DNA of 64,000 bases from Bacteroidales bacterium (GTDB taxonomy: Bacteria; Bacteroidota; Bacteroidia; Bacteroidales; WCHB1-69): contig JAEEQA010000005.1 in NCBI GenBank assembly GCA_016285085.1, forward strand, positions 1 through 64,000, written 5' to 3'. Both the position numbers and the translations under genes were made by a program. The notes beneath the pieces are model-generated. The model saw only the letters and a list, made by a program, of their open reading frames with translations, was not told where the DNA came from and ran no database searches. Numbering within the stretch: position 1 is the first letter of the stretch; every line of letters begins with the position of its first letter. This document shows positions 1 through 64,000 of the stretch, piece after piece.

Positions 1-229
1 CGTAGGCAACACGCCCAGTCAGAACAATGCCACCGGCTTTAGTGCGCTACCCGCTGGCTCCTACCGCAGCGATTACCTATATTTCGGCGAATACGCCGTC
101 TTATGGGGTGCTACTGAGAACAACAGTACTGGCGCATACGCCCGCGCCCTGAGCTACGGTGACGCCATCGTCTCTCGCGGCAACTACTATAAGGTCAATG
201 GTTGTTCGGTCCGATGTTTGCGCGACTAA
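1..229 (+). CDS. C-terminal fragment of a FISUMP-domain protein (5' end outside window)
   Basis: Open frame from the window edge ends ...EYAVLWGATENNSTGAYARALSYGDAIVSRGNYYKVNGCSVRCLRD*, the typical FISUMP C-terminus. Confidence 0.8.
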   Translation, partial: VGNTPSQNNATGFSALPAGSYRSDYLYFGEYAVLWGATENNSTGAYARALSYGDAIVSRGNYYKVNGCSVRCLRD

Positions 230-306
230 CTAACGCACGAAGGCAGAGGACGGCGGGCGCAACGTGTGCCCCGACCCGATCGTGTAGATTTTACCCAAAT
301 TTATAG

Positions 307-314
307 TATCTTTG
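307..314 (+). promoter_or_regulatory. Bacteroidota -7 element TATCTTTG
   Basis: TATCTTTGCCGCC 23 nt upstream of the ATG at 337. Confidence 0.6.
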
Positions 315-336
315 CCGCCTAATTTTAGAAAATTTT

Positions 337-1398
337 ATGAGAAATACTATTGCCCTATTTCTGCTGACGCCACTGCTGCTTCTCTCCTGTGGGCATTCAC
401 CAAAAGAAGAAGCCGTTCAGGCACCCGTTTCAAAAGAGGCCTTGATGGAGCAGGCGACCCAGCCGGAAAACCTTTCTGAATATGGGGGTACGGTGTTTGT
501 GCCCACGATGGAACACTTTCTTCCCACCGACAGCAATTCGGTTTATTGCGCCACGCTGCTCGTTGCATGGGAAGAGGTTCGGAAAATCATCGGAACCTCT
601 TTGGCCATCCCGCAAAAATACCAAGACTTGCGGTTGCTCAATGCTTCCACATCTTTCCGAAATGTATTGAAATCCAATGAATACACAGCAAGCGGTGTGG
701 TCTCTGGAGACTACATCTACACCCGTGCCGAATTCAAGAAGTCGCTGCCATTTGATTACCAGTTGAATAAAATGGAACACCGGCTGACCTTCACCAAGCA
801 GAAAGTCGCGGCTTTCGGCGTGATGGGCGATGATAATAACGACTTGACCGACATGGTGAAAATTCTTTACTATAAAAACGATAACAACTTCATTATCAAA
901 CTAAAACCTTCGGATAAGGAACACGAAATCGTCCTGTTCAAAACCACAAAAACCTATCCGACAATGGCCGCGATGGCCGCCGCCGCCGACAGTTTGATTG
1001 AAATCGGACAAAAGGAGCGGAAAATCCAAAGTCTGCGGTGGAAATACCAGTTATGGAGCGATGATGAGGTAGTCATTCCCGACATTGACTTTGATATCAG
1101 CACTACCTTTAAGAAATTGATTGGCAATACTTTTCGTGCCAACTCTTTGGATTACGAGATTTTACAGGCTTGGCAGCGTACTTCGTTCAAACTGAACGAG
1201 ACGGGAGCGGAAATAGCCAGTGAAGCAAAGGTGGAGATATGCCTTAGCCTCGATGAGGAGGAAGAGGAGGTAAAGAAGCCGACTCCTAAAAAGATGGTTT
1301 TCGACAAACCGTTCTTCCTGATGCTGCGCCGCACCGATGCACAGCATCCTTATTTCGTTCTCCATGCGGTCAATGCAGAACTGATGGTGAAGGAATGA
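337..1398 (+). CDS. Divergent serpin-like lipoprotein
   Basis: Lipobox LLLLSC; serpin-like blocks VVIPDIDFDISTTFKKLIGNTF, hinge-like KLNETGAEIASEAKVEI and C-terminal FDKPFFLMLRR. Confidence 0.6.
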   Translation: MRNTIALFLLTPLLLLSCGHSPKEEAVQAPVSKEALMEQATQPENLSEYGGTVFVPTMEHFLPTDSNSVYCATLLVAWEEVRKIIGTSLAIPQKYQDLRLLNASTSFRNVLKSNEYTASGVVSGDYIYTRAEFKKSLPFDYQLNKMEHRLTFTKQKVAAFGVMGDDNNDLTDMVKILYYKNDNNFIIKLKPSDKEHEIVLFKTTKTYPTMAAMAAAADSLIEIGQKERKIQSLRWKYQLWSDDEVVIPDIDFDISTTFKKLIGNTFRANSLDYEILQAWQRTSFKLNETGAEIASEAKVEICLSLDEEEEEVKKPTPKKMVFDKPFFLMLRRTDAQHPYFVLHAVNAELMVKE

Positions 1399-1449
1399 AC
1401 GGTACCTTCCATACCATAGATTTCTAAAAAGCAAAATGGGAGAGATGGG

Positions 1450-2031
1450 TTATTGGCCGAGGGGGTTCAGGAACTCCTTCAGGGCCTGCATGGCGCGGCC
1501 GCGGTGGCTGATGGCGTTCTTTGCGGCCTCGTCCATCTCGGCGAAGGTGAGGTCGCTGCCGACAGGACGGAAGATGGGATCGTAGCCGAAGCCAGCGGTG
1601 CCGCGCTGCTCGGCGATGATTTCGCCATCGACACGGCCCTCGAAGAAATACTCCTTCCCGTCCAAGATGAGGGCGATGACGGTTTTGAAGCAGGCCTTGC
1701 GGTTGGTCACACCCTCCAGTTCAGACATCACCTTCCGGATATTGTCCTGGAAGCTGCATGCGGGGCCTGCATAGCGGGCGGAATAGACACCGGGGCGTCC
1801 GTCCAACGCCTCGATTTCCAGACCGGTGTCGTCGGAAAAGCAGTTGACACCATACTTGTCGTGGACATATTCCGCTTTTTGTCGGGCGTTACCCAACAAA
1901 GAATCAGCCGTTTCGGGGATTTCCTCGAAACAGCCGAGTTCTGCAATTCCTTTCACGACACAAGAAGCACCTGCGATGGCAACTGCTTCCTGTAGTTTGT
2001 GCTGATTATGTGTTGCGAAGAACAACTCCAT
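1450..2031 (-). CDS. rdgB: RdgB/HAM1 family XTP/dITP pyrophosphatase
   Basis: ELFFATHNQHKLQEA, SDDTGLEIEALDGRPGVYSARYAG, GFGYDPIFRP, KNAISHRGRA. Confidence 0.95.
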   Translation of the reverse strand: MELFFATHNQHKLQEAVAIAGASCVVKGIAELGCFEEIPETADSLLGNARQKAEYVHDKYGVNCFSDDTGLEIEALDGRPGVYSARYAGPACSFQDNIRKVMSELEGVTNRKACFKTVIALILDGKEYFFEGRVDGEIIAEQRGTAGFGYDPIFRPVGSDLTFAEMDEAAKNAISHRGRAMQALKEFLNPLGQ

Positions 2032-2051
2032 CGCACACTGCTTCGTGAAGA

Positions 2052-2240
2052 TTAGGCGTTGGCGCCTTTGATTTCGATGGCCTGCTTATCTCTGTAGTAA
2101 CCGCATTCAGGGCATACTCTGTGAGTAAGGATGGCAGCACCGCAGTGGCTGCATGTGGTCAGCGTGGGAGCGGTGATGAAATCGTGTGCTCTTCTCTTGT
2201 CTCTTCTCATTGCTGAGTGTCTTCTTTTCGGATGTGGCAT
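2052..2240 (-). CDS. rpmF: 50S ribosomal protein L32
   Basis: MPHPKRRHSAMRRDKRRAHDF...CSHCGAAILTHRVCPECGYYRDKQAIEIK. Confidence 0.97.
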   Translation of the reverse strand: MPHPKRRHSAMRRDKRRAHDFITAPTLTTCSHCGAAILTHRVCPECGYYRDKQAIEIKGANA

Positions 2241-2261
2241 AACTATCTTTAATTTAAGTGA

Positions 2262-2813
2262 TTAACTTAGTTTAATATTTTTCAGAGCTTCCAAACGAGG
2301 GTCAATGTCACCCATTGTGTTCTCGTGCGGGGTCAGCTCTTCCAGTTTTTTCAATATTTCGGGGTCGCAGGTTGAATTCCCGTTTTCATCCTCAGGGTGG
2401 AGTATCTGGGTGGGCAAGGCCAGTGAAATCGACTCATATACAAAATGGAACAAATCCAGCTCGTAGGTGTTCTCATTCACAATCCACAGGTTGTCCTCCT
2501 CCTCGGGTTCCTCGATCCACGGCATCAACTTTACCACCAGGTTGTCGGTGAAGTCCAAGTCGATGTTGACAGGCTCCATGCAACGGTCGCACGGAAGGGT
2601 GACATAGCCCTTGAAATGGAAATCCAACGTGACGATTTTGTCAGAAATGTCCATCTCAATCTGCAATTTCACATCTCCTTCGTGCAGATCGGGAATCTCT
2701 GCAACTTCAAAGAACGTATTATCACAATCTATTGAAAACGAATGTTTTCCACGTTCAACTCCAGAAATTCTGAGCTTAAATTCCTCTTTTTTATCCCTGC
2801 TTTTCACCTTCAA
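2262..2813 (-). CDS. DUF177 (YceD-like) protein; start uncertain
   Basis: LPCDRCMEPVNIDLDF motif, adjacent to rpmF. The ORF track gives an ATG at 2870, but a TATATTTGC -7 element (minus strand, 2826-2833) lies inside that extension. In-frame TTG (2813) or GTG (2807) fits better. Confidence 0.85.
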   Translation of the reverse strand: MKVKSRDKKEEFKLRISGVERGKHSFSIDCDNTFFEVAEIPDLHEGDVKLQIEMDISDKIVTLDFHFKGYVTLPCDRCMEPVNIDLDFTDNLVVKLMPWIEEPEEEDNLWIVNENTYELDLFHFVYESISLALPTQILHPEDENGNSTCDPEILKKLEELTPHENTMGDIDPRLEALKNIKLS

Positions 2814-2874
2814 TAAATTGGGGTGCAAATATACAGCTTTTTTTATGCTGTCTGCCCCCATCAAATACATTTTT

Positions 2875-2915
2875 CTAAAAAAAACAAAACGGGGACACGA
2901 AAGCCGCGTCCCCGT
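2875..2915 (-). terminator. Intrinsic terminator of the DUF1573 gene
   Basis: Minus strand: ACGGGGAC-(loop)-GTCCCCGT followed by TTTGTTTTTTTT. Confidence 0.75.
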
Positions 2916-2936
2916 AGAGAATTTCTGTAAAATATC

Positions 2937-4028
2937 CTATTGGACAATCATTCCGTTCACATTGATGATCTGGCTGGAGTTGGTGGGCGAGTTGGAAATG
3001 ACCTCGATGGAGGCGTTCTGTCTGCCGCGGCGGTTCTTCCCGTTGAGGGTGAGGTCGAGGGTGGCGGACTGTCCGGGTGCGATTTCCGTCGCCGAGATCT
3101 TGTAGGTGAGGACTTGAGGCATGCTGGACTCAATCTTGCGGATGATCAGATTGGTTTTGCCGGTGTTGGTGATTTTGATTGTTTCTGAAACGCTGGTGTT
3201 CTGTACAATCGTGTCGAATCTGAAGGCGGTCTTGTCAAAACTGATCTTCGGGGCTTTTTCCAGCTCCTTTTGTGACATTCTGGAGAAGTCTTCTACAAGA
3301 TTTACATTGAAATACAAATACTTGCGGGGTTCAAGCGTATCGTCGGTAACGATGACTGCCTTGTCTTTGAGGTTGCCCCAGTCATTGCGCTTGGTGGCGT
3401 CGTATTTGAGAACGATGTAGCCTTCGTAGTCGGCGGGAAGGGTTTTGCCGAAACTGCGGCCCACTTCCTGGATGTATTCGGGAAGTTCAAGGTTGAAGGT
3501 GGTGGCACGGCCGTTGTCGTAGAAGCTGCGGATATGGAAAGTGTCGATATGGCTGCCCGTGTTCTTGACCTGGAAGCGGACGGTGGACTCCTTCACGCGC
3601 ACCTCGCCGCGACCGGACTTGTAACCGGCGATCTCATACTTTGTGGGGGGGCGTTTGATTACATTGCCCTTGATGAAGATGATGTACGGGTTGGCCTGAT
3701 TGGGCTCGTTGGTCGAAACCTTGATGTTCTTGTTGAACTGTCCGGGACGGCCCCACGGGTCGTAGGTGGCATCGATAAAACCGGTCTGACCGGGCATCAC
3801 GGCTTCCTTGGTGTAGTTGGCCGCAGTGCAACCGCAACCGGGTTTCACGCGGGTAAGCACCAGTGCGCTGTCTCCCACATTCTTGAAGGTGAAACGGGCC
3901 GTTACTTTGCCGCCTTCCTCGCGGATGTCGCCAAATTCATGTGTCTTCTTTTCAAATTCAATCCGAGGTTGGGCCATCGCAAACAAAACGGCCACCATCA
4001 TCACTAATGATAAGAATCCTTTTTTCAT
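2937..4028 (-). CDS. DUF1573 domain-containing exported protein
   Basis: MKKGFLSLVMMVAVLFAMAQPRIEFEKKTHEFGDIREEGGKVTARFTFKNVGDSALVLTRVKPGCGCTAANY; trimmed to the signal-peptide ATG. Confidence 0.85.
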   Translation of the reverse strand: MKKGFLSLVMMVAVLFAMAQPRIEFEKKTHEFGDIREEGGKVTARFTFKNVGDSALVLTRVKPGCGCTAANYTKEAVMPGQTGFIDATYDPWGRPGQFNKNIKVSTNEPNQANPYIIFIKGNVIKRPPTKYEIAGYKSGRGEVRVKESTVRFQVKNTGSHIDTFHIRSFYDNGRATTFNLELPEYIQEVGRSFGKTLPADYEGYIVLKYDATKRNDWGNLKDKAVIVTDDTLEPRKYLYFNVNLVEDFSRMSQKELEKAPKISFDKTAFRFDTIVQNTSVSETIKITNTGKTNLIIRKIESSMPQVLTYKISATEIAPGQSATLDLTLNGKNRRGRQNASIEVISNSPTNSSQIINVNGMIVQ

Positions 4029-4217
4029 TGTGCTATAATTTTTTACGTTTAAATATCTATTTTCAAAAAACGGCGGCAAATATACTATTATTTTCTGACA
4101 ATGGTTTTCTTTTTGTTTTTTTAACAACGAACTCCCCTTTTTTTTAATTGTTTCACCCATTAAGCATAAAAAAAGAGGCAATGATTGACTTCTTTTACAT
4201 AATTCCAAGTTATTCCG

Positions 4218-4225
4218 TACCTTTG
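4218..4225 (+). promoter_or_regulatory. -7 element TACCTTTG
   Basis: TACCTTTGCAGCG upstream of sppA. Confidence 0.6.
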
Positions 4226-4288
4226 CAGCGTTTTTTCAAAAGAATAATCTAATTTGTAAAAAAAGATAATAATTTAAAAATCAACATT

Positions 4289-6151
4289 ATGGAACAGAAT
4301 TTAGACATTGAACAGACCGTCACCCAGCAGGACGGCAAGACCAAGAAATTCAGATATGTGAAGGGAGAGTCGAAGGCGCGGAAGTTTTTCCGGGTCGTTT
4401 TCGGGTCGGCGCTCGGATTTATTCTCGCTTCCGTCATCATCTCCTTCCTTTCCATCCTGATGATGATCGGAATGGTGGCCGCCCTCGGTTCTTCCGACAC
4501 GGAAAAGATCGAGTCCAACTCCGTTCTGGAGCTCACCCTCAACGCACCCATCGACGAACGTGCCGGCGACAACCCGTTTGCCGACATGGACATCCCCTAC
4601 TACAACTCCAACTCCATCGGTTTGGACGACATCCTCGCCTCTCTCGACAACGCTGCCAAGGATGACAAAATCAAAGGTGTCTCCCTGAACGTCAAATCGG
4701 TACAGGCCAGTCCCGCTACTTTGGAGGAGATCCATGACGCCCTCCTTAAGTTCAAAGAGTCCGGCAAGTTTGTCTATGCCTACAGCGACTACTACACACA
4801 GGGCGCCTACTACCTTGCCTCTGTCGCCGACAAAGTGTTCCTCAACCCCAAAGGGGAGATTGACTTCCGCGGCCTCGCCTTCCAAATCATGTTCTACAAA
4901 GGCCTCATTGACAAACTCGACATCGATGTGCAGGTGGTGAAATGCGGCAAATTCAAAAGCGCTGTGGAACCGTACCTCCTCGACAAAATGAGCGAGGCCA
5001 ACCGCGAACAGTTGACCGTCCTCGGCAACTCCATCTGGGGCAAGATGCTGGCCGACATCTCCGCCAGCCGCAACATCTCCGTGGAACAGCTCAATGCCGT
5101 GGCCGACAGCATGCTCATCCTCAAGGATGTCAACAATGCAATCGGAATGGGCCTTGTGGATGCCTTCTCCTATCCCACCGACTACCGCAACACCCTGAAA
5201 AAGCAGCTCGGAGTCAAGGACGAAGACGCGCTGAACCTCGTTTCACTGGCCACCTACCGCAAGTCCTTCAAGGTGGACCTGGGCAAAGGCTCCGACAAAA
5301 TCGCCATCATCTATGCCGTGGGTGAAATCAACGACGGCAAAGGCAGCGACAACACCATCGGCGACGTGACACTCTGCAAGGAGATCCGCCGCGCCTACAA
5401 AGACAAGGACGTGAAGGCCATCGTGCTGCGTGTCAACTCGCCCGGCGGCAGCGCCCTCGCCTCCGAAATCATCTGGAACGAGTTGGAGAACGCCAAAGCA
5501 GCCGGCAAGAAAGTCGTCACCTCCATGGGCGACTATGCAGCTTCCGGCGGTTACTATATCTCCTGCAACTCCGATGCCATCGTGGCCCAGCCCAACACGC
5601 TCACCGGCTCCATCGGTGTCTTCGGCATGATCCCGAGCGTGCAGCGCTGCCTCGAAACCAAACTCGGCGTCACCGTCGATGTGGTGAAAACCAATGCCCA
5701 TTCCGATGCCATCAGCGGCATGCGTCCCATGACCGAAGAGGAGTACAACCTCATGCAGGGCAGTGTGGACAAGACCTACGACACCTTCCTCACACGCGTT
5801 TCCGACGGCCGCAGCCTCACCAAGGCGCAGGTCGATTCCATCGGACAGGGCCGTGTGTGGGCCGGCACCGAAGCCCTCCAGCTCGGCCTCGTCGATAAGC
5901 TCGGCAACCTGAAGGACGCCATCGCCCTCGCCGCCGAACTCGCCGGCACCGACAGCTACAAGCTCGTCTATTACCCCGAGAAAAAGGAGTGGTTTGAAAC
6001 CCTCTTCAACAAGGACCAAGAAGAAAAAGAGATCTCCGCCGCCATCCGCAGCGAACTCGGCGACCTCTACCCGGCCTATAATGGACTGCAGCAGATTATT
6101 AAGGCAAAAGGCGTGCAGGCCAGAATGCCGCTGGAAATCACCATCGAATAG
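4289..6151 (+). CDS. sppA: Signal peptide peptidase SppA, 67 kDa type
   Basis: N-terminal TM segment, VLRVNSPGGSALASE, SMGDYAASGGYYISC, LTGSIGVFG. Confidence 0.95.
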   Translation: MEQNLDIEQTVTQQDGKTKKFRYVKGESKARKFFRVVFGSALGFILASVIISFLSILMMIGMVAALGSSDTEKIESNSVLELTLNAPIDERAGDNPFADMDIPYYNSNSIGLDDILASLDNAAKDDKIKGVSLNVKSVQASPATLEEIHDALLKFKESGKFVYAYSDYYTQGAYYLASVADKVFLNPKGEIDFRGLAFQIMFYKGLIDKLDIDVQVVKCGKFKSAVEPYLLDKMSEANREQLTVLGNSIWGKMLADISASRNISVEQLNAVADSMLILKDVNNAIGMGLVDAFSYPTDYRNTLKKQLGVKDEDALNLVSLATYRKSFKVDLGKGSDKIAIIYAVGEINDGKGSDNTIGDVTLCKEIRRAYKDKDVKAIVLRVNSPGGSALASEIIWNELENAKAAGKKVVTSMGDYAASGGYYISCNSDAIVAQPNTLTGSIGVFGMIPSVQRCLETKLGVTVDVVKTNAHSDAISGMRPMTEEEYNLMQGSVDKTYDTFLTRVSDGRSLTKAQVDSIGQGRVWAGTEALQLGLVDKLGNLKDAIALAAELAGTDSYKLVYYPEKKEWFETLFNKDQEEKEISAAIRSELGDLYPAYNGLQQIIKAKGVQARMPLEITIE

Positions 6152-6157
6152 CAAATC

Positions 6158-6940
6158 ATGTTCTACATATATTTATATGTGATGATAGCGATTGCTGTCG
6201 TCGTGTTCATTGCCTTGTATTTTGTGGAGGCCGGCTACGGCATGCTGGTCTCCTCCCGTTGGGGCAAGCTCATCAACAACAAGGTGGCGTGGTTCTTTAT
6301 GGAATTTCCCATCTTCGCGGCCATGGCGGGACTGTGGCTGTTCTCGCCGCACCGGTTCGCCATCGTGCCGCTCACATTCTTCGTCATCTTTGAAACCCAC
6401 TATTTCCAGCGGGTCTTCATCTTCCCTTTCCTGATGAAAGGCAACAGCAAGATGCCTGTCGGAATCATGCTCATGGGGATGGCGTTCAACATCCTCAACG
6501 CCGCCATGCAGGGCTACTGGATATTCTACGAGTCCTACAACGTGAACTATTCCGCTTTTGGGCTGACCTACAACGACATCGAGTGGCTTTGGTCGCCATG
6601 GTTCCTCATAGGGCTGTGTTTGTTCATCGGAGGTTTCATCACGAACCTGCACTCCGACTACATCATCCGGCACTTGCGCAAGGACCCGTCCGACACGCGG
6701 CACTACCTTCCGAAGGGCGGAATGTTCAACTACGTCACCTCCGCCAACTACTTCGGCGAGCTGATGGAATGGCTGGGCTTTGCCGTCCTCACGTGGTCGC
6801 TGTCGGGCCTCGTCTTCTTCATTTGGACTGCCGCGAACCTCGTTCCCCGAGCCAACACACTGTACCACAAGTACCAGATCGAGTTCGGTGACGAGATGAA
6901 AGGCCGCCGTCTGAAGCGGGTGATTCCGCTGCTGTATTAA
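6158..6940 (+). CDS. 3-oxo-5-alpha-steroid 4-dehydrogenase (SRD5A) family membrane protein
   Basis: Multi-TM; C-terminal ANYFGELMEWLGFAVLTWSLSGLVFFIWTAANLVPRANTLYHKYQIEFGDEMKGRRLKRVIPLLY. Confidence 0.85.
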   Translation: MFYIYLYVMIAIAVVVFIALYFVEAGYGMLVSSRWGKLINNKVAWFFMEFPIFAAMAGLWLFSPHRFAIVPLTFFVIFETHYFQRVFIFPFLMKGNSKMPVGIMLMGMAFNILNAAMQGYWIFYESYNVNYSAFGLTYNDIEWLWSPWFLIGLCLFIGGFITNLHSDYIIRHLRKDPSDTRHYLPKGGMFNYVTSANYFGELMEWLGFAVLTWSLSGLVFFIWTAANLVPRANTLYHKYQIEFGDEMKGRRLKRVIPLLY

Positions 6941-7024
6941 CAGGATAGGGACGTTTGACAGGAGAGGGGATCCTTAGTCAAGCAAAAAAGTGTGCCCTTT
7001 TTTATGTAGAAGTTTTAGAATGCG

Positions 7025-7032
7025 TATCTTTG
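7025..7032 (+). promoter_or_regulatory. -7 element TATCTTTG
   Basis: TATCTTTGCGCCC 23 nt upstream of the ATG at 7055. Confidence 0.6.
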
Positions 7033-7054
7033 CGCCCTCATTTCAAGAAACCGT

Positions 7055-8557
7055 ATGAACCTCTATACACAGAAAAAACGATGGAAATGGCTGCTGTTCG
7101 TGTCGGCCCTCGTTGTGTTCCTCGTCATGATTTACTATTCCAACGTGCTGTTTAACAGCATCGCCCGCGAGGAACGGCAGAAGGTGAACCTGTGGGCGGA
7201 AGCGGTGACGCAGAAAGCACAGTTGGTGAACTACACCAACCACTTCTTCGACGAGGTGAAGGCGGAGGAGGCGAAACGCGCCACGCAGATGGCGAAGGTC
7301 ATCAAGAAAGTGTTTGACGCGCCCCTCGATGAGGACCTCACCTTCTACGTTGATATGTTGCAGGAAAACAAGACCATCCCGCTGATCATGGTGCAGATGG
7401 ACGGCAGCATCAGCTACACCGCCAACGTGCCGGAGGAAATCGGCAAGATGAAAAACATCTCTGAACTTGGTGACGAAATCAACTCGTTCGAGCAGCTCAA
7501 GGTCTATTACGACCGCCCCAAATACGTGGTGATGTACTACCGTGAATCGAAAATCTACACCGATCTCCGCGAGTACATGGAAAACCTGCAGGAGTCGTTT
7601 TTCGAGGAGGTGGTCATCAACACGGCCTCCATCCCCGTCATCATCACCGACAGCACCGAACAGCGCGTGGTCATCTCCGGCAATGTCGATTCCACGCAAA
7701 TCGCCACGCCCGAAGGGTTGCGCCAGCTGGTTGCAAAGATGAAGTCATCGAACAAGCCCATTGAAATCGACCTTCCCGACCAGGGGCACTGCTACGTCTT
7801 CTATGAGGAGTCGCCCATCCTGACGAGATTGCGCTATTTCCCGTACATCCAATTCTTTATTGTCCTCGTTTTTGTCATCGTGGCGTACCTGCTGTTCAGT
7901 TTTGCCCGCCGCTCCGAACAGAACCGTGTGTGGGTGGGCATGTCGAAGGAGACGGCGCACCAGCTGGGCACACCCATCTCGTCGCTGATGGCATGGACGG
8001 AAATCCTGCGCGAGAGCGACGTCGATCCCTCCATTGTGGGCGAAATCGACAAGGATGTCCACCGGCTGGAAACCATCGCGCAGCGGTTCTCCAAAATCGG
8101 CTCCGTCCCGGAACTCAAGGACGAAAACATCGTGGAGGTGATCGACCAATTCACCAATTATCTCCGCACCCGCATTTCATCGAAAACCACCCTCATCTTC
8201 AACGCTGCCGACTATCCCGAGATTGTTCTGCCCATCAACCGTTATCTTTTTGAGTGGGTCATCGAGAACCTGTGCAAAAACTCCGTGGATGCGATGGAGG
8301 GCGACGGGGTCATCGCCATCAACCTGATCGATGACAAGACGCACGTCCACATCGACATCACCGACACGGGCAAGGGCATCCCGCCGCAGAAGCAGAAGAC
8401 GATTTTCAAACCGGGCTACACCTCCAAAAGCCGCGGCTGGGGCCTGGGGTTGACACTCGCCCGCCGTATTATCAAGGAGTACCACAAAGGCAACCTGTTT
8501 GTCAAATCCTCCATCGTGGGCAAAGGCACTACCATGCGGATCACGCTGAAACGGTAA
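7055..8557 (+). CDS. Membrane sensor histidine kinase
   Basis: Two TM segments, SKETAHQLGTPISSLMAWTEIL H-box, ENLCKNSVDAM N-box, DTGKGIPPQKQKTIFKPGYTSKSRGWGLGLTLARRI. Confidence 0.93.
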   Translation: MNLYTQKKRWKWLLFVSALVVFLVMIYYSNVLFNSIAREERQKVNLWAEAVTQKAQLVNYTNHFFDEVKAEEAKRATQMAKVIKKVFDAPLDEDLTFYVDMLQENKTIPLIMVQMDGSISYTANVPEEIGKMKNISELGDEINSFEQLKVYYDRPKYVVMYYRESKIYTDLREYMENLQESFFEEVVINTASIPVIITDSTEQRVVISGNVDSTQIATPEGLRQLVAKMKSSNKPIEIDLPDQGHCYVFYEESPILTRLRYFPYIQFFIVLVFVIVAYLLFSFARRSEQNRVWVGMSKETAHQLGTPISSLMAWTEILRESDVDPSIVGEIDKDVHRLETIAQRFSKIGSVPELKDENIVEVIDQFTNYLRTRISSKTTLIFNAADYPEIVLPINRYLFEWVIENLCKNSVDAMEGDGVIAINLIDDKTHVHIDITDTGKGIPPQKQKTIFKPGYTSKSRGWGLGLTLARRIIKEYHKGNLFVKSSIVGKGTTMRITLKR

Positions 8558-8561
8558 ATGT

Positions 8562-8606
8562 TTCCCTTCTATGTAGAAGGGGTGGCCGTAGGCCGCGGTA
8601 GTAGAA
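8562..8606 (+). repeat. Family-1 double-hairpin element, copy A
   Basis: TCCCTTCTATGTAGAAGGGG-T-GGCC-GTA-GGCC-GCGGTAGTAGAA. Confidence 0.8.
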
Positions 8607-8663
8607 AAAAGTAAGAGGTATAAAGTATAAGGTAGAAGGTAGGAAGTAGGAGGGGAATGGGGT

Positions 8664-8679
8664 TTCTGTCGCGACAGAA
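8664..8679. repeat. 16-bp perfect palindrome
   Basis: TTCTGTCGCGACAGAA. Confidence 0.6.
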
Positions 8680-8711
8680 TTTGCAAGGCGGCGCGGGTTC
8701 AATCCCCCGAA

Positions 8712-8796
8712 ATGTTCGCGCAAGCGAACCCCAATGCGAACGTCAGTGAGCTAAAATGCGAACGCAGTGAGCCCAAATGCGAGCGATAGCGAGCCC
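8712..8796 (+). repeat. Family-2 minihairpin cluster 1 (4 units)
   Basis: ATGTTCGC-GCAA-GCGAACC; ATGCGAAC-GTCA-GTGAGC; ATGCGAAC-GCA-GTGAGCC; ATGCGAGC-GATA-GCGAGCC. Confidence 0.8.
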
Positions 8797-9836
8797 TAAT
8801 ACTCCTCGTTGAAGAAAAGCTGGTAGTAGTTCATCCCCGTCTCCGGATCCACACCTTTCTTGATCATCTTGGTGTCGCCGTGGACGTACACATGGAAGTT
8901 TTTGTCCAACTTGATGACACTCTTGAAGTTGCGTGACTGCTTCTTCAACGCGCTGTTGGAAATGCCGAATGAGTCGGGCACCTGCACGTCGTGTTCCAGC
9001 TGGTACTCCTGCTTGTAGTCGTTGAATTTCTCAATCACGTTCGGGTCGCCGATGACCTCCTGCTGGAAGTCGTCCATCTCGAAGGTCTTGTTTTCCTTGA
9101 AGAAGGAAACCGACTTGTTCAAGATTTCGGCCTGGTCGGCACGCGACACTTCGAATTCTTCCGGCATGCACTCGGTGACGAAACTTTTGCACATGTTCAG
9201 AACATGCTGGGTGTTGTAGAATTCGTCCTTGCGCTGGCGGATGTGGAGGAAGTCGTCAGTCCAGTACTGTGCCTCGGCATTCCGGTTCGTATTGTCCACA
9301 ATGGCCACCACATAGCCCTTTTCCTGCTCGGTGTTGAAAATCAAGCAGCCTTTATCCAGTTTGTTGAGCCCGAAGCCAAAGTCGCTCTCCACCACAAAAC
9401 GGTCGTCCTCTTGATGCACCTTGAGAAAGGTGTCTTTCGTTTCCGCCTTGAAAAGCCCCACTGCATCCACCATCTCGTCGTCAATCACACAGTTCTTGAA
9501 ATAAACCACGTAGAACTCACCGTCCTTGATTTTCGGGTGAGTACACTGGTTGTACAGGTGCTGCGCCAGATAGAGCGACTGCTCCAGCAGATTGTCCTGA
9601 TTTTCAAAAATTTCTGTAACCGACTTGTAAACAACATTTTCCTCCACTCCATTCTCGTCATAGAGTTGGAAATATTCATCCGTCTTGAACGGGAAGAGGA
9701 AGTAGGTTTTCAGCATGTTCTTCACCTCCTCGCTGACGTGCAAAAGCTCGTGCGACAGGTTCAGCGGTTCTTCTAACTGTTTGTTGCCGACCGCATGGAG
9801 GGCAATGGATTCAACGGTGGTTTCTGCTAAATGCAT
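8796..9836 (-). CDS. 37-kDa nucleoid-associated protein (NdpA/YejK-like)
   Basis: Full-length family resemblance: GLFKAETKDTFLKV, CLIFNTEQEKGYVVAIVD, and the C-terminal region. Confidence 0.8.
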   Translation of the reverse strand: MHLAETTVESIALHAVGNKQLEEPLNLSHELLHVSEEVKNMLKTYFLFPFKTDEYFQLYDENGVEENVVYKSVTEIFENQDNLLEQSLYLAQHLYNQCTHPKIKDGEFYVVYFKNCVIDDEMVDAVGLFKAETKDTFLKVHQEDDRFVVESDFGFGLNKLDKGCLIFNTEQEKGYVVAIVDNTNRNAEAQYWTDDFLHIRQRKDEFYNTQHVLNMCKSFVTECMPEEFEVSRADQAEILNKSVSFFKENKTFEMDDFQQEVIGDPNVIEKFNDYKQEYQLEHDVQVPDSFGISNSALKKQSRNFKSVIKLDKNFHVYVHGDTKMIKKGVDPETGMNYYQLFFNEEY

Positions 9837-9840
9837 ATTA

Positions 9841-9902
9841 GGGGATAGGGTTTAGGGGTTAGGGTATAGGTTTTAGGGTATAGGGGTTAGGTTTTAGGGA
9901 AT
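9841..9902 (+). repeat. Degenerate TTAGGG/TATAGGG array with a G-quadruplex motif
   Basis: GGGGATAGGGTTTAGGGGTTAGGGTATAGG...; four G-runs of 3 or more within 23 nt. Confidence 0.75.
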
Positions 9903-9919
9903 AGTTTTTATCGGGGTTT

Positions 9920-9947
9920 GTAGAGACGTTTCATGAAACGTCTCTAC
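9920..9947. repeat. Family-3 palindrome, copy 1
   Basis: GTAGAGACGTTTCATGAAACGTCTCTAC, 28-bp perfect palindrome. Confidence 0.85.
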
Positions 9948-9971
9948 AGGGTTTTGTTTTTATTCAATGTT

Positions 9972-11420
<1,449 letters not shown>

Positions 11421-11551
11421 TCTTAAAAAATGATTTCCCTCTAAAAAAATGCCGATAGAGGGTTGCTGTTTTGAGGCGGCAAAAGTAGCAAAAAAAGACG
11501 TAAGTTTGCCACCCGAAATCTCGTTTTCGGAACATCAAAAACCGACCCGCT

Positions 11552-12190
11552 ATGTTCTACATTTTCGATCTCGACGGAACGCTTCTCAACTCATTGGAAG
11601 ACTTGTGCAACAGCTGCAACCACACGCTCGCGGCGCACGGTTTCCCCACCCATCCGTTGGACGCCTACCGCTATTTTGTGGGCGACGGGATGGCGATGCT
11701 CATTGAGCGGGTACTGCCCGAGCACGCCCGCACGGAGGAAGTGAAAGCGGTGATTTACAGAGAATTCCTTGACCATTACCAGATTCACAAGATGGACCGG
11801 ACCGCCCCGTACGCAGGCATTGTGGAGGTATTGGAAACGCTCCAGCGGCGCGGCGACCAGCTGGCCGTAGCCTCCAACAAGGCGCAGGAGGCGATGGGGG
11901 AACTGATGCGGCACTATTTCCCGACTGTCACCTTTGCGGCGGCGCTGGGCAAGCGTCCCGGCGTGCCCGTGAAACCCGCCCCCGACATCGTGCGGGACAT
12001 TATGGAAATCGCCGCCGCCACCCCGGAGCAGACGTGGTACATCGGCGACACCGCCACCGACATGCGCACGGCGGCCAACGCGGGCTTGCGGAAGGTGGGG
12101 GTTCTCTGGGGTTTCCGGGACCGCGCCGAACTGGAGGCCGCCGGCGCCGACGTCATCATCAGCGAGCCTCGGGAGATACTGGGGCTGTAA
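11552..12190 (+). CDS. HAD-family hydrolase, phosphoglycolate phosphatase-like
   Basis: FDLDGTLLNSLEDL, VASNKAQE, KPAPD, YIGDTATDMRTAANAG. Confidence 0.9.
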   Translation: MFYIFDLDGTLLNSLEDLCNSCNHTLAAHGFPTHPLDAYRYFVGDGMAMLIERVLPEHARTEEVKAVIYREFLDHYQIHKMDRTAPYAGIVEVLETLQRRGDQLAVASNKAQEAMGELMRHYFPTVTFAAALGKRPGVPVKPAPDIVRDIMEIAAATPEQTWYIGDTATDMRTAANAGLRKVGVLWGFRDRAELEAAGADVIISEPREILGL

Positions 12191-12223
12191 CAACTCCCTT
12201 TTTGCCATCCCAAAATAATGTGG

Positions 12224-12231
12224 TACTTTTG
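12224..12231 (+). promoter_or_regulatory. -7 element TACTTTTG
   Basis: TACTTTTGCCGCC upstream of the ORF at 12300. Confidence 0.5.
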
Positions 12232-12299
12232 CCGCCCGGTTCGGGTTCCCGAAAAAAAGATACATCTATTTGTAAAACAACATTTTCTAAAATAAAACT

Positions 12300-12596
12300 A
12301 TGGCAGATTTCAGCATTTGGGAAGTACTTTTTCTGCTCTGCTTCGCGGTCAGCTGGCCCGTTTCCATCGCAAAGTCGCTGCGCACCAAGGTGGTGATTGG
12401 GAAAAGTCCGTTTTTCATGTCCTTGGTCATACTGGGCTACATCTTCGGCATCATCCATAAGTCGCTGTACAGCCACGACATCGTGATATGGCTTTATGTG
12501 TTCAATGCCACGTTGGTGGCCACCGACCTTGTTCTCTATTGCACCTACATCGGGCGTAACCGCCGCGACCTGATGAACCAAAAGCAGCAGAAGTAA
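12300..12596 (+). CDS. Small multi-TM membrane protein, conserved hypothetical
   Basis: Hydrophobic helices; own promoter and downstream terminator. Confidence 0.75.
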   Translation: MADFSIWEVLFLLCFAVSWPVSIAKSLRTKVVIGKSPFFMSLVILGYIFGIIHKSLYSHDIVIWLYVFNATLVATDLVLYCTYIGRNRRDLMNQKQQK

Positions 12597-12631
12597 AAAA
12601 AGCGGGTCGCCTTTCGGAGACCCGCTTTTTT
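12595..12631. terminator. Bidirectional intrinsic terminator
   Basis: A-run-GCGGGTC-GCCTTTCGGA-GACCCGC-TTTTTT between convergent genes. Confidence 0.85.
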
Positions 12632-12649
12632 ATTATGTGAAACAAAAGC

Positions 12650-13111
12650 TTATTTCGATTCCTTCGTGCCGGTGAAGGTGGCAATCACAATATCGGCTTC
12701 CACTCCAAGGATGGTGGCCTTGTAGTAGATCTTCATTGTAACGGAAGAACCGTCGAACGTGGCCTTGGCCAAAATCTTGTCGATGGTCTGATCGGTGTAC
12801 TCGTCAATGTTGATGAGGCTGGTGGCAGCCTTGATCATCTCCGTGGTGAAGGAGTTCTCAGAGGTTTCGAAAACGCCGGAGGAAGTTTTTTGCATATCAA
12901 TGCAGTATTCCCAAAGGAGGTTTTCCTTGTTGGCGGGATTCTGGGTGAAGTGCAGCTTGCCCTGTTTAGTGGAGGTGCTGCTGTCGGACTGTTTCACGAT
13001 GTTGAAGGTGCCGGCATAGGTGCCCACGTAGTTGGCGGATTCATAGGTGTCATCCTTGCAACCGCAGAATGCGAGTGCAACCACAAATAACATTAAAAAT
13101 ACTTTTTTCAT
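12650..13111 (-). CDS. Small putative lipoprotein, hypothetical
   Basis: MKKVFLMLFVVALAFCGCKDD signal/lipobox; trimmed from the ATG at 13141. Confidence 0.75.
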   Translation of the reverse strand: MKKVFLMLFVVALAFCGCKDDTYESANYVGTYAGTFNIVKQSDSSTSTKQGKLHFTQNPANKENLLWEYCIDMQKTSSGVFETSENSFTTEMIKAATSLINIDEYTDQTIDKILAKATFDGSSVTMKIYYKATILGVEADIVIATFTGTKESK

Positions 13112-13141
13112 TTTGATAAAATTTAAGTTGTTAATATTCAA

Positions 13142-15079
13142 TTATTTTTGAAGTTCTTGGTCAATAGTTTGCTTGATGAGACTGACAAAATCGGCCACAG
13201 GCATCGTGCCTTTGTCGCCCGCGCCGTGCTGACGCACGGAAACGGTGCCGTCGTTCTCCTCTTTTTCGCCCACGATGACCATGAAGGGCACCTTGCTGAC
13301 CTCGGCGTCGCGGATCTTGCGACCCGCCTTCTCGTTGCGTTCATCGACGATGGCGCGGATGTCCTGATCATCAAGCATTTCACGCACCTTCTGGGCATAA
13401 CCGAGGAACTTTTCGCTGATGGGCAGGATAATGACCTGGTCGGGGGTGAGCCAGAGCGGGAAGTTGCCGCCGGTGTGCTCGAGCAACACGGCTACGAAAC
13501 GCTCCATGGAGCCGAACGGGGCGCGGTGGATCATCACCGGGCGCTGTTTGCTCTGGTCGGGAGCGGTGTATTCCAATTGGAAGCGCTCCGGCAGGTTGTA
13601 GTCAACCTGGACGGTACCCAACTGCCACTTGCGGCCGAGGGCGTCCTTCACCATAAAGTCGAGCTTCGGGCCGTAGAAAGCGGCTTCGCCGTATTCCACC
13701 ACCGTGTTCAGCCCCTTTTCGGCAGCCGCCTCGATGATGGCGCTTTCGGCTTTGTGCCAGTTCTCGTCCGAACCGATGTATTTCTCCTTGTTGTTGGGGT
13801 CGCGGAGGGAAACCTGTGCCACGTAATCCTTGAAATCCAACGTTTTGAAGATGTAAAGGATGATGTCGATCACCTTGCAGAACTCTTCCTTGATCTGGTC
13901 GGAGGTGCAGAAGAGGTGGGCGTCGTCCTGGGTGAAGCTGCGCACGCGGGTGAGGCCGTGGAGTTCACCGCTCTGCTCGTAGCGATAGACGGTGCCGAAT
14001 TCGGCCAGACGGAGCGGGAGGTCGCGGTACGAACGCGGCTTCGAGGCGTAGATTTCGCAGTGGTGGGGACAGTTCATCGGTTTGAGGAAGTAGGCCTCGC
14101 CCTCCTGCGGAGTGGTGATCGGGCGGAAGGAGTCCGCACCGTACTTGGCATAGTGACCGGAGGTTTTGTACAGCTCCACATTTCCGATATGGGGCGTGAT
14201 CACCTGCTGATAACCATATTTTTTCTGCACTTTCGTCAGGAAGTTTTCCAGACGTTTGCGCAGGTCGGTGCCTTTGGGGAGCCACAACGGCAAGCCCTGT
14301 CCCACCTTCTGGGAGAAGGTGAAGAGTTCCATCTCCTTGCCGAGTTTGCGGTGGTCGCGTTTTTTCGCCTCCTCCAGCATCACAAGGTATTCATCCAGCT
14401 CTTTTTTCTTGGGGAAGGTGATACCGTAGATACGGGTGAGCTGTTTGCGCTTCTCGTCGCCGCGCCAGTAGGCACCGGCGGTGTTGATGAGCTTGATGGC
14501 TTTGATGGGGGCCGTGTTGAAGAGGTGCGGTCCACGGCAGAGGTCGGTGAAAGCACCGCTCTCGTAGAAGGTGATGGTGCCGTCTTCCAAGTCGTTGATC
14601 AACTCGACTTTGTAAACCTCGCCTTTCTTGGTGAAATAGTCCAAAGCCTCTTTTTTGGAGACTTCCTTACGGACGAACTGGACCTTTTGGGCGGCGATTT
14701 CCTGCATCTTTGCTTCGATGGCGGGGAAATTGTCGGAGGAGATGGTCTCGTCCATGAAATCGATGTCGTAGTAGAAACCGTTTTCGATGCTCGGACCGAT
14801 TCCGAACTTGGCATTCGGATAAAGTTCGGAGATTGCCGCCGCCATCAAGTGGGCGGAGGAGTGCCAGTAAACGGCCTTCCCTTCGGGGTCGTTCCACGTC
14901 AGCAGGGTGACGGAAGCATCGTCGTTGATTTCATAGTTCAAGGCAACCACTTTGTCGTTCACTTTGGCTGCCAACACGTTACGGGCAAGTCCCTCGCTGA
15001 TTGACAGCGCAATCTGATAGGGGGTCGTCCCTTTTTCGTATTCTTTTACAGAACCGTCAGGTAAAGTAATTTTAATCAT
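13142..15079 (-). CDS. thrS: Threonyl-tRNA synthetase
   Basis: TGS domain, [61 protein letters not shown]. Confidence 0.97.
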
Positions 15080-15126
15080 CTTATAGAGTTTTTTATAATT
15101 TCAAAAACAGGCGGCAAAGATACAAC

Positions 15127-15157
<31 letters not shown>

Positions 15158-15169
15158 GGGTAAAAATTG

Positions 15170-15177
15170 TATCTTTG
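15170..15177 (+). promoter_or_regulatory. -7 element TATCTTTG
   Basis: TATCTTTGCACCC upstream of hutU. Confidence 0.6.
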
Positions 15178-15213
15178 CACCCCTATTTGGAGAATTATTA
15201 AAACACTGGTTAT

Positions 15214-17214
<2,001 letters not shown>

Positions 17215-17231
17215 TCACAATCTATGGTATG

Positions 17232-17265
17232 AAAAATCCGCCAGCTGGAAAGTTGGCGGATTTTT
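17232..17265. terminator. Bidirectional intrinsic terminator
   Basis: AAAAATCCGCCA-GCTGGAAAGT-TGGCGGATTTTT. Confidence 0.85.
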
Positions 17266-17269
17266 GTTG

Positions 17270-18703
17270 TTACGATTTGGAGGGAGCAAACAAGTCCGCC
17301 AGTGTAATCTGTTTCTGAACTTGTCCGCTATATTTGTTCTTTTTGACTCCAAAGGAGGTTATCAATGTCAGCATCAGGGATTTTCTGGTATTGGTCTGCC
17401 GAATGAAAGTCTCCAACTTATTGTCGAAATCATCCGCATCTGTTCGGGTGATTTCATATTCGGCGCGTGAGAATTTCATTTCGCACACATTGATGGTCTG
17501 GTCGGCGCGATCAATGAGGAGGTCTATTTGTGCACCATTGCCACCGTCGTCTGCTTTGGCGAGCCAACTGCACACACGGCTCTGTACGCCGGCAATACCC
17601 AATGCCTGTTTGATTTGGGCGATATGATTCAGACAGAGCATCTCAAACGCATAACCGCTCCACGCCCGATATCGTGGACTGTTGAGCGAATTAGTCCAAA
17701 AAGTCTCGTCTTGATAGGCGTTTTCGTTGGCAAAATGAAAATGGAAAAGTGTGAATGCGTCCATCAGCTGGTAGAGCACATCGCGTTTGGTCTTTCCAAA
17801 GGGAACATACTGACGGATAAAGCCGCATTTTTCCAATTCATCCAATGTCTTTGTGAATTTTTGGTTGTTGTTCAAGTCTGTTTGTTGCAGTATTTCTTTC
17901 CTTGTCAGCCCTTTCGTCTTGGTTGCCAGTGCCGTCACAATTGCGATATGGTCTCCCGCCTGTTTGTAGAGTGAACGATACAAGTTTTCAAACTCCCCTT
18001 TCAGTTCACCGTTACTTGCAAAAAATAGCCGGTCGATATTTTGGGCCACACTCTCGTCAGGTCTCATCAATGAATAGTAGTAGGCCACTCCCCCCATTGT
18101 CATATAACATTCTGCAATCTCCTCTTGGCGGAAAGAAAATCCGAAGGCTTTAAAATACTGTTCACTTTCGTGAAGAGTGAAGGGAGCAACATATATCTGA
18201 TGTGTTTTGCGGTTATGCAATCCTCCTCTATTGTTGATGATATTGTCAATCATCCAAGAAGTTGCAGAACCACAAACAATGAGCTTGATGTCATTGCGGG
18301 AGGATGCCCAAGCATTCCAAAAATGCTCCAAAGCCCCAATAAAATTGGAACGTACTGTGTCCAACCACGGAAGTTCATCAATAAAAATGATTTTTTTTGT
18401 TTTAGAACAAGTTTCCAAATAATTTTCCAGCTCGTCAAAAGCTTCCAGCCAAGATTTGGGATGGGTAGCCTTTGTATAGACTTTTCGCAAAGCGAAGTAA
18501 AAATTAGCCAGCTGCTCTTGCAGTCCGGAATTCTCCATTCCCGTCAGTGTGAAACAAGCACTCTCTCCTATTGTTTGCCGTACAAGAAATGTTTTGCCGA
18601 CACGTCTTCGGCCATAGATTGCAATAAATTCCGACTTGTCATTGTGGAGGTATTCTTGTAATAATTTGATTTCCAAGTATCTGCCAATTATTTTGTCTTT
18701 CAT
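17270..18703 (-). CDS. COG1672-type AAA ATPase with C-terminal DUF234-like nuclease-fold domain
   Basis: YGRRRVGKTFLVRQ Walker A, IIFIDELPWLD Walker B, C-terminal AQIDLLIDRADQTINVCEMKFS. Confidence 0.88.
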   Translation of the reverse strand: MKDKIIGRYLEIKLLQEYLHNDKSEFIAIYGRRRVGKTFLVRQTIGESACFTLTGMENSGLQEQLANFYFALRKVYTKATHPKSWLEAFDELENYLETCSKTKKIIFIDELPWLDTVRSNFIGALEHFWNAWASSRNDIKLIVCGSATSWMIDNIINNRGGLHNRKTHQIYVAPFTLHESEQYFKAFGFSFRQEEIAECYMTMGGVAYYYSLMRPDESVAQNIDRLFFASNGELKGEFENLYRSLYKQAGDHIAIVTALATKTKGLTRKEILQQTDLNNNQKFTKTLDELEKCGFIRQYVPFGKTKRDVLYQLMDAFTLFHFHFANENAYQDETFWTNSLNSPRYRAWSGYAFEMLCLNHIAQIKQALGIAGVQSRVCSWLAKADDGGNGAQIDLLIDRADQTINVCEMKFSRAEYEITRTDADDFDNKLETFIRQTNTRKSLMLTLITSFGVKKNKYSGQVQKQITLADLFAPSKS

Positions 18704-18726
18704 ATTTACTTAATTATCATTAATGA

Positions 18727-18820
18727 AATCTGCTGCAAAGATATATAAATATTTCATTTCAGCAACTTTCAGTGTTGAAATCTGCTGAAATAACATTATT
18801 GACATCTCATTTGAGCAGAT
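18727..18820. promoter_or_regulatory. Four-copy alternating operator-like array overlapping the ATPase promoter
   Basis: TCTGCTGCAAA (+,18729), TTGCTGAAAT (-,18756-18765), TCTGCTGAAAT (+,18781), TCTGCTCAAAT (-,18809-18819). A -7 element TATCTTTG (minus, 18736-18743) overlaps copy 1. Confidence 0.65.
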
Positions 18821-18921
18821 TCTAAATTGCAATGATCATTATCCCTTTGCGAGATGAAACAATAAAAATCCTTAAAACATTACTTTTTGTAATTTATACT
18901 TGCTTTTTGTAAAGTTTTGTG

Positions 18922-18929
18922 TATTTTTG
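18922..18929 (+). promoter_or_regulatory. -7 element TATTTTTG
   Basis: TATTTTTGCAGCG upstream of 18972. Confidence 0.55.
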
Positions 18930-18971
18930 CAGCGTCAAAAACAAAATGTCCAACCCTTAAATTTTTTAACT

Positions 18972-19451
18972 ATGAAAAACACGAAATTCTTATTGCCAAG
19001 CAATTACAAAAAAGCAGGATGGTGGATACTGGGAATCACCCTCGCATTGATTGTTGTTTATTTTTCTATGGATGGCGACTTGAGTATCAATTATCTTCGG
19101 GAGCTGTTCGGAATGGAGCCTTTGGAGAGCAAGGCGTACTTCTCCTTATTCGGGCCGAACGCCGACCTGCTGCTGACACTGATAGGCATTCTACTCATCG
19201 TGGGCGGCATTTTCATCGGCTTTTCCCGCAATAGGGAAGATGACGAATTTATTGAGCAGCTCCGGTACGAGTCTCTGATCTTGTCGCTGTACATCAACAG
19301 CGGGCTTATGCTGCTCTGTTTGATTTTTGTGTGGGGCTTTGATTTTCTGACGGTAATGCAGTTCAATGTCTTCTCCACCCTATACGTCTTCATTATATGT
19401 TTTTACCTTCGTTTGTATTTTAATAAACGTTCTTTGCGTCATGAAAAATAG
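18972..19451 (+). CDS. Membrane protein, conserved hypothetical (partner of XRE regulator)
   Basis: MKNTKFLLPSNYKKAGWWILGITLALIVVYFSMDG; four hydrophobic segments; overlaps the next ORF by 11 nt. Confidence 0.75.
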   Translation: MKNTKFLLPSNYKKAGWWILGITLALIVVYFSMDGDLSINYLRELFGMEPLESKAYFSLFGPNADLLLTLIGILLIVGGIFIGFSRNREDDEFIEQLRYESLILSLYINSGLMLLCLIFVWGFDFLTVMQFNVFSTLYVFIICFYLRLYFNKRSLRHEK

Positions 19452-19641
19452 ACTAAAAGTGGCTCGTGCCGAGATGAATATCACGCAGGGCGAATTGGCA
19501 GAAAAAATCGGTGTGACCCGTCAGGCGGTAAACTCCATTGAATTAGGAAAATACGTTCCCAGCACCTTGCTGGCGCTGAAGATGGCGCACTACTTCGGCA
19601 AGACGGTGGAGGAACTTTTCATGCTGGAAGAGGGAGATTGA
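19441..19641 (+). CDS. YozG-like XRE-family transcriptional regulator
   Basis: MKNRLKVARAEMNITQGELAEKIGVTRQAVNSIELGKYVPSTLLALKMA. Confidence 0.9.
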   Translation: MKNRLKVARAEMNITQGELAEKIGVTRQAVNSIELGKYVPSTLLALKMAHYFGKTVEELFMLEEGD

Positions 19642-19660
19642 TGGATTCTTTGGAATAATT

Positions 19661-21946
19661 CTACTTTACAATCACCTCGTCGCAGAAGATCCAGCAGGGC
19701 TGGCCTACGCCGCGGTGCCATTCCGGATTGGTGCGCAGCGACTCCGCCACCACCCGCACATAACGGCCTTTCTGTTTCAGATTGGAAAATTGGAAACCGA
19801 CAATTTTGCACTCAATCAAATCCTGTCCGTTTTGGTACGTTTTGCTGGCGACTTCTTTCCAATCTTTTTGATTGTCAGAAATATAACAAGTCACTTTCTT
19901 CGGGGCAAAAATCCACGACAGAGGATAGTACAGGAAATCGGCGCTGATTTCGCTGACCTCCTGATCGCTTTCGAGGTCGATGGTGACGTCCATGTCGTGA
20001 CCCCAAAAGCCGAGCCAGTTGTAGTGGAAGTCCATCAGGCCAAAGTTGCCGTCGGTGAGGGCTTTGGGAACGCCCACGTCGTACTGGATGCTCCACTCGG
20101 TGGCGCAGGTGACTTTATGTCCCTTCGAGAGGTTCTTCTCCGTCCCCTTGCGCACATGGTTCTCGATGTTCTCCCACAGCTGTGCCGGGGTGTAGCGGGC
20201 TTCGTCCAGCTGTTTGACACCCAGCCGGTCACAGTCTTTGATGAACCGCTTGGCCATCTCCATCATCTCCGGCCGTGCCTCCCGTTCCCCCTTTCCGTTG
20301 GTGCGGAAGAAGGAGAGCTCCGGCGACAGTTCGTTGAGGGAGAGGTCGAGGATGGCGAAATCGAGCGACAGTTCCAGGAGCCGGAGGCGGTCGTCGTAAA
20401 AACGGCGCTCCCCGGGGGTGCAATCCTCTTCCGGTTCCTCCTTGTAGGCCGCCGCGAACATCGACTGGTAGTACTTGATCTTGTCGGTCGCGAGGTAGCC
20501 GTTGCGTGCGTCCATCGGGTAACCGTAGATGTTGAGCACCTGCTTCGAGTCGAGCAGCGCCTGCCGCATCACGTCGAAGTACTGCTTGATGAAGTCGGAG
20601 CGGTTTTCGCCGTAGTGCGCGTCGAGGAAGCGGTCGCGGAGTTCCTCCACGTTGGCGTTCACGTCCCACAGCAGGTGGGCGAGGAGGAAGGTGCGCCACT
20701 CGCAGTTCTCGGTGATGTTCTGGTTGGAACCCTGCTCAAACACCATCGGGATGCCGTGCTTGTGGAAGTTCTGGAGGTTGGGCTGGAGCACGTGCAGGTT
20801 CGGGAACGGATCCATAAAGTTGCGGAACTGCACCACATAATCCCACAGGAAGATGTTGTGGGTCAGCGCCGTCCAGCCTTCCATATCGTGCTGGAATCCC
20901 TTATCCACCTCGGCGATGGGCCGCTGCCGCGGACATTCGATGGAGCAGAACATGATGTTGACGTTGTCGGCGGGCTTGATGTTTTGGGGTGGACGGCGCG
21001 TTTGCTGGTAGGCCAGCGTCGAAATCACCTTGTCGGGGAAGCGGGCCGCCACTTGGTTGACGAAGTATAGCATGGTGCCGGAAGGGCCGCCGTATAGCGA
21101 GTCGAGGTGGCGGCAGCGGGCGCAGGTGCATGACGATTCGTTGTCATTCTGCGACACCGACCACACCTTTTTGTCGGGTTCGGCTTTCATCCTCTTTTCC
21201 AGATTCTTGCAAAGCTCCTCCAACACGGCGGGGTTGCTGAGACACAGCTGTCCGTCGCGCACCCGCTGCCCGTGGATTTCGGAGAACCATTCGGGGTGTT
21301 TGTCGAAGTAGGTCTCCACGGGAATCAGGTCGCGGAAGGTGTGGACGAACATTCCCCACTCGCGGTTGAAGTCGCTGCGGTTGTGGAGTTTGTGCCAGTC
21401 GGCGTACAGCTGGTCCTGGTTCGGGATGAGGTGCAGCGTTTCGCGGTACTGGAACGAGGGGTTCTGAAGCTCGTGGATGCTGAGCACCACCTCATCGGGA
21501 AGTTTCTCATAATGAATGTGGTTCTGGCAGGTGTAGGTGCAGCCGAGGTGGTTTTCCAGCAGGTGATAAACGCCGTACAGGTTCGACTTGGCGGAGTCGT
21601 TGCCGATGATGTAGAGGTGACTGCCGTCGGTGTGGAGGAGGAAGCCGTCGTCATGTAGCTGTGGTGCGTACTTGCGGTACAGCTTCTCCGACAGTTTGTT
21701 GCGGCCGACGGAGATGGCATGCGGTCCTTTGAAGGTGGCATCGGTGACGATCTCGTACTCCCGCTCGAACAGTTTTTCCATAAAGGATTTCAGTTCGGCG
21801 GCGGCGGCGGCCTCGGCGGGGGTGCGGTTTTCCGCCACCAGAATCACGTAGTCGTCTTTCTCTTTGGAGAAAGCTATCGGTTTCTGTGCCAAAGCATTAA
21901 GAATGAAGCACAGGATAAGGGCAAGGGTAATGGTTAGGTTTTTCAT
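19661..21946 (-). CDS. DUF4838 domain-containing exported protein (putative carbohydrate-active)
   Basis: Signal peptide MKNLTITLALILCFILNALA; DUF4838-like core WSVSQNDNESSCTCARC; C-terminal discoidin-like region. Minus-strand TACCTTTG (21954-21961) ends 7 nt before the ATG. Confidence 0.8.
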   Translation of the reverse strand: MKNLTITLALILCFILNALAQKPIAFSKEKDDYVILVAENRTPAEAAAAAELKSFMEKLFEREYEIVTDATFKGPHAISVGRNKLSEKLYRKYAPQLHDDGFLLHTDGSHLYIIGNDSAKSNLYGVYHLLENHLGCTYTCQNHIHYEKLPDEVVLSIHELQNPSFQYRETLHLIPNQDQLYADWHKLHNRSDFNREWGMFVHTFRDLIPVETYFDKHPEWFSEIHGQRVRDGQLCLSNPAVLEELCKNLEKRMKAEPDKKVWSVSQNDNESSCTCARCRHLDSLYGGPSGTMLYFVNQVAARFPDKVISTLAYQQTRRPPQNIKPADNVNIMFCSIECPRQRPIAEVDKGFQHDMEGWTALTHNIFLWDYVVQFRNFMDPFPNLHVLQPNLQNFHKHGIPMVFEQGSNQNITENCEWRTFLLAHLLWDVNANVEELRDRFLDAHYGENRSDFIKQYFDVMRQALLDSKQVLNIYGYPMDARNGYLATDKIKYYQSMFAAAYKEEPEEDCTPGERRFYDDRLRLLELSLDFAILDLSLNELSPELSFFRTNGKGEREARPEMMEMAKRFIKDCDRLGVKQLDEARYTPAQLWENIENHVRKGTEKNLSKGHKVTCATEWSIQYDVGVPKALTDGNFGLMDFHYNWLGFWGHDMDVTIDLESDQEVSEISADFLYYPLSWIFAPKKVTCYISDNQKDWKEVASKTYQNGQDLIECKIVGFQFSNLKQKGRYVRVVAESLRTNPEWHRGVGQPCWIFCDEVIVK

Positions 21947-22098
21947 ACGGGGGCAAAGGTACAATAATTTCGTAATGCTTGTGCCAAACTCTTCCGATTC
22001 AGTTATAAAAATCCCGTGTGATGGGACTTCTCAGAAGGCTGCCCGTAAAAAAGCACGTTTTTGAATTCTATACAGTAGCCGTACTCCCCAAAAAGTAG

Positions 22099-22106
22099 TA
22101 TCTTTG
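22099..22106 (+). promoter_or_regulatory. -7 element TATCTTTG
   Basis: TATCTTTGCCGCCCG upstream of 22145. Confidence 0.6.
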
Positions 22107-22144
22107 CCGCCCGTTTGAAACAAAACCAAAACAGTATAAAAAGT

Positions 22145-22834
22145 ATGAAAAAGTTATTATTAATCCTCGTGTGCGCCACTCTTGCAAGCTGCGGCCACAC
22201 CTCAAAAGCACAAAACGAAATGAAAGAGATGACCGACGACCAGAAAATGAGCTACGCCCTCGGCGTGAACAGCGGCGACCAGTTCCGTAACCTTGGCCTG
22301 AACATTGACGTTGACATGTTCCTCAAGGGTATCAAAGACGGCATTGCCAACAGCAACCAATTCTCCCAGGAAGAGATGCAGGCTGCTTTCGAATACCTCG
22401 AAAAACAGGCCCGCGCCAACCAGAACAAGGCCATGAACGATGAAAAAGCCGCCGGTGCCGCCTTCCTCGCCAAGAACAAAAACGAAGCTGGCGTGAAGGA
22501 AACCGAATCCGGCCTCCAGTACAAAGTGATTACGGAAGGCAAGGGCAAGAAACCCCTCGCCACCGACAAGGTGAAAGTCCACTACAAAGGCACCCTCCTC
22601 GACGGCACCGTCTTCGACTCCTCCTACGACCGCGGCGAACCCATCACCTTCCCGCTCAACGGCGTGATCAAGGGCTGGACCGAAGGCCTCCAGCTGATGA
22701 GCGAAGGCTCCAAGTACATCCTTTACATCCCCTCCGACCTCGCTTACGGCGACAGAGGTGCCGGCGCCCAGATCAAACCCGGTGCTACCCTCATTTTTGA
22801 AGTTGAATTATTAGAAGTCAATCCTGCCAACTAA
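22145..22834 (+). CDS. FKBP-type peptidyl-prolyl isomerase (Mip/FkpA-like) lipoprotein
   Basis: LASCG lipobox; [62 protein letters not shown]. Confidence 0.93.
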
Positions 22835-22836
22835 CT

Positions 22837-23718
22837 GTGAAAAAACTACTTATTACCCTTATATCCATTCTGCTGCTGGTGTCGTGCCAGCAGCAGAATT
22901 CGTCTGTGGCCGACCACAACTTCTACACCGGCACGGACGCCTACGACCGCACCGTCGTCCTGAAGGAGGAGCCACAGCGCATCATCTCCCTCTCGTCATC
23001 CATCACCGAAATCACCTTCCTGCTCAATGCGGGCGACAAGCTGGTCGGCGTGTCCGACTTCTGCGAATACCCGCCGGAAGTGGAAAAAATTCCAAAGGTC
23101 GGCAAGTTGCTGAACATCAATGTGGAGACCCTGCTGGCACTGAATCCCGACCTTGTCCTCATCACCTCGCATGTCACCAAGGAGGATGTGGCCAAAATCG
23201 AAAATGCCGGCATCCCCGTCTTCTCTGTGAAAGCGGAAGACAACATTGAGGGCCTTTTCTACACCATCGACAAGATGGGTGAGATTCTGAACCGGCAAAA
23301 GGAGGCAACCGCACTCGCCACCGACTACCGGCACAAGATTGACTCGCTGCAGCAGCACAGGCCGGAAGCCACCAAAAGCGTCTATTACGTCGTCGGCTTC
23401 GGCAAAACCGGCGACTTCACCGCGCCGGGCAACAGCTACATCCACGACATCATCACGCTGGCGGGCGGCCGCAACATCGGCGAAGACCTCACCACGTGGA
23501 GCGTCAACCGCGAACACCTCTTCGAGCAGGATCCCGACCTCATCTTCATCCGCGAAGAGGATCTGGAAACCTTCTGCCAGACCTATCCCTACACCCTCCT
23601 CACCGCCGTGAAGGAGCACCGCGTCTATCCCATCAATTCCGGCTGGATCGACACACCCTCGCCGCGCAACATGTTGGCAATCGATTATATCAATCAGGTC
23701 ATAGGGGATAGGGAATAG
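22837..23718 (+). CDS. BtuF-like ABC transporter substrate-binding lipoprotein (GTG start)
   Basis: LLLVSCQQ lipobox; PQRIISLSSSITEITFLLNAGDKLVGVSDFC; ALNPDLVLITS. Confidence 0.9.
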   Translation: MKKLLITLISILLLVSCQQQNSSVADHNFYTGTDAYDRTVVLKEEPQRIISLSSSITEITFLLNAGDKLVGVSDFCEYPPEVEKIPKVGKLLNINVETLLALNPDLVLITSHVTKEDVAKIENAGIPVFSVKAEDNIEGLFYTIDKMGEILNRQKEATALATDYRHKIDSLQQHRPEATKSVYYVVGFGKTGDFTAPGNSYIHDIITLAGGRNIGEDLTTWSVNREHLFEQDPDLIFIREEDLETFCQTYPYTLLTAVKEHRVYPINSGWIDTPSPRNMLAIDYINQVIGDRE

Positions 23719-23724
23719 GGTATA

Positions 23725-23751
23725 GTAGAGACGTGGTGTACCGCGTCTCTA
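23725..23751. repeat. Family-3 palindrome, copy 2, with a partial tandem right half to about 23767
   Basis: GTAGAGACG-T-GGT-GT-ACC-G-CGTCTCTA, directly after TAGGGGATAGGGAATAGGG; then GGTGTACCGCGTCTC repeats. Confidence 0.75.
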
Positions 23752-23845
23752 TTGGTGTACCGCGTCTCCATCAATATATCGTGTCCCCATGTTCGGTTGT
23801 TTTTTGTAAAAGGTATGAGGTAGAATGTATGAAGGGTGAACGTAA

Positions 23846-23892
23846 ATTCCCCTTCTATGTAGAAGGGGTGGCCGCAGGCCGGGGTAGTAGAA
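23846..23892 (+). repeat. Family-1 double-hairpin element, copy B
   Basis: ATTCCCCTTCTATGTAGAAGGGG-T-GGCC-GCA-GGCC-GGGGTAGTAGAA. Confidence 0.85.
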
Positions 23893-23909
23893 ATTGTAAA
23901 TCGACAACA

Positions 23910-25040
23910 ATGAAATTCCGATGGTTTTTATGGTTGATATTGTTTCCCGTGGCGTTATGTCACGGGCAGGCGAACCTGTACCTGGAGCCGGCGTACCGCA
24001 TGGGGCGGGTGATTCCCAACGCCTCCAACACCAGCTTCCTGTCGCATGTCTCCACCTACGGGGCGGAGCTTCGGCTGGGGCATCAGACCACCGGAAAGCA
24101 TGACTGGGAACGGCTTTTCAACTATCCTGAGTACGGATTGTGTCTCCGCTACGCCCACTTCGACACGATGATGTTTTCGGAAACCGCCGCCCTGTTCGCC
24201 TACTACAACGGCACCATTTGGCGCAACCACCGCTGGACGTTCCACTACCAGTTCGGGGTCGGCGTCTCCTATTGGTCGAACCCGTACAACGAGGTGACGA
24301 ATCCGGGGAACCGCTTCATCGGCTCGCACCTCAACGCCCACATCGACCTGGCCGTCGGCATCGACTGCCGCATCGCGCCGCAGGTGGACCTCACCCTCCG
24401 CGCCAATTTCTCCCATTCGTCGAACGCGGCGATAAAACTTCCCAACATGGGCATCAACCCGCTGTCGGGTGCGGTGGGGGTGAAGTGCTACCTCCACAAG
24501 CAGGACACCCTGGGCTTTTCGTGGCGGCACCGCGATACCAGCTTTGTGAAAAAGAACAGTTTTTACGTGATGGTGAGTGCCGGCACGCGGCAGTCGAAGA
24601 AGGACGCGGCGGTGAAAAACGGTGCGGCGGGCCCCTACTACCTTGGCACATCGCTGCAGATCGGCTACATGCGGCAGCCGCACCCGAAGTTCCGGTATGG
24701 CGGCGGCCTCGACATCAACTACAGCGGTGAACTGGCACGTCACCTGCCGGAGGAGCAGCGGCGCACGGGCAAGTACTTCAACGAGGCCGCCTTCGTCGCC
24801 TTCGAGGTGCTGTACGGGCGGGTGGCGCTGCACCTGAGCGGAGCGGTCTATCTCCACCGCGCCTTCGATTACTACACCCCGTTTTACGAGCGGGCGGGAC
24901 TGCGTGTCCTGTTGGGTAAGAACCGCAACCATTTCGTGGGGGCATCCGTCAAGGCGCACGCCGGCTCCGTCGACTACCTCGAATGGAGCTACGGCTGCCA
25001 CTTCGTCACCTTCGGCGACAAATCCGCACGCAAACGGTGA
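23910..25040 (+). CDS. Acyloxyacyl hydrolase / PagL-like outer-membrane protein
   Basis: Signal peptide; GVGVSYWSNPYNEVTNPGNRFIGSHLNAHIDLAVGIDCRIAPQVDLTLRANFSHSSNAAIKLPNMGINPLSGAVGVKC. Confidence 0.75.
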   Translation: MKFRWFLWLILFPVALCHGQANLYLEPAYRMGRVIPNASNTSFLSHVSTYGAELRLGHQTTGKHDWERLFNYPEYGLCLRYAHFDTMMFSETAALFAYYNGTIWRNHRWTFHYQFGVGVSYWSNPYNEVTNPGNRFIGSHLNAHIDLAVGIDCRIAPQVDLTLRANFSHSSNAAIKLPNMGINPLSGAVGVKCYLHKQDTLGFSWRHRDTSFVKKNSFYVMVSAGTRQSKKDAAVKNGAAGPYYLGTSLQIGYMRQPHPKFRYGGGLDINYSGELARHLPEEQRRTGKYFNEAAFVAFEVLYGRVALHLSGAVYLHRAFDYYTPFYERAGLRVLLGKNRNHFVGASVKAHAGSVDYLEWSYGCHFVTFGDKSARKR

Positions 25041-25108
25041 CACAAGTTTCCATAATTTTCTGTTTGTAAAATTTGTTTCTTCCATTGTCGGAAAAGAAAT
25101 AATTGCCG

Positions 25109-25116
25109 TACCTTTG
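25109..25116 (+). promoter_or_regulatory. -7 element TACCTTTG
   Basis: TACCTTTGCGACC 30 nt upstream of the ATG at 25146. Confidence 0.6.
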
Positions 25117-25145
25117 CGACCTTGAATTTCTAAATATAATATTGT

Positions 25146-25691
25146 ATGGAAGAAAGAGATTTTCGCATCGGCACCCGCATCGACCACGAGAAATATGGGG
25201 AAGGCATCATCAGTGAGAATGGCAATTTGACGTACAAGGCCGTTTTCGTGCGCGGCGGCGAGATGGAATTTTCCAAGATGAACGCCGCCTTCACCGTCGT
25301 AACACCCAATGAGGACGGGGATGACGACCAACGACCGAAGCTGGACGTGAAGGAGTTCGAACGCACCCTCACCTTCATCCTCGGCAAGTACAACGCCATC
25401 GAAAACCGCGTGGCACTCGGCAAGAAATGGGAGGGCGGCACCATGGTGCTGCAGCCTGCAAACCCCGAACTCAAACCCAAGGAGATTCCTATCGAGACCT
25501 TTTTCCACAAGATCGTGATGATGCGCGACCGGCTCCGCGTCCTCGAGCAGAACATCAACAGCAGCGACTCGCTCACCGACGAGGAGAAAGTGAACCTTCA
25601 GCAGTACATCACCCGCATCTACGGCTCCATGACCTCCTTCAACATCCTCTTCGACGACAAAAACGACTATTTCGTGGGGAGCAAGATGTAA
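25146..25691 (+). CDS. Conserved hypothetical protein
   Basis: Intact ORF with promoter; GTRIDHEKYGEGIISENGNLTYKAVFVRGGEMEF. Confidence 0.8.
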   Translation: MEERDFRIGTRIDHEKYGEGIISENGNLTYKAVFVRGGEMEFSKMNAAFTVVTPNEDGDDDQRPKLDVKEFERTLTFILGKYNAIENRVALGKKWEGGTMVLQPANPELKPKEIPIETFFHKIVMMRDRLRVLEQNINSSDSLTDEEKVNLQQYITRIYGSMTSFNILFDDKNDYFVGSKM

Positions 25692-25713
25692 GCCCCGAAA
25701 AATAAAAAAGTGG

Positions 25714-25721
25714 TACCTTTG
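25714..25721 (+). promoter_or_regulatory. -7 element TACCTTTG
   Basis: TACCTTTGCAGCCC 17 nt upstream of the ATG at 25738. Confidence 0.6.
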
Positions 25722-25737
25722 CAGCCCATTTTTTAAG

Positions 25738-27753
25738 ATGAGTTTTCTGAAAAAAACATTCCTGTTTATGACTGCCCTTCTGCTTTTCGCCGCCTGTTCA
25801 CAGAAGCGCGGCGAACGTCCCGAGGATTTTGCCAACGACACCTTCGAGTTCGTGGTGGACCGCTTTGCCGACATCGAAATCATGCGCTACCGCGTGGACG
25901 GCTGGGAAGACCTCTCCCTTCAGCAGAAAGAGCTGATCTACTATCTTTCCGAAGCCGCGCGCGCCGGACGGGACATCATCTTTGACCAGAATTGCAAATA
26001 CAACTTGCAGATTCGCAGTGCTTTGGATACCATTGTGGCACAATACGACGGGGACAAAAACTGCGACAACTGGCAGAAATTCATCGTGTATGCCAAACGT
26101 TTCTGGTTCTCCAACGGAATGCACCACCACTACTCCAACGAGAAGTTTTTCCCGAAGTGCCCGAAAGAGTATTTCGGCAAGCTGATGGACAGCACGATGC
26201 ACCTTGACAAAGCCGCCCGCACCCAACTTCTGGACATCATCTACAATCCGAAGGTCGCGCCCACCCGCCTCTCGCAGGACACCCGGAAGGACCTCGTCAC
26301 CGCCTCCGCCGTCAACTTCTACGACGGCGTCACCCAGAAGGAGGTCGAAAGGTACTATGCCGACCTGAAAGCCGCCGACACCGGCGCGGATCCGGAACGC
26401 CCCGTCGCCTACGGCCTCAACACCAAGGTGGTGAAACAGGACGGAAAAGTGACGGAAGTGCCCGTTAACGTACTTTACGAAAAGCAGATACAACGCATCA
26501 TCCACTGGCTGAAAAAAGCCGCGGAGGTGGCTGAAAACGACAAGCAGAAAGCCCACATCCTGAAACTGGTCGAGTTCTACCAAACCGGCAGTTTGAAAAC
26601 GTGGGACGACTACAACATCCTATGGGCGGAAGACACGCAGTCGGAGGTGGACTATGTGAACGGCTTCATCGAAGTCTATACCGACCCCCTCGGACAGAAG
26701 GCGACGTGGGAGGGACTGGCCAACTTCAAGGACCAGGTCAGCTCCGAAAGGTCCGCCATCATCAGCCAGAACGCCCAGTGGTTTGAGGATAATTCCCCCA
26801 TTGACGATATGTTCAAGAAGAAATCGGTGAAGGGTGTGGAGGCGAAGGCCATCGTGGTGGCGCAGCTCGGCGGCGACTGCTACCCCGCCACCCCCATCGG
26901 CATCAACCTGCCCAATTCCAACTGGATTCGGAAAGAACACGGCTCCAAGTCGGTGACAATCGAGAACCTGATGTACGCCTACCACAAGGCGGGCATGAAG
27001 AACGGCGTGATGCAGGAGTTCTACTACTCGGAAGAGGAGATCAAGCGGGCCGAAAAGTACGGCTACCAGACTGATAAGCTGCAAGTCGATCTCCACGAGT
27101 GCCTTGGACACGGCTCCGGCCAGATGCTGTACGGCATCGACGAGGGCGAGCTGAAAAACTACCACTCCGTCATCGAGGAGGCCAGAGCCGACCTCTTCTC
27201 ACTCTACTATATCGGCGACCCGAAGATGGTGGAACTGGGACTGCTGCCCGACACGGCCGCGTACAAAGCCTGCTACTACAAGTACATCCTCAACGGCCGG
27301 ATGCTGCAAACCAACCGCATAGAGCTGGGCGGCAGCTTCACGGAGGCGCACATGCAGAACCGCGCCCTCATCACCAACTGGTGCCTCGACAACGACTACG
27401 ACGGTGAAATCTTTGAGGTGGAGACGCGGGACGGCAAGACCTTTATCCGCATCAAGGACTATGAGAAACTGCGCAAATTGTTCGGCAAACTGCTGGCAGA
27501 AGTGCAGAAAATCAAGTCCACCGGCAACTACGAGGAGGCGAAGGTACTGGTGGAACAGTACGGCGTGAAAATCGACAAGAAACTCCACAAGGAGGTCAAA
27601 AGCCGTTACGAGAAACTTGACGTGGCACCCTATGGCGGCTTCCTCAACCCCGAGTTCATCATTGAAAAAGACGGAGAAAACATTAAAGACATAAAACTTT
27701 CGTACCCAACGGATTATATCAAACAAATGTTACAATACGACCAAATGAATTAA
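25738..27753 (+). CDS. Dipeptidyl-peptidase III-like M49 metallopeptidase lipoprotein
   Basis: LLFAACS lipobox; HECLGHGSGQ (HExxxH-type) and EEARADLFSLYY zinc motifs. Confidence 0.9.
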   Translation: MSFLKKTFLFMTALLLFAACSQKRGERPEDFANDTFEFVVDRFADIEIMRYRVDGWEDLSLQQKELIYYLSEAARAGRDIIFDQNCKYNLQIRSALDTIVAQYDGDKNCDNWQKFIVYAKRFWFSNGMHHHYSNEKFFPKCPKEYFGKLMDSTMHLDKAARTQLLDIIYNPKVAPTRLSQDTRKDLVTASAVNFYDGVTQKEVERYYADLKAADTGADPERPVAYGLNTKVVKQDGKVTEVPVNVLYEKQIQRIIHWLKKAAEVAENDKQKAHILKLVEFYQTGSLKTWDDYNILWAEDTQSEVDYVNGFIEVYTDPLGQKATWEGLANFKDQVSSERSAIISQNAQWFEDNSPIDDMFKKKSVKGVEAKAIVVAQLGGDCYPATPIGINLPNSNWIRKEHGSKSVTIENLMYAYHKAGMKNGVMQEFYYSEEEIKRAEKYGYQTDKLQVDLHECLGHGSGQMLYGIDEGELKNYHSVIEEARADLFSLYYIGDPKMVELGLLPDTAAYKACYYKYILNGRMLQTNRIELGGSFTEAHMQNRALITNWCLDNDYDGEIFEVETRDGKTFIRIKDYEKLRKLFGKLLAEVQKIKSTGNYEEAKVLVEQYGVKIDKKLHKEVKSRYEKLDVAPYGGFLNPEFIIEKDGENIKDIKLSYPTDYIKQMLQYDQMN

Positions 27754-27776
27754 AAATTAAAAGCTAAAAGTTAAAA

Positions 27777-27866
27777 ATGCGAGCGTAGCGAGCAAAATAA
27801 AAAAATGCAGGCGCAAGCCTGCCAAATGCGAACGCAGTGAGCAAAATGGTGAGCGCAAGCGAACCC
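27777..27866 (+). repeat. Family-2 minihairpin cluster 2 (4 units)
   Basis: ATGCGAGC-GTA-GCGAGC; ATGCAGGC-GCAA-GCCTGC; ATGCGAAC-GCA-GTGAGC; ATGGTGAGC-GCAA-GCGAACCC. Confidence 0.8.
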
Positions 27867-27918
27867 AAATCTATAAATCTAAAATTTTTTAAATTCAAAT
27901 TCTAAACCAAAACCAGTT

Positions 27919-28392
27919 ATGATTCAAAGAGTTCAATCCCTGTTATTGTTGGTAGCCGCGGCGGTGGCGATTGCCGTTCTTTTTATTCCCATTGGAAACA
28001 TCATTGATGCGACCGGATTTTCACTTTACCAATACGATGCCTTTTCATTGAAAAAAGAGGGAGTCGGAGTAATGAGCACGCTATACATTGCCCTTTTGTG
28101 GGGCGTTTCCGCCATCCTTTCGTTGGTAACCATCTTCATGTTCAAAAACCGTGCGCTACAGGTTCGGCTGAACGGGATCAACATGCTGGTGATGCTGGCA
28201 GCGCTGGTCACGATGCTGTACATCTATCCGAACTTTGTTTTTGAAAAAAGACAGTTTGTTACCAGCTCCGCAGTTCTTAACTTCAACCGTCTCATCCTCA
28301 TCTCTTTGGTGCCGGCGGTATCGCTTTATTTGGCCAATATGTTCATCAAGAAGGACGAAAAGAAGGTGCGTGCCGCCGACCGTCTCCGCTAA
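27919..28392 (+). CDS. DUF4293-like membrane protein
   Basis: MIQRVQSLLLLVAAAVAIAVLFIPIG, four TM segments. Confidence 0.85.
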   Translation: MIQRVQSLLLLVAAAVAIAVLFIPIGNIIDATGFSLYQYDAFSLKKEGVGVMSTLYIALLWGVSAILSLVTIFMFKNRALQVRLNGINMLVMLAALVTMLYIYPNFVFEKRQFVTSSAVLNFNRLILISLVPAVSLYLANMFIKKDEKKVRAADRLR

Positions 28393-28419
28393 CTTGCAAG
28401 GGTAATCTTTTTATAAAAA

Positions 28420-29223
28420 ATGATAGACTTTATACATTTCGGGATTGCGGATATCGTTGACATACTGTTGTTTGCGATAATCTTATACCAGTTGTACCGC
28501 TTGTTGAAAGGCACGGCGGCATTGCGCATCGTCTGGACCATCTTCATCGTGTTCCTGTTGTGGAAGTTGGCGGGTGCGGCGCACTTGCGGCTTATCACGG
28601 CGATTATGGGGCAGGTCATCAGTGTGGGTGTCATCGCGCTGATTGTCGTGTTCCAGCCGGAAATCCGCAAGTTCCTCCTGATGATCGGCAACACGCACAT
28701 TGTGCGGCTTTTCAGCGGCCGTTTCAGGAAGAATGTGACGACCACCGCCTTTAAGAACGAAATCAACACGGTGGTGCGTGCATGCCGCCGTATGTCGGAC
28801 TCGAAGACAGGCGCCCTCATTGTTTTTGAAAAAGACACCCCGTTGGACGAGATCATCGCCACGGGCGACAAGATTGACGCGGCCATCTCCCGCGAGCTGA
28901 TTGAGAACATCTTTTTCAAAAACAGTCCATTGCACGATGGCGCCCTGATTATCCGCAACCACCGTCTGATGGCGGCGCGGTGCATCCTGCCCGTCTCCGA
29001 CCGTGAGGATATCTCGCCCGACCTCGGTCTGCGCCACCGTTCCGCCATCGGTGTCACCGTCCTCTGCGACGCCATTGCCGTGGTGGTTTCGGAACAAACC
29101 GGCAGTATCTCGTTGTGCCAGGGCGGCAACATCACCCACAACATATCCCCCGTTGTCCTCGAGAAGATGCTGAACGACATCTTCGTCTCGGAGGAGAAGG
29201 GTGAGGATAAAAAACAGAGTTAG
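28420..29223 (+). CDS. cdaA: Diadenylate cyclase CdaA
   Basis: Three TMs; DISADD-type block NSPLHDGALIIRNHRLMAARCILPVSDRED and RHRSAIGVT. Confidence 0.95.
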   Translation: MIDFIHFGIADIVDILLFAIILYQLYRLLKGTAALRIVWTIFIVFLLWKLAGAAHLRLITAIMGQVISVGVIALIVVFQPEIRKFLLMIGNTHIVRLFSGRFRKNVTTTAFKNEINTVVRACRRMSDSKTGALIVFEKDTPLDEIIATGDKIDAAISRELIENIFFKNSPLHDGALIIRNHRLMAARCILPVSDREDISPDLGLRHRSAIGVTVLCDAIAVVVSEQTGSISLCQGGNITHNISPVVLEKMLNDIFVSEEKGEDKKQS

Positions 29224-29225
29224 TT

Positions 29226-29567
29226 ATGCAAATCATAGAGAAAATAACAAAAGAGGAATTGAGGAAAATTGCCGACCGCACTTTCGGTGATATGGTTAAA
29301 GCCGTGGTTGACATAGCTAAAAAAACCGTAATGATTGATGCCGAACTCCATGCGGATATTGAGCAAACCATGTTGGAAAACGGCTCAAATCAGGAAGATT
29401 TGTGGGGAATAAATATCTATCCTGACGGATTTGATGACAATGGCGTTGTTGAATTTGATTCTTTGATCAATATTCGTCCCTGGCAAAATAACCGGAGCCG
29501 ATATGTGAATGATGAAAATATTCGCAAGCAGATTGTTGAAATAGTGGAAAATAAAATCACAGAATAA
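29226..29567 (+). CDS. DUF5674-like protein
   Basis: MQIIEKITKEELRKIADRTFGDMVKAVVDIAKKTVMIDAELHADIEQTMLENGSNQEDLWGINIYPD. Confidence 0.75.
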   Translation: MQIIEKITKEELRKIADRTFGDMVKAVVDIAKKTVMIDAELHADIEQTMLENGSNQEDLWGINIYPDGFDDNGVVEFDSLINIRPWQNNRSRYVNDENIRKQIVEIVENKITE

Positions 29568-29896
29568 TGTTGCATCAAAGTTTGGCAGCCGGGCGTTGGG
29601 CGGACATGAGCTTCCTGAACCAGATGGGAAACATCGGGAGTGAGGTTTCCCGTACACTTAACTGGAAGAAAAAAGGAAATGAGGAACGCTCAAATTCCGC
29701 TTTTGAAAGGACTTTGGAACTAATGGATTTAACCATCCAAAACCACAAAGAATATGCTGTCTTGCGGGAGTTGTGCAGAATGAGGGACTGCTTTTGTGAA
29801 TCCTATTTGAACAACGACATTGACGACCTTGAAAAAATAAACAAGTACTTTTTCTTTTTTGGACTTGCTTATTCAATGCAAAACAGAAATAAATGA
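29567..29896 (+). CDS. Small helical protein coupled to DUF5674 protein
   Basis: TAATG overlap with the upstream [43 protein letters not shown]. Confidence 0.75.
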
Positions 29897-30921
29897 ACGA
29901 CAACCTCAATCCATCGAAACAGCGGCTTTCCGCAGCGGAAAAGGAGTTCGAGCGCGCCATCCGGCCGGCGGACTTCCACAACTTCTACGGGCAGGAGCAG
30001 GTGATTGAGAACATCATCGTGTTCGTGCAGGCGGCGAAGGCGCGGAAAGAGGCCCTCGACCATGTGCTGCTGCACGGGCCTCCAGGCCTCGGCAAGACCA
30101 CCCTCTCGCACATCATCGCCAACGAGATGGGCGTGAACGTGCGTGTCACCTCCGGCCCCGTCATCGACAAGCCGGGCGAGCTGGCGGGCCTGCTCACCAA
30201 CCTCGAGCCCAACGACGTCCTCTTCATCGACGAGATCCACCGCCTTTCGCCGGTGGTGGAAGAGTACCTCTACTCCGCCATGGAGGACTACAAAATCGAC
30301 ATCATGATTGAGACGGGTCCGAACGCCCGCAGCGTGCAGATTGCCCTCAACCCGTTCACGCTCGTGGGGGCCACCACCCGCAGCGGTCTGCTCACGGCTC
30401 CACTCCGCTCCCGCTTCGGCATCAACCTGCGCCTCCAGTACTACAATGCCGAAACGCTGGCCAAAATCCTGAAGCGGTCGGCGAGCATCATCAAGATTGA
30501 AATCACCGACGATGCGGCCTACGAGATTGCCCGACGCAGCCGCGGAACCCCGCGTATCGCCAACCTGCTGCTGCGCCGCGTCCGCGACTTCGCCCAAATC
30601 AAGGGCAACGGCACCATCGACTACGCCATCACCCAAATCGCCCTCGCCGCCCTCAATGTGGACAAGGACGGCCTCGACGAGATGGACAACCGCATCCTCG
30701 GCACCATCATCGACAAGTTCAAGGGCGGGCCCGTCGGCCTTACCACCATCGCCACGGCGGTGGGCGAGGATGCCGGCACCGTGGAGGAGGTGTATGAGCC
30801 GTTCCTCATCCAGGAGGGCTACCTGATGCGCACCCTGCGCGGCCGCGAAGTCACCGAACTGGCTTACAAGCACCTTGGGAAAAGCCGCTTCGTCATCAAC
30901 GGACAGACGGAACTTTTCTGA
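29893..30921 (+). CDS. ruvB: Holliday junction DNA helicase RuvB
   Basis: [54 protein letters not shown] overlap with the upstream ORF. Confidence 0.97.
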
Positions 30922-30951
30922 TCGGTTCTTTTTATAGAAAATCATAACATT

Positions 30952-31695
30952 ATGATACGAAATGTTTTAGAAATCATCGGCGAATACTTCCTCTTTCTGA
31001 AGAAAGTGTTTACCAAACCGTCAAAAGCTTCCGAGTTCTTCCGGAAACTGGTGGACGAGATGAACGCGATGGGCGTCGGTTCCCTGCTAATTGTCTGCAT
31101 TGTGGCGGTCTGCATGGGCAGTGTCATCACCACGCAGACGGCGTTGCAGATTGAAAGTCCGTGGATTCCGAAATGGACGCTCGGCTTCACGGTGCGCACC
31201 TCGGTGGTAATGGAACTGTGCCCGACCATCATCACGCTGCTTTTGGTCGGTAATCTCGGTTCGCGCATCACCTCTGAAATTGGCAGTATGCGAGTTACGG
31301 AACAAATTGATGCTTTGGAAGTTATGGGCATCAACTCCGCTTCCTACCTCATCCTTCCCAAGATTGTTTCGGCGGTCATCGTCATCCCTATTCTCATCAT
31401 CATCGCCATCTTCTTCGCGCTCATCGGCGGCTACATCACCGTCATCATCACGCACGTGTCATCACCCTACGAGTTCATTGACGGCCTTACCTCCTTCTTC
31501 CGGATGTACGACTTGGTATATGTGCTCACGAAAACAACCATCTTCGCTTTTATACTTTCTTCTGTATCATCATTTTACGGATACAGAATTGAAGGTGGCG
31601 CACTCGAACTTGGTAAAGCCAACGTGAACGGCATCGTCGTTTCGTCGTTCATCATTCTTGTATTGAATTTGGTCATCACTTCCATAATGCTGTAA
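30952..31695 (+). CDS. mlaE: MlaE-family ABC permease
   Basis: NLGSRITSEIGSMRVTEQIDALEVMGINSASYLILPKI. Confidence 0.93.
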   Translation: MIRNVLEIIGEYFLFLKKVFTKPSKASEFFRKLVDEMNAMGVGSLLIVCIVAVCMGSVITTQTALQIESPWIPKWTLGFTVRTSVVMELCPTIITLLLVGNLGSRITSEIGSMRVTEQIDALEVMGINSASYLILPKIVSAVIVIPILIIIAIFFALIGGYITVIITHVSSPYEFIDGLTSFFRMYDLVYVLTKTTIFAFILSSVSSFYGYRIEGGALELGKANVNGIVVSSFIILVLNLVITSIML

Positions 31696-31698
31696 GCC

Positions 31699-32451
31699 AT
31701 GATAGAACTGATCAATGTATCGAAATACTTCGGGGAGCGTCAGGTGCTGAAGAGCATCAACACCTGCTTCGAGGACGGCAAGGTGAACCTCATCATCGGA
31801 CGGTCCGGCTCCGGCAAGACCGTGATGATGAAGAATCTCATCGGCCTTTTGGCTCCGGAGGAGGGCGAAATCCTATATAACGGACGGAATTTTCACCAGT
31901 TCACCGACAAGGAGAAGGAGTCCATCCGTTCCGAAATGGGGATGGTGTTCCAAGGGTCGGCGCTGTTCGACTCCATGACCATCGAGGAGAACGTGATGTT
32001 CCCGCTCACGATGCTCACCTCCCAAAGCTGGAGCGAGAAAATAGACCGGGTGAACTTCTGCCTCAAACGGGTGGATTTGGAAGGCTCCAACCAGCTGTAC
32101 CCCGCCGAGCTGAGTGGTGGTATGAAGAAGCGCGCCGCCATCGCCCGCGCCATCGCCTGCAACCCCAAGTACCTCTTCTGCGACGAGCCCAACTCCGGCC
32201 TCGACCCCAAAACCTCCCTCCTCATCGACGAGCTGATTTTTGAAATCACCCACGAGTTCAACATCACCACCGTGGTCAACACCCACGACATCAACTCCGT
32301 CATCACCATCGGAGAGACGATTTCCTTCATCTACCAGGGCAACCTCGAATGGCGCGGCAGCAAGGACAACGTGCTCACCTCCGACAACGAACGACTCAAC
32401 GACTTCATCTTTGCCCAACCCCTTACCCAACGAATCAGAGATTTAAGCTAA
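31699..32451 (+). CDS. mlaF: MlaF-family ABC transporter ATP-binding protein
   Basis: GRSGSGKTVMMKNLIGLL, LSGGMKKRAAIARAI, CDEPNSGLDP. Confidence 0.95.
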   Translation: MIELINVSKYFGERQVLKSINTCFEDGKVNLIIGRSGSGKTVMMKNLIGLLAPEEGEILYNGRNFHQFTDKEKESIRSEMGMVFQGSALFDSMTIEENVMFPLTMLTSQSWSEKIDRVNFCLKRVDLEGSNQLYPAELSGGMKKRAAIARAIACNPKYLFCDEPNSGLDPKTSLLIDELIFEITHEFNITTVVNTHDINSVITIGETISFIYQGNLEWRGSKDNVLTSDNERLNDFIFAQPLTQRIRDLS

Positions 32452-32999
32452 TGATATTGAACGGTTTGGATTACTTACTTTTGGTTCCTCTTTTATGGGC
32501 TGTTTTCAAAGGTTTTAAAAACGGTCTCATCAAGGAGGTGTTTTCATTGCTTGCTCTCATCCTCGGTATCTTTATCACCTATAAGTTCTCCTATTTTGTG
32601 GAAGAAAAACTGGACGGGATGTTCGCCGCCCACTACATCGCCTTTGTCATCACCTTTTTTGCCGTCCTCATCGGAGTACACTTTGTCGGCGTGCTGGTGG
32701 AAAAAGCGGTGAAACTGGCGGTCCCCAACTTCCTCAACCGTCTATTAGGTATCTGCTTTGGAATAGCTAAATGGCTGTTTATCTGTAGCATCCTCCTCAT
32801 CATGCTGAAAACCATCGACACCAAACAGAAAATATTGACTCCGAAACTTACGGAAAACTCCCTCTTTTATCCTTATGTGGAGAAATCCACCCATTTCATC
32901 GCCCATTGGGCTGGAAAAAACGACAACGACAATGAAAAAAACGACTCTTCTGATCCTGACGATACTGATGTGTCTGACGGCGGCTGCCCAGCGCATTGA
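32451..32999 (+). CDS. cvpA: CvpA family protein
   Basis: MILNGLDYLLLVPLLWAVFKGFKNGLIKEVFSLLALILGIFITYKF; TAATG coupling with mlaF. Confidence 0.85.
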   Translation: MILNGLDYLLLVPLLWAVFKGFKNGLIKEVFSLLALILGIFITYKFSYFVEEKLDGMFAAHYIAFVITFFAVLIGVHFVGVLVEKAVKLAVPNFLNRLLGICFGIAKWLFICSILLIMLKTIDTKQKILTPKLTENSLFYPYVEKSTHFIAHWAGKNDNDNEKNDSSDPDDTDVSDGGCPAH

Positions 33000-33549
33000 A
33001 GTCCGCTTCGACAAGGACTTCTCCACCGACTCCCTTCTCAACAAGACGTTAGGGGGCGGTGCTTCTTTCATCATCGACGGATGGCACCCAAACCTCGACT
33101 TCCAGATCAATGTCGATTACGCAGGGCACCGCGGGGAGATTGATTACTGGGGTATCGCACAGAGAATCAACAAGGTAAAAGCAGGTGTTTCGGCACTGTA
33201 CACCCACCCTTTAGGCAAGTACTTCCACATTCGTGTGGGTGGTGACGTGTCCTACAACCTTATCAAAAAGGTAGTTTCCGACCATAACGACACGCTGAAC
33301 ATCTCCAGAAGCGGCATCATCAGCACCACCTACCGGGCACACATGCTCGGCATCGGCGCCATCGTGCAGGTGCAGGCGCAGTTGGGAAAACTTTTCCGTG
33401 TCGGAGTCGGAATTACGCCCACCTATCTCATTCCGCTTACGCAAACGGTGAGTGTCCCCGACAAGCAGCCCTGCTTCAACAAAAAAGGCATTTTCGACTT
33501 TCAATTGCATATAGGATTGGAAATTAAACTAAACAATAACGATAACTAA
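32932..33549 (+). CDS. Exported outer-membrane-like hypothetical protein
   Basis: Signal peptide MKKTTLLILTILMCLTAAAQ; overlaps the cvpA 3' end by 68 nt in another frame. Confidence 0.75.
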   Translation: MKKTTLLILTILMCLTAAAQRIEVRFDKDFSTDSLLNKTLGGGASFIIDGWHPNLDFQINVDYAGHRGEIDYWGIAQRINKVKAGVSALYTHPLGKYFHIRVGGDVSYNLIKKVVSDHNDTLNISRSGIISTTYRAHMLGIGAIVQVQAQLGKLFRVGVGITPTYLIPLTQTVSVPDKQPCFNKKGIFDFQLHIGLEIKLNNNDN

Positions 33550-33551
33550 CT

Positions 33552-34940
33552 ATGGCATTAATCAAATCCATCTCCGGCATTCGCGGAACCATCGGCGGGA
33601 AAGCGGGCGACAACCTCACCCCGCTTGATGTGGTGCAGTTCGTTTCCGCATTCATTACTTTATTGAAAAACGGCGAGGAAAAACCGCTCACCATCATTAT
33701 CGGGCGCGATGCCCGTGTTTCGGGTGAAATCATCAATAAACTGGCTTGCAGCACGCTGCAGTCGCTTGGAGTGAACGTGGTTGACCTCGGTCTTTCCACC
33801 ACCCCCACCGTGGAAATGGCCGTCATCCAGCACAAGGCCGACGGCGGCATCATCCTCACCGCCTCGCACAACCCGATGCAGTGGAATGCCCTGAAACTGC
33901 TCAACGCGAAGGGCGAGTTCATCTCCGCCGCCGACGGTGCCAAGGTTTTGGACATCATTGAAAAACAGGATTACCAGTTTGCCGAAATCAACCAGCTCGG
34001 TTCGTACAGCACCTACGACCGCGCCATCGAAGACCATATCGACGCCATCCTGAAGCTCGATTTGGTGAACGTGGACGCCATCAAGAAGGCGCACTTTGCC
34101 GTCGCCCTCGACTGTGTCAACTCCACCGGCGGCCTCGCGCTTCCGAAGCTGCTGGAGGCACTGGGGGTCACGAATGTCACCGTCCTGAACGGCGAACCGA
34201 CGGGCATTTTCGCCCACAACCCCGAACCGCTGCCGCAGCACCTGCACGACCTGTCGAACCTCATCGCACGGGGCCGCTTCGATGTGGGCTTCGTCGTGGA
34301 TCCCGACGTGGACCGGCTCGCCATCGTCCGTGAGGACGGCGAGATGTTTGTGGAGGAATATACCCTCGTGGCCGTCGCCGACTACATCCTGCAGCACACC
34401 AAAGGGAACACGGTCTCCAACCTTTCGTCCACCCGCGCCCTTCGCGACGTGAGTGCGCGTTACGGGGTAGAGTACAACGCTTCGGCGGTGGGCGAGGTGA
34501 ACGTGGTGGAGAAGATGAAGGCCACGAATGCCGTCATCGGCGGCGAAGGCAACGGCGGTGTCATCTATCCCGCCCTGCACTACGGCCGCGACGCGCTGGT
34601 CGGCATTGCGCTGTTCCTCAGCTATATGGCCACCTCTGGCAAAAGCTGCACCGAAATCCGCCGTCAGTACCCCGCCTACGTCATATCCAAGAACAAGATC
34701 GAGCTTCGTCCGGGCATGGACGTGAAGGCGATTTTGGCGCACATCGCCGACAAATATTCCGACAAGCAGGTGAACACCATCGACGGTGTGAAGATCGACT
34801 TCGACAACGGCTGGGTACACCTGCGCCCGTCGAACACGGAGCCCATCATCCGCATCTACGCCGAGGGCGAGAACGAGAACCTCGCCGACAACATGGCGAC
34901 TAAGATTATCGGGGACATACGGGAGTTTTTGAGAGGGTAA
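33552..34940 (+). CDS. glmM: Phosphoglucosamine mutase-like phosphohexomutase
   Basis: GIRGTIG, ILTASHNPMQWNALKLL, DPDVDRLAIV, GGEGNGGVI, RPSNTEPIIRIYAE. Confidence 0.9.
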   Translation: MALIKSISGIRGTIGGKAGDNLTPLDVVQFVSAFITLLKNGEEKPLTIIIGRDARVSGEIINKLACSTLQSLGVNVVDLGLSTTPTVEMAVIQHKADGGIILTASHNPMQWNALKLLNAKGEFISAADGAKVLDIIEKQDYQFAEINQLGSYSTYDRAIEDHIDAILKLDLVNVDAIKKAHFAVALDCVNSTGGLALPKLLEALGVTNVTVLNGEPTGIFAHNPEPLPQHLHDLSNLIARGRFDVGFVVDPDVDRLAIVREDGEMFVEEYTLVAVADYILQHTKGNTVSNLSSTRALRDVSARYGVEYNASAVGEVNVVEKMKATNAVIGGEGNGGVIYPALHYGRDALVGIALFLSYMATSGKSCTEIRRQYPAYVISKNKIELRPGMDVKAILAHIADKYSDKQVNTIDGVKIDFDNGWVHLRPSNTEPIIRIYAEGENENLADNMATKIIGDIREFLRG

Positions 34941-34953
34941 TGTAGAATCTTTT

Positions 34954-34990
34954 CTTGTGAATAATAGACTTATTTTCACAAGGACTTTTT
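34954..34990 (+). terminator. Probable intrinsic terminator downstream of glmM
   Basis: CTTGTGAATAA-TAGAC-TTATTTTCACAAG followed by GACTTTTTC. Confidence 0.5.
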
Positions 34991-35001
34991 CATTATTCTA
35001 T

Positions 35002-35047
35002 ACTACTACCCCGCCCTTCGGGCACCCCTTCTACATAGAAGGGGAAT
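35002..35047 (-). repeat. Family-1 double-hairpin element, copy C
   Basis: Minus strand: AATTCCCCTTCTATGTAGAAGGGG-T-GCCC-GAA-GGGC-GGGGTAGTAGT. Confidence 0.85.
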
Positions 35048-35079
35048 TACCGCGCCACATTTCTGTTTTACCGGTCCCT

Positions 35080-35215
35080 GTCCCGGAGGGACGATATCTT
35101 ATTAACCCCAGATAAGTCCGCGAGAAGCGGACGCAATCTGGGGTGGGCGATGGCCTGTGCGCCTGTCCGCGGCACGTGCGATAGATACGGAAGAACACCG
35201 CAGGCGATGCCGCGG
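35080..35215. repeat. Highly structured GC-rich intergenic block (candidate structured RNA or repeat)
   Basis: GTCCC-GGA-GGGAC; CCCCAGAT..GTCCGC-GAGAA-GCGGAC..ATCTGGGG; CCGCGGCA...TGCCGCGG. Confidence 0.6.
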
Positions 35216-35328
35216 AAAAGAGAAAGGAACTACATCATTACTCTATCAAAAATAACTTTGATAAAAGCACTTCCATCAAAGCAACTATATTTCATTGAAT
35301 CATAAAATCTTATCCGCTATTTCACCAA

Positions 35329-35973
35329 CTACTTTTGTCTATTACACCGGAATTTTCTCCCGCGAATTATTCGGAAATACCACCAGCCCACGAAAAAAGC
35401 CCCGACCACACTGAGGAACACCGACAGCCATCCCAAGGGAGTTGTCACTTTTCGGTCGCGTTCCTTGCAAAAATCCTGTACTGACATCAACTTGCTCTTG
35501 TCCATACCGGCGCCCCCCCATTTACACTCGCCCGTATGCAGGTCGAGGGAGAAACCCTCCACCCATGGTTTTGCCAGATCATCGAAAGCATATCCATGTA
35601 GGATGTGTCCCTCCATATACAGACGGTCCACCTCTTGTACCACAACACCATTACGGCCATTCAACACATCGCACTTCCCCATCGAGGCATAAGTTATCAC
35701 CGTATAGCGATGCTTCAGCGGTGCTTCATAGTCACCCAAAGGGTCAATTCCAATCATGATCATAAACAGGCTGTTCAATACCACAAAAAGGGTGACAAAA
35801 GAGCCAATGGCAACTGCTGGAACCATCACGGCGGCATAACGTTTCCAGCGGGTTTCCGGCTTGCCATAAGACGACAGAAGCCGGGCAAGGCCGAACAGGA
35901 GGCCGGCGACACCGGAAAGAACTACAATTACCAGCAGGAAGAGCCCCAACCACGCTATCATAGAAAGTCCCAT
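35329..35973 (-). CDS. Membrane protein, hypothetical
   Basis: MGLSMIAWLGLFLLVIVVLSGVAGLLFGLARLL; minus-strand TACCTTTGCCC just upstream. Confidence 0.7.
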   Translation of the reverse strand: MGLSMIAWLGLFLLVIVVLSGVAGLLFGLARLLSSYGKPETRWKRYAAVMVPAVAIGSFVTLFVVLNSLFMIMIGIDPLGDYEAPLKHRYTVITYASMGKCDVLNGRNGVVVQEVDRLYMEGHILHGYAFDDLAKPWVEGFSLDLHTGECKWGGAGMDKSKLMSVQDFCKERDRKVTTPLGWLSVFLSVVGAFFVGWWYFRIIRGRKFRCNRQK

Positions 35974-36065
35974 GTTGTTTCGAATTTTATGTGGGCAAAG
36001 GTACAGCTTTAATCTCATTTATTACATAATGTTTCCCGTAGAATGGAATGATTTCATTATTTTTC

Positions 36066-36073
36066 TATTTTTG
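36066..36073 (+). promoter_or_regulatory. -7 element TATTTTTG
   Basis: TATTTTTGCGCC upstream of 36099. Confidence 0.55.
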
Positions 36074-36098
36074 CGCCTGAAAAATAACTACTGTGACG

Positions 36099-37121
36099 AT
36101 GCAAACCAAACTTTTCATAAAAATCATCTTGGGGATGATGTTGCCGCTTGCCATCAATTCTGTTACTGCCCAATCCGGTATGGTCGGTACCTACTGGCAT
36201 GACGGAAAATATTTTTATCCCGTTGAAACAGAGGATGACACGGCAATATGGGTCAACATGTTAAGCCTGCACGAAGGTGGAGGAGCAGATCCGTGGGCGA
36301 AGACCCAAAATCCGAATGTATTTAAATGCTGTTACGAAGGCGGCGATGAAAAAGAATCATGTGACAGCGTTTCAAAGATAAACATTAATGGACTGGATTT
36401 GATGCTTTTGTACGGGCCTGACAAGAAACTCAACAATATTCTGAAGCGTTATGATGGACAATCAAAGAATAAGTATTATGCCTTTTCGCATGGCTTTGAC
36501 ACTATCCAGGAAAAAGACAACCGTACACGTATCAAAGGGCGATATGCCATCCCCAAAACGGATATGGTTTGGATAATCACCGATGACAGTATATTGGTTT
36601 CGGGTACTTCAATCTCCTCTCTGATCAATAAAAACACAAACTATTCCATCTTTTGGGAAATGGATTACACCACGCCAGTTTTACAACTTGGCAACAAACG
36701 ATATATTTACTACGAATTTACAATCAATGGATTAGATATCTTTGAAGGTGTGCTTAACATAGAAGCCGATGGATTTGAGTGGGTGGTTAAGGGTCGTTTT
36801 CGTTATCATTTGTACAAGCAAGACGTGGATAATATTGTGCCGGGTCACTGGCCGGAGGCTTCCACTATGATTCTCACACGAGGATATTTGGATCCCTACC
36901 CCTCAGCAGTTCTTCGATATATGCGAAATGAGATTTACGCACGAAAAGGATATAAATATGAAAATGAGAGTCTTGCATCGTTCTTCTGCCAAAATGGGAA
37001 TTGGTATCATCCTTCCGATAGTCAGGAAAAAGTCCCGCTATCCCTTGTTGAGGAGTTGAACATCCAATTGATCCAATCCATTGAAAGGGAGAGGAAAAAC
37101 AAAAAGACTTCGCAAAATTGA
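36099..37121 (+). CDS. Exported YARHG-domain protein
   Basis: Signal peptide; LRYMRNEIYARKGYKYENESLASFFCQNGNWYHP matches the YARHG pattern. Confidence 0.75.
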   Translation: MQTKLFIKIILGMMLPLAINSVTAQSGMVGTYWHDGKYFYPVETEDDTAIWVNMLSLHEGGGADPWAKTQNPNVFKCCYEGGDEKESCDSVSKININGLDLMLLYGPDKKLNNILKRYDGQSKNKYYAFSHGFDTIQEKDNRTRIKGRYAIPKTDMVWIITDDSILVSGTSISSLINKNTNYSIFWEMDYTTPVLQLGNKRYIYYEFTINGLDIFEGVLNIEADGFEWVVKGRFRYHLYKQDVDNIVPGHWPEASTMILTRGYLDPYPSAVLRYMRNEIYARKGYKYENESLASFFCQNGNWYHPSDSQEKVPLSLVEELNIQLIQSIERERKNKKTSQN

Positions 37122-37141
37122 GAATATTTTGAAAAAAGTTG

Positions 37142-37149
37142 TATTTTTG
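37142..37149 (+). promoter_or_regulatory. -7 element TATTTTTG of higBA
   Basis: TATTTTTGCCGCCGTTATG: only 8 nt between the element and the start codon. Confidence 0.6.
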
Positions 37150-37157
37150 CCGCCGTT

Positions 37158-37475
37158 ATGATAGTAACGTTTGAAAAAGAATATCTACAGGAATTATATG
37201 TTAAAGGAAAGGCATCGGATAAGAAGCACCGTTTTCAACCAGATGTGATTTCACGGTACATAAAAGTGGTGAACATAATGAAAAATGTGGCCGATGTGTT
37301 GGAATTAGTACGATTTAACGGCTTACATTATGAGCATTTACAAGGAGATAAAAGCGGATATTCTTCAGTAAGAGTGAATGACAAGTATAGAATAGAATTT
37401 GTGGAAAGAATTGTCAACGACGAAACAATTGCAACGGTATGCAATATTACAGAATTAACGAACCACTATAAGTAA
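37158..37475 (+). CDS. higB: HigB-type toxin (RelE superfamily)
   Basis: MIVTFEKEYLQELYVKGK...LRYNGLHYEHL-like block (VRFNGLHYEHLQGDKSGYSSVRVNDKYRIEF). Confidence 0.9.
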   Translation: MIVTFEKEYLQELYVKGKASDKKHRFQPDVISRYIKVVNIMKNVADVLELVRFNGLHYEHLQGDKSGYSSVRVNDKYRIEFVERIVNDETIATVCNITELTNHYK

Positions 37476-37826
37476 ATGATTATGATGCATATAGAAGGAA
37501 TTAAGGACAATATGATAGCAAACAATCTTACGCCTTTTTTCCCCACCCATCCCGGTGAGGTAATTAAAGACGAGATCATAGCGCGTGGCATAACCCAACG
37601 ACAACTGTCTGAGGTTACAGGCATTGCCTATTCCGTTGTGAATGAAGTTCTAAATGGCAAGAGACCTGTCACTGTTGAATATGCATTGTTGATAGCCAAG
37701 GCCCTAGACATTGAAGCGGCCACGTTCATTCGGATGCAGGCAGAATACGACTTGCAAACGACTAAGAGTGATAATTCTTTTATCCGCCGACTCACCGCCG
37801 TCCGCAAGATTGCTTCAGTTCTATAG
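37476..37826 (+). CDS. higA: HigA-type XRE antitoxin
   Basis: PTHPGEVIKDEIIARGITQRQLSEVTGIAYSVVNEVLNGKRPVTVEYALLIAKALDI. Confidence 0.92.
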   Translation: MIMMHIEGIKDNMIANNLTPFFPTHPGEVIKDEIIARGITQRQLSEVTGIAYSVVNEVLNGKRPVTVEYALLIAKALDIEAATFIRMQAEYDLQTTKSDNSFIRRLTAVRKIASVL

Positions 37827-38082
37827 TTTTTACTCAAAAAATCCCTTATAAAACCCTCCCTTTTTACAGTCCTCTTTTTCCTTCTGCTAACCTTCCATGC
37901 GGCAGGGCAGCAGACGGTTGATGCGAGAGATTTCGCTGTGGCGGAAGGACTGGGACTTTGTCAAGGCATTCCCGCATGGGCGATACAAGGGGACACCAAT
38001 CTTTCGTGGATAAGCGATAAGATGCTGTTAGACAGTAAGGCGCGACGTACGTGTACGGGTGGATGCCATTGTGAGGAATGAA
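37827..38082 (+). pseudogene. Remnant of an exported-protein gene
   Basis: Open frame bounded upstream by TAG reads SLIKPSLFTVLFFLLLTFHAAGQQTVDARDFAVAEGLGLCQGIPAWAIQGDTNLSWISDKMLLDSKARRTCTGGCHCEE*; signal-peptide-like but no ATG/GTG/TTG start before it. Confidence 0.45.
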
Positions 38083-38084
38083 GG

Positions 38085-39152
38085 CTAGGTCTTCACGCAC
38101 TGCATGATGCTGTGGCCAAGGCCGAGGTTGTCGTGGATGATTTCGATTTTCAAACCTGATGTTTCCACGCAGCGAGCCATGTCCTCCGAATAGTACATCT
38201 TGCTGTTTCCGTTGGCTAACGCCGTGAAATAGAGGCTGATCTGTGCCAGACAATAGGAGGCCGTCTCGAAACGCTGGCGGTCCCAGAAGGTTTCCATGAT
38301 GTACAGTTTGCTGCCGGCCTTCATCGATTTGGCGGCGCGGCGCAGGATGCTGCACACCTGCTCTTCCGAGAAGCAGTCGAGGAACTGGCTCATCCAGATG
38401 GCGTCGAAGCCTTCGGGGAAGGCCGTGGCCTCGTCCAGCAAGTTGCAGCCGTGCCCGTGAATGCGGTCGGAGCCCTCAAGACCGGCGGTGGCGTGGCGCA
38501 TCATCTCCAGCTGCTGCGGCAGGTCCATGATGGTGACCTCCACTTCCTGATTGTACGATACGCACCGTGTGGCCCAGCGACCGGTGTTGCCGCCCACGTC
38601 CAACAGCGTCTTCGGCCCGTTCTTGAAGACAATCTCCAGCGCCTGGTCGAACGAGTTGTCGGAATAGAAGTGGTCGAAACCGAACCAGCTTTTCTGCACC
38701 TGCGGCGGCAGCTGCGAAAGCCCCTCGTAAATGGTGGGCCAGCTGCCGAACACCTTCAACCCTTCGGGTTTCCCGTTGAGGATGGCCTCCTCCAGGTTGA
38801 AAAGTCCGAGGTAGTTGACGTCGTGGTTGAAGTCCATGTTCACCCGCGCCATCTGGTCGTTAAGCAGGAACCAGCCGGCTTTGGCCAAGTGGAACTTGCC
38901 GTCTTTCAACAAGATAGTGCCGATGGTGAGCGACGATTCCAGCAGCACCTGCGCCCCATAGTGCGACAAATGTGCCTTTTCCGCCACCTCGTCTATCGTC
39001 AGACCCTCCTTGTGGTCGCCCAGCATTTGGAAGATGCCCCACTTCACCATCAGGCGCGACACCTGAAAGACCACGGGTCCGAATGCGATTTCCTGTGCCA
39101 GACGTTGCGCCTGCAACGCCGTAAAACGCTCTTTTGAATATATCTCGTGCAT
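38085..39152 (-). CDS. SAM-dependent O-methyltransferase
   Basis: N-terminal winged-helix-like region, KTLLDVGGNTGRWATRCV SAM motif. Confidence 0.88.
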   Translation of the reverse strand: MHEIYSKERFTALQAQRLAQEIAFGPVVFQVSRLMVKWGIFQMLGDHKEGLTIDEVAEKAHLSHYGAQVLLESSLTIGTILLKDGKFHLAKAGWFLLNDQMARVNMDFNHDVNYLGLFNLEEAILNGKPEGLKVFGSWPTIYEGLSQLPPQVQKSWFGFDHFYSDNSFDQALEIVFKNGPKTLLDVGGNTGRWATRCVSYNQEVEVTIMDLPQQLEMMRHATAGLEGSDRIHGHGCNLLDEATAFPEGFDAIWMSQFLDCFSEEQVCSILRRAAKSMKAGSKLYIMETFWDRQRFETASYCLAQISLYFTALANGNSKMYYSEDMARCVETSGLKIEIIHDNLGLGHSIMQCVKT

Positions 39153-39173
39153 AGTCGTATGTTTTTTCAATTT

Positions 39174-39244
39174 GGGTTCACTTCGTGAACATTTTTTGAT
39201 TCTGGTTCGCTATCGCGAACATTTGGGCTCGCTGGCGCGAGCAT
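39174..39244 (-). repeat. Family-2 minihairpin cluster 3 (3 units)
   Basis: Minus strand: ATGCTCGC-GCCA-GCGAGCCC; ATGTTCGC-GATA-GCGAACC; ATGTTCAC-GAA-GTGAACCC. Confidence 0.85.
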
Positions 39245-39268
39245 TCCATAACTCTATAACTCCATAAC

Positions 39269-40171
39269 TCAAACCCCATCCCAAAAGTCAAAATAGTTGA
39301 ACCATTGTTCGGGGTGCTTCCGCAAGACGGATTCAAGAGACTTCGCGTAGGCAGCAGCAATCTGCTCGCTTTGCTTGCGGATGGGAAGCGACGGGTCGGG
39401 CGAGGGGAGGAGTTGCACGGTGCTGTGGTAGTGCCGTCCGCGCACCTTGGTGTTGACGATGGAAACGACCGGCACCTGCATCTGCGCCGCCAGAAGGAAG
39501 GTGCCCAGCGGGAACTTCGCCTCTTTCCCGAGGAAGTTGACCGTCAGGGTTTTGTTGCTGCCCCAGATGCGGTCGCACAGGATGGTGACGATTTCGCCGT
39601 GTTCCAAAGCATCCTTGATGATGAACAGGTGGGAAAGGTCCTCCTCCACGGGAACCAATCGTATGTTGTTTTGTGTGAACGAGTTGCTGCGCCGTTGCTT
39701 GATGACTGCTGCTTCTCCGCCGTAGATGACGGCATTGATCCGTTTCTTGCTTTGGCGGATACAGTGCCCCGTCAACTCGAAGTGGCCGATGTGCGACCCC
39801 GCGATGATGAAGCCGCCGGGCTGGTCCAACAGCTGCCGGATGACCTCCTCGTTCTCAATATCGAGTTGAAACTGTTCTGTGTTGCCCGCCAGCACCGCGA
39901 ACCGGTCCAGCACCACCTGTCCGAAAATCAGATGGTTCTGGATGGTCTTCCAGAAGGATTTCCATCCTGAATAATGGTGTATTTCTTTGAAATAACGGTA
40001 GATGCAGCCGAAAGCCTTGTGGTTGACCACACAATAGACGGGCACGACCAACGGCAGGACGGGGTATAGCACCGTCACTTTCACGGATTTCAGACAGCCT
40101 AAAACGAAACGCTGCCCGAAATTGCCGCCGCCGGTTTTCCCGGTCCACTGCACTTCCGTCTGCTGCGCCAT
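39269..40171 (-). CDS. LpxL-like lysophospholipid/lipid A acyltransferase
   Basis: GSHIGHFELTGHCIRQSKKRINAVIYG; VTILCDRIWGSNKTLTVNFLGKEAKFPLGTFLLA. Confidence 0.88.
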   Translation of the reverse strand: MAQQTEVQWTGKTGGGNFGQRFVLGCLKSVKVTVLYPVLPLVVPVYCVVNHKAFGCIYRYFKEIHHYSGWKSFWKTIQNHLIFGQVVLDRFAVLAGNTEQFQLDIENEEVIRQLLDQPGGFIIAGSHIGHFELTGHCIRQSKKRINAVIYGGEAAVIKQRRSNSFTQNNIRLVPVEEDLSHLFIIKDALEHGEIVTILCDRIWGSNKTLTVNFLGKEAKFPLGTFLLAAQMQVPVVSIVNTKVRGRHYHSTVQLLPSPDPSLPIRKQSEQIAAAYAKSLESVLRKHPEQWFNYFDFWDGV

Positions 40172-40413
40172 TAGGCCATCTTGTTTTCAACGTAATCGTA
40201 GAACTGCGCCAGCGTCTTCACACCCTTCATGTCCTCGGGCTTGATCTTGATCTTGAAATGCTTCTCCACAATCACGGCAATGTCCACAAAATCAAGGCTG
40301 TCGATTTTGAGGTCTTCCTTCAAAAGCGCATCGTCCTTCAGCTTGTCGGCATCAATTTCCAATTCCTCAATCAAAAAGTCGTTGACAATTTTAATGATTT
40401 CTGTTCTTTCCAT
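40171..40413 (-). CDS. Acyl carrier protein
   Basis: DLKIDSLDFVDIAVIVEKHFKIKI phosphopantetheine site. Confidence 0.93.
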   Translation of the reverse strand: MERTEIIKIVNDFLIEELEIDADKLKDDALLKEDLKIDSLDFVDIAVIVEKHFKIKIKPEDMKGVKTLAQFYDYVENKMA

Positions 40414-40537
40414 AAATTAGTTATAAGGTTTATAAAGTTTATCAGGTTTATCAAGTTAAGAAGTTATGCGTGAATAGAGAGTTCGTCTATTTTTAGTTTC
40501 TTCGTTTCTTAATTTCTTCGTTTTCAATTTTCAGTTT

Positions 40538-41761
40538 TCAATTTTCCATTTTCCGAATGACCAGCGCGCTGTTCGTCCCGCCGAAGCCGAAGGAGTTGGA
40601 CAGGTACGTCTTGATGGTTTTGGTCATGGTTTTGGGTACGATGTTGAGGTTCTGTGAATGTTCATCGGGATTTTCGAAGTTGATGTTTGGGGCGATGAAG
40701 TCGTTGAGCATCATGAGGTTGGAATAGACGATTTCGCTGCCGCCCGCCATCCAGCACTCGTGGCCGGTCATCGACTTGGTGGAGGAAATCGGGGTTTTCA
40801 GTTCCCCGAAGAGGTGGTTGAGCGCGTCGGCTTCGAACGCATCGCCCTGCAGCGTGGAGGTGGCGTGGGCGTTGATGTAGTCGATGTCAGTCGGTTGCAC
40901 GCCCGCGTCCTTCATGGCCCGCTCCATGGCGATGCAGGAGCCGAGGTCGCTGGGCTGCGAAATGTTGGCGCCGTTGGACGAGAACCCGTAGCCGATCACC
41001 TCGGCAATGATGGGAGCGCCGCGTTTCACGGCGTGTTCGTACTCTTCCAGAATCACCGTTGCTGCGCCGCCGCTCGGCACCAAGCCGTCGCGGTCGCGAT
41101 CGAACGGGCGGGAGGCCTTGGTGGGGTCGTCCACGCGGGTGGAAAAGGCGCTGATGGCATCGAAGCTGCTCATCGACAGGTAGTTGACCTCCTGTGCGCC
41201 GCCGCAAATCACCATGTCCTGCAGCCCCTGACGGATGAACATCAGTCCCAGTCCGATGGCGTGCGAGCCACTGGCGCAGGCGGCGCTGATGGTCATGTTG
41301 ATGCCTTTCAGTTTGAAGATGGTGGAGAGGTTCATCGTCACGGTGGAGTTCATCGACTGGAAGATGGCGCCGGAGCCCTGCAGGGTGGTGTCCTTCGTCT
41401 CCAGCGTGTGCATGTGGGCCTCAATCACCGACTTCGCCGACGAGTCGTTGCCGTAGAGGACACCGACTTCGTTCTGCTCGAGGTAGTCGAGGTCGATGCC
41501 GGCGTTGCGGAGTGCCTCCGCGGTGGCCATATAGGCGTACTCACCCTCTTCGGCAAGGCAGATGCGGGCGCGGCGGTCGAGCAGTCCCTTCAGTGCCGGG
41601 CGTTCCACGATTCCCGTGAGCGGCGAGCGGTAACCGTACGCAATACGCTCCGGATCAATGCCGATGCCCGACTTCCCGTCATATAACGATTGCCGCACCT
41701 CCTCCAGGTTCTTCCCGAGGCACGACCATATTCCCATTCCTGTGATGACAACTCTTCGCAT
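40538..41761 (-). CDS. Beta-ketoacyl-ACP synthase (FabF-like)
   Basis: SAACASGSHAIG active Cys; NAHATSTLQGD and MTGHECWMAGGSE His motifs; trimmed to MRRVVITG. Confidence 0.93.
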   Translation of the reverse strand: MRRVVITGMGIWSCLGKNLEEVRQSLYDGKSGIGIDPERIAYGYRSPLTGIVERPALKGLLDRRARICLAEEGEYAYMATAEALRNAGIDLDYLEQNEVGVLYGNDSSAKSVIEAHMHTLETKDTTLQGSGAIFQSMNSTVTMNLSTIFKLKGINMTISAACASGSHAIGLGLMFIRQGLQDMVICGGAQEVNYLSMSSFDAISAFSTRVDDPTKASRPFDRDRDGLVPSGGAATVILEEYEHAVKRGAPIIAEVIGYGFSSNGANISQPSDLGSCIAMERAMKDAGVQPTDIDYINAHATSTLQGDAFEADALNHLFGELKTPISSTKSMTGHECWMAGGSEIVYSNLMMLNDFIAPNINFENPDEHSQNLNIVPKTMTKTIKTYLSNSFGFGGTNSALVIRKMEN

Positions 41762-41780
41762 GTTCTGTAATTCTACATTT

Positions 41781-41835
41781 GGGCTCACTGCGTGAGCATT
41801 CAATGATTATTTATTTGGGTTCACTTCGTGAACAT
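41781..41835 (-). repeat. Family-2 minihairpin cluster 4 (2 units)
   Basis: Minus strand: ATGTTCAC-GAA-GTGAACCC; ATGCTCAC-GCA-GTGAGCCC. Confidence 0.85.
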
Positions 41836-41848
41836 TTTTCTTTTTTAT

Positions 41849-41870
41849 GAGACGGTGCACGCACCGTCTC
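41849..41870. repeat. Family-3 palindrome, copy 3
   Basis: GAGACGGTGC-AC-GCACCGTCTC, followed by TAC. Confidence 0.75.
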
Positions 41871-41877
41871 TACTAAT

Positions 41878-43263
41878 TTAATCGCGGATGCAACGCACCG
41901 ATTTACCAATTACCTTTGGATAGTAATCTATGTGAATGGTAGCAGCATCCTGGGTGATATAGCGGGCGTATGCATTTTCATCATCGTATTCAGTAGCGGT
42001 CCAAAGGGCGGCAGAGTCGTGGAAATTGATGGTTGTGTTGACACTGTACGTTCCGGCGGGCATGGCACCGAAGCCAGTGGCATTATTGGCCTCAGGGTTG
42101 TTGCCGACGGCACAATTGTGGTTGTCGCTGTTCCATCCTGTGGTAGAGGCCAGTGCTTTGCTAATGTTTGCTGGGGCGTTTCCGCAGACATAGGTGCTTT
42201 GACTGCTCACATAGTCAGCGAGTTGTATCCATTCTTCATGACTGGGCATGTGCCATCCTAAAGGACAGATGCCCTGTAGCCCATCGGTAGGGTTGGGAGC
42301 AAATGTTCCGCCACGCATCGCTGCCGCCCAGTTGTACAAAAGCCCGTATGTAGGCTTGGTTGTGGCATCTCCATCGGCATAAAACCAAAACGGAGTGTTG
42401 TAAAAGCCGGAGCTTCCCTGCTCGATGACGGTATTGTCGGCATACCTGGTAGTGCGCAGGTTCTCCGCCATCCAGCATTGATTGCCGATTTGGACAGTGG
42501 AATAGCTGTTGCCTTCAATGTCAGTGAGCATTGAAGTTCCGCAATTAAATTGCGGTGGTGTTACCGAAAACTGCAGTACAAAAGTTTGTGAAGTCCCCTG
42601 CTCCTGCGTTATACGCTGACTTTCATATTCATTGCCGTCAATGATGGCATACCCCACATACTCCATTCTGTCACCGAAGGTGAACGGGTTGGAAGTGCCT
42701 CCGCGGGATTTTTGGGTGCTATTATGTAAAGCTGCTATTTCAATAAGACCCATATATTCAATTCTATTGGCTTCACCGATCCCGTTGCACGCCATTTTAA
42801 CAGACGACACATTGCCATTCTGCTTGGCCGTCATCACATAAAGACCTGTTTGGGAAAGGGTGACACGGAATTGATGATTGCCCACTTGCAAGGATGTGGC
42901 ATACAGCGTCTCAACACAACGTCCGGTTACATCCGAAATTTCCAATGTCACCGTACCTGCATCCGCCACCATAAGGTTCACATCTGTAGCACCCTCAAAA
43001 GGATTCGGGTTATTCTGAAACAATTGTAGGGATGCCTGATTCTCCATTTCTGCAATGCCTGTGCCGTTCTGCATCGTCAAAACAGTGTCGGGCCAATATA
43101 GGGTCTCACTCCATCCTTTTGTCAGGTTGGTAATGGTTATTCTGTCCAACTGAATATATTGGTCGGCACTGCCCCTCCCTGAGAAGGTCAAAGAAACCGT
43201 TTGGGCCATAAGCACTAACGGCAAAAAAATAATTAATATGGATGTCAATATCTTTTGTCTCAT
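41878..43263 (-). CDS. Exported FISUMP-domain protein with an internal T9SS type-A CTD-like domain
   Basis: Signal peptide; NNPNPFEGATDVNLMVADAGTVTLEISDVTGRCVETLY...GLYVMTAKQNGNVSSVKM; C-terminal FISUMP ending GKSVRCIRD. Confidence 0.88.
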   Translation of the reverse strand: MRQKILTSILIIFLPLVLMAQTVSLTFSGRGSADQYIQLDRITITNLTKGWSETLYWPDTVLTMQNGTGIAEMENQASLQLFQNNPNPFEGATDVNLMVADAGTVTLEISDVTGRCVETLYATSLQVGNHQFRVTLSQTGLYVMTAKQNGNVSSVKMACNGIGEANRIEYMGLIEIAALHNSTQKSRGGTSNPFTFGDRMEYVGYAIIDGNEYESQRITQEQGTSQTFVLQFSVTPPQFNCGTSMLTDIEGNSYSTVQIGNQCWMAENLRTTRYADNTVIEQGSSGFYNTPFWFYADGDATTKPTYGLLYNWAAAMRGGTFAPNPTDGLQGICPLGWHMPSHEEWIQLADYVSSQSTYVCGNAPANISKALASTTGWNSDNHNCAVGNNPEANNATGFGAMPAGTYSVNTTINFHDSAALWTATEYDDENAYARYITQDAATIHIDYYPKVIGKSVRCIRD

Positions 43264-43305
43264 AACAATAAAAATTTTTTCTACTATAACCCTGTCCTCC
43301 GATCC

Positions 43306-44037
43306 CTACGTGTACAAGCCTCCATTAATCGACACCACCTCGCCGTTGATGTAGGCGGCGTTTTCGGAGGCGAGGAAACCCACGAGGGCGGCCACCTCCT
43401 CCGGTTTTCCGAACCGGCCGCACGGAATCTGTTTCTTGAGGGTGTCCTCGTCGAGGTCTTTGGTCATGTCGGTGGCAATGAACCCCGGCGCCACGGCGTT
43501 GACCGTCACCTTGCGGGGAGCCACCTCCTGCGCCAGCGCTTTCGTCGCCCCGATGAGGGCCGCCTTCGCCGTCGAGTAGTTCACCTGCCCGGGCAGTCCC
43601 TTGATGCCCGACAGCGACACCACGTTGACGATACGTCCGTAACGCTTGGTGAGCATGTTTTTCAGCAGCCGCCTCGTGATGTAGAAGAATCCGTTAAGGG
43701 TGGTGTCCAACACATTGTGCCACTGCTCGTTCGACATAAAGACCATCATCGTGTCCTCGCGGATGCCGGCGTTGTTGACCAACACGGAGATGTAGTCGTC
43801 GGGATGGGCGTTCTGCCATGCTTCAATGGCGGCTTCGGCAGCGGCGCCGTCGGCAACGTCAAACGGCATCAGCTCCGCTTGCACGCCTTTCTCTTCCACC
43901 AGCTTCTTGGTCTCTTCGGCAGCCTCGGCGTTGCGGGCGTAGTTGATGACTACGTTGTAGCCCATTTCGGCCAATTGCAGGCATACGGCTCTCCCGATGC
44001 CCCGCGAACCGCCGGTTACAAGTGCATATTTTGTCAT
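43306..44037 (-). CDS. FabG-like 3-ketoacyl-ACP reductase (SDR)
   Basis: VTGGSRGIGRAVCLQLA, LVNNAGI, GLPGQVNYSTAKAAL. Confidence 0.95.
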   Translation of the reverse strand: MTKYALVTGGSRGIGRAVCLQLAEMGYNVVINYARNAEAAEETKKLVEEKGVQAELMPFDVADGAAAEAAIEAWQNAHPDDYISVLVNNAGIREDTMMVFMSNEQWHNVLDTTLNGFFYITRRLLKNMLTKRYGRIVNVVSLSGIKGLPGQVNYSTAKAALIGATKALAQEVAPRKVTVNAVAPGFIATDMTKDLDEDTLKKQIPCGRFGKPEEVAALVGFLASENAAYINGEVVSINGGLYT

Positions 44038-44042
44038 TTCAA

Positions 44043-45539
44043 TTAATTGTTTTTCAAATAGTTGATAATATTTTCAATCTCCTCGTACTTGGTCGTGTCC
44101 TCCACGAAAACCGGCACGATGGCGCGCACCTCGTCGTAAATCTTGCGGGTGGTGGCCGACAGCTTATTCTTGAGTTTCAGGCAGTCAACCGCCTGCACCA
44201 GACTGATGTAGTGGATGGCCATCACTTGGAAGGCGTTGTCGATGACGCGTTTGGCAAGGATGGCGGAGTTGGTGCCCATGCTCACCACGTCCTGATTGTC
44301 GTTGTTGTTGGGGATGCTGTGGACGTACATCGGGTTCGACAGTGTCTGGCATTCGGCGGTGGTGGAGGTGGCGGTGAACTGCATCGCCTGCACGCCGTAG
44401 TTGAGACCGAGTTTGCCGAGGTTGAGGAACGGCGGCAGCGTCTCGTTGATCTTGTCGTGGCACAGGTAGTTGAGCTGGCGTTCCATCAGCATCGTCAGTT
44501 TGGTGACGGCGATTTTCAGCTTGTCCATCTCGAAACTGACGTAGTCGCCGTGGAAGTTGCCGCCGTGATAGACGGTCTGGGTGTCGATATCCACGATCGG
44601 GTTGTCGTCGGCGGCGTTGAGTTCCTCCTGGAGGATTTTCTCGGTGAAGTTCAACGTATCGAGCACGGGACCAAGGATTTGCGGGGTGCAGCGGAGCGAG
44701 TAGAACGGCTGTACCTTATGTTTGAAGACGGTCTCTTTGTGCTTGTGGTACATCTCCACCTCGCGTTTCAGGAGGCATTTGGAACTCTTGGCGATTTCCG
44801 TCATCTGGCGGGCGATTTCGCTCTGGCCGTTGTGGTTTTTCAGGTCGTTGAGTTCGGGGGCGAGGAAGTCGTCGTAGGAGGCGACCACCTCATTGGCGAG
44901 GACGGAGGCGACGATGGCGTGGCGCAGCAGCACCTTGGCGTAGTGCAGGTTCACGATGCCGACGCCGGTCATCATGGCGGTGCCGTTGGTGAGGGCGAGC
45001 CCTTCGCGGAGGTGCGGGCGGATGGGGGTGAGTTTCAGTTCTTTCAGGACGTCGGCGGTGGGACGGAGTTCGCCTTTGTAGAACACCTGCCCCTCTCCGA
45101 TGAGGGTGAGGGCGAGGTGGGCGAGCTGCACGAGGTCGCCGCTGGAGCCGACGCTGCCGTGCTGCGGGATGTACGGCGTGATGCCGTAGTTGATGAAGTC
45201 GCGGAGCAGTTCCATCGAGTCGATGTGGACACCGGACTTGCCGTTGGCGAAGGTCAGGTAGCGGGAAAGCATGGCCGCCTTCACATAGACGGGGGCGAAC
45301 GGTTCACCGGCACCGGTGGAGTGGCTGCGGATGATGTTGTACTGCAAAGCCAGCAGGTCCTCGTCGCTCACACGGTACTGCGCCATCGGGCCGAAACCTG
45401 TGTTGATGCCGTATATGACTTTATCTTTGGAAAATTCCTTTAAAAACTGGTAACTGTTTTCGATGCGCTGGCGTTGGCTTGCCGTAATCTTCAGCTTCTC
45501 GCCGCCAAAAATGATTTTTTCAGCATCCTGAATTTTCAT
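44043..45539 (-). CDS. HAL/PAL/TAL-family aromatic amino acid ammonia-lyase, tyrosine-ammonia-lyase-like
   Basis: VIYGINTGFGPMAQYRVSDEDLLALQYNIIRSHSTGAGEP; GSVGSSGDLVQLAHLALTLIGEGQVFYKGE; HSIPNNNDNQDVVSMGTNSA. Start may be 45566. Confidence 0.92.
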   Translation of the reverse strand: MKIQDAEKIIFGGEKLKITASQRQRIENSYQFLKEFSKDKVIYGINTGFGPMAQYRVSDEDLLALQYNIIRSHSTGAGEPFAPVYVKAAMLSRYLTFANGKSGVHIDSMELLRDFINYGITPYIPQHGSVGSSGDLVQLAHLALTLIGEGQVFYKGELRPTADVLKELKLTPIRPHLREGLALTNGTAMMTGVGIVNLHYAKVLLRHAIVASVLANEVVASYDDFLAPELNDLKNHNGQSEIARQMTEIAKSSKCLLKREVEMYHKHKETVFKHKVQPFYSLRCTPQILGPVLDTLNFTEKILQEELNAADDNPIVDIDTQTVYHGGNFHGDYVSFEMDKLKIAVTKLTMLMERQLNYLCHDKINETLPPFLNLGKLGLNYGVQAMQFTATSTTAECQTLSNPMYVHSIPNNNDNQDVVSMGTNSAILAKRVIDNAFQVMAIHYISLVQAVDCLKLKNKLSATTRKIYDEVRAIVPVFVEDTTKYEEIENIINYLKNN

Positions 45540-45696
45540 ATCGGATTGTAGTTTGTTTATTCTCAATACATTGCATTTTTCATAAAATAATATGAAAAAC
45601 GGGCAAAGTTAAGAAAAAAAGTCACTTATCCAATTATGGAACGACTCAACAAAAGAAGTATAAGGTTTTTACAAGCCGCCAGTTACCGTGCTTGGA

Positions 45697-47559
45697 CTAT
45701 TTCAACAGATTCTTTAAGGTTTCTTCATCTATTATTTCAAAAACCTTCTTTCCGGAAGGGGAAATAGTGGGCATAAGGCAGCTGAAAAGCTGCTGCAAGA
45801 GACTGTCGGCTTCTTCCATGGTGGTGATGGGCTTGAGGAAGGAACGCCGCTGCCGCGCCATGCACAAGGCCAGGTTTTTCTCCGTTTCCAATGTGTGGTT
45901 CATGCGGTTGGAGCGGTAGTCATCGATGAGGTTTTCCACCAGTGTCTGTATGTCGGACACCTCCTCATTGACAGGTGTGCCGTTGACCGCAAAGTTGCCG
46001 CCGGACATCGGCTCGATGTCGTACCCGAGCCGGAACAGGTCGCCCTTTAGCTCGTTCAGGATTTCGGCCTGCGCCGCCGTCAGGGTGACGGTTTCCGGGA
46101 ACAGCGACTGCTGTACCACGACGGGCGTTTCCTTCAATGCCGCGATGTAGCTCTCGTAGATAATGCGTTCGTGGGCACGATATAGGTTGATGAGTAGGAG
46201 TTGCCCCTTCGCCTTGACAATCAGATATTTCTTGTATATCGGGAGGAAGACTTCGGCGGAAATCGGCTCCTCGGCCGGTTCTTCGTCCGCAATTTTCATC
46301 TGCGAGGGCTGCGGTGCGGGTGAAGGGGCCACCTCTGTTTCCTTGATGTCCCTGAGGAAGCTGTCCCAGTCCTGGCTCATCCCGGAGGGCTGTTTCGGGG
46401 CGCTGTAGCCACTGCCTCCGCCAAACGTAACCTTGTGCGTGCTTCCGGTACTGCGGAACGGGTTGTAGTTCGGATCCAGTGTCACCGTCGGCGGCTTGAT
46501 GGGCATTCCGTCAGGCACATTGCCCGGATCCAGGTCCTTGTCGTAGTCGAAGTCCAGCTGCGGCACCAGCGAGAACTCGCCGATGGCCTTCTTGACGGCG
46601 GCGTTGAGGAAGCCAAAAACGAGCCGGTCGTCCTGCAGCTTCACCTCCACTTTCGTGGGGCTGATGTTGACATCCACTGTGGCGGGGTTGATCTCGATGT
46701 AGACGAAATAGGGGGGATGGTGCCCCTCCGGAACTAACTGTGTATAGGCGCTTTCTATGGCGAAATTGAGGGAACTGCTCTTCACGAAGCGGTGGTTGAT
46801 GAATAGGTACTGTTCGCTCCGCTTCTTCTTGGCGTGTTCGGGTTTGCCGAGAAATCCGCCGATTTTCATAAAGTCGGTTTCCTGCTCAATGGGGAAGATG
46901 CGGTCGTTGAAGGCGGTGCCGAAAATGCCGGTAATCCGTTGCTTGAGGTTGCCTGCCGTCAGTTGGAGCACCATCTTTCCGTTATGGTACAGCGTGAAGG
47001 CGATGTCGGGGTGGACGAGCACCACACGGTTGAATTCCTCCTCGATATTGGCGAACTCGGTCGCGTCGGATTTGAGGAAGTTGCGGCGGGCGGGCACATT
47101 GAAAAAGAGGTTGTTGACCGCGATGGAGGTGCCGGCCGGTGCAACGGTAAGGCCATGTTCCTTGATTTGGGAACCCTCGATCACGACGCGGGTGGCGGTT
47201 TCGTCTTCCGCACGGCGGGTCTTGAGTTCCACCTGTGCAATGGCGGCGATGGAGGCCAATGCTTCGCCGCGGAAGCCCTTCGTCCGGATGGCGAAAAGGT
47301 CGTCGGCGCAGGAGATCTTGGAGGTGGCGTGCCGCTCGAAACAGAGCCGCGCGTCGTTGAACGACATTCCCTTGCCGTCGTCCACCACCTGGATGAGCGT
47401 ACGGCCCGCATCCTTGATGATCAGCTGGATGTGGCGTGCACCGGCATCCACCGCATTCTCAAGGAGCTCCTTGACGGCAGAGGCAGGACGCTGCACCACC
47501 TCGCCCGCCGCGATTTGGTTCGCGACAGCATCGGGTAACAGATGGATAATGTCGTTCAT
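45697..47559 (-). CDS. mutL: DNA mismatch repair protein MutL
   Basis: IAAGEVVQRPASAVKELLENAVDAGA, DDGKGM, ATSKI, GFRGEALASIAAIA. Confidence 0.97.
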   Translation of the reverse strand: MNDIIHLLPDAVANQIAAGEVVQRPASAVKELLENAVDAGARHIQLIIKDAGRTLIQVVDDGKGMSFNDARLCFERHATSKISCADDLFAIRTKGFRGEALASIAAIAQVELKTRRAEDETATRVVIEGSQIKEHGLTVAPAGTSIAVNNLFFNVPARRNFLKSDATEFANIEEEFNRVVLVHPDIAFTLYHNGKMVLQLTAGNLKQRITGIFGTAFNDRIFPIEQETDFMKIGGFLGKPEHAKKKRSEQYLFINHRFVKSSSLNFAIESAYTQLVPEGHHPPYFVYIEINPATVDVNISPTKVEVKLQDDRLVFGFLNAAVKKAIGEFSLVPQLDFDYDKDLDPGNVPDGMPIKPPTVTLDPNYNPFRSTGSTHKVTFGGGSGYSAPKQPSGMSQDWDSFLRDIKETEVAPSPAPQPSQMKIADEEPAEEPISAEVFLPIYKKYLIVKAKGQLLLINLYRAHERIIYESYIAALKETPVVVQQSLFPETVTLTAAQAEILNELKGDLFRLGYDIEPMSGGNFAVNGTPVNEEVSDIQTLVENLIDDYRSNRMNHTLETEKNLALCMARQRRSFLKPITTMEEADSLLQQLFSCLMPTISPSGKKVFEIIDEETLKNLLK

Positions 47560-47575
47560 GATATTACGGTTAATA

Positions 47576-47622
47576 ATTCCCCTTCTATGTAGAGGGGGTG
47601 GCCGTAGGCCGGGGTAGTAGAA
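47576..47622 (+). repeat. Family-1 double-hairpin element, copy D
   Basis: AATTCCCCTTCTATGTAGAGGGGG-T-GGCC-GTA-GGCC-GGGGTAGTAG. Confidence 0.85.
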
Positions 47623-47659
47623 AATTTTATTTTACAAGGTATTCTATATTTTTATACAT

Positions 47660-47704
47660 CTACCCCGCACTTCGTGCACCCCTTCTTCAAAAAGAAGGGG
47701 AAAT
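47660..47704 (-). repeat. Family-1 double-hairpin element, copy E (inverted relative to D)
   Basis: Minus strand: CCCCTTCTT-TTTG-AAGAAGGGG-T-GCAC-GAA-GTGC-GGGGTAGATG. Confidence 0.85.
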
Positions 47705-47726
47705 AAGGCCGGGCAATAGAAACGGC

Positions 47727-48020
47727 CTACGCCAGTCCGCCGTCGCCTCCGATGGGCAGACGGGCCGTGGTGTTTGCGTTGATGGCCCCGTGGGTTTCCT
47801 CGAATTTGCGGATGTTGTCGGAAAGGGCAGCCAGCAGACGTTTGGCGTTCTGCGGGGTCATGATCACGCGGGAGCGGACGTTGCTTTTCTGCAAGCCGGG
47901 CAGCATGGCCACGAAGTCAAGGATGAATTCGTTGTCGGAGTGGGTGATGACGGCGAGGTTGGAGTAGATGCCCTGCGCCACTTCTTCGGTCAGGTTAAGG
48001 TCTAATTTTTGTTCTGGCAT
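47727..48020 (-). CDS. DUF3467 protein
   Basis: Immediately downstream of rpoC, NLAVITHSDNEFILDFVAMLPGLQKSNVRSRVIMTPQNAKRLLAAL. Confidence 0.9.
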   Translation of the reverse strand: MPEQKLDLNLTEEVAQGIYSNLAVITHSDNEFILDFVAMLPGLQKSNVRSRVIMTPQNAKRLLAALSDNIRKFEETHGAINANTTARLPIGGDGGLA

Positions 48021-48045
48021 GGATTCTTGTTTTAAAAAATGGGTG

Positions 48046-48076
48046 AAAAAAAAAGGGGATGTTTTCGCATCCCCTT
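48046..48076 (-). terminator. Intrinsic terminator after rpoC
   Basis: Minus strand: AAGGGGATG-CGAAAA-CATCCCCTTTTTTTTTC. Confidence 0.85.
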
Positions 48077-48082
48077 CATTTG

Positions 48083-52381
<4,299 letters not shown>

Positions 52382-52403
52382 AGTTCTATATCAAAAAATG
52401 TTA

Positions 52404-56216
<3,813 letters not shown>

Positions 56217-56326
56217 TAACTTTTTAAGGGTTGTTAAAAAAGCGTTTCGGTAAGTAGTGGAGTCACCGGAGGCATGTAATAAGTAAAAAGGATAGGGGAG
56301 TTGGGGGAAGGTTAGGAGTGGATTAG

Positions 56327-56380
56327 AAAAAAATAGCAATAAGCACAAGGGTCCCGGCGGGACACCTTGCGCTTATTGCT
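56327..56380 (-). terminator. Intrinsic terminator/attenuator between rplL and rpoB
   Basis: Minus strand: AGCAATAAGCGCAAGGTGTCCCGCCGGGACCCTTGTGCTTATTGCT then ATTTTTTT. Confidence 0.8.
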
Positions 56381-56394
56381 TGACGCAAAATGAA

Positions 56395-56775
56395 TTATTT
56401 CACTTCGATTTCGGCGCCGGCTTCTTCGAGGGATTTCTTCAAGCCCTCAGCCTCATCTTTGGTAACGCCTTCCTTGACCGGTTTCGGGCAGGAGTCAACG
56501 AGTTCCTTAGCCTCTTTCAGTCCGAGGCCGGTGAGTTCCTTCACCAGTTTCACGACGGCCAGTTTGCTGGCGCCGGCGGATTTCAGGATAACGTCGAAGG
56601 AGGTCTTCTCTTCGGCGGCTTCGGCGGCACCACCAGCGGCGGGACCAGCGGCGACGGCCACTGCTGCGGCTGCGGGTTCGATACCGTACTCTTCCTTCAA
56701 AATTTGAGCCAGTTCGTTAACTTCCTTAACGGTCAAATTCACTAATTGTTCTGCGAATGCTTTCAGATCTGCCAT
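56395..56775 (-). CDS. rplL: 50S ribosomal protein L7/L12
   Basis: Ala-rich hinge; [34 protein letters not shown]. Confidence 0.98.
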
Positions 56776-56830
56776 GATTCTATTTTTTTAAATGGTTTTT
56801 ACTAAATTGATTTTGTTTTTTTGATTTTTT

Positions 56831-57349
56831 TTATTCTCTCTCGGAGAGAGTTTTCACGATGCCGGCTAACTTGCCGCCGCCAGACTGAAGGGCGGAGATG
56901 ACGTTCTTGGCCGGTGATTGCAACAGACCGACGATGTCGCCGATAAGTTCCTCTCTGGACTTGATGTTGCAAAGTGCATCTAATTGATCATCGCCGAAGT
57001 AGGTGGCACTCTCGATGAATGCGGCCTTGATGAGGGGCTTCTTGTTCTTCGCACGGAAATCCTTGATCAGTTTCGCCGGTGCGTTGCCCGTCGTGGACAG
57101 CATGATGGAGGTGACGCCTTTCAGGGCGGGATAGATCTCGGAATAGTCAACTTCGGACTGCTCCATGGCGCGTTTCAGCAGGGTGTTCTTCACAACCTTG
57201 AGCTTGATGTTGCGTTTGAAGCACTGTCTTCTCAGCTGGTTCACAGTCTCGACCGTGAATCCGGAGATATCCGTCACATACACATTCGGGTAATCAGCTA
57301 AATCCTTCGCAATCGCGTCAATAATAACACTTTTCTGTTCTTGTTTCAT
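56831..57349 (-). CDS. rplJ: 50S ribosomal protein L10
   Basis: LRRQCFKRNIKLKVVKNTLLKRAME; operon position. Confidence 0.97.
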   Translation of the reverse strand: MKQEQKSVIIDAIAKDLADYPNVYVTDISGFTVETVNQLRRQCFKRNIKLKVVKNTLLKRAMEQSEVDYSEIYPALKGVTSIMLSTTGNAPAKLIKDFRAKNKKPLIKAAFIESATYFGDDQLDALCNIKSREELIGDIVGLLQSPAKNVISALQSGGGKLAGIVKTLSERE

Positions 57350-57369
57350 AGTAATTTAGCTTTTTAAAA

Positions 57370-58065
57370 TTAGATGGTTACCGATTTCACATCGACTTGC
57401 ACGCCGGGGCTCATCGTCGAGGAGATGTAGATGCTCTTGATGTAGGTACCCTTGGCGGCGGTCGGTTTCAGCTTGATGATGGTGGCCATCATTTCGCGGG
57501 CGTTGTCCACGAGCTTTTCGGCGGGGAAGTTAATCTTGCCGATGCCGGTGTGGATGATACCGTACTTGTCCACCTTGAAGTCGATCTTACCGGCCTTCAC
57601 TTCAGCGACGGCCTTGCCGATCTCCATGGTGACGGTGCCAGCTTTCGGGTTCGGCATCAGTCCGCGGGGACCGAGGATCTTACCCAGGGCACCAATCTTC
57701 GGCATCACGCTCGGCATGGTGATGATGACGTCGACGTCGGTCCAGCCTTTCTTGATCTTGTCGACGTATTCCTCCAAGCCTACATAATCAGCGCCGGCTG
57801 CCTTTGCCTCTTCCTCCTTGTCGGGGGTGCAGAGGACCAGGACGCGCACTACCTTACCTGTGCCGTGCGGGAGGGTCACAATACCTCTCACCATCTGGTT
57901 GGCCTTGCGGGGGTCAACACCCAGACGGACGTCAATATCGAAGGATGCATCGAACTTGGTGTAGGTGATGCCTTTTACGATATTTACGGCTTCAGCGAGC
58001 GGGTAGGCCTGGTTCTTATCAAACTTGGCAAGCGCTTCTTTGCGTTTCTTTGATATTTTAGCCAT
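57370..58065 (-). CDS. rplA: 50S ribosomal protein L1
   Basis: [26 protein letters not shown]. Confidence 0.98.
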
Positions 58066-58085
58066 GGTTCTGTTTTTTTAATTGA

Positions 58086-58535
58086 TTAATTGTTTTCAAA
58101 CGGGTTGGTGCCGCCTTTGACGACGATACCCATGCTGCGTGCCGTACCGGCCACCATGGACATGGCGGACTCGGTGGTGAAGCAGTTGAGGTCGGGCATC
58201 TTCACTTCGGCGATTTCCCTCACCTGGTCCCACGAGATGGTGGCAACCTTGTCGCGGTTCGGTTCCTTCGAACCCTTTTGAACTTTCGTCGCTTCCAGCA
58301 ACTGTACGGCGACCGGAGGAGTCTTGATGATGAAGTCGAACGACTTGTCCTTGTAAACAGTGATGATGACGGGCACAACCTTGCCAGCCTTGTCCTGCGT
58401 ACGGGCGTTGAACTGCTTACAGAACTCCATGATGTTGACGCCCTTCGAACCCAGTGCGGGGCCTACCGGCGGCGATGGATTAGCGGCACCTCCTTTGATT
58501 TGTAACTTAATAAGTCCAGCTACTTCTTTTGCCAT
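58086..58535 (-). CDS. rplK: 50S ribosomal protein L11
   Basis: [32 protein letters not shown]. Confidence 0.98.
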
Positions 58536-58582
58536 TTTCTGTGTAGATTAATAAATTGATTGATAATTGTTTGCGCTGCACA

Positions 58583-59134
58583 TTATACCTTTTCAACCTG
58601 CATGAAACCCAGCTCAAGCGGGGTCTTCCGCCCGAAGATTTTCACCGTAACCTTCAGTTTCTTCTTCTCCGCGTTGATCTCCTCGATCACCCCGGTGAAG
58701 GAGTTGAAAGGCCCGTCAGTCACCTTGATTTCCTCGCCGACGATGAAGGGGATCACGAGCGACTCGTCTTGACTCATCCTCGTATCCTCGTCACCGAGCA
58801 TGCGCTGAACCTCGTCAGCATGGAGCGGAGGCGGCGTGTCGGTCTTGTGCTTGCAGCCAACGAACCCCAGCACGCCCGGAATGCTCAGCAGCAGGTGCAT
58901 CACCTTGTCCAGCCCGGCCGCCTCCACGAAGAGGTAGCCCGGATAGAGGGTGTTCTCCTTGCTCACTTTCTTTCCGTTGCGGATCTGGTAAACCTTCTCG
59001 GTCGGGATCAGGATGCGTGTCACAAACTCGCCAAGATGGGAAGCCTCAACCTCGTTCTCGATGTTCTGCTTCACCTTCTTCTCGGTGCTCGACGCAACCC
59101 TGAGCGCATACCATTTCTTTTCAATCTCTGCCAT
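58583..59134 (-). CDS. nusG: Transcription termination/antitermination protein NusG
   Basis: KWYALRVASSTEKKVKQNIE; KVTDGPFNSFTGVIEEINAEKKKLKVTVKIFGRKTPLELGF. Confidence 0.97.
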   Translation of the reverse strand: MAEIEKKWYALRVASSTEKKVKQNIENEVEASHLGEFVTRILIPTEKVYQIRNGKKVSKENTLYPGYLFVEAAGLDKVMHLLLSIPGVLGFVGCKHKTDTPPPLHADEVQRMLGDEDTRMSQDESLVIPFIVGEEIKVTDGPFNSFTGVIEEINAEKKKLKVTVKIFGRKTPLELGFMQVEKV

Positions 59135-59181
59135 ACTGCGATAGGTTTTGACTAATGTACAACTGATTACTCAAGAAACTA

Positions 59182-59379
59182 CTAAAGTTTCGGCATCGGG
59201 AACAATGAGGTCATCCCCAAGTTGAAGATCCAGTCCATCAAACACACCACTAACGCGATGATAAGGGAAGCAATGGACACGACCACAACACTACTTTGCA
59301 GATCCTTTGCCGACGGCCAGGTCACCTTGTTCGCCAGCTCGTCGTACGTCTCCTTAAAATAATTGACTATCTTTTTCAT
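59182..59379 (-). CDS. secE: Preprotein translocase subunit SecE
   Basis: ETYDELANKVTWPSAKDLQSSVVVVSIASLIIALVVCLMDWIF. Confidence 0.95.
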   Translation of the reverse strand: MKKIVNYFKETYDELANKVTWPSAKDLQSSVVVVSIASLIIALVVCLMDWIFNLGMTSLFPMPKL

Positions 59380-59588
59380 TTCTGAATAATTTTCGGTGTT
59401 ATATACTTTTCTCTTTTACTTCAACACTTTCGTTTTGGAAATTTTCGGAGTTTTTTCTGCCATTCTCACGCAAATAATTATAAACAACAAGAATGTTGAT
59501 TACTTTTAAAACGTATTGTAACTCAACACATTATTGCCTATAAAAAATCATACCCCCCGCCGCTTTCTCCTATTATCCAATAAGCCTG

Positions 59589-59596
59589 CAAATATA
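59589..59596 (-). promoter_or_regulatory. -7 element TATATTTG of the secE operon
   Basis: Minus strand GTTGTATATTTGCAGG, about 210 nt upstream of secE. Confidence 0.5.
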
Positions 59597-59769
59597 CAAC
59601 TATTTTTATTCCACCGACAATGTTGAAAATTTTATTGAAAAATTTTTTTCGGAGCGGATTTTGGCACGGTTTGGGTCATTTTCCTTGACTTTTATGCAAC
59701 AAAGTACATGCAAAGTATTCTCTCGTGTGGGAAAAGGCAACAAGTGCAAAAATAGAAGGACTCTTCATT

Positions 59770-62700
59770 TTACTCCCCGCAGTAATTTTTGACACATCGG
59801 ATGCTCAACCCGTAGTTTTTCTGCTGCGGGTCGGTTTCCATATCGCAGAACGCGGGCATGACGACGGACGTGGATGCGGGGTTGCGGGTGATGTCCACAG
59901 CCCAGAAGGCGGCGCTGGTCATCAGGCTCTCGTAGCGGCCAAGGGCGGCATTATAGATGCCTCCGCCCCGGGCGTTGAACCCGGAGTTGGGAGTCGCGCC
60001 TTCTGTGTCCGGAACCCAGAAGCGGGTGTCGGCCTCCTTGACTAGGGCCAGCCTTTCGCCGGCGTTGAAATAGAGTATCTCGAAGTCTTCAACGGTGGGC
60101 ACGCCCCAACCCTCGGGGCAGATGCCCTGCACGAAAGTCCGTGCACCGTCGGTCGAGAGCAGCGGCACGGCAAGGTCGTCGTTCTCAGGCACGCGGGCGG
60201 CGGAATACCAGCTGTAGAGGTATCCGTACAGGTCGCGGAGCGAGTCGCTGCCGTTGTAGGAGCTGTAACTGGCGACGGGGGTTCCGTCGGAGTAGAAGGC
60301 ACTGCGGATGTTGGTCTGCGTCCAGCACTGGCATCCGATGCGGATGGCGGGATAGACGTTGCCTTCAAAATCGACGGCGTCGTTGCAAGGGGGCAGCACT
60401 CTCACGCACTGCGTGCAGGTGACGGTGTCGCCGCACTCGTTGACGGCCGACCACGTGACGGTGTGGTCGCCGAGCGGGTACCTGCCGTCCGAAGGGGCGT
60501 TGTTGAAGAGGGTGTCCGGCGTGAACGAGGTTGTCGGTATGCCGAGTTCGGAGGCGGTGATGAGGACGTGGGTTTCGCCGTCCGCCAGCCCGCGCACCAC
60601 GGTGTCGGGGCAGGAAAGCCCGGTGGAGGGGGCGGTAACGGTGAGCAGCAGGCGGACGACGCTGTCGCAGCCGTTGGCAGCGGTGAACACGGAGTCGATT
60701 ACATACTCTCCGGGCACGGAAATGTCGATGTTGTTGAACCCTTCGTAGGAGAGGAGGACGGTGTCGGGGCAGGTGCTGTACACGAACAGCGTGGTGTCCA
60801 AAGCAGGCTGTACGTACACGGAGGCTTTCGCCGGTGTGAGGTTGGCTTCAACATCGGTCGTAATGCTTCCGCTCCATCCGTCCCTTCGATAGTAAGTTCC
60901 AGAATTGAAATACACATGCAATTTACCCGATGTGGAGGTGAATGTACGGGGCGCGGTGAAACCTTGGCTAAAGTAACCCAGCGAACGAGCACGCCAACTA
61001 TCACCGTCATAGACAGCGAATGTGCCAATCCCGGTGTAGACATTGAGATAATCCATGGTCAGCACCACCTGCGCTCCCTCTTCTGCCACAAAAGTGTGAT
61101 GATAGGTTTTATAGGCGGTATACACACCGTCAGGTCCGCCGTCGTCATAAAACGGAATGGAGTCCATATACGCCACGATGGTGGTTTGGTCGTTTTTTGA
61201 GTCGTTGAGAAGGAAATCTCCGGTCACGTTCTTGCGGAAAGCCTCCTTCCGGTAGGGGCAGGTCGTCCGGTTTGAAACGGAAACATAGAGTGTGGTGTCC
61301 GTTGTCAGGCTGGCAAAATTCAGAAGGGATATGTTTCCCGAGGATACGGTGTCGCAAAGAAGCACGCTGTCAAGCGAGGCGTTCCACCACTCGTAATACT
61401 GCGGGAGTTCAATGTCCGAAGAGGCAGAGATGGTGGCAGATTTCCCGAAGCAGATGGAGTCGTTGGTGGTGGTCACAAGAGGCAGATACGGCATCGTATA
61501 TACCACTTTGACGGGTGTGGTCTCAGGAAGGCAGTTGCTGTCATTGTCCACCTTCACATAATAAGTGAAGGTGTTCAAAACATTAGGCAGGGAGAGCCGT
61601 GCCATCTCCGCTGCTGTATGAAGTGTGTCCGACTGAATGAGATGGTTGTGGGTGTCGTCGTACCAATTGAAATATTGTGGGAAGGATATTCCTGCGATGG
61701 GGTTTGCCGACAGGGTTGCCGTCTGCATATAGCAGACGGTGTCGGGAATAACGGTCGGTTGCGCGTAGGAGTAAGGGAAAGAGAAGAATTGTGCCGTGTC
61801 CTCGTCTGCCTGCCGTGGGTTTCCGTTCCAGTCCCAGTCGCCATAGACCACATCCGTTGCGGCATCCCCATACAGGCACGACCAGATCTGTGCTTTGGGA
61901 ATGTAGGTGGTGTATGATGTAGGTAGCGAGGAAAGTTTCATATTGAAGGGGAAGGTGACGCTGTCGCCGGGAGCGATATTGCTGATGTTGTATATGCCGC
62001 GATAGGTGTCATTGAAGGCACAGTTCTGCGGAAGCCGCAATCGGACAGACACTTCGCTTGCGGCTCCGGTGCCAGCGTTGCGGACAGTGAGCTTGCCAGT
62101 ATAGATTTCGCTGCAGTGTTGGGGCGGATCCATTTCAAGTGTCAGCGAGAGACGTATGTCGGAAACGGGAATGTAGTAGTATGCGGTATCTTTCTCATTG
62201 CAAGCGTCGGGCGAACGGTCGGCAACGGCCACGCGTACATACAAGCTTTCTGTGAGAGGATCGAGCCGGAGTTCGGAGGTGTCGGTGGCTTCCGTGAGTG
62301 CAGGAATCCAGTTCGTTTCATCGGTGGATGTTTCCCATGTGTATTGATAGAGGACACCCCGCCCGCCCGAAGCGGCGGCCTGCAGGGTGACATCCCCGTT
62401 GTAGCGGAAAGGTGCAGGAGTGAGGGAAGTAATTGCCACTTTAACACTGTCCAATGCCTTTGCTATCGCATTGACTGTTTCAAAGTCACTTCCGATTTGC
62501 GCGTCCCATCCCGCTGAAGTACTATATAGATTGGAGAGGAACCACAGGGTCATGCTGCTCCCGTTGGATACGATGGGCGCGGGCAGACGGGTGTTCAGAT
62601 TTCCCGTCAGTTCGGCAATCAGTGAGTCGGGATGAGTGGTGTCGCCTGAATAGACCAGCAGCTTGTCAGGAGATTCTACTGAAAAACTACTGAATATCAA

Positions 62701-63999
62701 TGTAATAGGAGTGTTATCTGTGGAAAAGAAGGTATGTTTGACACTCTCATTGTTGCGATATTCACCCTCGTTGCCGCCAGAGTCGCGGAACAATATCGAT
62801 TTGCCGCATTCAATCGAAGTGTTTCCGGCTGCCATGTTCATTTGCGAGAAAATGGTCTGGGGATGGGATTCGCAGTATTCACTGTTCTCGGCGGTGACAT
62901 AAACTGCAGTGTCTTCTGTAAGGCCGAAGAAATGGAAGTCTGCATAATCGGTGGCTGACGAGATGATATCCGACCGCAATAACTGTTGGTGATTATTGTC
63001 TCTGTACCAGTGCAATGTATAAGGAGGTGTCAGGGAGGAGCGGGCATGGACGGTCGCGTCATCCCCTTGGCAGACAGTGTCGTGAAGGGCGGAAACCATA
63101 CAAGAGGAGGCATACCTTGTGCGCAGTGTAATATGCACCGTGTCTTCCGGGATGGTATAGGTGCAGTTGTCGTCCTGCACACTATGGACCCAGAAGATTC
63201 CTTCAGAGTAGGGAACGTAGGAGTGTCCGCTGCTGTTGGTATAGTTCTGGAAGGTGGTTCCCGAAGGCTGCTGGTGTCCGATGGTGTAGTGTACATCCCC
63301 GACCCCGCTGGACGTGTAGGTGAGCGATACTGTGTCGCCGGGGCATATTATGGCATCATCGGCGATATGCACGGACGGAGCGGGTTTGACTTGGATCGAA
63401 ATGCTGTCTTCGACGATACCGCACCCTGTGCCTGAAAACTGCACCTTGTAGGTGCCGCCGGATGCGCCCCTCTGCAAAAACAAGGAGGTGTCGCGTGCCG
63501 CGCTGGCAAAGCCGTCAGGCCCTTCCCACCGATAGATCACGTCATCCCCGAAATTCAGGGAATTCAGGTGGACAAGAGTGCCTTCACATTCTTCAGATGC
63601 ATACACCCCTCCACCAAGCCAGCACTTGTGTAGGTTCTCCAAGTCATGGACAGTAGTGTTGACATGGAAACTGGCGAGGCACTGGTCAATGCTCTCCACG
63701 CTTACCACCTGGCCGCTGCGGACGGGCACGTTGTCGAACCGTCCGGTCTGGTTGGAAGCGAGCAGGGTGCCTGTCTTGTCGGGACCGGAATAGAGGTTGT
63801 AGGTGTAGGGGGCGGTTCCGTTGATACTCTTGACACGCACGAAACCCTCGGTCGATGCTGCATTGCAGGTATAGGCGATGTCGTATTCGTGTTCAACGGT
63901 TCCGCCGGAAAAGTAGATAGTATCGTCTATGTGGTAAGAGTCACTCGACGGGCACTCATCGGCATACATCCTTACCACATAGGTTCCAGGACGAGTCAA
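59770..63999 (-). CDS. Very large modular surface protein (Ig-like, two CUB-like, HYR-like, C-terminal FISUMP); N-terminus outside window
   Basis: Open from the window edge for 1409 aa; CUB-like DSGGNEGEYRNNESVKHTF... and DDGGPDGVYTAYKTYHHTF...; HYR-like ...DGRYPLGDHTVTWSAVNECGDTVTCTQCVRV; FISUMP C-terminus. Confidence 0.88.
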   Translation of the reverse strand: MTRPGTYVVRMYADECPSSDSYHIDDTIYFSGGTVEHEYDIAYTCNAASTEGFVRVKSINGTAPYTYNLYSGPDKTGTLLASNQTGRFDNVPVRSGQVVSVESIDQCLASFHVNTTVHDLENLHKCWLGGGVYASEECEGTLVHLNSLNFGDDVIYRWEGPDGFASAARDTSLFLQRGASGGTYKVQFSGTGCGIVEDSISIQVKPAPSVHIADDAIICPGDTVSLTYTSSGVGDVHYTIGHQQPSGTTFQNYTNSSGHSYVPYSEGIFWVHSVQDDNCTYTIPEDTVHITLRTRYASSCMVSALHDTVCQGDDATVHARSSLTPPYTLHWYRDNNHQQLLRSDIISSATDYADFHFFGLTEDTAVYVTAENSEYCESHPQTIFSQMNMAAGNTSIECGKSILFRDSGGNEGEYRNNESVKHTFFSTDNTPITLIFSSFSVESPDKLLVYSGDTTHPDSLIAELTGNLNTRLPAPIVSNGSSMTLWFLSNLYSTSAGWDAQIGSDFETVNAIAKALDSVKVAITSLTPAPFRYNGDVTLQAAASGGRGVLYQYTWETSTDETNWIPALTEATDTSELRLDPLTESLYVRVAVADRSPDACNEKDTAYYYIPVSDIRLSLTLEMDPPQHCSEIYTGKLTVRNAGTGAASEVSVRLRLPQNCAFNDTYRGIYNISNIAPGDSVTFPFNMKLSSLPTSYTTYIPKAQIWSCLYGDAATDVVYGDWDWNGNPRQADEDTAQFFSFPYSYAQPTVIPDTVCYMQTATLSANPIAGISFPQYFNWYDDTHNHLIQSDTLHTAAEMARLSLPNVLNTFTYYVKVDNDSNCLPETTPVKVVYTMPYLPLVTTTNDSICFGKSATISASSDIELPQYYEWWNASLDSVLLCDTVSSGNISLLNFASLTTDTTLYVSVSNRTTCPYRKEAFRKNVTGDFLLNDSKNDQTTIVAYMDSIPFYDDGGPDGVYTAYKTYHHTFVAEEGAQVVLTMDYLNVYTGIGTFAVYDGDSWRARSLGYFSQGFTAPRTFTSTSGKLHVYFNSGTYYRRDGWSGSITTDVEANLTPAKASVYVQPALDTTLFVYSTCPDTVLLSYEGFNNIDISVPGEYVIDSVFTAANGCDSVVRLLLTVTAPSTGLSCPDTVVRGLADGETHVLITASELGIPTTSFTPDTLFNNAPSDGRYPLGDHTVTWSAVNECGDTVTCTQCVRVLPPCNDAVDFEGNVYPAIRIGCQCWTQTNIRSAFYSDGTPVASYSSYNGSDSLRDLYGYLYSWYSAARVPENDDLAVPLLSTDGARTFVQGICPEGWGVPTVEDFEILYFNAGERLALVKEADTRFWVPDTEGATPNSGFNARGGGIYNAALGRYESLMTSAAFWAVDITRNPASTSVVMPAFCDMETDPQQKNYGLSIRCVKNYCGE

Positions 64000-64000
64000 G

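Follow-up and report, generated by a model that had tools for sequence, protein, structure and literature searches.

A family of ATPase/nuclease genes with gene-specific operator-like arrays at their promoters that diverge in step with the residues predicted to read DNA

The genes of a very common but uncharacterised bacterial ATPase/nuclease family, which is a candidate anti-phage family, carry at their own promoters a private set of regularly spaced sites, and the sequence of these sites changes in step with residues of the protein's own winged-helix domain. The case was first met in a window of 64,000 nucleotides (the whole stretch of DNA analysed), which lies in contig 3 of a 2.58-Mb Bacteroidales-type genome (G000). 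Across about 180 relatives, mostly from Bacteroidota but also from Firmicutes, Spirochaetes and Lentisphaerae, the word of the sites differs from gene to gene while the geometry is fixed, with a period of 52-54 bp (five helical turns) and with dyads phased at 10.5 bp to the -7 box. The ATPase itself almost certainly binds the array, most likely as an autorepressor, although binding and repression are not shown by experiment, and we put the probability of this reading at about 0.84. Unexpectedly, about 40% of the relatives also have a direct copy of the array just after the stop codon, and some cassettes end exactly at these arrays.

Are the four sites in the window real? The initial annotation described TCTGCT(G/C)AAAT-like sites at 18729 (+), 18756 (-), 18781 (+) and 18809 (-) in alternating orientation and at regular spacing, the first overlapping the -7 box TATCTTTG of the ATPase gene. 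We confirmed this observation: all four sites are there, the last two matching TCTGCTSAAAT exactly and the first two with 2 mismatches, and the overlap is as described. The spacing, however, is better described as alternating, since the cores are 29, 23 and 30 bp apart. The sites are half-sites of an array of two inverted dyads. Read on the strand of the gene they form D> <C B> <A, in which C and B stand back to back, and the direct repeat has a period of 52-53 bp. The features are collected in the table below. Taken alone the window says little, because single matches to the loose motif are no commoner than chance (35 seen, 32 expected) and the inverted repeat of the window is only borderline against shuffles (p about 0.05). 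What puts the array beyond chance is the comparison with relatives, including the family dyad score (22.5 for locus L001, against a shuffled 95% limit of 6.7).

Coordinates in the window of the ATPase gene, its array and the related features
Position	Strand	Feature	Support
17270..18703	-	ATPase gene, 477 aa: ATPase_2 (PF01637), winged helix and DUF234-like PD-(D/E)XK nuclease; PADLOC candidate defence PDC-S27	PADLOC model, E 6.4e-202 over residues 1-472; invariant G31..K37-T38, D109-E110, E408 and K410, D394 nearly invariant
18727..18739	-	Half-site A (GCAGCAGATTTC on the minus strand), core G at about 18733; overlaps the -7 box	
18756..18768	+	Half-site B, core at about 18762; with A forms the promoter-proximal dyad	Core to core 29 bp
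18777..18791	-	Half-site C (ATTTCAGCAGATTTC on the minus strand), core at about 18785	52 bp from A
18809..18821	+	Half-site D, core at about 18815; with C forms the distal dyad	Core to core 30 bp; 53 bp from B
18736..18743	-	-7 promoter element TATCTTTG of the ATPase gene, enclosed in the spacer of dyad A/B	Dyad centre about 4.5 bp upstream of the box start
17759..17956	-	Codons 250-315: winged-helix domain (helices 250-259, 268-275, 281-292; wing 296-313)	AlphaFold2 model, mean pLDDT 91.8
17828..17869	-	Codons 279-292: start and body of the recognition helix	Residues 279, 280 and 282 covary with half-site positions d12, d13 and d17
17783..17785	-	Codon 307: wing residue (R)	Covaries with half-site positions d9 and d11
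17474..17524	-	Codons 394-410: PD-(D/E)XK nuclease motif (IDLLIDR...INVCEMKF)	Conserved residues; DUF234 match weak
17270..18822	.	Insert relative to the empty site of a sister genome (G005/L181), from the ATPase stop codon to the outer edge of half-site D	Right-hand edge uncertain by a few bases next to a 40-bp indel

The protein matches the PDC-S27 model of PADLOC over its full length and has the Walker A and B motifs of a P-loop ATPase. Its ATPase plus PD-(D/E)XK architecture is as described for PDC-S27 (PMC12988326). The residues of the C-terminal PD-(D/E)XK nuclease are conserved, although DUF234 is below the Pfam cut-off in the window protein and was found in 15 of 52 members. Protection against phage was not assayed here, and in the literature PDC-S27 is likewise an abundant family of Archaea and Bacteria without experimental validation (PMC12988326), so that a defence role is only a candidate annotation. 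A search of the PDB by sequence returned nothing relevant. By fold (Foldseek), the best match is the archaeal Walker ATPase PABY2304 (PDB 2qen, E 4e-14). This protein and the 'AAA+ ATPase fused to HTH and RecB nuclease' of arCOG03166 (PMC4158269) share the type of domain architecture and are suspected defence or plasmid genes, while DNA targets of these proteins are not described in what was read.

If the array serves the ATPase gene, it should be found upstream of orthologous ATPases, and absence from close orthologues had been proposed at the outset as grounds for rejection. To this end, ATPase loci (L numbers) were collected from 118 near genomes and 80 named contigs; a search of 250 genomes of the phylum gave few further members. 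All 12 homologues of 67-96% identity with readable promoters (L099-L110 less duplicates, and L120), from different rumen and gut Bacteroidales, keep GAAA-N-Y-TGCTGAAAY-like words in alternating orientation. At about 56% identity the word has drifted (TTTGCGCAGATTAT in L111; TTGGCGCAATCT in L113-L115), and remoter members each have another inverted word. The second ATPase of the window's genome (G000 contig 121:2868-4316, L002), 42% identical, has a different inverted word, TTTTTTGATG / CATCAAAAAA. In the 130 nt upstream, inverted-repeat scores exceed all shuffles in 59 of 82 ATPase promoters, and a score of 12 or more is reached in 77% of these promoters against 10% of 52 other promoters from the same genomes (p 1e-13). 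Is there selection for different words within a genome? None of 73 within-genome pairs has similar operators (>=0.8), but this is no lower than background.

The geometry does not follow the word. In 114 non-redundant genes under 80% identical, direct-repeat offsets pile up at 52-53 bp and its double, against about 0.3 per offset in shuffles. An independent set of 68 genes from other Bacteroidota repeats this, with a top offset of 52-54 in 29 of them. After the half-sites were registered on the dyad centre, the family profile shows an A/T-rich centre, TTT at d9-11, G at d14 in 91%, variable bases at d12-13 and d15-19, and TAT near d20-22. The dyad score of real promoters exceeds the shuffled 95% limit in 99%. 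It should be noticed that this profile was learned from these same genes, and thus the dyad spacing is partly imposed, while the 52-53 bp period and the residue covariation are not. Four relatives (L123, L127, L138 and L172) show no good dyad. There are 3-6 half-sites in 112 of 182 genes. The last dyad encloses the -7 box in 50 of 148 genes, with its centre 4-6 bp upstream of the box start, and otherwise lies upstream in steps of 10.5 bp (R 0.83). The array scan was not extended to archaeal members.

Which protein reads the array? Mutual information between half-site bases and all alignable ATPase residues put residues 307, 279, 282 and 280 on top. In the model they lie at the start of the recognition helix (279, 280, 282) and in the wing (307) of the winged-helix domain. 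Random pairing gives a heavy-tailed null for this first statistic, and therefore the couplings named beforehand were tested in an independent set of 64 genes, where 279-d13, 307-d11, 307-d9 and 280-d13 came first to fourth of 9,360 cells. In the combined set of 168 genes the six strongest of 9,380 residue-base combinations are 307-d11, 280-d13, 279-d13, 279-d12, 307-d9 and 282-d17 (Z 18.5 to 9.5; permutation maximum 8.95). The statistics are only partly corrected for relatedness, and no full phylogenetic covariation model was run. The coupling K282-d17 was weaker in the independent set, and M314-d15 did not replicate and was dropped. Two further tests agree. A sliding-window partial correlation peaks at residues 271-291, and at fixed protein identity operator similarity rises with the number of shared residues 279/280/282, which none of 1,048 control triplets matches. 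The code is partly legible: Ser/Thr at 279 goes with TG at d12-13, Asp with C at d12 and mostly C at d13, and Asn with A at d13; Gly at 280 goes with G at d13, and Lys at 307 goes with T at d11.

The array also goes together with the ATPase gene rather than with its neighbours. The sister genome G005 has the urocanase and HTH genes at the locus but lacks ATPase and array together. The site is variable, since about 40 bp of the window next to the insert (18832-18871) are missing in G005, and another sister genome, G011, has about 1 kb with another gene between array and flank at the same locus. In 14 genomes with close homologues nearly all hits of the word fall in ATPase promoters. A genome-wide regulon was not supported: of the hits of GAAATCTGCTGAAAT at 0-2 mismatches in the window's own genome, which were inspected in part, those looked at fall in coding sequence, and only the array and one site on contig 65 stand out. 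The latter (3372-3386; L332/L004, about position 1500) is a 19-nt exact copy of the array word at the promoter of an Nmad2-Nmad3 (nucleotide-modification-associated) gene pair, at the same offset to the -7 TTTG as in the ATPase promoter. It is a candidate target in trans, and was not found in G011.

The best explanation is that the sites are the private operator array of the ATPase gene. In this view a dimer, or dimers in a row, of the ATPase would bind each inverted dyad through the winged helix, and the dyads, repeating every 52-53 bp, would all lie on one face of the helix. As the promoter-proximal dyad covers the -7 box, binding would most likely block RNA polymerase, a negative autoregulation that holds a potentially toxic ATPase/nuclease at a low level and keeps it parked on its own DNA. 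Since each family member has its own word, paralogues in one genome need not cross-talk. The initial annotation had guessed an operator array for a dimeric or oligomeric regulator, perhaps the ATPase itself, and this interpretation is supported; the helical phasing to the -7 box, the gene-specific code and the frequent array copy after the stop codon had not been seen. The analysis demonstrates the array, its geometry, its conservation, its phasing to the promoter and its covariation with recognition helix and wing, whereas the binding itself, the oligomeric state, repression rather than activation, and release by a trigger such as phage infection or a change of nucleotide state are inferences, as neither binding nor promoter activity was measured. 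The sign of regulation in particular rests on the overlap with the -7 box, and in about two thirds of relatives the last dyad lies upstream of it, where activation is conceivable. The data identify neither the trigger nor the target of the nuclease. In sites that overlap or phase with the gene's own promoter, the array resembles autorepressors such as lambda CI/Cro and toxin-antitoxin operons, which have inverted repeats in a row at their own promoters; here, however, the regulator is an ATPase-nuclease, every paralogue has its own word, and the array often recurs after the gene.

One rival that does not exclude the operator reading, and that we hold only tentatively, is that the arrays are primarily the ends of a mobile cassette, which the ATPase/nuclease binds to move the gene or guard it at its site, with promoter control being secondary. 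A copy of the upstream array follows the gene in 74 of 182 loci (69 direct against 5 inverted; 1 of 182 in a mismatched control), for example in L034, L048, L113, L114, L140, L252, L254 and L274, and it starts a median of 4 nt after the stop codon. L034 and L048, 99% identical and at different sites in different genomes, share sequence only from the outer edge of the upstream dyad to the outer edge of the downstream dyad, and the insert in the window ends at the stop codon and the array edge. In L101 (3380-3460) the last codons of the ATPase (GATTTGTTTAACTGA) also stand upstream of its array, as if left by an earlier copy or a tandem or circular intermediate. The gene thus appears to travel as a cassette bounded by its own binding sites, though the data do not say whether the ATPase takes part in this. 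On the other side, the window and more than half of the relatives have no downstream copy, solo arrays are rare, the 10.5-bp phasing is unexplained by mobility alone, and direct repeats can also arise by tandem duplication. No transposase or recombinase is present, as the insert holds only the ATPase gene and the protein has no such domain. With regard to the terminal inverted repeats and constant target-site duplication of a transposon, the arrays at both ends are direct copies and occur in about 40% of loci only, and no constant duplication was noticed, which leaves this point undecided. A bolder reading, possible but less likely than not, is that each gene is a self-marked mobile (possibly immune) cassette, in which one private word, read by its own winged helix, serves as operator, as cassette boundary and perhaps as a 'self' tag that keeps the nuclease parked until an invader displaces it.

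Other readings are very unlikely. The array might be an iteron/ORB-like replication origin and the ATPase an ORC/Cdc6-like initiator, since after 2qen the best fold matches are ORC/Cdc6 proteins, and Orc1/Cdc6 places an AAA+ protein with a winged helix on inverted repeats at origins. But the TM-scores are low (0.3-0.4 of the query), so that full-length fold and domain order do not agree, a nuclease domain is fused, the gene is a single chromosomal gene with many paralogues per genome and is absent from most relatives, the arrays are phased to a promoter, and there is no evidence of an origin. Even less likely is that another regulator owns the operators, for example the neighbouring HTH_3 protein (19441-19641), which lies next to the array and has a DNA-binding domain; the empty site keeps the HTH gene without the array, relatives sit in other gene neighbourhoods, and the words covary with ATPase residues. 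Equally improbable is an action in RNA as attenuator or terminator hairpins, which inverted repeats next to a promoter might suggest, because most dyads lie upstream of or across the -7 box and are not transcribed from it, there is no Rfam match, and helical phasing and residue covariation point to DNA.

Autoregulation as such is already known, but a family-wide set of private, co-diverging operator arrays for these ATPase-nucleases, doubling as cassette edges, was not found in the open-access papers searched, several of the searches being narrow. The principle may be wider, as some PDC-S01/DUF4143-like ATPases of the same genomes (L309, L310, L320, L323 and L327) carry gene-specific repeats at the promoter, such as TTTTTGCGATTGTAATCGCAAAAA twice in L309, with a period near 32 bp in a subset and no 53-bp period; this is possibly the same principle in the more abundant family. 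PDC-S27-type ATPases are among the commonest genes of unknown function in gut and rumen Bacteroidota and in Archaea (PMC12988326, PMC13356809). The present analysis gives, from sequence alone, the likely DNA target of nearly every examined member, a residue-to-base specificity code and a promoter architecture. This turns an 'ATPase of unknown function' into a protein whose binding, trigger and nuclease activity can be tested at once, and it supplies a large natural set of private operator-repressor pairs for Bacteroidota.
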